DNA of 37,920 bases from Polaromonas sp. (lineage in GTDB: Bacteria; Pseudomonadota; Gammaproteobacteria; Burkholderiales; Burkholderiaceae_C). Positions within the stretch are counted from its first letter, which is position 1; every line of letters begins with the position of its first letter. Below, in pieces: positions 1 to 37,920 of the stretch. Where the stretch lies: assembly GCA_028292745.1 (NCBI GenBank), contig JAQGLT010000011.1, positions 1-37,920 on the forward strand. Direction: 5' to 3'. The position numbers and the translations under genes are program-made. Below the pieces are notes generated by a model. It was not told the DNA's origin. It saw nothing but the letters and a program-made list of their open reading frames with translations, and did not search any database.

Positions 1-93
1 GCCGTCAACCTCATGGCGGGCATCGTGGCGTATTGCCTGCAACCTGTAAAACCTCGCATTGCACTGCTGGACTCTCGGGACTCGCTGGCTTGA
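1..93 (+). CDS. Probable IS transposase, C-terminal fragment (partial)
   Basis: An open frame enters from the left edge and ends at a TGA at 91-93, giving about 30 residues, including NLMAGIVAYCLQPVKP. This ending resembles the C-terminus of IS982-type DDE transposases, which often finish with an 'NLxAGLxAYC..PKKP'-like stretch; that is recalled from memory and no search was run. The stop is followed about 15 bases later by a sequence that looks like an IS terminal repeat, which supports an insertion element. Only the tail is visible, so the completeness of the element cannot be judged. Confidence 0.5.
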   Translation, partial: AVNLMAGIVAYCLQPVKPRIALLDSRDSLA

Positions 94-106
94 ACTGACC
101 CTCTTT

Positions 107-124
107 CTTATCCAAAACTCAGGT
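107..124. mobile_element. Candidate right terminal inverted repeat of an IS
   Basis: The bases CTTATCCAAAACTCAGGT follow the transposase-like stop codon closely, where an IS end would be expected. Read on the other strand they begin ACCTGAGTTTTGGATAAG, which resembles IS982-family ends as I remember them. The matching left end lies outside the window, so this is tentative. Confidence 0.35.
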
Positions 125-136
125 TAATCCAGAAAT

Positions 137-178
137 AAAAAAAGCAGGAGAAAGGTAAACCCCTCTCCTGCCTTTTTC
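137..178. terminator. Bidirectional rho-independent terminator
   Basis: The arms GCAGGAGA and TCTCCTGC are perfectly complementary and enclose a 12-base loop. An A-run precedes them and a CCTTTTT run follows, so the hairpin can act on both strands. It lies just past the stop of the leftward BON lipoprotein gene and just past the rightward transposase fragment, so it probably ends both transcripts. Confidence 0.75.
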
Positions 179-219
179 AGACGCGCCATTTAAAAATGAC
201 ACGTTGGGCTTACAGCCGC

Positions 220-534
220 TTAAGGACGAACGACAATGTCGTTACGCACGCTTCTAACATTCTTGACGCCACGCGCAATATTTTCAGCTTGCGATTTTTC
301 TGCAGCGGATTTGGCAAAGCCGGACAGTTGCACGGTGCCATTGAGTGTTTCAACGCTGATAGAAGATGCGGCAACAGTTTTGTCCTCAACGAACTTGGCC
401 TTGACAGCAGTGGTGATGGCTGCGTCGTCAATATAGGAGCCAGCAGTCTCCTGACCACGCCCCACGGCGCAGCCGCTGCCAATAATGGTGATGCCAGCCA
501 GGGCTGCGAATGCGATTGCGCGAGCGTATTTCAT
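220..534 (-). CDS. BON-domain lipoprotein
   Basis: A 104-residue protein with an N-terminal signal peptide (basic MKYAR, then a hydrophobic stretch to about residue 20) and a lipobox-like GSGC that places the lipidated cysteine at residue 22. Residues about 36-102 form one BON domain: a DAAITTAVKAKF helix, the VETLNGTVQLSGF strand pair and a C-terminal VRSVRNDIVV segment. Single-BON proteins such as the OsmY family sit in the periplasm or on the outer membrane, bind phospholipid surfaces and are often induced by osmotic or envelope stress. Location and stress role are inferred from the family. It is transcribed alone toward the 137-178 terminator, next to other stress-type genes. Confidence 0.85.
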   Translation of the reverse strand: MKYARAIAFAALAGITIIGSGCAVGRGQETAGSYIDDAAITTAVKAKFVEDKTVAASSISVETLNGTVQLSGFAKSAAEKSQAENIARGVKNVRSVRNDIVVRP

Positions 535-639
535 AGAGGTTCCTCTTCGAGTTAATTTAATTGAGTTGGTGCAAAGTTAAAAAAGCCTGTCGACTAGCGG
601 CACCACGCCTTTCGACCTGCACATAGGTTTACTAAGGAA

Positions 640-1182
640 CTACAGATCGAGCCAGTCTTTAAGCTCGTCCGCATGCTCTTCTTCATCTGCCAGGATGTCT
701 TCCAGCATACGTCGTGTCGTGGGATCTTTATCGGCAAGGAGCGAGATCATCTGGCGATAAGCTTCGACGGCAATCCGCTCGGCGATCAGGTTGACCCGAA
801 CCATCGTTTTCAGGTCATTGGATTCATCATAGTCAGCATGGCTGCGTTGCAGCAGTGTGCTCGGCGAAAAATCCGGCTCGCCGCCCAATTGAACAATTCG
901 CTCTGCGATTCTGTCGGCATGCGCCGCCTCTTCCTTGGCATGAACAAGAAATTCCTCAGCGATCTTGGGCGATGAAACTCCGCTGGCCATGAAGTGGTGG
1001 CGTTTGTAACGCAGTACACACACCAATTCGGTTGCCAAGGCGTCATTGAGCAACTTGATGATGGAATCGCGGTGCGGCCCATACGCTGGGGTGATCGCAC
1101 CTTGATCAAGACTGGTTCGTGCCTGATTCAGCGCATCTTGATCTAGGGTCAACTGGTCAGATGGAAAAGTGGCAGTATTCAT
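640..1182 (-). CDS. Ferritin-like (bacterioferritin-type) diiron protein
   Basis: From the ATG at 1180-1182 the product is 180 residues. It is a four-helix ferritin-like protein with the expected ligand pattern: Glu52, Glu85-x-x-His88 (EEAAH), Glu135 in NLIAERIAVE, and Glu167-x-x-His170 (EEEH). These match the two E...ExxH halves of bacterioferritin-type diiron sites. The heme-ligand methionine of true bacterioferritin cannot be assigned with confidence, so iron storage, peroxide detoxification or a Dps-like role all remain possible. A longer reading exists, but the ATG overlaps the stop of the upstream gene as ATGA, which supports this start and suggests translational coupling to the small membrane-protein genes upstream. 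Confidence 0.82.
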   Translation of the reverse strand: MNTATFPSDQLTLDQDALNQARTSLDQGAITPAYGPHRDSIIKLLNDALATELVCVLRYKRHHFMASGVSSPKIAEEFLVHAKEEAAHADRIAERIVQLGGEPDFSPSTLLQRSHADYDESNDLKTMVRVNLIAERIAVEAYRQMISLLADKDPTTRRMLEDILADEEEHADELKDWLDL

Positions 1183-1634
1183 ATTTTTGTACGGATTTCT
1201 TCGGCACGATGAGATGCTGTCGAAGTGAATAACGAGGCCAGGGTGGGGGCCAGCCCGGATGATTTCACGGCAGCCGCCACAAGGGTGCTCAAGGAAACCA
1301 TTCGCCATGGTCGAAGCACAACGGCCGCCGCACCGACAGTGGCAGAAATGCCAAGAAGCTTAAATGGATGAGCACTTGCATAATCACTGAGCAAGGGACG
1401 GGCCAGCTCTGCTGCCGTGCTTGCCGGATGGTGTTGCCACCACACCCGAGCCGCATGTTTCACCATCCTTAAAGTCCCGGTTTTATGGCCAGTCGTGTAA
1501 GGTTCATCTGCCTCCATGAATTCATCGTCAACCTTGTTTTCAACGTCGCGATGGTTTCGGTTCATGTGTCTGACAATCGCTTTGCGACTGATTGCCAGGC
1601 GTTCTTGAGGCGTTATTTCTGTAGCGAGGGCCAT
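1179..1634 (-). CDS. Uncharacterised protein with hydrophobic C-terminal half
   Basis: I do not recognise the family with certainty. From the ATG at 1632-1634 the protein has about 151 residues. The N-terminal half is charged (IVRHMNRNHRDVENKVDDEF), followed by a WW-containing stretch and two weakly hydrophobic segments (LLGISATVGAAAVVL and LSTLVAAAVKSSGL). A TTG at 1659-1661 would overlap the upstream stop but has no visible ribosome binding site, whereas GGAAAG lies a few bases before the ATG. Its place between a ferritin-like gene and a YqjE-like gene, with overlapping ends, suggests a membrane-associated partner in the same stress operon, possibly analogous to YqjK of the Escherichia coli yqjCDEK group. 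That comparison is inferred from position only. Confidence 0.6.
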   Translation of the reverse strand: MALATEITPQERLAISRKAIVRHMNRNHRDVENKVDDEFMEADEPYTTGHKTGTLRMVKHAARVWWQHHPASTAAELARPLLSDYASAHPFKLLGISATVGAAAVVLRPWRMVSLSTLVAAAVKSSGLAPTLASLFTSTASHRAEEIRTKI

Positions 1635-1657
1635 GCCGGGTCTTTCCGTATAGGTCT

Positions 1658-2023
1658 TCAAGCAACGGTGCGTAATGCTTGCGCATCACTTTCAATCTGC
1701 GCCTTTAACTCCGGAAAGCGCTCACTCTTCAGTGGTTTCATGGCGATCATCACGGCAACAATAAGCAATACCAAGGAAACCCCCGGTACTGCAACCAAAA
1801 TCCAATGGAACTGGTCCTGCAAAAACCCCAGCATCAGGGCCGTTCCGGCCAGTCCAAGAAAGACCACCAACGCCAGAATGGCAACCACTCCAGCTACTAT
1901 GCGCGCGATTAACTCTGTCCCTGCACTGGTCGCCTCTTTATGAAACAGTGCGCCATAAGCTGACAAGTGGTTAATAACCAGGTCCGGCCTTTGCACAATA
2001 GTAGAAAAAAGCGGGTGCAGCAT
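1658..2023 (-). CDS. YqjE-like / holin-superfamily III membrane protein
   Basis: A 121-residue integral membrane protein. A soluble N-terminal segment of about 40 residues is followed by two long transmembrane helices (about 41-66, VAGVVAILALVVFLGLAGTA; and 73-93, ILVAVPGVSLVLLIVAVMIA) and a charged tail. This is the layout of 'phage holin family' or YqjE-like proteins, which despite the name are usually chromosomal genes not tied to a phage. The next gene upstream is a DUF883 (YqjD/ElaB) protein, the same pairing as in the E. coli yqjCDEK locus, where YqjD and related proteins are ribosome-associated inner-membrane stress proteins. Confidence 0.78.
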   Translation of the reverse strand: MLHPLFSTIVQRPDLVINHLSAYGALFHKEATSAGTELIARIVAGVVAILALVVFLGLAGTALMLGFLQDQFHWILVAVPGVSLVLLIVAVMIAMKPLKSERFPELKAQIESDAQALRTVA

Positions 2024-2074
2024 AAGTAGAAATCAAGTTGGCATTAGCAGTGGAAGGGATTAACCGCGTTCTTT

Positions 2075-2479
2075 TTAGTAACGGTTGTGGTTGCGATTAC
2101 GTGACACGGACACTAGAAGGGCGACTGTAGCGCCAACAGCAGCAGCCATGAGGACAGAGCGCATGGGTTGTTCTGAAACATAGCGGGTGGTCGCATCCGC
2201 TGCATTTTTAAGCGACTTTTCAGCACGCTCTTTGGCTTCAGAAGCCATGTCAAGGCTCTGGCGAGCCATTTTTTGCGCTTTGGATGCCAGCATGTCTACC
2301 ATTGGGTCCACGCTGCCACGCAGTTCGCGTACTTTGTTTTCTGCCATTTCCAGAGCCTGGTTTGCTTGCGCACGTGTTGAATCAAGTGCCTTATTGGCAG
2401 ACTCCATCATGTCATCAGAAGCTTTACGCATTGCTGGAACAGCATCACGGGCCATATTGGAAGAGGTATTTGTATTCAT
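2075..2479 (-). CDS. DUF883 / YqjD-ElaB family membrane-anchored protein
   Basis: A 134-residue protein with a long Ala/Lys/Glu-rich amphipathic helix (about residues 20-95, probably coiled coil) and a single C-terminal transmembrane helix (about 106-124) with small-residue spacing (AAAVGATVALLVSV), ending in a basic RNRNHNRY tail. This matches the DUF883 family: YqjD, ElaB and YgaM of E. coli are C-tail-anchored inner-membrane proteins induced by RpoS, and YqjD and ElaB associate with ribosomes. Ribosome binding here is inferred from the family. Fifty-one bases separate it from the YqjE-like gene downstream, so it probably opens the operon that runs through the ferritin-like gene. Confidence 0.83.
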   Translation of the reverse strand: MNTNTSSNMARDAVPAMRKASDDMMESANKALDSTRAQANQALEMAENKVRELRGSVDPMVDMLASKAQKMARQSLDMASEAKERAEKSLKNAADATTRYVSEQPMRSVLMAAAVGATVALLVSVSRNRNHNRY

Positions 2480-2554
2480 ATTTATATTTCCTTTAGAGTG
2501 AATAAAACCAATGAAGAGGCAGCTCTACACAACGCAATAAGTTACGCAATGACA

Positions 2555-2719
2555 TTAATTTTTCTTTATCAAGCCGATCAAGAAACTGCCTAGTGCCATG
2601 ATAGCGAACAGAAAAAAGAGGATGTTGGCGATCTCAACTGCACCTGCTGCAATCCCGCCAAAATCAAATAAGGCAGCAATCAGGGCAATGACAAGAAAGA
2701 CCACTGAGTAGTACAACAT
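2555..2719 (-). CDS. DUF1328 small membrane protein (YtjA-like)
   Basis: A 54-residue peptide, short enough to be missed by common length cut-offs. It starts [20 protein letters not shown] and contains the family hallmark [16 protein letters not shown] followed by a second hydrophobic helix and a short basic tail (LIKKN). This is a clear DUF1328 protein: two transmembrane helices joined by a glycine-rich turn. The ATG at 2717-2719 fits the usual family start; another in-frame ATG lies two codons upstream, with AGGG just before it. The function of DUF1328 is not established, although members often occur beside stress and osmotic-shock genes, as here. Confidence 0.88.
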
Positions 2720-2942
2720 TTCCATCCCTGCAATGGTTGTAGCGTTTCGGGTAATTACGCTTTATTGATGTCTTTCGTAAGCTTAATAAAAGGCTTGGCG
2801 TCCTTTCATCGGCTATGAACCTGACCCTATGTCAGAGTGAGGGGTGGGACATTGTAGGAAAAGGATGACATTTTGTTACATGCTGTGCCTGCTGTATCGT
2901 TTGGCTGGTAACTTGTTTAAGGAGCGTCAGAACTTCTCTTAT

Positions 2943-4283
2943 TTAGAGCGATTTGGGCAGCAACGCGGAAACCTGAGTGCCGCTCCCCTCCGTGCTTGTC
3001 ACCGTCAACTTTCCGCCAGCGGCCTCGACGCGGTGCCGCATGCCGGCCAAGCCATGACTGCCGGGTTTGATATTTTCAAGCTTGAAGCCCATGCCGTTGT
3101 CTTTGACATCAACCGTGATGAATCCCTCGAAGCTCTGCAAGCTGATCTCTACCTGAGTTGCATTGGCATACTTGGCAATATTGGTCAACGACTCCTGTAC
3201 CAGCCGGTAAACAGTCAATTGAGCCGACCCGCCGAGTTCGACTGATTCGAGATCGGTTGCAATGGAAAGGCCGGATCGTTCTTCGAATTCGCGCGCCAAA
3301 ATCTCCAGCGAGGCCACCAGCCCCAGGTGAGACAGCGATGAAGGACGCAGATCTTCAACAATGCGTCGCTTCAAGGCAATTCCTGTATTGAGCGTGCTGG
3401 TCAAGTGTTCAAGACGCTCTGATGCCTCGGGCAGATTACCGGCCAGTCTTGACTTAAGCCTGGCGACATCGAGCTTTGCCGCTGTCAACAAGGCGCCCAG
3501 CTCATCATGCAGTTCGCGTGCCAGATGACCTCGCTCATCCTCGCGTACGTTTTGCAAGTGCGTTGCCAGCTCGGCAAGGCTGGCCGTCCGCTCGCGAACC
3601 TGTTTCTCCAGCAGATCGCGCTCCCGCGCCAATGCCTCTTGTTCGCGCTGACCTGAAATGAGCAAGGCCTTGGTCTGCATCAGATACATATAAAAAGCCA
3701 GCAGCCCTACCAGGGCCGTGGTGGCAATGCCAATACGAGAGAGTTGCAGGGCTTTTTTAATCTGCACCTGGCCCTGTTCCATTTTCATGATGCTGCTGGC
3801 TGACAGCTTGGCCGATTGCTCGCGGATGGCTTCCATCTGTTCCTTGCCCACATCAGTGGTCAGGACAAACTTCCAGCCATCCTCATTGCCTTCCTTGCGC
3901 ATGCGAACACTCAGGTCCATTTCGGCCATTTTTCGTGAAACATGACGCGATAAGGCATCGAAGTCGCCGAGCAATTCAGGCTGCAGGGTAAAAAGCTGAC
4001 GCAGCAGATCAAGATCCTGGGTGATATCTTCTATTGCAACGTCATAAGGCTCAAGGTAGCGCTGGTCTCCGGTCAGCAGGTAGCCTCGTTGGCCTGTTTC
4101 TGCCTCCAATACCTGGCGTACCAGACGATTGATGGCGCTGCGCGTTTGCTGCGCATGCTCAAGGTTGGCAATGGCAGTTGTCGATTGCTGAAAGCTGGTT
4201 TCATTGATAAAAATCAGAAAAGCGGCAGCCAGCACGGCAAGCGGCAGACTGACGGCAATTTTGAGCGAGTCAAATTTTTTCAC
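2943..4283 (-). CDS. CHASE3-domain sensor histidine kinase (NarL/DesK class)
   Basis: A 446-residue inner-membrane kinase. Transmembrane helix 1 spans about residues 9-27 and helix 2 about 183-202. Between them lies a CHASE3 sensor domain with the typical VLEAETGQRGYLLTGD motif (about 58-73). A cytoplasmic coiled coil follows (about 208-250), then a HisKA_3 dimerisation domain with phospho-acceptor His259 in LARELHDELGALL, and an HATPase_c domain with N-box (ESLTNIAKYANA, about 364-375), G1 box DNGMGF (395-400) and G2 box GLAGM (411-415). It diverges from the LuxR-type regulator at 4417, its most likely partner. CHASE3 ligands are generally unknown. A separate receiver protein at 5164 may be a second output or a modulator of the same kinase. 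Confidence 0.93.
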   Translation of the reverse strand: MKKFDSLKIAVSLPLAVLAAAFLIFINETSFQQSTTAIANLEHAQQTRSAINRLVRQVLEAETGQRGYLLTGDQRYLEPYDVAIEDITQDLDLLRQLFTLQPELLGDFDALSRHVSRKMAEMDLSVRMRKEGNEDGWKFVLTTDVGKEQMEAIREQSAKLSASSIMKMEQGQVQIKKALQLSRIGIATTALVGLLAFYMYLMQTKALLISGQREQEALARERDLLEKQVRERTASLAELATHLQNVREDERGHLARELHDELGALLTAAKLDVARLKSRLAGNLPEASERLEHLTSTLNTGIALKRRIVEDLRPSSLSHLGLVASLEILAREFEERSGLSIATDLESVELGGSAQLTVYRLVQESLTNIAKYANATQVEISLQSFEGFITVDVKDNGMGFKLENIKPGSHGLAGMRHRVEAAGGKLTVTSTEGSGTQVSALLPKSL

Positions 4284-4416
4284 GGATAGCTCCAGTTCAA
4301 TGCTTCTGTGACTAACTCGTCAATAATGAGCAGTGATAATCAACGCAGTTGTTTCCGTCAGGCAAAGCCTTTTACGGGCTTGCCGGGCAGTACAGGTTTT
4401 ATAGAAAGAGAGCGAC

Positions 4417-5049
4417 ATGATAAAAATTGGAATTGTGGATGACCATGCCATTGTGCGTTCGGGACTGAAGCAGTTTTTCTCGGACCAAGTGGATTTGCGG
4501 GTTGTAGGAGAGGCCGCAAGCGGTCGCGAGGCCATCGACCTGGTTCGAAATGTCGAACTGGACATTTTGGTGATGGATCTGTCAATGCCAGGTCAAAGCG
4601 GCATTGATGCTTTGGCGATGATCCGTGCCAAGGCGCCGGACGTGGGCATCCTGATTTTGAGCGGTTATCCAGAGGAGCATTACGCGGTCAACCTGATTCG
4701 TCAGGGCGCCAGTGGCTACCTCAACAAGGAATGCGACCCTTCAGAAATAGTCGATGCCATACGTGTGATTTCCCTGGGCAAGCGTTATATCACGGCGGCC
4801 GTGGCGGAACTGCTGGCGCAGCAGTTGAATCGCCCCAAGGACGTTGCTGCCCATGAACAACTTTCTGAACGCGAATTCCAGGTGTTTTTGAAGCTGGCCA
4901 AGGGTGAAACCGCAGGGGATATTGCCAAGGCGCTTTCGCTCAGCGTTAAAACTGTCAGCACATATCGCACACGCGTGATGGAAAAAATGAGTCTCGCCTC
5001 CAACAGCGATCTGACGTACTACGCGCTTAAAAACAAGTTGATTGATTGA
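4417..5049 (+). CDS. NarL/FixJ-family response regulator
   Basis: A 210-residue regulator. The N-terminal receiver domain (about 1-120) has the acidic pair Asp8-Asp9, phospho-acceptor Asp54 in LVMDLSMPG and conserved Lys104. The C-terminal LuxR-type helix-turn-helix (about 145-205) has LSEREFQVFLKLAKGETAGDIAKAL and the recognition helix SVKTVSTYRTRVMEKM. This UvrY/GacA-like layout pairs with HisKA_3 kinases, and the divergent kinase gene starts 133 bases away, so the two almost certainly form one two-component system. The shared intergenic region is the natural place for autoregulation. A GAGAG ribosome binding site precedes the ATG. The target genes are unknown; the neighbouring stress genes are candidates. 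Confidence 0.93.
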   Translation: MIKIGIVDDHAIVRSGLKQFFSDQVDLRVVGEAASGREAIDLVRNVELDILVMDLSMPGQSGIDALAMIRAKAPDVGILILSGYPEEHYAVNLIRQGASGYLNKECDPSEIVDAIRVISLGKRYITAAVAELLAQQLNRPKDVAAHEQLSEREFQVFLKLAKGETAGDIAKALSLSVKTVSTYRTRVMEKMSLASNSDLTYYALKNKLID

Positions 5050-5163
5050 GCAACGCCGCGCTGCCTATGGGAGTTTGAAGCGCAAAAAGGCTGTTTCTAA
5101 TAAGAAGCAGTTTCTACGGGTGGCTGCATCCATTAAAGAAATACAAAGCTGCCGTGGCCGCAA

Positions 5164-5565
5164 TCAGGAGGGTTTTCCAGCCTGAGGCGTAGTTAGTGCA
5201 TGCTGCTGCAGGCAGTAATCCACTAGAGCGTCAATTTCATTGGATTTATCAAAGACGGCATCTACGCCCAGCTGGGCGCAGCGTTGCCGGATATCAGCCG
5301 TAGCGTAATTGCTGAGAACCACCACTTTTTGCCGAGAGGGGCGATTCCTGCACGCAGCAAGTACGCCCAGTCCGCTGCCTTGTTTCAAGAACAAATCGAC
5401 TATCGCCAAGTCCCACTCCTGCCGGTTCTCGATAAGCCAGGCTTTGCCTTCGTTTTCTGTTTCTGCTGTGCCAACAGCAACGATGCACGCCAACTCTTCT
5501 AGCGTTCCAATCAGATTCTCCCGAATGGTTGGGTTGTCTTCGACGATATAGGTTTTCAGTCTCAC
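5164..5565 (-). CDS. Stand-alone receiver-domain protein
   Basis: A 133-residue protein made of a receiver domain and a short tail, with no DNA-binding or enzymatic output domain. Key residues are Glu9-Asp10 (YIVEDN), phospho-acceptor Asp57 in LAIVDLFLKQGSG, and Lys107 in VFDKSNE. It lies tail-to-tail with the LuxR-type regulator, one gene away from the CHASE3 kinase. Single-domain receivers commonly act as phosphate sinks, relay intermediates or protein-binding switches. A role in tuning the adjacent kinase-regulator pair is a reasonable inference but is not shown by the sequence. Confidence 0.85.
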   Translation of the reverse strand: MRLKTYIVEDNPTIRENLIGTLEELACIVAVGTAETENEGKAWLIENRQEWDLAIVDLFLKQGSGLGVLAACRNRPSRQKVVVLSNYATADIRQRCAQLGVDAVFDKSNEIDALVDYCLQQHALTTPQAGKPS

Positions 5566-5925
5566 GAATCATATCCAGTTAACGATGGCGAGAAATTCGG
5601 TGTGAGTCGCGAACAGCCTGCCAATGGGCTAACAAGAACAAAGAACGCCAAAGCTTGTCTTGTGTCTTAATGTATCTTTCGACTGATAGACGATTGTGCC
5701 AGTGCCCTAGGCAGGTATTTGTAAGGCTTTTCCGATGGTTTCCTGTCAGCCACCCGTAGGCAGCTGCCGACAGCTTTTCATCACGTTTTCCGACCCATGA
5801 AAAATAGCATTTCGCGCATAGTTACTGTTGCGCTATTGGGTTTGCTTTCCGAAAAATAAGATTTTTTCTGGTTTGCGACCTGGTTGTATGCCCGCATGTA
5901 AAAAGCAGCCTAAATTCACCAAATC
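5566..5925. other. Intergenic region without a recognisable gene
   Basis: These 360 bases separate the divergently transcribed receiver protein and AsmA-like gene and should hold both promoters. The stretch is AT-rich compared with the right side of the window. I found no convincing small coding sequence, RNA gene or strong inverted repeat in it. Confidence 0.5.
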
Positions 5926-7968
5926 ATGAACAATTCACTGTTGAAATCCACAATTTTTCAGCGATGGATGATTGGTCTGGTCACCCTGGCGGTTGTTCTT
6001 GTTGCCCTGGCGGTTTTTTTTCCTTGGGATGTGCTGCGTGGGCCAATCAATCGCTATGTATCAGAGCAATTGGGAAGACGTTTTGAGATTACAAAACATC
6101 TTTCGGTGAAACCCGGTTTTACGACCAATGTACGGGTACAAGGTATCGAGATAGCCAATCCCGAATGGGCACACGAGCCTTATTTGCTCAAGGCCACGGA
6201 AGCTGAGTTTGATATTAAGCTGCTGCCGCTGATTACCGGGAAAGTGGTTCTTCCGCGCATCAAGCTAACTGAACCCAACGCTGGCCTGCAAATAGAACCC
6301 GATGGTCGTCGAACATGGGCGCTATCCCGAGATACTTCTGATACAGGAGCCGTGCCCGAGATTGGCACTGTCATCGTGGATCACGGCAACGTCAATTACC
6401 TTGCCCGGGCACAGGCTGCCAATCTGAACGTCGAGTTTTCACTGGCGCAAGAAACCGGGAATGAATTACCGTTGAGCTACAAGGCAAGTGGCAAATGGAA
6501 AAACGAAGCGTTTACAGCCAATGGCCGTACCGGGGGGGTGTTGGAGTTCAGTAAAGATACCCAGGCGGCATTTCCGATGGAAGTGAATGCCGTTGCCGGG
6601 AAAACAAGTTTGAAAGCCCAGGGCTCGATTGCCAATCTTGCGGAACTCGGCAGTATTGACGCGACGTTTGATCTGCAGGGCCAGAACCTGGATGATCTTT
6701 ACAACCTGTTGGGCGTCGTGTTGCCTTCTACGCCCGCCTACAAGCTCCGTGGCAAGCTTGAAAAGCAGCAAAGGCTTTGGAAAATCACCCAGATGCAGGG
6801 TGTTCTTGGAAAATCCGATCTGAGCGGAGCCCTTAATTTCGATCAGTCTGCTGCTGTGCCACTTTTGACTGGCAAGCTGCAGTCAAAAATTATGGACTTT
6901 GAGGACTTGGCCCCAGTCATTGGCATGGTACCCGCCAACAATGCAAAGCCAGCAGCAACGCCAGCAGCAAAGCCAGCAGTCAATGCTGCTTCCGCTAAAG
7001 CGGCTCGATCCGAGGCTGCCAAGAAAAATTCTCAGATTGGTACAGCGCCAGGCAAGGTGCTGCCGCGCACACCCATAGATGTCGCCAAAATAAAAGCCAT
7101 GAACGCTGATGTGACTTACTCGGCTGCCGATATCCGGCATGTGAAAGAACTTCCGTTGGATAAGGGTTCGGTGCATGTGAAGCTCAATGCCGGGGTTTTA
7201 CAGCTGGAGCCCATTTCCCTTGGGGTTGCAGGCGGGTCGGTGGCGGGCAGTATTCGGGTGGATTCCACCATGTCTCCTGCAGCCTTCAGCACCAAGCTGG
7301 ACATACGCGCCTTGCAGCTTAATCAGCTGTTTCCTGCGGTGGAGAACACCAAAACCGGGTTGGGAAAACTCAGCGGGCAATTCGACTTGAAGGGAAGAGG
7401 CAACTCGGTTGCCCAAATGCTCGGCTCTGCATCGGGTGATGTGGCGGTCCTGATGGGAAAAGGCGAGATCAGCAACATCCTGCTTGAGTTCATGGGCTTG
7501 GATGGAGGGGAAGTCATCAAGTTTTTGCTGCGGGGCGACCGCACCGTGCAGCTGCGCTGCGCTGCTGCCGCGTTTGATGTCAAGCAGGGGCTGATGAGCA
7601 GCCGTGCGATTGTGCTGGACACCAGTGACACTGTCATCACAGGGCAGGGTCAGGTCAGCTTGGCGAATGAAACGCTTGATATCCTGCTCAAGCCGCAACC
7701 CAAGGACATGAGTATCTTGAGCCTGCGGTCACCCTTGCGAATCGGCGGTACGTTTGCCGACATGTCTGCTGGACCTGAGAAGTCTGCACTGGCGGGTCGG
7801 GTGGGAGCTGCCCTGGTGCTTGCTGCCATTAACCCCTTGCTGGCCTTGGCCGCGACGGTGGAAACCGGACCGGGTGAGGACACCAATTGCGGCGCAGTGC
7901 TGAAGCAAGCGGCAAAATCAAATGCATCAACTATGGCGCCTAGGGCCGCTGGAACAGCGAACAAATAA
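5926..7968 (+). CDS. AsmA family protein
   Basis: A 680-residue envelope protein. One N-terminal transmembrane helix (about 15-32) is followed by a domain typical of AsmA proteins (GPINRYVSEQLGRRFEITKHLSVKPG, then VRVQGIEIANPEW). The C-terminal half carries the AsmA_2-type repeat of beta-rich segments, including GLGKLSGQFDLKGRGNS. An Ala/Lys/Pro-rich linker near residues 343-372 separates the halves. AsmA-like proteins of Gram-negative bacteria are inner-membrane proteins with long periplasmic beta-rich grooves, related to bridge-like lipid-transfer proteins, and affect outer-membrane lipid homeostasis. The specific paralog cannot be assigned. No strong ribosome binding site is visible before the ATG. 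It stands alone and converges on moeB. Confidence 0.88.
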   Translation: MNNSLLKSTIFQRWMIGLVTLAVVLVALAVFFPWDVLRGPINRYVSEQLGRRFEITKHLSVKPGFTTNVRVQGIEIANPEWAHEPYLLKATEAEFDIKLLPLITGKVVLPRIKLTEPNAGLQIEPDGRRTWALSRDTSDTGAVPEIGTVIVDHGNVNYLARAQAANLNVEFSLAQETGNELPLSYKASGKWKNEAFTANGRTGGVLEFSKDTQAAFPMEVNAVAGKTSLKAQGSIANLAELGSIDATFDLQGQNLDDLYNLLGVVLPSTPAYKLRGKLEKQQRLWKITQMQGVLGKSDLSGALNFDQSAAVPLLTGKLQSKIMDFEDLAPVIGMVPANNAKPAATPAAKPAVNAASAKAARSEAAKKNSQIGTAPGKVLPRTPIDVAKIKAMNADVTYSAADIRHVKELPLDKGSVHVKLNAGVLQLEPISLGVAGGSVAGSIRVDSTMSPAAFSTKLDIRALQLNQLFPAVENTKTGLGKLSGQFDLKGRGNSVAQMLGSASGDVAVLMGKGEISNILLEFMGLDGGEVIKFLLRGDRTVQLRCAAAAFDVKQGLMSSRAIVLDTSDTVITGQGQVSLANETLDILLKPQPKDMSILSLRSPLRIGGTFADMSAGPEKSALAGRVGAALVLAAINPLLALAATVETGPGEDTNCGAVLKQAAKSNASTMAPRAAGTANK

Positions 7969-7992
7969 ACGCAGGCTTCTGGATTTCTTGGA

Positions 7993-8760
7993 TTAGAAGC
8001 TGGCTGCAACGGCTGAAGTGCCGCAAACGGTACACGCGCTGTTGCGTGCCAGCTGCATGGCGTGCCATGCCATGTCCCTTCCATCAAGCATCAACAGTCG
8101 TCCTGTTAACGCATGGCCTATACCGCACAACAGTTTCAACGCCTCGGCTGCCTGAACCGAGCCAATGATGCCTACCAAAGGCGCGAAAACGCCCATGGTG
8201 GCGCAGTGCGTCTCTTCGACCACCTCTGACGCGGGAAAAATGCAGGCGTAGCAGGGCGACTCCGCGCTGCGTGGGTCGAAGACGGCTACCTGGCCATCAA
8301 GACGTATTGCAGCGCCTGACACCAGGGGCTTGCGGTGCTTGACGCAAGAGCGGTTGATCATGTGCCGCGTTGAAAAATTGTCGGTGCAGTCAATTACCAC
8401 GTCTGCTTCAGGGACGAGTTGGTCAAGAAGCTGCTCATCAGCCCGCTTTATCACGGGAATCACCTGGACATCGGGATTCAGCGATGCAACGGCCTGAAAC
8501 ACCGAGTCTGCCTTGAACTGGCCGATGCGCTCCACCGTATGGGCAATTTGCCGTTGCAGGTTGGTCGCGTCCACAACGTCATGGTCAACAAGCGTCAGTT
8601 GGCCCACGCCAGCGCTGCCTAGGTACAAAGCCACAGGTGAGCCCAGCCCACCGGCGCCAATGATCAGCGCCCTGGACGCGAGCAGCTTTTCCTGGCCTTC
8701 AATTCCTATTTCCTCCAGCAAAATATGCCGGGAATAGCGAAGCAATTGCGCATCGTTCAT
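7993..8760 (-). CDS. moeB: Molybdopterin-synthase adenylyltransferase (MoeB/HesA/ThiF family)
   Basis: A 255-residue E1-like enzyme that activates the C-terminal Gly-Gly of a small sulfur carrier (MoaD or ThiS type) by adenylation. The start at 8758-8760 gives the family N-terminus (MNDAQLLRYSRHILLEEIG). Visible elements are the nucleotide-binding loop GAGGLG (35-40), Asp59/Asp61 in VDHDVVDATNLQRQ, the CTDNFSTR motif (125-132), Cys186 in THCATMG, and zinc-binding CxxC pairs Cys170/Cys173 and Cys243/Cys246. There is no fused rhodanese domain, unlike the MoeZ/MOCS3 type; a separate rhodanese gene lies about 3 kb away. ThiF cannot be excluded, because the families are very close. It is leftward with no overlapping neighbour. 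Confidence 0.87.
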   Translation of the reverse strand: MNDAQLLRYSRHILLEEIGIEGQEKLLASRALIIGAGGLGSPVALYLGSAGVGQLTLVDHDVVDATNLQRQIAHTVERIGQFKADSVFQAVASLNPDVQVIPVIKRADEQLLDQLVPEADVVIDCTDNFSTRHMINRSCVKHRKPLVSGAAIRLDGQVAVFDPRSAESPCYACIFPASEVVEETHCATMGVFAPLVGIIGSVQAAEALKLLCGIGHALTGRLLMLDGRDMAWHAMQLARNSACTVCGTSAVAASF

Positions 8761-8955
8761 AAAAAATAAAAAAGCCACCGAATTTCTGGCTGCGGTTGGT
8801 TGTTGGGTAACTACTAGTGCCGCGTCACGTGAGAACTGCCGGGTCTCGCTGGCCTTTGCCGCGCAGCGCCGACGCGATCTCTCGACACTTTTCGCGTGGC
8901 GAGACACTAGAGCGAATCGCCCTGGCTGGCTTTAACAGCATTTTTAGCGGGGCTT

Positions 8956-9017
8956 GGTTGCTATTAAATTAATAGCAACCAATGCACTACTTATATGCGC
9001 TAGAGGCCTATTTGATA
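8956..9017 (+). repeat. Dispersed repeat copy A with perfect hairpin
   Basis: Bases 8956-8980 form an inverted repeat with 11-bp perfect arms (GGTTGCTATTA / TAATAGCAACC) and a three-base centre. The core repeat runs 8971-9008, starting AATAGC and ending TGCGCTAGAGGCC. It aligns without gaps to copies at 23814, 28744, 32247 and 34797. It lies in the 370-base gap between moeB and the protease gene, which otherwise contains only a possible terminator. Confidence 0.75.
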
Positions 9018-9074
9018 CTGAAAGGTGTGTGCTGGTGAAAACCAGGTCGCGCTAGCAACTTATGACCAAGGAAA

Positions 9075-9096
9075 GCCCGTCCGGCTGCGAACGGGC
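9075..9096 (-). terminator. Possible terminator of the S41 protease gene
   Basis: The arms GCCCGT and ACGGGC are complementary across a 10-base loop. Read on the minus strand the hairpin is followed by TTTCCTT, a weak U-tract. It lies just past the stop codon of the leftward protease gene. Confidence 0.4.
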
Positions 9097-9129
9097 CTGG
9101 TTTCATGCGCACGGAGGCGCGGCCTGGGG

Positions 9130-10569
9130 CTAGTTGTCTTTTTTCTCGTTCTTGGGTTCGACAACGGCGGTTTTGCTGACCAGTACCGGCCGGCCCTTGA
9201 GCTGGTTGATGGCTTGCGCCAGCGGAAAATCCCTGTCGCTGCCCAACTCGGGTGGCCGCCGCTGTTCGGGTGTCTTTTTCGCCTCTTCTTCAAGGCGTTT
9301 CAGCGCTTCTTCCCTGGCCTTTTCACGGCCCGCATCTTTGGCCTCGGTGCCCTGGCCACTGTTGAGGTGCTTTTCCAAGTCGGCTTCACGGGTCCGCAAT
9401 GCAGCGAACGGACTGCCTTCGGCCGTTTCATCAACCATCACATCGGGAATAATGCCGCGCGCCTGAATCGACTTGCCGCTTGGCGTGTAGTAGCGCGCAG
9501 TGGTGAGCTTGATTCCGGTATCGGGCCCCAGCGGGCGTACGGTCTGAACCGAACCTTTTCCGAAGGTCTGGTTGCCCATGATGATCGCCCGCTTGTAGTC
9601 TTGCAGGGCACCCGCCACGATTTCGCTTGCCGAGGCAGAACCTTCATTGACCAATACCACCAGCGGTACGGTTTTCAGCGCTGCCGGGAGGCGTTTCAGC
9701 GGGTCGGGACCATTGCGGCGCTGGTAAAACTCGGGCGAAGCCTTGTAAGTTGATTTGCTCTCACTCAACTGGCCATTGGTGGTCACCACGGTAACGTTCT
9801 CAGGCAAAAAGGCGGCAGACACCGCAACTGCCGCATCGAGCAAGCCGCCTGGGTCGTTGCGCAAGTCAAGCACCAGGCCTTTCAGGTTGGGTTCCTGTTT
9901 ATAGATCTGCTCGACCTTGCTGACGAAATCGTCCACCGTGCGATCCTGGAACTGGCTCAGTCGAATCCAGGCATACCCCGGCTCGATGACTTTGCTGCGA
10001 ACCGACTGCGTTCGAATTTCTTCGCGTGTGATCGTGACCGGAAAGGTACGACTTTCGTCCTTGCGGAAAATCGTCAGCAGCACCTTGGTTTGCGGTTCGC
10101 CCCGCATCTTCTTGACGGCATCGTTCAAACTCAAGCCCTTGACAGCCGTGTCATCGATGCGGGTGATCAGGTCATTGGGCTTCAGGCCGGCGCGGTCGGC
10201 AGGCGAGCCTTCAATGGGGGAGACCACCTTGACCAGGCCATCTTCCTGCGTGATTTCTATCCCGACACCGACAAAGCGACCCGAGGTGCCTTCGCGAAAT
10301 TCCTTGTACGACTTTTTGTCGAAATAGACCGAATGCGGATCCAGGCTGGCGACCATGCCGGAAATGGCGTCGGTGATCAGCTTTTTTTCATCCACGGGTT
10401 CAACATAATCCGTCTTGACCATGCCAAAAACAGCAGCCAATTGCTGCAGTTCTTCCAGTGGTAAAGGGGCCATGCCTGCGCGCGCCACTGCTTGTAGCTG
10501 TACGGTGGTAAGGGCACCCGCCATCGCACCTATTGAAATCCAGCCTGCTATCTTGAGCTTATGACCCAT
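9130..10569 (-). CDS. C-terminal processing peptidase, S41 family
   Basis: From the ATG at 10567-10569 the product is 479 residues and begins with a signal peptide or anchor (MGHKLKIAGW, hydrophobic to about 30). It carries the N-terminal DPHSVYFDKKSYKEF motif, a PDZ domain (about 96-182, with GVGIEITQEDGLVKVVSPIEGSPA), and the S41 peptidase core. Ser313 in NEGSASASEIVAGAL and Lys338 in GKGSVQ are 25 residues apart, the spacing of the Ser-Lys dyad in CtpA/Prc proteases. A charged Glu/Lys-rich tail (about 410-450) follows. Such enzymes act in the periplasm on C-termini of envelope proteins, often cell-wall hydrolases and their regulators. gpmA lies upstream on the same strand, separated by about 240 bases. 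Confidence 0.92.
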   Translation of the reverse strand: MGHKLKIAGWISIGAMAGALTTVQLQAVARAGMAPLPLEELQQLAAVFGMVKTDYVEPVDEKKLITDAISGMVASLDPHSVYFDKKSYKEFREGTSGRFVGVGIEITQEDGLVKVVSPIEGSPADRAGLKPNDLITRIDDTAVKGLSLNDAVKKMRGEPQTKVLLTIFRKDESRTFPVTITREEIRTQSVRSKVIEPGYAWIRLSQFQDRTVDDFVSKVEQIYKQEPNLKGLVLDLRNDPGGLLDAAVAVSAAFLPENVTVVTTNGQLSESKSTYKASPEFYQRRNGPDPLKRLPAALKTVPLVVLVNEGSASASEIVAGALQDYKRAIIMGNQTFGKGSVQTVRPLGPDTGIKLTTARYYTPSGKSIQARGIIPDVMVDETAEGSPFAALRTREADLEKHLNSGQGTEAKDAGREKAREEALKRLEEEAKKTPEQRRPPELGSDRDFPLAQAINQLKGRPVLVSKTAVVEPKNEKKDN

Positions 10570-10809
10570 AAATCTTCCTAAACCTGTTGAGGAACCCGTG
10601 CCCCCGGCATCAAGGGCAATATACACCTAGGACTCAGACTGAGCATTGCAGTTCCGCAAGCCGTGCCTTGCAACTGAGTAATAGTTGGGCCTAACCGGGA
10701 GTTTCCAAGGCCGAGTGGCATATGGTCACAAATTCGGGTTGCCACTGCAATGACAGGGGCATTGGCAGCCAGGCAAGTCGTCGCCAACTGCGGGACAAAT
10801 CATGGGCAC

Positions 10810-11562
10810 TTATGCCGACACCGCTTTACCCTGAGCACCCACAGCGGCAGCGGCCTTGGCGGCTGCTTCGCTGTCACCCAGGTAGTAGCTGCGCACGGGC
10901 TTGAGGTCTGCATCCAGTTCATAGACCAGCGGAATGCCATTGGGAATGTTCAGGCCAACGATGTCGCTGTCTGAAATATTGTCCAGATACTTGACCAGCG
11001 CGCGAATCGAATTGCCATGGGCCGCCACCACAATTCGCTTGCCGGATGTGATGGCAGGGGCCATCGCTTCGCGCCAGAAAGGCAGGACGCGCTCGACGGT
11101 GTCCTTGAGGCATTCGGTCAGGGGCACTTGGCCAGGGAGAAGCCGGGCATAGCGTCTGTCGCCCCGTTCGCTGCGCGCGTCGTCGGCGGACAGTGGCGGC
11201 GGCGGCGTGTCATAGCTGCGGCGCCATACCAGCACCTGCTCGTCACCAAACTTCTTGGCTGTCTCGGCCTTGTTCAGCCCCTGCAAATCACCGTAATGGC
11301 GTTCGTTGAGCCGCCAGCTGTGTACCACCGGAAGCCAGGTCTGGTCCATCTCGTCCAGTACATGCCACAGCGTGCGGGTGGCGCGCTTGAGCACACTGGT
11401 GTAAGCCACATCGAATTCGTAGCCTTCTGCCTTGAGCAGCTGACCGGCATTTTGGGCTTGGGTAATTCCAGTTTGCGTCAGATCGACATCGGTCCAGCCG
11501 GTAAAGCGGTTGTCCAGGTTCCAGGTTGATTCGCCGTGGCGGTTGAGCACAAGTTTATGCAT
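10810..11562 (-). CDS. gpmA: 2,3-bisphosphoglycerate-dependent phosphoglycerate mutase
   Basis: A 250-residue cytoplasmic glycolytic enzyme interconverting 3- and 2-phosphoglycerate. The N-terminus has the catalytic signature [10 protein letters not shown] with phospho-acceptor His9. Further conserved residues include Arg60 (LKRATRT), Glu87 in [14 protein letters not shown], and the second catalytic histidine His182 in [10 protein letters not shown]. Length and motifs match the dPGM family. It is divergent from the rhodanese gene at 11674, leaving about 110 bases for both promoters. The gpmA, protease, moeB order on one strand is one I remember from other Burkholderiales. Confidence 0.96.
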
Positions 11563-11673
11563 GGTGATTCAAAAAGTGAAATGGAAAAAGGGAAAATAAA
11601 AGGCTGCCAAAGGCCAATGCTTGCCTGCATTCTAAAATCACCGGTTAAGTGAACAAATATACAAAGGTACTAC

Positions 11674-12084
11674 GTGAAATTCCTAATTGATAACTGGATG
11701 CTGATTTTGGTTGCCCTTTCGTCAGGCAGCATGCTGCTTTGGCCCATGGTGGCCGGCAGCATGAATGCCGGGGCGCTGACCGCCAGCGGTGCCGTGCAGC
11801 GGATCAACCGCGAGAAAGCGGTGGTTATCGATGTGTGCGACCCGGCCGAGTTTGCGGCCGGCCATGTGGGCGGCGCAAAAAACGTGCCCCTGGCCGAACT
11901 CGAAACAAGATTGCCAGGCGTGGTCAAGAACAAGGCCTTGCCCTTGATCCTGGTCTGCGCCAGCGGTGCCCGCTCGGGCCGTGCCGTGGCGATCGCCAAA
12001 AAACTCGGCTATGAACAAGCCCAATCCATCGGAGGCGGGCTCAAGGCATGGAAAGAAGCTAATCTTCCTCTCGAAAAAGCCTGA
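11674..12084 (+). CDS. Membrane-anchored single-domain rhodanese
   Basis: A 136-residue protein starting at GTG, with AAAGGT placed as a ribosome binding site. Residues about 8-27 form an N-terminal membrane anchor. The rest is one rhodanese domain (about 34-133) with VIDVCDPAEFAAGHVGGAKNVPL and the active-site loop CASGARS, whose nucleophile is Cys95. The likely activity is sulfur transfer from thiosulfate or a persulfide donor. Cys55 (DVCDP) replaces the usual Arg of the D-x-R motif in many rhodaneses, which could be a second thiol. It heads a rightward series with grxC, secB and gpsA, suggesting thiol or envelope homeostasis, though no partner is proven. Confidence 0.9.
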   Translation: MKFLIDNWMLILVALSSGSMLLWPMVAGSMNAGALTASGAVQRINREKAVVIDVCDPAEFAAGHVGGAKNVPLAELETRLPGVVKNKALPLILVCASGARSGRAVAIAKKLGYEQAQSIGGGLKAWKEANLPLEKA

Positions 12085-12199
12085 ATGCGCTGGGGCCCAG
12101 CGGGCTCAGGACGGACGAGGTGCTGGCCGGCACTGGTCCGCTTACTTTAATTTCACTTTTACCCGGCAGCGTTGCACGGGAGCAGACCTGGAGAACACC

Positions 12200-12463
12200 A
12201 TGCAAACCGTCAAGATTTACACCACCGGCTCCTGCCCTTATTGCATTCAGGCCAAGCAGCTGCTCAAAGAGCGCGGCGTCACCGAATTGAATGAAATCCG
12301 GGTGGACATGCTGCCAGGTGAACGGCAGAAAATGACGTCGATCACCGGCCGGCGCACCGTTCCCCAAATTTTCATCGGTTCGACCCATGTGGGCGGGTGC
12401 GACGACCTCATGGCGCTTGACGAGCGGGGTGGACTTGAGCCGTTGCTGTCCGGCCGGACCTGA
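12200..12463 (+). CDS. grxC: Glutaredoxin 3
   Basis: An 87-residue dithiol glutaredoxin. The ATG at 12200 gives the usual N-terminus (MQTVKIYTTGSCPYC). The CPYC active site is at Cys12 and Cys15, the cis-proline motif TVP at 53-55 and the glutathione-binding GGCDD at 65-69. It reduces disulfides and mixed glutathione disulfides in the cytoplasm. A longer in-frame reading begins upstream but would add residues foreign to the family. The rhodanese, grxC, secB, gpsA order fits a conserved Burkholderiales arrangement. Confidence 0.95.
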   Translation: MQTVKIYTTGSCPYCIQAKQLLKERGVTELNEIRVDMLPGERQKMTSITGRRTVPQIFIGSTHVGGCDDLMALDERGGLEPLLSGRT

Positions 12464-12626
12464 GCCGCGGGCATTGCCGCGCTGGCTTGAAGATGGCGCC
12501 GCAAGGCCATCACGCGCCGCATAGCCTGAGATAATGCGCGACTGCCTCTGCGCTTTCCGGCGCGCTCCGTGGTGCCACATGCAGACTTCATGCTTCCACT
12601 TTTTAACACCTTGACGAAAGAACACC

Positions 12627-13094
12627 ATGGCCGAAGCCAATCTTGATCCCGTATTCCAGATCCAGCGCGTTTACCTCAAGGACATGTCCCTGGAGCAGCC
12701 CAACTCGCCTGAAATCTTGCTGAACCAGGAGCAGCCGTCGGTGGAGATTCAGCTTGGCGTGGACGCCAAGCCTGTGGCAGACGGCCTGTTCGAAATCACG
12801 GTAACGGCGACAGTCCATACGAAAATCGAGGAAAAAACCGTTTTCATGGTGGAAGCCAAGCAAGCCGGCATTTTCGAGATTCGCAATATGGAAAACGAGC
12901 AGCTCGGAGCCATCCTGGGGATCGCCTGCCCGCAAATTGTGTACCCTTACCTGCGCAGCAATGTGGCTGACATCATCCAGCGCGGCGGTTTTCCGCCGGT
13001 GCACATGGCGGAAATCAACTTCCAGGCCATGTACGAGCAGCAGCAGGCACAAGCCACGCTGGCCACGCCAGAAGCACCGCAAATCATTGTCTGA
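12627..13094 (+). CDS. secB: Protein-export chaperone SecB
   Basis: A 155-residue cytoplasmic chaperone. It starts [28 protein letters not shown], matching the conserved SecB opening. It carries the central [21 protein letters not shown] strand region and the C-terminal [18 protein letters not shown] segment. SecB tetramers hold precursor proteins unfolded and deliver them to SecA. Its position directly upstream of gpsA and downstream of grxC is the arrangement seen in many proteobacteria (grxC-secB-gpsA). Confidence 0.97.
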
Positions 13095-13242
13095 TGGGCT
13101 GCCGGGCAGGTGTGTCCCGGCGCGTCATTTCTAAATCCATTTCCATTTCCATCCGATGCGTCGCTGTGTCGCCTGCCGTGCCGCAGCACCGTCGGCGGCT
13201 TCGCGTCTGGTCTTGCATTGAAATGGAAACGAAATCAGCCAC

Positions 13243-14307
13243 ATGAAAATTGTTGTTCTGGGCGCGGGTGCCTGGGGAACCGCCCTGGCCGTCAACGCCG
13301 CGCGCATCACCGATGAAGGGGTGCAGCGGCATGAGGTGACCTTGTGGGCGCGCGATGCGGCCCAGATGAAACTGCTGCAGGCCGAACGCACCAATACCCG
13401 CTATCTGCCCGGCATTGCCCTGCCGGAGCGCTTGTTGCTGCAGGGCGGCGAGGCTTCGCTGACGCAGGCGGTCGCGGGGCAGGACATGGTCATCTTGGCC
13501 ACGCCCGTGTCGGCGGCGCGCGGCATGCTGCAGCGTCTGCAGCATATTTCCGTGCCCCTGGCCTGGCTGAGCAAGGGGTTTGAAGCGCCTCTGAGCGTTG
13601 ACCCTGCGTTCCCCGGTTCCCCTGTTTTATCAAAGCCGTTTGGTTTGATGGTGCATGAAGTGCGGGCGCAGGCTGCCGCTCATCTAAGAGCCGGAGCATT
13701 CAGCGGCCCCAGCTTTGCGCTGGAAGTGGCGCGGGGCCAGCCCACCGCGCTGGTGGCCGCCAGCGAGCATGCCGAGGTCCGCGAGGCGCTGGTCGCCGCC
13801 TTTCACAGTCCCAGCCTGCGGGTCTACGCCAGCGACGATCTGGTGGGTGTCGAGGTCGGCGGGGCTGTGAAGAACGTGCTGGCCATTGCCGCCGGCCTGT
13901 GCGATGGCTTGGAGCTTGGGCTGAATGCCCGCGCCGCGCTGGTCACCCGGGGACTGGCTGAAATGACCCGGCTGGGCGTTGCGCTGGGCGCGCGTGCCGA
14001 AACCTTCACCGGCTTGTCCGGCATGGGTGATCTGGTGCTGACCGCCACTGGCGACCTGAGCCGCAACCGCAAGGTGGGCCTGCTGCTTGCACAGGGTAAA
14101 ACGCTAGCCGAGGTGCTGGCGTTGCTTGGCCATGTGGCCGAGGGCGTTTACTGCGCCCGTACGGTGGTGCAGCGTGCCGCCGGCCTGGGGGTGGACATGC
14201 CGATTGCCCAGAGCGTGGTCGCGCTGCTCGACGGCCGGCTCAAGGCATCCGAGGCGGTGGCAATGCTGATGGAACGCGAACCCAAAACGGAACTGGCCTG
14301 CTACTGA
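13243..14307 (+). CDS. gpsA: Glycerol-3-phosphate dehydrogenase [NAD(P)+]
   Basis: A 354-residue cytoplasmic enzyme reducing dihydroxyacetone phosphate to sn-glycerol-3-phosphate for phospholipid synthesis. The N-terminal Rossmann fold has [10 protein letters not shown] (7-16). The substrate domain has [22 protein letters not shown] with the active-site lysine, [19 protein letters not shown], and the C-terminal [13 protein letters not shown] segment. It is slightly longer than E. coli GpsA, with extra residues in the region around [21 protein letters not shown] (about 125-145). It follows secB by about 150 bases and converges with the cupin gene, whose stop lies two bases away. Confidence 0.96.
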
Positions 14308-14308
14308 A

Positions 14309-14689
14309 TCAATAGCTGGTGAGGCCCCCGGTGCTTGCGCTGATGCCGTCTTTTGTCTCTGTCTTGCGCAGCACGATGGTCAGCAGCAGCGACGCGTCCT
14401 GGACTGCCGCCAAGGCATGGTCTTCCTCACCCCGCAGCCAGACCAGCTGGCCGGCTTTCATGCGCTGGATGGTTCCACCGGCGGTGAGATCGACTTCACC
14501 TTCCAGGCAGTAGATAGTGACTTCGCCCTTGACCCAGTGGGAAGGCATGGTTTTGCCTGCAGGCATGGCCAGGCGCATCACCTCCAGTTCATCGCTTTTG
14601 AACAGCGCGATGTTGCGTGCTTCGCCGTGTTGGTTGCTGAAGGGGGGGACGTCGATAACCTGTCCGGGTGCGGCATGTGCAATGGCCAT
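14309..14689 (-). CDS. Cupin-domain protein
   Basis: A 126-residue small single-domain cupin. The start at 14687-14689 is preceded by GGAG at a spacing of about seven bases, better than the ATG eight codons upstream. The two cupin motifs are degenerate: MPAGKTMPSHWVKGEVTIYCLEGEVDLTAGG near residues 43-73, and LVWLRGEEDHALAAVQDASLL for motif 2. His in PSHW, Glu in KGE and His in EDHAL are candidate metal ligands. I cannot give a substrate. It overlaps no other gene and ends against gpsA. Confidence 0.75.
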   Translation of the reverse strand: MAIAHAAPGQVIDVPPFSNQHGEARNIALFKSDELEVMRLAMPAGKTMPSHWVKGEVTIYCLEGEVDLTAGGTIQRMKAGQLVWLRGEEDHALAAVQDASLLLTIVLRKTETKDGISASTGGLTSY

Positions 14690-14847
14690 TGGTGAACTCC
14701 ATGAAAGCGGCATGAGTGCGCTGACCTGTTTTATACCTCAAGCGGCTCTGCAGGGCCGCCCCGGGCATGCGCTGGCGGGCAGTTCTGACCGGCGACCACA
14801 CTTTTTTAATAAAAATGCCCTGTAGCGCACGATGCATAAGAATACTT

Positions 14848-14880
14848 TGCTATTAAAAAAATAGCATAAGGCATGGGCTG
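14848..14880 (+). repeat. Partial dispersed-repeat copy (hairpin half)
   Basis: The arms TGCTATT and AATAGCA, separated by an A-rich centre, resemble the hairpin half of the repeat at 8956. The following bases (TAAGGCATGGGCTG) are only loosely like the second half, so this may be a shortened copy. It lies just before the end of panC. Confidence 0.45.
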
Positions 14881-14898
14881 CTGAACCGGTTGACCCGC

Positions 14899-15750
14899 TC
14901 AGATCTCCAGGTTGTCGATCAGCCGGGTGCTGCCCAGCTTGGCTGCGCCCAGCACGACAAGCGGCTCATGGGCCAGCGGGCCTTGCGGCGGCATCAGGTC
15001 AGCGCGGCGGCGCACCGTCAGGTAGTCGGGCTTCCAGCCGCGCCGCGCCAGCGCCTGCATGGCCTGCGCTTCAAGCGCGCTCAGGTCGGGCACGCCACTG
15101 GCGTTGCGGGCGGCCTCGCCCAGCGCGCGCAGGGCCTGCGAGAGGTGCATGGCTTCGGCTCTTTCCTCGGCGGAGAGGTAGCCGTTGCGCGACGACAGGG
15201 CCAAGCCGTCGGCGGCGCGTTGGGTTTCACCGGCCAGGATGTCGATTGGCAGGGCAAACTGGCGCACCATCCGGCGCACCACCAGGACCTGCTGGTAATC
15301 TTTTTTGCCGAAGGCAGCCACGCCGCCCGGCATGCCGGCGAACACGCAGGAAAACAGCTTCATCACCACGGTGCTCACGCCGATGAAAAAGCCGGGCCGG
15401 AAGTGGCCTTCCAGGATATCGGCCAGATCATTGGCCGGATGGACCTTGTAGCTTTGCGGCTCGGGATACAGCTCTTTCTCGCGCGGGGCGAACACCACGT
15501 CACAGCCGGCGGCTTCGAGCCGCTCGGCATCCGCGCCCAGCGTGCGCGGGTAGCTGTCGAAGTCCTCATGCGGTGCAAACTGGAGGCGATTGACAAAAAT
15601 ACTCGACACGGTGACATCGCCCAGCGGCTTGGCCTGCTTGACCAGGGCAATGTGCCCCTCGTGCAGGTTGCCCATGGTGGGCACGAAAGCCGGGCGCCTG
15701 AAGCCGCTGAGTTGCTGGCGCAGGTCTGCGATGGTGTGGACGATATGCAT
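14899..15750 (-). CDS. panC: Pantothenate synthetase
   Basis: A 283-residue cytoplasmic ligase joining pantoate and beta-alanine with ATP. It has the N-terminal [12 protein letters not shown] motif with the nucleotide-binding histidines His30 and His33, then [41 protein letters not shown], and the late [12 protein letters not shown] loop. Length and motifs match the family. panB lies 66 bases upstream on the same strand, so the last two genes of the pantothenate branch probably share a transcript; panD lies upstream beyond the bio genes. Confidence 0.97.
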
Positions 15751-15816
15751 TTTTGTTCCCTGAATATGGGCCGCCGGCGGCCGGTCTGGATGAAGTCGAA
15801 TTGAAACCGTGTCGTG

Positions 15817-16728
15817 CTACCAGGCGTGGGTGGCGTTGACTGGAAAGCTGCCGTCCTTCACGGCGTGGACATAGGCCTCCATGGCGCCGCGCACGCTGGC
15901 GGCGCCTTCCATGAAGTTGTGTACGAACTTAGGCATTTTCCCCAGGTTCATGCCCAGCATGTCGTGCAGCACCAGCACCTGGCCCGAGGTGCCGTTGCCC
16001 GCGCCGATGCCGATGGTCGGGCAGCGTGTCAGCAACTGGGTCACTTCGGCGGCCAGCGGCACCGGCACCATCTCCAGCACCAGCATGGACGCGCCCGCGT
16101 CCTGCAGCGCGCTGGCTTCGCGGCGCAGCAGCGCGGCCGATTCATCGGTTTTTCCCTGGACGCGGTAGCCGCCCAGGGCGTGGACGGTTTGCGGCGTCAG
16201 GCCCAGGTGGGCACAGACCGGAATGCCGCGCTCGACCAGAAAGCGCACGGTGTCGGCCGTCCAGCCGCCGCCTTCGAGCTTGACCATGTGCGCGCCCGCC
16301 TGCATCAGCACGGCGGCGCTGCGCAGCGCCTGCTCTTTTGACTCGTGGTAGCTGCCAAAGGGCAGGTCGCCGATCAGCCAGGCCACACCGTGCGATCTGC
16401 GCAGGCCGTTGGCAACGCATTCGGTGTGGTGGCGCATGGTCTCCAGCGACACGCCGACCGTGCTGCTCAGCCCCTGGCAGACCATGCCCAATGAGTCGCC
16501 GACCAGGATGCATTCGACGCCGGCGGCATCGGCCACGGCGGCAAAGGTCGCGTCATAGGCGGTCAGCATGGCGATTTTTTCGCCCTGGACATGCATTTCG
16601 CGCAAGCGCGGCAGGCTCATGGGCCTGCGCGCCGACGAGGAGGACGAGGGCGGCAGCGTGCCGTAGGGCGTGGCAGCCGGCTGGGCCGGCGAGGCTGTCC
16701 CGGCAGTGGAAGGGTTTGCAGAAATCAT
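15817..16728 (-). CDS. panB: 3-methyl-2-oxobutanoate hydroxymethyltransferase
   Basis: A 303-residue cytoplasmic enzyme transferring a hydroxymethyl group from 5,10-methylene-tetrahydrofolate to alpha-ketoisovalerate to give ketopantoate. It shows the [28 protein letters not shown] opening with the Mg-binding Asp, then [25 protein letters not shown], and the [23 protein letters not shown] signature. It has an N-terminal extension of about 36 Ala/Pro/Ser-rich residues before [13 protein letters not shown] six bases before the upstream ATG supports the longer start, but the shorter start is possible. It is located between bioB and panC on the same strand. Confidence 0.95.
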
Positions 16729-16807
16729 GGTCGCTCCAGAAGTAGCGAGAGTCTAATCCGGCCAGCGCGGGGTTGCCACCAGCCAGTGGCGGGGCCGGCC
16801 GGTCGCT

Positions 16808-17851
16808 TTACAGGGCGCCGGGCGCTGAACGGTTCATGCCCAGGCGCTCCAGCAGTTTGGCGTCGGCCTCGGTGTCGGGATTGCCGGTGGTCAGCAGCTT
16901 GTCGCCATAGAAGATCGAATTGGCGCCGGCCAGAAAGCACAGCGCCTGCACCGCATCGCCCATCTGCTGCCGGCCCGCCGACAGGCGCACCCGGGCGGTC
17001 GGCATGGTGATGCGCGCCACGGCAATGGTGCGGACGAATTCAAACGGGTCCAGCGCGGCCAGGCCCTCCTGGCCGGCCAGCGGCGTGCCTTCGACCTTCA
17101 CCAGGTTGTTGATGGGCACGGATTCCGGGTAGGGCGTGAGATTGGCCAGCTCGGCCACCAGCCCGGCGCGCTGGCGGCGCGTTTCGCCCATGCCGACGAT
17201 GCCGCCGCAGCAGACCTTCACCCCGGCGCTGCGCACCCGCGCCAGCGTGTCGAGCCGGTCCTGGTATTGGCGGGTGGTGATGATGTCCGCGTAAAAATCG
17301 GGCGCGCTGTCCAGGTTGTGGTTGTAGTAGTCCAGGCCGGCGTCCTGCAGCGCCTCGGCCTGGCCGTCCTCCAGCATGCCCAGCGTGGCGCAGGTTTCCA
17401 GCCCGAGCGCCTTGACGGTGCGGATCAGCTCGGCGACCTTTTCAATGTCGCGCTCTTTCGGCGAACGCCAGGCCGCGCCCATGCAAAAGCGCGTCGCGCC
17501 GGCCGCTTGCGCGCGCTGGGCGGCCAGCAGCACTTCGGCCGGCTCCATCAGCCGGCTGGCCTCCACGCCGGTGTCGTAGCGGGCAGCCTGCGGGCAGTAG
17601 CCGCAGTCCTCGGCGCAGCCGCCGGTCTTGACCGACAGCAGGGTGGCGAATTCGACCTGCGCGGGATCGAAGTTGTCGCGGTGCACGGTTTGCGCTTGGT
17701 GCATCAGCTCGGGAAAGGGCAGGTCGAACAGCGCCTCGATGGCGTCGATGCTCCATCGGCCAGTGTGGCTTTCAGGGGCAGAAGCGGCCGGCGGGCGCGG
17801 GCGGTGCAGGGTGATGGGTTGCTCGGTCGTCATGGTCGCGGTCAGGGTCAT
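16808..17851 (-). CDS. bioB: Biotin synthase
   Basis: A 347-residue radical-SAM enzyme that inserts sulfur into dethiobiotin. It has the [14 protein letters not shown] motif binding the 4Fe-4S cluster, followed by [48 protein letters not shown], and the auxiliary-cluster Cys/Arg region near [10 protein letters not shown] and [12 protein letters not shown]. The ATG at 17849-17851 has AAGGA at good spacing; an in-frame ATG five codons upstream is an alternative. A longer open frame continues upstream but overlaps bioF and is spurious. It lies 38 bases downstream of bioF. Confidence 0.97.
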
Positions 17852-17889
17852 GGTCTTTTCCTTCATGAAAATTGGGTTGGAACCGTCTC

Positions 17890-19116
17890 TCAAGCGTTGG
17901 CCGCCAAGGCATCGACAGATTCCCGGGCCAATGCGGTCAACGCCTCGATCAACTGGTCGACATCGGCCTCGGTATGCGCCGCCGACAAGGCGATGCGCAG
18001 GCGCGCCGTGCCCTCGGGCACGGTGGGCGGACGGATTGCGGGAACCCAGATGCCGCGCGCACGCAAGCCGGCCATGGCGGCCAGGGCCGCGTCGTTGCGC
18101 CCGATCAGCAGCGGCTGGATTGCGGTTTGGGAGGCGCCGAGCTGCCAGCCGCTGCCTTGCAGCCCGGCCGCCAGACCGCTGCGCAGGCGGCCGACCAGCC
18201 GGCACAGATGCGTGCGCCGCCACTCGTCCTGCGCGATTCGCCGCAGGCTGGCGCTCAGGGCGCTGGCCAGCATGGCGGGCGCGGCCGTGGCAAAAATGTA
18301 GCTGCGGGTTTTTTGCAGCAGCCATTCGACCAGCGCGCTGTCGCCTGCGACGAAAGCGCCGGCTGCGCCGGCCGCCTTGCTCAAGGTGGCCATGTAGAGC
18401 ACGCGGCGCGAGGCGGCGGCGCCGAAGAGGCCGGCCTCGGCCAGGCTGCCGCGCCCTTGCGGACCCCGCACGCCGAAGCCGTGCGCATCGTCCAGCAGCA
18501 GCAGCGCGTCATGGCGTTCGCACAAGGCGAGCAGGCCGGCGATATCGGCGCAGTCGCCATCCATGCTGAAGACCGCATCGGTCATCACCAGCTTGCGCCG
18601 GGCACTGCTGTGCGCCAGTTCGCGCTCAAGGGCGGGCAGGTCGGCATGGGCAAAGCGGTGAATCCGCGCGCGCGACAGGCGGGCGCCGTCGATCAGGCAG
18701 GCATGGTTGAGCGCGTCCGAGAAGATCGCGTCACCGGCGCCCACCAGCGCCGGCACAATGCCGACGTTGGCGGCGAAGCCGGCGTAAAAATAGAGCGCGC
18801 GCGGCAGGCCGACGAATGCCGCCAGCTCGGATTCCAGCGCTTCGTTGGCGGCGCTGTGGCCGCTCACCAGCGGCGAGCCGCCGGAACCGACGCCAAACGC
18901 CTGCGCGCCGGCGCAGGCCGCCCGCACCAGGTCGGGATGCGTGGACAGGCCCAGGTAGTCGTTGCTGCAAAAGGCCAGCATGCTGCGCCCGTCCACCTTG
19001 AGGCGGGCGCCGCCGTCCGGCGTGACCACGGCGCGGCGGCGGCGCAGATGGGCGCGGTCGAGTTCGACCATGCGCAGCGGGAAGTCGTCTAGCCAAGAGG
19101 AAGGTGTCATTGCCAT
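17890..19116 (-). CDS. bioF: 8-amino-7-oxononanoate synthase
   Basis: A 408-residue PLP enzyme condensing pimeloyl-ACP (or -CoA) with alanine. It shows [37 protein letters not shown], the cofactor-binding Asp210-Ala-His212 ([12 protein letters not shown]), and the PLP lysine Lys247 in [14 protein letters not shown]. Both an ATG at 19114-19116 and one at 19108-19110 precede the family core; the second would overlap the bioD stop as ATGA. Overlap with bioD points to coupled translation in a bioADFB operon. Confidence 0.96.
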
Positions 19117-19799
19117 TCGAGGGGAAGGTTGAAAGCGACCGCGCGCGGGTCGGGCGCGGCTTGATGGGGAATGCTGGCCAGCAGCGGCGCCTGGAGCTTT
19201 TGCCGCAAAAACGCAATATTGTCCTGCTGCGCCAGCATCGCCGGATCGACATGGTTGGCCACCCAGCCCGCCAGCACCAGCCCGCGCGCGCGAATCGCTT
19301 CGGCCGTCAGCAGGGCATGGTTCAGGCAGCCGAGCCGCAGGCCCACCACCAGCACCACCGGCAGGCCGAGCGCCTGGGCCAGGTCGGCGCCGGTCTCGGT
19401 GCTGGAGAGCGGCACCAGAAAGCCGCCCGCTCCCTCGACCACCACCGCATCGGCCCGCTTCGCCAGGGCGCGGTGGCAGGCCACCAGGTGGGAAATGTCG
19501 ATTCGCCGGCCCGCGCGTGCCGCGGCGATGTGCGGCGAGACCGGGTCGGGCAGCAGCACCGGGTTGTCGAGTTCGGGCGGCACGGCGCAGGTGGAGGCGG
19601 CGCGCAGGGCCAGCACGTCCTCATTGGCATCCGTGCCGTTGATGCGCTCGGTGCCCGCCGCCACCGGTTTCATGCCCACGACGCGGGCATGGCGGCGTGC
19701 CAGCGCATGCAGCAAGGCGGTGCTGACCAGCGTTTTGCCAACGCCGGTGTCGGTGCCGGTGACGAAAAGGGACAGCGCCCCGCCAGCGCGCTCAGCCAT
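19107..19799 (-). CDS. bioD: Dethiobiotin synthetase
   Basis: A 230-residue ATP-dependent carboxylase closing the ureido ring of dethiobiotin. The N-terminal P-loop is GTDTGVGKT (15-23), followed by [14 protein letters not shown] with the conserved Lys, the [13 protein letters not shown] substrate loop and [22 protein letters not shown]. Its ATG overlaps the end of bioA by eight bases and its end overlaps the start of bioF, so bioA, bioD and bioF are physically interlocked. Confidence 0.96.
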
Positions 19800-21141
19800 G
19801 GGTGCGGCCTGCGTCCGCCAGCGTGGCGTTCAGCGCCGCCAGCGCGCCGCTGGCCAGGTGGGCGGCGGTTTGCGCATCCAGCACATAGGGCGGCATGGCG
19901 TAGAGCGTGTTGCCGATGGGACGCAGCAGCACGCCGTGGGCCAGCGCGTGCCGTGCGTAGCGGCCGGCGAAACCGGCTTGCGGGGGCCTGCCGTCAAAGC
20001 CTTCGTCGATGTCCCAGGCCCAGATCATGCCCAGCCGGCGCGCGTGGCGAACCGACGGGTGCCGCGCCAACGGCGCGAAGGCCCGGTCCAGCGTTTGCGC
20101 CAGCTCGGCGTTGCGGCGCAGCGCATCGGTCTGCTCGAACAGCTCCAGCGTGGCCAGCGCCGCCCGGCAGGCCAGCGGGTTGCCGGTATACGAATGCGAG
20201 TGCAAAAAGCCCCGGGCGACTTCGTCGTTATAAAAGGCGTCGTACACCGTGTCGGTGGTGAGCACGGCCGACAGCGCCAGCGTGCCGCCGGTCAGGCCTT
20301 TGGACAGGCAGATGAAGTCGGGCCGGATGCCGGCCTGCTGGTGGGCGAACATCGTGCCGGTGCGGCCGAAGCCGGTGGCGATCTCGTCGGCGATCAGGTG
20401 CACCTCGTAGCGGTCGCACAGGGCGCGCGCCTCGCGCAGGTAGGCGCTGTCGTGTATCGCCATGCCGGCGGCGCACTGCACCATCGGCTCGACGATCAGG
20501 ACGGCGGTTTGTCGATGGTGCTGTTCAAGCCAGTCTTTCAGGCCGCCGGCGGCGCGCCGGGCTGCATCCGCCGCGCTCTCGCCGGGCATCGCCAGGCGGG
20601 CGTCGGGGCTGGGCACGGTGGCGGCCAGGCGCACCAGGGGCGCGTAGGCTTCGCGAAAGAGGGCGATGTCGGTCACCGCCAGCGCGCCCACGGTTTCGCC
20701 GTGGTAGCCGCCGGCCAGGCCGATGAAGCGGCATTTTTCCGGCCGGCCGGTGTTGCGCCAGTAATGCGCGCTCATCTTCAGCGCGATCTCGGTGGCGCTG
20801 GCGCCGTCGCTGCCGTAGAACGCATGGCCCAGGCCGGTCAGCGCGCCCAGCCGCTCCGACAGCTCGACCACCGGGGAGTGGGTGAAGCCGGCCAGCATGA
20901 TGTGGTCCAGCCGGTCCAGCTGGTCCTTCAGCGCCGCCTTGATGTGCGGATGGCCGTGGCCAAACAGGTTGACCCACCAGGAACTGATGCCATCGAGGTA
21001 GCGCCCGCCTTCCAGGTCGTACAGCCATACGCCCTCCGCGCGGGCAATCGGCAACGGCGGCTGCGTTTCGTGCAGCTTCATCTGCGTGCACGGATGCCAC
21101 ACATGGCGCAGGCTGCGCTGGGCCAGGGATGCGTTATTCAA
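19792..21141 (-). CDS. bioA: Adenosylmethionine-8-amino-7-oxononanoate transaminase
   Basis: A 449-residue class III aminotransferase using S-adenosylmethionine as amino donor. It has the N-terminal HVWHPCTQM motif typical of BioA, then DGISSWWVNLFGHGHPHI, GSDGASATEIALKM, GGYHGETVGALAVTD, PLP-binding Asp252 in LIADEIATGFGRTG, and catalytic Lys281 in ICLSKGLTGG. It begins 18 bases after the panD stop on the same strand, so panD and the biotin genes probably share a transcript. Confidence 0.97.
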   Translation of the reverse strand: MNNASLAQRSLRHVWHPCTQMKLHETQPPLPIARAEGVWLYDLEGGRYLDGISSWWVNLFGHGHPHIKAALKDQLDRLDHIMLAGFTHSPVVELSERLGALTGLGHAFYGSDGASATEIALKMSAHYWRNTGRPEKCRFIGLAGGYHGETVGALAVTDIALFREAYAPLVRLAATVPSPDARLAMPGESAADAARRAAGGLKDWLEQHHRQTAVLIVEPMVQCAAGMAIHDSAYLREARALCDRYEVHLIADEIATGFGRTGTMFAHQQAGIRPDFICLSKGLTGGTLALSAVLTTDTVYDAFYNDEVARGFLHSHSYTGNPLACRAALATLELFEQTDALRRNAELAQTLDRAFAPLARHPSVRHARRLGMIWAWDIDEGFDGRPPQAGFAGRYARHALAHGVLLRPIGNTLYAMPPYVLDAQTAAHLASGALAALNATLADAGRTHG

Positions 21142-21159
21142 GGTGGGTCTGCCGCAAAG

Positions 21160-21540
21160 TCAGGCCATCTGGACCGGAATCGTCGAACGCTCTTCCTTGA
21201 TGCGGTTGTCCGGGTTGACGAACACCAGCTTCGGCGCAAAGCCCGCCACCTGCTCTTCAGGCACCTGGGCGAAGGCGGCAATGATGACCAGGTCGCCCAC
21301 GGCGGCGCGGCGCGCCGCCGAGCCGTTGACCGAGATGATGCGGCTGCCGCGTTCGGCGCGGATCGCGTAGGTGATGAAGCGCTCGCCGTTGTTGATGTTC
21401 CAGATGTGGACCTGCTCGTTCTCGCCCAGGTTGGCGGCGTCCAGCAGGTCTTCGTCGATGGCGCAGGAGCCTTCGTAATTGAGCTCGCAATGGGTCACGG
21501 CGGCGCGGTGGATTTTGGATTTGAGAAGGGTTCTGAACAT
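21160..21540 (-). CDS. panD: Aspartate 1-decarboxylase
   Basis: A 126-residue pyruvoyl enzyme converting aspartate to beta-alanine for pantothenate. The start at 21538-21540 gives the family opening [16 protein letters not shown]. The self-cleavage site Gly24-Ser25 lies in NYEGSCAID, and Lys9, Tyr22 and Arg residues expected near the active site are present. It is the usual length. It is the first gene of a leftward series panD, bioA, bioD, bioF, bioB, panB, panC, and is divergent from nadC. Confidence 0.96.
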
Positions 21541-21703
21541 GGTGGAAAAGAGAGAGTCCAAGGAAAGCGAAACGCCCATGCGGTTTGCCGCGGCTGGCCA
21601 TGGCAGGGCCAATTTTTTGACGCTGTAACATTCGCGACAGTCCGAAGGCGTCGCCCCGGTAGTTTAGGGCACTGCGGAGCGCCCATTTTTACGTTTATTC
21701 TGT

Positions 21704-22579
21704 ATGAAAAAGTCATTTGTTTTCAATGCCGAGGGTGTGAGCGCGCTGGCCCGGGCCGATGTCGCCCGCGCCCTTGCCGAGGATGTGGGCGACGGCGACC
21801 TGACCGCCGGCCTGATTGACCCGGCCCGCCAGTCGCATGCCCGCGTGACGGCCCGCGAGGCCGCCGTGGTGTGCGGCCGCGCCTGGGTCGAGGCGGCGTT
21901 CCAGCAGCTCGATCCGCAGGCCGCGCTGGTCTGGCAGGTGACCGATGGCGAGCGCTGCCAGCCCGGCCAGGCGGTTTTCGAGGTCCGGGGCCAGGCCCGT
22001 GCGCTGCTGTCGGCCGAGCGCACGGCGCTGAACTTCCTGCAGCTGCTGAGCGCCGTGGCCAGCAAGACCGCCACCTACGCCGCCCTTGTGGCCGGAACCC
22101 CGGCCCGGATCGTGGACACCCGCAAAACGCTGCCGGGGCTGCGCCTGGCGCAAAAGTACGCCGTGCTGTGCGGCGGCGGCACCAACCACCGGGTCGGCCT
22201 GTACGACGCGGTGCTGATCAAGGAAAACCACATTGCCGCGGCCGGCGGCATCGTGCAGGTGCTGGCGCAGGCGGGGCGCGTGGCGGCCCAGGCTGATTTC
22301 GTGCAGATCGAGGTGGAGAACCTGGGCCAGCTCGCGCAGGCGCTGGCCGCCGGCGCGCGCATGGTGCTGCTGGACAACATGGACCTGCCGACGCTGAAGG
22401 AAGCTGTCCGCATCAATGCCGGGCGCGCGGTGCTGGAGATTTCCGGCGGCGTCACGCTCGAAGGCCTGCGGGCGCTGGCCGAAACCGGCGTGGACCGCAT
22501 TTCCATCGGCACCCTGACCAAGGATGTCAAGGCGATTGATTTTTCGATGCGCTTTGAAGCGCCGCAAGGGGGCCAGTGA
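21704..22579 (+). CDS. nadC: Quinolinate phosphoribosyltransferase (carboxylating)
   Basis: A 291-residue cytoplasmic enzyme converting quinolinate and PRPP to nicotinate mononucleotide. It shows [14 protein letters not shown] near the N-terminus, [16 protein letters not shown], the [20 protein letters not shown] signature, [19 protein letters not shown], and the C-terminal [26 protein letters not shown]. The stop overlaps the nadA start (TGATG), so the two genes are coupled. Its promoter shares the roughly 160-base gap with panD. Confidence 0.96.
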
Positions 22580-23724
22580 TGAGCAGCGCAGTCCTGTCCC
22601 GGATTCATGTCGACTACGAGCAGCCGCTGCCCGCCGCTGACGGCGAGGCTTCGGTGTGCGCCACCCGTCACGCCTGGGCGCGGGTGCCGGTCGAGCCGCA
22701 GCCAGCCGAGCGGGCCGCCCTGAAAGACCGCATCCGCCGCCTGCTCAAGGCGCGCAACGCGGTCATGGTGTCGCATTACTACGTCCACCCCGACCTGCAG
22801 GACCTGGCCGAGGAAACCGGCGGGCTGGTGTCCGATTCGCTGGAGATGGCCCGTTTTGGCCGCGACCACCCGGCGCAGACGCTGGTGGTGTCGGGCGTGC
22901 GCTTCATGGGCGAGACCGCCAAGATCCTGTCGCCCGACAAGCGCGTGCTGATGCCCGACCTGGACGCCACCTGCTCGCTCGACCTGGGCTGCCCGATCGA
23001 CGAGTTCAGCGCGTTCTGCGATGCCCACCCCGACCGCACCGTCGTCGTGTACGCCAACACCAGCGCCGCCGTCAAGGCGCGGGCCGACTGGGTTGTCACG
23101 TCGAGCTGCGCGCTGGACATCGTGCGGGCGCTCCAAGCGAAGGGGCAGAAGATCTTGTGGGCGCCCGACCGCCACCTGGGCGGCTACATCCAGGCCGAGA
23201 CCGGCGCCGACATGGTGCCTTGGCCCGGCGCCTGCATCGTGCATGACGAGTTCAAGGCCTTCGAGCTGCAGGCGCTGAAAAAAGAGCATCCCCTGGCCAA
23301 GGTGCTGGTGCATCCCGAATCCCCGGCGGATGTGGTGGCGCTGGCCGATGCGGTGGGCTCGACCTCGGCCATCCTGAAGGCCGCCAGGGACATGGACGCG
23401 CCCGAATTCATCGTGGCCACCGACAGCGGCATGCTGCACAAGCTGCGCACCCTCAACCCCGGCAAGGTGTTCATCGAGGCGCCCACGGCGGGCAGCAGCG
23501 CCACGTGCAAAAGCTGCGCCCACTGCCCCTGGATGGCGATGAACGGCCTGGCCGGGCTGGCCCGGGTGCTGGAAAACGTCGAAAGCGGCGCCGACGAGGT
23601 GCAGGTGGACCCGGCGCTCGGCCTGCGGGCACGCCTGCCGATCGACCGCATGCTGGCCTTCACGGCGGCGTTGCGCGGCGGCCAGCCCACCGCCGGGCTG
23701 GTGCCGCATATCGGCGCCGCGTGA
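22579..23724 (+). CDS. nadA: Quinolinate synthase
   Basis: A 381-residue 4Fe-4S enzyme condensing iminoaspartate with dihydroxyacetone phosphate. The ATG at 22579 overlaps the nadC stop by one base. It has [32 protein letters not shown], the cysteine of [11 protein letters not shown] (near 132), Cys219 in [12 protein letters not shown], and the C-terminal CKSCAHC (Cys310, 313, 316), matching the cluster ligand regions of the family. The substrate iminoaspartate would come from NadB, encoded about 2.4 kb away on the other strand. Confidence 0.96.
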
Positions 23725-23813
23725 GGGCGCTGCCGGGCTGTTATTTTTCCTTTCCTTGTGCGTGGATGCCGTCCAAACGCGCCGCCGCGCCTGTGGCAGG
23801 TTGCTCCTGTTTT

Positions 23814-23851
23814 AATAGCTGCTTGCGCTTGTCCTGCCTGCGCTAGAGGCC
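23814..23851 (+). repeat. Dispersed repeat copy C overlapping the pabBC ribosome binding site
   Basis: This 38-base copy begins AATAGCTGCTTGCGC and ends TGCGCTAGAGGCC, aligning without gaps to the copies at 8971, 28744, 32247 and 34797. The AGAGG at 23845-23849 within it sits five bases before the ATG of the pabB-pabC fusion, so the repeat appears to provide the translation signal. Confidence 0.75.
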
Positions 23852-23854
23852 AAT

Positions 23855-25621
23855 ATGACTCTTATTTCGTCAGCAATCACGGCGCGCATCGACTTTTCCG
23901 ACCCGCATGACCGCGCCGCGCCGCGCCTGCGCCACGCGTTCGGCGCGCCGCGCGCGGTGCTGGTCGCGCAGACCGCGGCCGAGGTGCGCCCGGTGCTCGA
24001 TGCGGTGCAGGCCGCCGCGCGGCAGGGCGCCTGGTGCGTCGGCTACCTGCGCTATGAGGCCGCCCCGGCTTTCGATGCCGCGCTCACCGTGCACGCAGCG
24101 GACGGGCCGCTGGCCTGGTTCGCGGTGCACGACAAGGCATTGCCCTGGCCGCAGCCCGCGCCCGCTGCCGCCGCCGTGCGGGTGGACTGGCGGGCGGCGC
24201 TGTCGCGCCCGGCGTTCGACGAGGCGCTGGCCGTGCTGCGGGAGGGAATAGCCGGCGGCCAGTACTACCAGGTCAATTTCACCGCCCAGCTGGCCGGCGT
24301 GCTGCATGCTGGCAACGCGGCCGAGCCGGCCCAAGCCCTGTTTCAGGCCCTGCAGCGTGCCCAGCCCGGCGGCTACGCGGCATTTCTGGACACCGGCGAC
24401 GAGCAGCTGCTGTCGGTGTCGCCCGAGCTGTTTTTCGACTGGCGCGCCGGGCAGCTGCTGACGCGGCCGATGAAAGGCACCGCGCCGCGCGGCAACACCC
24501 CCGAAGAGGACGCGGCCCGGGCCGCCGCCCTGCGCGCCTCGCCCAAGGAGCGGGCCGAGAACGTGATGATCGTGGACTTGCTGCGCAACGACGTGTCGCG
24601 CATCGCCGCGCCGTTCAGCGTCCAGGTGCCGCGCCTGTTCCACACTGAAGCCCTGCCGTCCGTCTGGCAGATGACCTCGGATGTGCGGGCCCGCACCCGC
24701 GCCGGCTGCAGCCTGGCCGATGTGTTCGGCGCGCTGTTTCCCTGCGGCTCGATCACCGGCGCGCCCAAGGTCCGCGCGATGCAGGCCATCGGCGCGCTGG
24801 AGCCGGGGCCGCGCGGCGTGTACTGCGGCGCCATCGGCGTCGTGCAGCCCGGCGGCGCGGCCACCTTCAACGTGCCGATCCGCACCGTGACGCTGCGCGG
24901 CACCGAGGCCCGCTGCGGCATCGGCAGCGGCATCACCTCCGGCTCGGCGGCCGACGGCGAATGGCAGGAATGGCGCCACAAGCAGGCGTTTCTGGCACGC
25001 GCGAGCCAGCCGTTCGAGATTCTGGAAACCCTGGCGCTGGCAGCCGGCCAGCTGCGCCATGCCGGCGCCCACCTGGCGCGCATGGCGGCGGCGGCCGCGC
25101 ACTTCGGCTATCCCTGGGACGGCGCGCAGGCCCGGCAGTGCCTGGACGCGCTGGCGCAGTCGCATGCCCACGGCCGCTGGCGCGTGCGCCTGCTGCTCGA
25201 CGCCGATGGACGCGTCAGCGCCCAGGCCCACCCCCTGGAGCCGCCCGCGCCGGCCGTGCGCCTGCAGCTGGCGAACCGTCCCATGGACGAAGCGCACGGC
25301 GAATTCGTGCGCTTCAAGACCACGCGGCGGGCGCATTACGATGCGTTCACGCCCACGGCGCCCGGCGTGTTTGACACGGTGCTGTGGAATGCGGCCGGCG
25401 AAATCACCGAATGCACGCGCGGCAACATCGCGATGCGGGTCGGTGGAGAATGGGTCACGCCGCCGCTGGCCTGCGGGCTGCTGGCCGGCGTGGGCCGTGC
25501 GCTGGCGCTGCGGGAGGGCCGCCTGCGCGAGCGTGTGGTGCGGCTGGAGGCGCTGCAAAGCGTGGAAGGCTGGGCCTTCGTCAACAGCTTGCAGGGATGG
25601 CTCGAGGCGGCGATGGTCTGA
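23855..25621 (+). CDS. pabB: Aminodeoxychorismate synthase component I fused to 4-amino-4-deoxychorismate lyase
   Basis: A 588-residue bifunctional protein for p-aminobenzoate, a folate precursor. The N-terminal PabB part (about 1-375) carries the chorismate-binding core: GGQYYQVNFTAQL, RPMKGTAPRG, KERAENVMIVDLLRNDVSR, FPCGSITGAPKVRAMQ, and GIGSGITSGSAADGEW. The C-terminal part (about 385-588) is a class IV aminotransferase fold with the PLP lysine Lys488 in VRFKTTRRAHYDAF, followed by ITECTRGNIAMRV and the GLLAGVGRALAL loop, as in PabC. The fusion would make and then cleave aminodeoxychorismate in one chain, with a separate PabA glutaminase supplying ammonia; none is seen here. The PabBC fusion is common in betaproteobacteria. 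Confidence 0.94.
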   Translation: MTLISSAITARIDFSDPHDRAAPRLRHAFGAPRAVLVAQTAAEVRPVLDAVQAAARQGAWCVGYLRYEAAPAFDAALTVHAADGPLAWFAVHDKALPWPQPAPAAAAVRVDWRAALSRPAFDEALAVLREGIAGGQYYQVNFTAQLAGVLHAGNAAEPAQALFQALQRAQPGGYAAFLDTGDEQLLSVSPELFFDWRAGQLLTRPMKGTAPRGNTPEEDAARAAALRASPKERAENVMIVDLLRNDVSRIAAPFSVQVPRLFHTEALPSVWQMTSDVRARTRAGCSLADVFGALFPCGSITGAPKVRAMQAIGALEPGPRGVYCGAIGVVQPGGAATFNVPIRTVTLRGTEARCGIGSGITSGSAADGEWQEWRHKQAFLARASQPFEILETLALAAGQLRHAGAHLARMAAAAAHFGYPWDGAQARQCLDALAQSHAHGRWRVRLLLDADGRVSAQAHPLEPPAPAVRLQLANRPMDEAHGEFVRFKTTRRAHYDAFTPTAPGVFDTVLWNAAGEITECTRGNIAMRVGGEWVTPPLACGLLAGVGRALALREGRLRERVVRLEALQSVEGWAFVNSLQGWLEAAMV

Positions 25622-25706
25622 CCGGCACCGCCGCCCGGCTCGCCGGTGGGCGGCGAAATTGCGCCCTTTGCCCGCGCAGCGCGGTTGCCGGACCTCGCGT
25701 CAGCCG

Positions 25707-26066
25707 TTAAAGCGTTTCCTTGACATACGAGGCCCGGTCCATGTCCACGATTTCCACGCTCAGCTGCACCCTCACGCCCTCGGGCCGGGGCGTGAGACGG
25801 CGCAGCACCCCGGCGATGCGGGCGCCCAGGTCTTTTTTGGCCTCGGGCGTGCGCCCCGACAGCAGGCGCAGCTGGGCATGCACGAAGGCGCGCGAGGCCG
25901 GCGCGGTGCCGATTTCAAAGCGGTCGACCGCCGCCAGGCGGGTTTTCAGGTCGCTTTCGTCCTGCACCTCGGCGCTGCCCGCCACAGCCTGGTTCAGTTC
26001 CCGCAGCACCTGGGCCTGGGGGAAGCCGGCCAGGTTGGCGGAGTATTCGACGGTCAGATGGGGCAT
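25707..26066 (-). CDS. 5-carboxymethyl-2-hydroxymuconate isomerase-like tautomerase
   Basis: A 119-residue protein starting MPHLTVEYSANL, so processing would expose Pro-2 as the N-terminal catalytic proline typical of the tautomerase superfamily. Length and the RAFVHAQLRLLSGR and VQLSVEIVDMDRASYVKETL segments resemble CHMI (HpcD/HpaF type), the isomerase of homoprotocatechuate degradation. No other genes of that pathway are near, so either it serves an unlinked pathway or it is a related tautomerase with another substrate. nadB lies upstream on the same strand, 63 bases away, and may share its promoter. Confidence 0.8.
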   Translation of the reverse strand: MPHLTVEYSANLAGFPQAQVLRELNQAVAGSAEVQDESDLKTRLAAVDRFEIGTAPASRAFVHAQLRLLSGRTPEAKKDLGARIAGVLRRLTPRPEGVRVQLSVEIVDMDRASYVKETL

Positions 26067-26129
26067 TCGATTTCTCCAGTAGGAAGTAAAAATAGAAAGG
26101 TAAAAAAATGAAAAAAGGCCGCTGCCGCT

Positions 26130-27776
26130 TCACGCCGCCGGCGGCACCAGCACGGTGGGAAGAGCCTGCGCGGCCAGCGCTGGATAGTCGCGGCTGAAAT
26201 GCAGGCCCCGGCTTTCGTGCCGGTTTTGGGCCGAGCGCACGATCAGGTCGGCGACCTGCACCAGGTTGCGCAGCTCCAGCAGGTCGCGGCTGACGTGAAA
26301 GCGGGCGTAGAACTCCTGGATTTCGCCTTGCAGCAGCGTGATGCGGTGCGCGGCGCGCTCCAGCCGCTTGTTGGTCCGCACGATGCCCACGTAGTCCCAC
26401 ATGAAGCGGCGCAGCTCGTCCCAGTTGTGCGAAATGACGACGGCCTCATCGGCGTCGCTCACCCGGCTGTCGTCCCAGGCGGGCAGCGGGGGTGGCGCGG
26501 CGGGGTCGCCGGCCGCCGCCGTGGCCGCTTCAGCCGTATCCTGCGCGTCGATGGACTGGGCCGCGGCGCGTGCCAGCACCACGCACTCGACCAGCGAATT
26601 GCTGGCCAGCCGGTTGGCGCCGTGCAGGCCGGTGCAGGCGGTTTCGCCAATCGCGTACAAGCCGCTGGCGTCGGTGCGGCCGGCCAGGTCGCTCAGCACG
26701 CCGCCGCAGGTGTAGTGGGCCGCCGGCACCACCGGAATCGGCTCTTGGGTGATGTCGATGCCCAGCTCCGCGCAGCGCTGCAGGATGTTGGGAAAGTGCT
26801 CGCGCAGAAAAGCCGGGCTCTGGTGCGAAATGTCCAGGTACACGCAGTCCAGCCCATGCTTTTTCATCTCGAAATCGATGGCCCGGGCCACCACGTCGCG
26901 CGGCGCCAGCTCGGCCCGTTCGTCATGCGCGGGCATGAAGCGGGTGCCGCCGGCCTCGGGCGGCAGCAAGAGTTGCCCGCCTTCGCCGCGCACCGCCTCC
27001 GAAATCAGGAACGACTTGGCATGCGGGTGGTACAGGCAGGTGGGGTGGAACTGGATGAACTCCATGTTGCTGACGCGGCAGCCGGCTCGCCAGGCAGCGG
27101 CAATGCCGTCGCCGGTGGCGGTGTCGGGGTTGGTCGAATAGAGGTACACCTTGCCCGCGCCACCGGTTGCCAGAAGGGTGTGGCGGGCACTGAAGGTCGA
27201 CACGGCGCCGGTGCCGGCGTCGAGCGCATAGGCGCCGTGGCACCGGTTGCCGGGCCGGTGGAGCTGATGGTCGGTGATCAGGTCCACCAGCATGTGGTGC
27301 TCGAACAGCGTGATGCCGGGCGTGCCGCGCACCCGCTTGATGAGGGTTTTCTGCACGGCGGCGCCGGTGGCGTCGGTGGCGTGCACGATGCGGCGCTGGC
27401 TGTGGCCGCCTTCGCGGGTCAGGTGCAGCTCGCCGGGGCGGTCGGTGTCCTCCGAAAACGGCACGCCCAGCGTGCGCAGCCAGGCAATCGCCTCGGGCGC
27501 GCCTTCGACCACCGCGCGCACGGCTGCCGGGTCGCACAGCCCGGCGCCGGCGATCAGCGTGTCGCTGATGTGCTGCGCGAGCGTGTCGCCTTCGGCCAGC
27601 ACGGCAGCCATGCCGCCCTGGGCCCAGCCGCTGGAGCCGTCGCTGAGCTCGCGCTTGGTCAGCACCGCCACACGGCGGCCGGGGGCCAGCAGCAGCGCGG
27701 CGGTCAGGCCGGCCAGGCCGCTGCCAATGATGAGCACGTCGAAATCAAGCGCAGGCGCGCCGGGCAGCTGGTTCAT
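26130..27776 (-). CDS. nadB: L-aspartate oxidase
   Basis: A 548-residue flavoenzyme oxidising aspartate to iminoaspartate for NAD synthesis. The FAD-binding motif is VLIIGSGLAGLTAAL (GxGxxG at 18-23), followed by SSGWAQGGMAAVL, the active-site region RIVHATDATGAAVQ, MEFIQFHPTCLY, and HYTCGGVLSDLAGRTDASGLYAIGE. It has the C-terminal helical domain of the succinate dehydrogenase/fumarate reductase flavoprotein superfamily. I chose the ATG at 27774-27776; a TTG four codons upstream is possible. An Ala/Pro-rich stretch near residues 430-450 is likely a flexible loop. It supplies NadA. Confidence 0.95.
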   Translation of the reverse strand: MNQLPGAPALDFDVLIIGSGLAGLTAALLLAPGRRVAVLTKRELSDGSSGWAQGGMAAVLAEGDTLAQHISDTLIAGAGLCDPAAVRAVVEGAPEAIAWLRTLGVPFSEDTDRPGELHLTREGGHSQRRIVHATDATGAAVQKTLIKRVRGTPGITLFEHHMLVDLITDHQLHRPGNRCHGAYALDAGTGAVSTFSARHTLLATGGAGKVYLYSTNPDTATGDGIAAAWRAGCRVSNMEFIQFHPTCLYHPHAKSFLISEAVRGEGGQLLLPPEAGGTRFMPAHDERAELAPRDVVARAIDFEMKKHGLDCVYLDISHQSPAFLREHFPNILQRCAELGIDITQEPIPVVPAAHYTCGGVLSDLAGRTDASGLYAIGETACTGLHGANRLASNSLVECVVLARAAAQSIDAQDTAEAATAAAGDPAAPPPLPAWDDSRVSDADEAVVISHNWDELRRFMWDYVGIVRTNKRLERAAHRITLLQGEIQEFYARFHVSRDLLELRNLVQVADLIVRSAQNRHESRGLHFSRDYPALAAQALPTVLVPPAA

Positions 27777-27820
27777 GGGAACAGTCAAATTTCAGGTTGG
27801 AGAGGGCCGGACAGGACAGA

Positions 27821-28690
27821 TCAGGCCGGGGTGTAGGCCAGGCGCACGTAGATCGGCGCAAACGATTCGGCCTGGGTGATTTCGAGCAGGCATTCCTTCG
27901 CCAGTTCCAGCAGGGCAATGAAGGTGACGATCAGCACCGGCATGCCGCGCGAGGCGTCGAACAGCGCTTCGAACTCCAGGAACTTGCGGCCCTGCAGCTT
28001 GCGCAGCACGATGCTCATGTGCTCGCGCACCGACAGCGCTTCGCGGGAGATGACATGGTGCTGCACCAGCTTGGCGCGGCGGGCAATGCCCTGCCAGGCC
28101 TCCTGCAGCTCGATGAGGGTGACATCCGGCAGGCGTGCCTGCGCCGACTGCGGCACATGCCCCCGCGCCAGCAGAAAATCGCGCCCCAGCTGGGGCAGGG
28201 CGTTCAATGCCTGGGCGGCCAGCTTGATGCTTTCGTATTCCAGCAGGCGGCGCACCAGCTCGGCGCGCGGGTCTTCGGCTTCCTGATCGGCCGCCGCTTT
28301 CTTGGGCGGCAGCAGCATGCGCGACTTGATCTCGATCAGCATCGCGGCCATCAGCAGGTACTCGGCCGCCAGTTCCAGGTTGGTGGCGCGGATTTCATCG
28401 ACATAGGCCAGGTATTGCCGCGTGAGCGCCGCCATGGGAATGTCGAGGATATTGAAGTTTTGCTTGCGGATCAGGTAGAGCAGCAGGTCCAGCGGGCCTT
28501 CGAAGGCCTCCAGGAACACCTTGAGCGCATCCGGCGGGATGTACAGGTCCTTGGGCATGGCGAACATCGGCTCGCCGTAGAGCCGGGCCAGGGCGACCGG
28601 ATCGAGCAGCCCCGGCAGGGCCGGATGGAGGATGACGGGGGCCGGCTCGGCGGCGGGTTGCGCTTGAAGGGGGGGGACGGGAAGATGCAT
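27821..28690 (-). CDS. scpA: Segregation and condensation protein A
   Basis: About 289 residues from the ATG at 28688-28690; upstream in-frame starts exist and the true start is uncertain. The conserved ScpA N-terminal domain is clear (FEGPLDLLLYLIRKQNFNILDIPMAALTRQYLAYV), followed by LELAAEYLLMAAMLIEIKSRMLLP, the linker, and a C-terminal winged-helix part with VTFIALLELAKE. ScpA is the kleisin subunit that bridges the SMC dimer and ScpB for chromosome segregation. scpB and smc are not in the window. An N-terminal extension rich in Pro/Ala (MHLPVPPLQAQPAAEPAP) precedes the domain. Confidence 0.93.
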   Translation of the reverse strand: MHLPVPPLQAQPAAEPAPVILHPALPGLLDPVALARLYGEPMFAMPKDLYIPPDALKVFLEAFEGPLDLLLYLIRKQNFNILDIPMAALTRQYLAYVDEIRATNLELAAEYLLMAAMLIEIKSRMLLPPKKAAADQEAEDPRAELVRRLLEYESIKLAAQALNALPQLGRDFLLARGHVPQSAQARLPDVTLIELQEAWQGIARRAKLVQHHVISREALSVREHMSIVLRKLQGRKFLEFEALFDASRGMPVLIVTFIALLELAKECLLEITQAESFAPIYVRLAYTPA

Positions 28691-28743
28691 CAAGCAAGGC
28701 GGGGGCGCAATCCATCGGGTTACTTGAACGCAGCTATGAAAAA

Positions 28744-28779
28744 AGTAGCTGCCAGCGCCCGCCATGCAAAGGCTTCAGG
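28744..28779 (+). repeat. Dispersed repeat copy D
   Basis: The segment begins AGTAGCTGCCAGCGC and ends AAGGCTTCAGG, aligning without gaps to copies at 8971, 23814, 32247 and 34797 and continuing into GTTGATTTGATGC. It is more diverged than copies A and C. It lies in the gap of about 100 bases between the scpA start and the end of the DUF3460 gene; the longest possible scpA reading would overlap it. Confidence 0.6.
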
Positions 28780-28791
28780 TTGATTTGATGC

Positions 28792-29010
28792 TTACTTGCC
28801 GTTGGGATGGGCGCTGCTGCCATAAACATAGGCCTGCTGCGGCACCCGTGCCTCGCCGTACTCCACCTGGTCGGCCAGGTTCAGGTTCTTGTCCCACCAG
28901 ATGGCGCGGCCGGCGCGTTGCTCGGATTCGAGCGAAGGTTTTTTCGCCTTGAGATCATCGATGAACGAGGTGATTTCAGAAACGTAATGGGGGCGCTGGA
29001 AAATGGACAT
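28792..29010 (-). CDS. DUF3460 family protein
   Basis: A 72-residue soluble protein, MSIFQRPHYVSEITSFIDDL at the start, with KKPSLESEQRAGRAIWWDKNLN in the middle and a less ordered tail. The PSLExEQRxGRAxxWDK core is what I remember of DUF3460, a small family largely limited to betaproteobacteria. Its function is unknown. It lies upstream of scpA on the same strand, and such a gene next to scpA and the pan genes is a recurrent Burkholderiales arrangement as I recall it. Confidence 0.85.
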   Translation of the reverse strand: MSIFQRPHYVSEITSFIDDLKAKKPSLESEQRAGRAIWWDKNLNLADQVEYGEARVPQQAYVYGSSAHPNGK

Positions 29011-29152
29011 GGTGCGGGGCTGCCTGAAACGTATAGTGGGGTGATTTTACCGGGGGTCTGCCTTGCCTTCATTGTTTCGTTTGCCGGCGTCCGCCCAGGC
29101 GCGGCTTTCATGCGGCGCGGCGCCAGCCGGCGCCCTCACTTCCGTGACATCC

Positions 29153-29704
29153 ATGTCTTCCATCACTTCAAAAAGGACGGTGCTGTGTATGGGCTTGCTG
29201 TCGTTCATCGTGGGGCTGGCCGGGTGCGACCAGCAGCGCATCACCGAGCTCGAAGAGGGCGTTGCCACCGAAGCCGATGTGCGGGCCCGCTTCGGCGAGC
29301 CCGAAAAAATCTGGGAGGCGCGCGACATGGCTTCGCTGCCCTTGCCGGGCGCAGCGGCCGAGCCCGGCGCGCGCACGCTGGAGTACAACCGCCAGCCCTC
29401 GGGCCAGGTCAACTACATGATCACCATCGGGCCCGACGGAAAAATGAGCGCGCTGCGCCAGGTGCTCACGCCGCAGAATTTCGCCAGGGTCCTGCCCGGC
29501 ATGTCGATGGAGCAGGTGCGCAAGATGCTGGGCAAGCCGATGAAGGTCACGCCGTATGCATTGAAGCGCGAAACCCACTACGACTGGCGCTACCTGAATC
29601 CGCCCTCGACGCCGATGATCTTTACCGTGGTGTTCGATGCGGACTACCGGGTGCTGTCCACCTTGTCGGTGGAAGAGGACATTGCCCACCCCCGCGGACA
29701 GTAA
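29153..29704 (+). CDS. BamE/SmpA-like lipoprotein
   Basis: About 183 residues from the ATG at 29153. It has a signal peptide (KRTVLCMGLLSFIVGLAGC) with a lipobox, giving a lipidated cysteine near residue 25. The rest holds two copies of the SmpA/OmlA-type fold: EGVATEADVRARFGEPEKIW and, about 80 residues later, PGMSMEQVRKMLGKPMKV, each followed by a WxY/Y strand region. The family includes BamE of the outer-membrane assembly complex. Two repeats and about 183 residues exceed typical BamE (about 110), so this is more likely a relative with its own role. It converges on the SulP gene. Confidence 0.85.
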   Translation: MSSITSKRTVLCMGLLSFIVGLAGCDQQRITELEEGVATEADVRARFGEPEKIWEARDMASLPLPGAAAEPGARTLEYNRQPSGQVNYMITIGPDGKMSALRQVLTPQNFARVLPGMSMEQVRKMLGKPMKVTPYALKRETHYDWRYLNPPSTPMIFTVVFDADYRVLSTLSVEEDIAHPRGQ

Positions 29705-29777
29705 GCTGCCGCGACGCAAGAATTTCAATGAAAAACGGGTTTTGCGCAATACGGTCGGGCGCCAGCAGCTCTTTTTT

Positions 29778-31454
29778 TCATAGCAGATCGACCTTCGCCA
29801 GAAACCCCGAGCGCTCCATGACCGTGCGCGGCTGGGCATTGAGCCCGGCCAGCACCAGCCGGCCCCCGCGCGTCATGATGGCCTTATGCAGCTGCTCCAG
29901 CACATCCAGCCCCGAGGTGTCGAGCGACTGAAGCGACTGCACATCGAGCTGGACCGTCAGGCCCTGCGGCGCGCTTTCGACCACGTTCAGGATTGGGTCC
30001 ACCTTGGCGACCGCGCCGAAAAAGAGCGCGCCGTAGAGCCTAAAGCGCGCCTCGCTCTCGCTGCGCGACACCTGGACCACCTGGAACAGGCTGCTCATGC
30101 GCCGCACGAACAGCACGCAGGCCAGCAGCAGGCCCACCTGCAGGGCCACCGTGAGGTCGAAAATCACGGTGAGGAAAAAAGTCCCCAGCATGATGACGCG
30201 GTAGTGGCTGCTGGCGCGCCGCAGCTCGGCGAATTCGCGCCACTCCCCCATGTTCCAGGCGACGTACAGCAAAATGCCGGCCAGCACCGCCAGCGGCACA
30301 TGCACCGCCAGCGGCGCTGCCGCCAGCACCACCACCACCAGCGTCAGCGAGTGCACCAGGCCCGACACCGGCGAGGTAGCGCCGGCCCGCACGTTGGTCA
30401 CCGTGCGGGCAATGGTGCCGGTGGCGGGCATGCCGCCGAAAAACGGCACGACGAAATTGGCGATGCCCTGGGCCATCAGCTCCTGGTTCGGGTCATGGCG
30501 CGGCAGGCCGGAAATCTGGTCGGCGACCCGGGCGCAGAGCAGCGATTCGACCGCGCCCAGCAGCGCAATGGTGACGGTGGGCGCCACCAGCAGCCGCACC
30601 GTCGCCCAGGAAAAATCGGGCAGTTCAAAGCCCGGCAGGCTGCGCGGGATGCCGCCAAAGCGCGTGCCGATGGTCTCGACCGGCAGCGTCAGGAAATAGG
30701 CCAGCAGCGTCAGGGTCAGCAGCGCCACGATCGGGCCGGGCAGGCGCGCCGCCACGCGGGTGGCGCGTTTGATCCGGCGGCCTTCGCCGGCCTGGATCAG
30801 TCGGATCAGCCGGTGGGTGAGGGCATGCGCATAGCGCGACTCGTTGTCGAACAGGCGCGGCCAGAGCAGCAGGCCCAGCAGGCACGCCATGCCCAGGGCC
30901 AGCGCGTAGGGGTTGAAGGTGCCGATGTGCTGGCCGATGGCGCGCAGCTGCGAGAAAAAATCCGCCGGCATCCTGGCAATCTCCAGGCCGAGCAGGTCCT
31001 TGACCTGCGACATGATGATCAGCACCGCGATGCCGTTGGTAAACCCCACCACGATGCTGACCGGCACATAGCGCACCAGCGTGCCCAGCCTGAAAAACCC
31101 CAGCAGGAACAGCAGCACGCCGGCGCAGGCGGTCGAGATCAGCAGGTTGGCCAGGCCGTAGCGCTCGACGATGCCGTACACGATGACGATGAAAGCGCCG
31201 GCCGGCCCGCCGATCTGCACCGCCGAGCCGCCCAGCGCGGCGATCAGCGCGCCGGCGATGATGGCGGTCCAGATGCCGGCCTCGGGCTTGAGCCCGGAGG
31301 CAATCGCAAAGGCCATGGCCAGCGGCAGCGCGACGATGCCGACCGTGATGCCCGAGCCGACATCCTTGAAGAGGCGTTCGCGGCTGTAGCCCGCCATGGC
31401 CGACAGCATTCGGGGGCGAAACCGGGCGAAATGAAAGGGTAGCTGCATGCCCAT
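29778..31454 (-). CDS. SulP-family anion transporter with STAS domain
   Basis: A 558-residue inner-membrane permease. Ten or more transmembrane helices begin at about residue 35 (GITVGIVALPLAMAFAIASG, the SulP signature region), followed by GPAGAFIVIVYGIVERYG, GFTNGIAVLIIMSQVKDLLG and NFVVPFFGGMPATGTIARTVTNVRAGATSPVSG. A cytoplasmic STAS domain occupies about residues 455-558, with LDVQSLQSLDTSGLDVLEQL. Family members carry sulfate, bicarbonate or dicarboxylates; the substrate cannot be assigned, and no sulfate-assimilation or carbonic-anhydrase gene is adjacent. Several ATGs lie near the N-terminus, so the start may be a few codons further in. Confidence 0.92.
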   Translation of the reverse strand: MGMQLPFHFARFRPRMLSAMAGYSRERLFKDVGSGITVGIVALPLAMAFAIASGLKPEAGIWTAIIAGALIAALGGSAVQIGGPAGAFIVIVYGIVERYGLANLLISTACAGVLLFLLGFFRLGTLVRYVPVSIVVGFTNGIAVLIIMSQVKDLLGLEIARMPADFFSQLRAIGQHIGTFNPYALALGMACLLGLLLWPRLFDNESRYAHALTHRLIRLIQAGEGRRIKRATRVAARLPGPIVALLTLTLLAYFLTLPVETIGTRFGGIPRSLPGFELPDFSWATVRLLVAPTVTIALLGAVESLLCARVADQISGLPRHDPNQELMAQGIANFVVPFFGGMPATGTIARTVTNVRAGATSPVSGLVHSLTLVVVVLAAAPLAVHVPLAVLAGILLYVAWNMGEWREFAELRRASSHYRVIMLGTFFLTVIFDLTVALQVGLLLACVLFVRRMSSLFQVVQVSRSESEARFRLYGALFFGAVAKVDPILNVVESAPQGLTVQLDVQSLQSLDTSGLDVLEQLHKAIMTRGGRLVLAGLNAQPRTVMERSGFLAKVDLL

Positions 31455-31524
31455 CCATTGTGCGCTTCAGCCCGGGTTTGATCGAGTGCAAATTTGCAGG
31501 AAACCCTGGCTTTCAGGTGGGCCA

Positions 31525-31541
31525 CGGCGCCTTTGGCGCCG
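31525..31541. repeat. GC-rich perfect hairpin
   Basis: CGGCGCC TTT GGCGCCG is a perfect seven-base-pair inverted repeat, and a third GGCGCC follows at about 31544-31549. It lies between the SulP start and the end of the small lipoprotein gene. On the plus strand it precedes a T-run near 31555-31560, but no rightward gene ends here, so a terminator role is doubtful. Confidence 0.4.
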
Positions 31542-31558
31542 CAGGCGCCGGGCGTTTT

Positions 31559-31786
31559 TTAGTTGTCGGTGCCCGGCAGCACCGCATCGGCGGTGGCACC
31601 GATGGCCGAGCCGGCGATGCGGGCCGTGCCGATGACCGCATTGGCCGCCAGTCCGACCGTCCCGACCGCCACCGAGGCCACGGTATCGACCACCGCGACC
31701 ACGGCGCATCCCGGCAGGACCAGCGTAGCCAGGCTGAGGAGCGCCAGGGCGCGCAGGCGGGTGGGAAAGTGCGGCAACAGCTTCAT
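31559..31786 (-). CDS. Small predicted lipoprotein
   Basis: A 75-residue protein. The signal peptide (basic start MKLLPHFPTRLRAL, hydrophobic ALLSLATLV) ends in a lipobox LPGC, placing the lipidated cysteine at about residue 27. The mature part is Ala/Val/Gly-rich (VVAVVDTVASVAVGTVGLAANAVIGTARIAG) and looks like a membrane-hugging or amphipathic repeat of about 11-13 residues with a short polar end. I do not recognise a function; similar tiny lipoproteins occur in many proteobacteria. It sits just downstream of metG on the same strand. Confidence 0.72.
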   Translation of the reverse strand: MKLLPHFPTRLRALALLSLATLVLPGCAVVAVVDTVASVAVGTVGLAANAVIGTARIAGSAIGATADAVLPGTDN

Positions 31787-31814
31787 GGTGGGGCTCCGTC
31801 AGGCGGTTTTGGTA

Positions 31815-33968
31815 TTAGTGAATGCGCATGCCCGGCGTGGCGCCCGGCACGGGTTCGAGCAGATAAATGCCGGGGTTGGCTTTCTCGTCGGCATGGCTGG
31901 CGGCCAGCACCATGCCTTCGCTGATGCCGAACTTCATCTTGCGCGGCGCCAGGTTGGCCACCAGCACCGTGTGCCTGCCGATCAGGTCTGCGGGCGGGTA
32001 GCTGGCGGCAATGCCGCTGAAGACAGTGCGCAGCCTGCCTTCGCCGGCGTCCAGCGTCAGGCGCAGCAGCTTGACCGAGCCTTGCACGGCTTCGCAGTTG
32101 ACGATCCGGGCGATGCGCAAGTCCACCTTGGCGAACTCGTCGATGGTGATGGGCGGGGCAATGGCTTCGCCGCCGGGGGGCAGCGAGGGCGCAGCGGCGC
32201 CGGCCGTGGGCGCGGTGTGTTCCGCGCCGTCAGGTGCTCCACTTTCGATAGCTGAAAGTGCAGGCACTGTATGCGCTGGCGGCTCAAACAATGCATCAAG
32301 CTGCTTCACGTCGACGCGCTGCATGAGGTGGGTGTAGGGCTTGATGACATGGCCGGCCGGCAGCTTGACAATGGCCGACTCCCATTGCTGCACGTCAGTG
32401 CCCAGCCAGTCGCTGACCTGCGCCGCCAGGCGCGGCAAAATGGGCGCGAGCATGACGCTCAGGTCCTTGAACAGGCCGACCGCCGTGGTGCAGACCATCT
32501 GCAGTTCCGCATCGCGGCCAGGGTCCTTGGCGATGACCCAGGGGGCCTTGCGGTCCACGTACTGGTTCACCTGATCGGCGAAATTCATGATGACGCGAAT
32601 GGCCTTGGCATAGTCGCGGCCCTCGTAAAAGTCCTTGATTTCATTCAGCGAAGAAGACGCCAGGGCGTAGAGCGCATGCGCCTCGGGATCTTCCGTGCCC
32701 AGCTGGCCCGCGAACCGCTTGCTGATGAAGCCGGCCGCGCGCGAGGCGATGTTGACGTATTTGCCGATGAGGTCGCTGTTCACCCGCGCCATGAAGTCGT
32801 CGGCGTTGAAGTCGATGTCTTCGTTGCGCGCGCTGAGCTTGGCGGCCAGGTAGTAGCGCAGCCATTCGGGGTTCATGCCCAGGCTGAGGTACTTGAGCGG
32901 GTCCAGGCCGGTGCCGCGGCTCTTGCTCATCTTCTCGCCGTTGTTCACCGTCAGGAAGCCATGCACGAAGATGTTGTCGGGCGTTTTGCGTCCGCTGAAA
33001 TGCAGCATCGCCGGCCAGAACAGCGTGTGGAAAGTGACGATGTCCTTGCCGATGAAGTGGTACTGCTCCAGGCGCGGGTCGGCCATGCAGGCGTCGTAGT
33101 CAAGGCCTTGCCGGTCGAGCAGGTTTTTCAGCGAGGCCAGGTAGCCGACCGGCGCGTCCAGCCAGACATAGAAATACTTGCCCGGCGCGTCGGGAATCTC
33201 GATGCCGAAGTAGGGCGCGTCCCGGCTGATGTCCCAGTCGCCCAGGCCTTCGCTTTGCGTGCCGTCGGCGTTGTCGCGCACCGAAAACCATTCCCTGACC
33301 TTGTTGGCCACCTCGGGCTGCAGCTTGCCGTCCTGCGTCCACTGCTCCAGAAACGCCACGCAGCGCGGGTCGGACAGCTTGAAGAAAAAATGCTCCGAGC
33401 TTTTGAGCACCGGCGTGGTGCCCGACAGCGCCGAGTACGGCTGGATCAGGTCGGTCGGCGCGTACACCGCGCCGCAGACCTCGCAGTTGTCGCCGTACTG
33501 GTCCTTCGCGTGGCACCTCGGGCATTCGCCCTTGATGAAGCGGTCGGGCAGAAACATGTTCTTTTCCGGGTCGAAGAACTGCTCGATCGTCTTGGTCTCG
33601 ATCAGCGAGCCGTCGGGGTTGTCCCGCAGGTCGCGGTAGATCTGCCGGGCCAGTTCATGGTTTTCCGGCGAATCGGTCGAGCTCCAGTTGTCAAAGCTGA
33701 TGTGAAAGCCGTCCAGGTAGGGCTTGCGGCCGGCGGCGATCTCGGCCACGAACTGCTGCGGCGTCTTGCCGGCTTTTTCGGCGGCGATCATGATGGGCGC
33801 GCCATGGGCATCGTCGGCGCCGACAAAATTCACCGCATGGCCCTGCATGCGCTGAAAGCGCACCCAGATGTCGGCCTGGATGTATTCCATGATGTGACCG
33901 ATGTGGAAATTGCCGTTGGCGTAGGGCAGGGCGGTGGTGACGAAGAGTTTTCTTTTTTCGATGGTCAT
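31815..33968 (-). CDS. metG: Methionyl-tRNA synthetase
   Basis: A 717-residue class I synthetase charging elongator and initiator tRNA with methionine. The HIGH motif is His22-Ile-Gly-His25. The zinc knuckle is Cys149-x2-Cys152 and Cys162-x2-Cys165, and the KMSKS loop is at 346-350. A C-terminal EMAP-type tRNA-binding domain (about 610-717) contains [31 protein letters not shown]. The linker before it (about 560-605) is Ala/Pro-rich and includes a copy of the dispersed repeat at 32247-32284. The ATG overlaps the stop of the PIN-toxin gene upstream as ATGA, an unusual coupling for this essential gene. Confidence 0.97.
32247..32284 (+). repeat. Dispersed repeat copy E inside metG
   Basis: The plus-strand sequence begins GATAGCTGAAAGTGC and ends TGCGCTGGCGGCT and aligns without gaps to copies A and C. 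It falls in the metG linker between the catalytic/anticodon part and the C-terminal tRNA-binding domain, encoding on the minus strand about [13 protein letters not shown] (residues 562-574). It keeps the reading frame. Confidence 0.55.
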
Positions 33969-34375
33969 AGTCGGTCCAGAAATTCAGTGGCGGTCAGAAT
34001 GGCAGGCCATTTTCCCTTCAGGACGAGGAGATCTTTATCGCCTGTGATGAGGTGCATGGGCCTGGCCTGGGTGAGGAGCGCCATCAGGTAGTCGTCCTTC
34101 GGGTCGCGCCATACCGCTGGATAAGGCGGCGTCAAGGGATGAAAAGTGCATCCGGCATGCATCTGCTGAACGAATGCTTGCGCGGTGGCTGCACTGCCGG
34201 CAATCCGGCCAATGATTTTTGGGCGTGCCAGCACACGGCTCAATTCTTCCAGCTGCTGGCTGCAGCTCATCCATTCAAAAGCATCTTCACGCCACAGCCC
34301 GATGATGGCCGCAGCCCGTTTTTCGGACTTGAAAAGTGCGGACAGAACCGTGTTGGTGTCCAGAACCAGCTTCAC
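33965..34375 (-). CDS. PIN-domain toxin of a type II toxin-antitoxin pair
   Basis: A 136-residue protein starting at GTG, which overlaps the antitoxin stop as GTGA. The PIN fold is visible: [15 protein letters not shown] with Asp6, Glu44 in [15 protein letters not shown], the [11 protein letters not shown] motif with Asp94/Asp95, and LITGDKDLL with Asp113 and Asp115. These acidic residues would bind Mg for RNA cleavage. It resembles the COG1569-type 'PIN-family toxin component' more than classical VapC. Its target is unknown; some VapC proteins cut initiator tRNA-fMet. The stop overlaps the metG ATG. Confidence 0.88.
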
Positions 34376-34686
34376 GGAACGGGCTTGTCCTGCTCAGACT
34401 GTTGCTCGGCCTGCATGTCTGAACGCACGGCCTTGACTTCCGTATTCACCAGTTCCTCAACTTCGGCCTCACTCAAATCCTCGAAGCCTTTTGAAAACTT
34501 GGCCCACAGTTTCTCGAATTCCCCATCATTCTTGCGCCGCATGCGCTCGAACGTGGCCATGTCCACCAGCGCGGCGACCGGCTTGCCGGCCTTGGTGATG
34601 ACGATGTTGTCGCGGCGGTATTGCACGCCGTTGAGCAATTCGCCCAGGTTCTGGCGGACATTCATGGCGGTGGCTTCGCGTAGCAT
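34372..34686 (-). CDS. Phd/YefM-family antitoxin
   Basis: A 104-residue protein from the ATG at 34684-34686, preceded by AAAGGAG at ideal spacing; a longer upstream reading lacks this. The N-terminal part (MLREATAMNVRQNLGELLNGV, then DNIVITKAGKPVAALVDMATFERM) is the Phd/YefM DNA-binding and dimerisation fold. The C-terminal half is acidic and probably disordered until it wraps the toxin (FEDLSEAEVEELVNTEVKAVRSDMQAEQQ). It would neutralise the PIN toxin and, as in related pairs, repress the operon by binding the promoter; a perfect palindrome lies upstream at 34722-34733. It overlaps the toxin start. Confidence 0.88.
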   Translation of the reverse strand: MLREATAMNVRQNLGELLNGVQYRRDNIVITKAGKPVAALVDMATFERMRRKNDGEFEKLWAKFSKGFEDLSEAEVEELVNTEVKAVRSDMQAEQQSEQDKPVP

Positions 34687-34721
34687 GGCAGCTCCTTTGA
34701 TTGGGTAGGTTGCCTTAATTC

Positions 34722-34733
34722 TATCAATTGATA
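34722..34733. promoter_or_regulatory. Candidate operator of the toxin-antitoxin operon
   Basis: TATCAATTGATA is a perfect 12-base palindrome 36 bases upstream of the antitoxin ATG, beside the -10-like TAGAAT on the minus strand. Phd/YefM antitoxins bind short palindromes at such positions. If real, it would influence metG expression too. Confidence 0.5.
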
Positions 34734-34796
34734 TGGTCTGGCATGAAAACACCCAGGCTCTTGAAAGGCTTGGGACATTCATGATGCTCTGTTTTA

Positions 34797-34833
34797 GATA
34801 GCTGGCTGCGCATGCAGGGAAAGGGCTGGAGCC
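34797..34833 (+). repeat. Dispersed repeat copy F
   Basis: The segment begins GATAGCTGGCTGCGC and ends GGGCTGGAGCC, aligning without gaps to the other copies. It lies in the 374-base gap between the antitoxin and mrp genes, upstream of both. Apart from this, the candidate operator and the mrp ribosome binding site, I see no other feature in that gap. Confidence 0.65.
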
Positions 34834-35060
34834 ATCAAATGCTTAAACTAAGGGTCTGGGCAGGCTTAACAGGCTTGGGTGAGCAGCAACCGAAAATACA
34901 AGGTCATTGAAGGCAAAACCCAGGCACACGACTCCTGGCTTCCATCCCGTGAAGCCAAGCCCGCCGGCGCGGCGTTAGACTTCCCTCAATCTTTGGCAGC
35001 CCGCGCGCCTTCCCTGAAAAAGCGGCTTCCTGCCTTGTCAACCTCACTGGAGATTTCCCG

Positions 35061-36152
35061 ATGGCTGTAGAACAACAGGCAATTCTGAGCGCCCTGCAAA
35101 CCGTGCTCGACCCCAACACCGGCAAGGATTTCGTTTCCACCCGCGCGCTGAAAAACCTGCAGGTCAATGGCGACGACGTGGCCTTCGACATCGAACTCGG
35201 CTATCCGGCCAAGAGCCAGATCGCCGGCCTGCGCAAGAGCCTGATCGCCGCCGCCAGGGGCGTGGCCGGCGTGGGCAATGTGTCGGTCAACATCACGGTG
35301 AAGATCGCCAGCCACAGCGTGCAGCGCGGCGTGCAGCTGCTGCCAAACGTGAAGAACATCATCGCCGTGGCCTCGGGCAAGGGCGGCGTGGGCAAGAGCA
35401 CCACCGCCGTCAATCTGGCGCTGGCCCTTTCTGCCGAAGGCGCGGCGGTCGGCCTGCTGGACGCCGACATCTACGGTCCGAGCGTGCCGATGATGATGGG
35501 CATCGAAGGCCGGCCCGAGAGCATCGACGGCAAGAACATGGAGCCGCTGGAAAACTACGGCCTGCAGGTCATGTCCATCGGTTTCCTGGTCGCGCAGGAC
35601 GAGGCCATGATCTGGCGCGGCCCGATGGCGACGCAGGCGCTGGAGCAGCTGCTGCGCCAGACCAACTGGAAAGACCTGGACTACCTGATCGTGGACATGC
35701 CGCCCGGCACCGGCGACATCCAGCTGACGCTGAGCCAGCGCGTGCCGATGACCGGCGCGGTCATCGTCACCACGCCGCAAGACATCGCCCTGCTGGATGC
35801 CAAGAAGGGCATCAAGATGTTCGAGAAGGTCGGCGTGCCCATCCTGGGCATCGTCGAGAACATGGCGGTGCACATCTGCAGCCAGTGCGGCCATGCCGAG
35901 CACATCTTCGGCGAAGGCGGAGGCAAGAAAATGGCGGCCGACTATGCCATGGACTACCTCGGCGCGCTGCCGCTGGACATCAAGATCCGCCTGCAGGCCG
36001 ACAGCGGCATGCCGACCGTGGTGGCGGACCCCGACGGCGAGGTGGCCGGCATCTACAAGGCCGTGGCGCGCAAGGTGGCGATCACGGTGGCGGCCAAGTC
36101 CAAGGACTTCTCGGCCAAGTTCCCGACCATCACCATCAGCAAGAACACCTGA
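35061..36152 (+). CDS. apbC: Mrp/ApbC iron-sulfur carrier ATPase
   Basis: A 363-residue cytoplasmic P-loop protein thought to carry and deliver 4Fe-4S clusters. An N-terminal DUF59/MIP18-like domain (about 1-85) is followed by the deviant Walker A motif ASGKGGVGKSTT (about 104-115), the DADIYGPSVPMMMG segment, DYLIVDMPPGTGD, and the cluster-binding CxxC Cys273/Cys276 in HICSQCGHAEHIFG. GGAG precedes the ATG by about eight bases. It is divergent from the TA-metG operon, and the metG/mrp neighbourhood is widespread in proteobacteria. Confidence 0.95.
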   Translation: MAVEQQAILSALQTVLDPNTGKDFVSTRALKNLQVNGDDVAFDIELGYPAKSQIAGLRKSLIAAARGVAGVGNVSVNITVKIASHSVQRGVQLLPNVKNIIAVASGKGGVGKSTTAVNLALALSAEGAAVGLLDADIYGPSVPMMMGIEGRPESIDGKNMEPLENYGLQVMSIGFLVAQDEAMIWRGPMATQALEQLLRQTNWKDLDYLIVDMPPGTGDIQLTLSQRVPMTGAVIVTTPQDIALLDAKKGIKMFEKVGVPILGIVENMAVHICSQCGHAEHIFGEGGGKKMAADYAMDYLGALPLDIKIRLQADSGMPTVVADPDGEVAGIYKAVARKVAITVAAKSKDFSAKFPTITISKNT

Positions 36153-36184
36153 TTGCCGGCCGCTGAAAACCGGCGGCGCTGCGC

Positions 36185-37135
36185 ATGAACCTGCTGACTT
36201 CCCTGCGCTACCTGGTCGCCCTGAGCGAGCACCGCCACTTTGCCCGCGCCGCGCAGGCGTGCCACATCACCCAGCCGGCCTTGTCCAATGCGCTGCGGGC
36301 GCTCGAAAAAGAGTTTGGCACGCCCATTGTCAAGCGCGCCCACAGCTATGCCGGCCTGACGCCCGAAGGCGAGCAGGTGCTGCAGGCCGCGCGGCGCATG
36401 CTGCACGAGCATGCCTTGCTGCAGCAGGACCTGGCCAGCAGCGCCAGCCGGCCCCGGGGCCGCCTGCAGCTGGGCGTGGTGCCAACCGCCGTGCCGGTCG
36501 CCGCGCGTTTTGCCGCGATGCTGCAGGCCGCGCATCCGGGCATTGTTCCGGTGGTGCGCTCGCTGAGTTCGCAGGAGATTGAGGAAGGCCTGGAAAACCT
36601 GTCGCTCGACATCGCGCTGGGCTTTACCGGCCGGCTGGCGAAAGCCGGGCCGTTCGCGGTGCTGCCGCAGTACGGCGAGCATTATTTTCTGGTGCGGCGG
36701 CGCCACGAGCCCAATGGCGCTGAAGCGTCGTCCCTGCATCTGGGCGCGGCCATGCGGTGGCTGGACGCCGCCCAGCTGCCGCTGTGCCTGCTCACGCCCG
36801 AAATGCACAACCGCAGCCTGGTCGATCAGGCCTTTGCCCAGGCCGGCGCGGCGCCAGCGCCGGTCATGGAAACCAATTCGGTGCTGACCTTGGCCCTGAG
36901 CCTGCTGGCCGGCGATGTTTGCAGCGTGCTGCCCGGCGCGCTGGTCGGCGCGGTGCGCGGCCAGGGCGAGCTGGAGGCGCTGCCGCTGGTGGCGCCGGAA
37001 ATGGTGACGCCGGTGGGGTTTATCCATCTGGCCAAGGCCAGGGCCTCGCGGGCACTGCAGGCTGCGCTGGACTTGGCGCAGGATGAGCGCTGGCTGCGGC
37101 AGGTGGCCCGGCACAGCGGGGCGCTGCAAGCCTGA
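36185..37135 (+). CDS. LysR-family transcriptional regulator
   Basis: A 316-residue regulator. The N-terminal winged helix-turn-helix (about 1-62) reads LRYLVALSEHRHFARAAQACHITQPALSNALRALEKEFGTPIVKR, a standard LysR signature. The C-terminal effector-binding domain (about 90-300) has LQLGVVPTAVPVAARFAAML and DIALGFTGRL. The effector and targets are unknown. No divergently transcribed gene is adjacent: it follows mrp after 32 bases on the same strand, so the usual LysR clue from a divergent target is missing and the two may be co-transcribed. Confidence 0.93.
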   Translation: MNLLTSLRYLVALSEHRHFARAAQACHITQPALSNALRALEKEFGTPIVKRAHSYAGLTPEGEQVLQAARRMLHEHALLQQDLASSASRPRGRLQLGVVPTAVPVAARFAAMLQAAHPGIVPVVRSLSSQEIEEGLENLSLDIALGFTGRLAKAGPFAVLPQYGEHYFLVRRRHEPNGAEASSLHLGAAMRWLDAAQLPLCLLTPEMHNRSLVDQAFAQAGAAPAPVMETNSVLTLALSLLAGDVCSVLPGALVGAVRGQGELEALPLVAPEMVTPVGFIHLAKARASRALQAALDLAQDERWLRQVARHSGALQA

Positions 37136-37423
37136 GCGAGGCACCAAACGCTATTTCCCGAGCGGCAGGCCGGATGGCTCGACGGTTCGATGACAGTGAC
37201 CTTCCTGCCAATTCGCAGTCGCACGTTCAAGGCATTGCGCATCAAAACAATGCGCCAGAAATCAATCGGTGCGGACTACATGGTCTGGTGTGCGCTTCTT
37301 ACAGAAAAAGCCCTTTGACTGTCGAGGATGATGGGTGGGGGCAGGCCGCTTGCGTTGCCCGGCATGCTTTCACCGGCCTTTGCGCGGCTTGCCGGAACCA
37401 CCATTTTCGTGAAGGGTCTTGAG

Positions 37424-37522
37424 ATGTTTTTCTTTTTCTCCAACCGGCTGGGCTGGCTTGGCTCCATATTGCTTTCACTGGCGTTGACGCTGCTGCTTTT
37501 GTTTGTTTTCGATGTGCTGTAG
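37424..37522 (+). CDS. Very small single-pass membrane protein
   Basis: A 32-residue peptide, MFFFFSNRLGWLGS at the start, then a single hydrophobic helix ILLSLALTLLLLFVF ending DVL. GAAGGG lies about eight bases upstream of the ATG. Longer in-frame starts exist but have no supporting site. I recall similar tiny membrane peptides opening MFFFFSNRLG in related genomes, but this has not been checked. The stretch between the LysR stop and this ORF holds no other convincing gene. Confidence 0.5.
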   Translation: MFFFFSNRLGWLGSILLSLALTLLLLFVFDVL

Positions 37523-37705
37523 CGCGCACGCGGCGGGCAGCGAAAATTCATTGCCGGCGAGATGCAGGCATGCCCGCCATGCTTGCTAAATTTACAGTTG
37601 TCCCCATTTGGGAGGCAAGGGCATCGCGGCAGGGCTGTCCTGGCAACGCGGCATTTTGTCGCGGCATGCGGATCACTTGATGGATAACGTCTTTAAGGAA
37701 TTATT

Positions 37706-37920
37706 TTGAGCACTTCTCTTCGCACCACAGCAACCGTGATCACTCTGACGATTGCTTCACTGCTGGCCCCGGCCCTGGCCCATGCCAAGCGCATGGGCGG
37801 TGGCGGCAGGTCCATGTCCTCGTCTGGCATGAGCCGGCCCGCGCCGGCGCCGGTCGCGCCCAGGCCCCAGGCGGCGCCTGCCGCTCCACCGGCAGCGGCC
37901 GCGCCTGCAGCCCCCCAGGC
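37706..37920 (+). CDS. Tim44-like domain protein, N-terminal part (partial)
   Basis: The frame starts at TTG (37706-37708) with AAGGAA six bases upstream and runs off the right edge. The N-terminus is a signal peptide (STSLRTTATVITLTIASLLAPALAHA), followed by KRMGGGGRSMSSSGMSRP and an Ala/Pro-rich low-complexity region. The mature start 'AKRMGGGxSxG' followed by a disordered linker is what I recall from bacterial Tim44-like proteins, whose C-terminal Tim44 domain would lie beyond the window. The function of the bacterial proteins is poorly defined, probably inner-membrane associated. Confidence 0.65.
   Translation, partial: MSTSLRTTATVITLTIASLLAPALAHAKRMGGGGRSMSSSGMSRPAPAPVAPRPQAAPAAPPAAAAPAAPQ

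Follow-up and report, generated by a model that had tools for sequence, protein, structure and literature searches.

PHD-PIN pairs are counted among the toxin-antitoxin pairs in PMC2701414. Descriptions of such pairs beside host genes (PMC3920265, PMC7167474) and of antitoxin-half swapping (PMC10440598) make both already known, and one review states that the way in which chromosomal toxin-antitoxin pairs move and integrate is unelucidated (PMC7167474). Reduced metG transcription is reported to increase ampicillin persistence in Escherichia coli (PMC11004401). The locus described here shares with the type II Phd-PIN pairs (PF02604 with PF13470/TIGR00305), as these appear in the cited accounts, an antitoxin gene in first place, gene overlap, the same domains and an inverted repeat at the promoter, the latter being predicted here. 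It differs from them in a third gene, metG, that apparently lacks a promoter element of its own, and in a toxin that appears to have been swapped in place together with the C-terminus of the antitoxin.

The window, that is, the whole 37,920-nucleotide stretch of Polaromonas sp. DNA that was analysed, carries an antitoxin gene, a toxin gene and metG in one chained unit (Table 1). The antitoxin exceeds the cut-offs of PF02604 (34.5 bits; cut-off 29.8) and TIGR01552 (37.8 bits; cut-off 20.8), and its profile matches P1 Phd (3hry) with an E-value of 5.5e-4. The toxin scores 55.6 bits against PF13470 (PIN_3; cut-off 27) and 47.8 bits against TIGR00305 (cut-off 29.15), with a predicted structure that adopts the PIN fold at a pLDDT of 92.4; metG was assigned to NF001100, above the cut-off, by profile search. 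A small lipoprotein-like open reading frame is predicted after metG (31559-31786, minus strand), below the NF038104 cut-off; many relatives keep it there. Rfam returned no matches within the window.

Table 1. Positions of the unit, its junctions and its predicted control elements in the window.
Feature	Positions	Strand	Remark
metG, methionine--tRNA ligase	31815..33968	-	717 aa; third gene of the unit
metG leader codons AGA AAA	33948..33953	-	carriers only, within the genus
ATGA overlap, toxin stop/metG start	33965..33968	-	identical in 7/7 carriers
Toxin gene, PIN_3	33965..34375	-	136 aa; GTG start
GTGA overlap, antitoxin stop/toxin start	34372..34375	-	
Antitoxin gene, Phd/YefM-type	34372..34686	-	104 aa; first gene of the unit
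AGGAG ribosome-binding site of the antitoxin	34692..34696	-	-7.9 kcal/mol
TGATAGAAT, predicted extended -10 of the three-gene operon	34718..34726	-	TGATANAAT here in 6/7 carriers
TATCAATTGATA palindrome, predicted operator	34722..34733		sole exact copy in the assembly
apbC/mrp	35061..36152	+	divergent neighbour upstream; context, outside the unit

A profile built from four antitoxins was run on 87 genomes of the genus, 399 of the family, 399 of the order and 274 of the class, and on 8 genomes of the genus of G428; these samples overlap. Carriers of the metG-fused clade scored at least 182.9 bits and the next best locus 123.5 bits, the cut being placed on this gap after the data had been seen. 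Seven genomes of two genera are carriers: G000 (the window), G037, G039, G469 and G474 among the 87, and G428 and G1139 among the 8. G037, G428 and G1139 would correspond to the environmental isolate Polaromonas glacialis R3-9, Comamonadaceae bacterium OS-1 and a Rhodoferax sp. MAG, respectively. A survey of PIN-metG overlap in relatives, which the first-pass annotation had proposed, found metG directly after the antitoxin-toxin pair and joined to it in all seven clade members; metG was absent from the flanks of all 33 other antitoxin loci (at most 123.5 bits; flanks of up to 1.5 kb, shorter at contig ends). The fusion of the pair to metG is no one-off and goes beyond chance. An assembly artefact was considered and rejected: in Polaromonas glacialis R3-9 the unit lies within a scaffold of 4.1 Mb, and in G428 on a single contig of 5.1 Mb. 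Two metG-unlinked antitoxin relatives, L089 (G467) and L090 (G012), contain an in-frame TAG, and these genes may be decayed. Elsewhere, in a Patescibacteria MAG (L073, 4001-7263), a distant PIN relative and a metG-like gene occupy opposite strands, separated by about 1.3 kb and unfused; this case is probably unrelated.

The same annotation had read the three genes as chained by GTGA and ATGA overlaps, with metG as the third gene of a toxin-antitoxin operon. Both overlaps were borne out, and the chain, together with an ATGA junction identical in all seven clade members, supports the placement of metG as third gene of the unit. The antitoxin and toxin genes overlap by four bases, antitoxin first, in every carrier (GTGA in two, ATGA in five). 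Because the ATGA start is the sole in-frame ATG, GTG or TTG in the first 25 codons of metG in 7/7 carriers, the toxin/metG overlap is no annotation choice. It requires the last codon of the toxin to end in A; this codon is CTA in six carriers and TTA in one, and CTA and TTA together account for 2 of the 228 leucine codons in four genes of the window. Ribosome-binding sites of the antitoxin are strong across the seven carriers (-5.1 to -8.2 kcal/mol). Those of metG are weak (0.1 to -3.5 kcal/mol), which is no proof of coupling because the metG sites of non-carriers are likewise weak (median -0.1 kcal/mol, n=69). The ATGA overlap leaves no space for a terminator between toxin and metG. One metG was found in the assembly of the window; the gene is cleanly single-copy in G000, G037, G039, G428 and G474, and contig ends cut it in G469 and G1139.

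The pattern TA(A/G)(A/G)AT, broadened from TAA(A/G)AT after the data had been seen since G471 has TTAGAAT, is found no more than 100 nt from the metG ATG at 86/86 non-carrier loci (69/69 and 17/17). By comparison, it occurs in 16 of 3044 other 100-nt segments taken from these 69 loci and, among shuffled upstreams, in 68 of 1380; it is likely a -10 element. Together the 86 loci represent 85 genomes: 79 of the genus sample of 87 (one with two metG genes) and six of the eight in the second genus; G009, G023 and G054, which lack the 5' end of metG, stand outside all promoter counts. In five non-carrier loci (L007, L013, L014, L017 and L029) metG stands beside another divergent gene, not apbC, and the same -10 is kept. 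Judging by eye, we take this divergent gene to resemble lon, and likewise the open reading frames of non-carriers with a long gap between apbC and metG. Because the element is kept where the neighbour is lon-like instead of apbC, it belongs to metG. Other insertions between apbC and metG were examined as a separate candidate and rejected; long-gap non-carriers have different genes there and keep the -10.

In all seven carriers the cassette occupies the stretch where non-carriers have this -10, and the pattern is absent from the 150 nt before the metG anchor. Alignments of carrier and non-carrier upstream regions continue through the apbC side, or for G428 against G370 through the gene upstream, and end before the -10 of the non-carriers. 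From 400 nt upstream of the antitoxin to metG, the carriers contain the pattern just as TAGAAT in G000 and G428, where the broadened form matches the own element of the cassette, and as one TAAAAT in G1139, located within the toxin gene some 250 nt ahead of metG; the antitoxin and toxin genes of the other six carriers lack it. The interpretation in the first-pass annotation is upheld in part: its suggestion that an essential gene makes the pair hard to lose fits the absence of the usual metG -10 in 7/7 carriers. Two contrary outcomes that it had named did not appear: no promoter-like element common to the carriers was found within the pair, and relatives devoid of the pair that share the upstream promoter of the carriers were not seen, their promoter element being apparently a different one.

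The carriers have a sole promoter-like element in common, an extended -10 that lies before the antitoxin gene and overlaps a palindrome. In six of the seven, TGATANAAT lies 32-50 nt before the antitoxin gene; five carry TCAATTGA, the core of the palindrome, and in those five it overlaps TGATANAAT. G474 and G469 carry variants, and G469 has neither an exact TCAATTGA nor an exact TGATANAAT. The palindrome TATCAATTGATA has one exact copy across the 3.78 Mb, 88%-complete assembly, and TCAATTGATA is expected 0.02 times in the window. With the inverted repeat sitting over the extended -10, a role as operator is predicted. A consensus promoter scan of 33900-35150 returned no sites and missed even the proposed extended -10, so that a cryptic internal promoter is still conceivable.

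Taken together, a model emerges that we consider moderately probable: the locus is a promoter-capturing toxin-antitoxin cassette, in which MetRS expression would be carried by the pair and the pair thereby made undeletable. A Phd-PIN cassette would have taken the place of the metG promoter, along with the leader and the initial codons of the gene, MetRS becoming the third product of a self-repressed transcript. Transcription would begin at the extended -10 and be repressed through TATCAATTGATA by the antitoxin, either by itself or together with the toxin; metG would be translated via stop-restart at the ATGA. On the evidence of these upstream regions, metG is now probably switched on only via the own promoter of the pair. 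Deletion of the pair, loss of the promoter or a polar mutation would each remove MetRS, and the essential metG would anchor the pair beyond ordinary addiction; a drop in antitoxin would derepress the operon, with antitoxin and MetRS rising together. The pair would be very hard to lose because the transcription of metG is predicted to run from its promoter alone. Such a lock would be either recent or impermanent, because the unit occurs in just 5/87 and 2/8 genomes of the two genera.

Some of the same observations can be read as a neutral landing of the pair at a recombination-prone spot, where a cryptic promoter in the antitoxin or toxin gene would serve metG and the overlap would be inconsequential. 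Such an account accommodates the patchy distribution, with its repeated gain or loss, the one TAAAAT in the G1139 toxin gene, and the statement in a review that toxin-antitoxin pairs land in certain intergenic regions (PMC7167474). It sits poorly with a four-base junction that is identical in 7/7 carriers and uses rare leucine codons, and with the six carriers whose antitoxin and toxin genes are free of TA(A/G)(A/G)AT. The toxin dN/dS values (0.141 for G000-G037 and 0.097 for G474-G039), which indicate purifying selection in both pairs tested, also argue against it, and we regard a neutral landing as distinctly unlikely.

Across the carriers, identity is 83-100% over residues 1-60 of the antitoxin and 39-90% in the toxins. 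G428 and G1139 share 100% identity over antitoxin residues 1-60, 43% over residues 61-95 and 39% in the toxin; in their DNA, identity is 90% at the antitoxin start, 63% in the toxin and 90% at the metG start. The comparison of G037 and G469 gives 100%, 40% and 47% for the same three protein segments. Two toxin types, 39-64% alike between them, cut across the genera: i) G000, G037 and G1139, and ii) G469, G428, G474 and G039; the antitoxin C-terminus tracks the toxin type. As judged from these identities, the toxin and the antitoxin C-terminus appear to have been swapped between constant flanks, and the proposed exchange would place the toxin, with the toxin-binding part of the antitoxin, between a constant antitoxin N-terminus and metG.

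Replacement of the toxin and antitoxin C-terminus at a fixed site could also mark an anti-phage module, in which phages select swapped toxin variants and linkage to metG prevents loss between attacks. The toxin profile matches 502 metagenomic proteins at E<=1e-8, and so many variants would suit this explanation. PADLOC speaks against it, antitoxin and toxin matching none of its families at E<=0.01, as does the failure to find the clade in phage records or IMG/VR; we judge an anti-phage role very unlikely. An origin of the unit in a mobile element was rejected, the antitoxin being devoid of matches in phage records or, in alignment A1, in IMG/VR. Nine plasmid matches to the antitoxin were found, all at most 47.8% identical. 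The toxins end in DRL in 105 of the 120 metagenomic matches listed (of 502), in 7/7 carriers and in none of 24 toxins unlinked to metG, of which three are truncated by early stops and two end in RRL. Because the DRL end is common to the listed matches and the carriers, metG linkage of the metagenomic toxins that bear it is suggested, and as a suggestion only.

At the conserved RK/RR position near the start of metG, AGAAAA is present in 5/5 carriers of the genus and 0/79 non-carriers; G051b, the divergent second metG of one genome, counts among the 86 promoter loci and was excluded here. The first 15 nt of metG are 96% alike among carriers, versus 82% for random sets of five (6 of 2000 as high), and over nucleotides 16-60 the carriers are no more alike than chance, so the common stretch is detectable for about 15 nt only. 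Because the excess similarity ends near nucleotide 15, a long transferred tract is not apparent and the leader codons may be convergent. In a tree built from 75 MetG N-termini (a further row, of 76 in all, was left out as too short), the carrier label changes seven times, five of them forced by well-supported (starred) branches, and it clusters no more than shuffled labels; the bootstrap is unsettled. On this tree the carriers are not one clade, yet they have cassette-specific leader codons in common. Since these shared codons belong to carriers scattered on the metG tree, the simplest reading suggests spread by recombination with the crossover in the conserved metG start; homologous recombination would carry the cassette from strain to strain, a single crossover falling near the 5' end of metG. 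Movement of whole metG together with the pair was rejected, as carrier metG genes lie beside those of non-carriers of their own genus (G428/G370 and G1139/G222). As for other metG genes encountered, G051 (completeness 100, contamination 4) has two (L138 and L139), one on a very long branch beside a divergent apbC, and this second copy may be contamination; a six-frame search found one internal TAA in the metG of G1138 (L156).

The first-pass annotation had pointed out that tRNA-fMet, on which MetRS acts, is cleaved by some PIN toxins, and that toxin activity and charging capacity could be linked in this way. Toxin residues D6, E44, D94, D95, D113 and D115 are unchanged in 7/7 carriers, and from PIN biochemistry we take them to be the catalytic residues; in another PIN toxin, D6/E43 have been demonstrated according to PMC10440598. 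A sequence search with the toxin found no PIN chain at E<=1. The top solved match of its model by E-value was AF0591 at 16% identity, with the Salmonella VapC 6ifc at rank 49. Specificity for tRNA-fMet inferred by kinship was rejected on these two results, which show no close sequence or fold kinship to the tRNA-fMet-cleaving VapCs, and tRNA-fMet cleavage by the toxin is not supported so far.

A functional partnership would give the fusion a physiological purpose: the PIN toxin would hit tRNA-Met or another part of translation, and co-derepressed metG would act as a repair or recovery arm, kept for physiology rather than for retention of the pair. The same junction in 7/7 carriers of two genera agrees with this idea, as do reports that some PIN toxins cleave tRNA-fMet (PMC4105405) and that persistence in E. 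coli depends on the MetRS level (PMC11004401). Against it stand the toxins, only 39-64% alike between carrier types and without close kinship to tRNA-fMet-cleaving VapC, and the 79 genomes of the genus that manage without the pair; for relA-mazG and dinB-yafP, moreover, a review sees no functional link of the pairs to those genes (PMC7167474). We consider a partnership unlikely.

Returning to promoter capture, a single genus contains genomes with and without the unit that are distinguished by a defined junction, which makes it testable whether a pair persists because an essential gene is transcribed from its promoter. If it does, the MetRS level would be set directly by toxin-antitoxin regulation. 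A shift in persistence could also follow from capture, given that E. coli becomes more persistent upon metG knock-down in the report of PMC11004401. A wider proposal, which we offer tentatively and hold to be somewhat doubtful, is that of a mobile cassette that survives by promoter capture: it would take control of how an essential aminoacyl-tRNA synthetase gene is transcribed and started, spread through this gene by recombination, change its toxin on the spot and place the charging of Met-tRNA under the control of a toxin-antitoxin repressor, thereby acting as a heritable persistence dial.

A literature search, made by titles and covering few subscription papers, did not meet an aminoacyl-tRNA synthetase promoter displaced by a pair, repeatedly and with in-place toxin exchange; individual elements of the model do have described counterparts. 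In Staphylococcus aureus mazEF-sigB, as described in PMC3920265, non-toxin genes downstream reach full expression only with the promoter of the toxin-antitoxin pair, similar to the single transcript through pair and metG predicted here. There, a weak terminator lies between, mazEF is not self-repressed and the downstream genes are regulators, whereas the present unit has overlapping genes and a downstream aminoacyl-tRNA synthetase. The E. coli pairs in relA-mazEF-mazG and dinB-yafNO-yafP, and ccd between folA and apaH, likewise stand beside housekeeping genes and are missing from many strains in the account of PMC7167474; relA has its own promoter there and strains that lack the pair have undisturbed operons, whereas the metG promoter element appears to be displaced. 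Like the tRNA-fMet-cleaving VapBC of PMC4105405, the pair has a PIN-domain toxin and a two-gene operon, but its PIN family is another, its antitoxin is a Phd and close sequence or fold kinship is lacking. Partner swapping as described in PMC10440598 is the counterpart of the toxin exchange, in that the DNA-binding half of the antitoxin is kept and the neutralising half follows the toxin; in the metG-fused unit, by contrast, the exchange appears to take place at a single fixed position of the chromosome whose flanks stay nearly constant, with both toxin types belonging to PIN_3.
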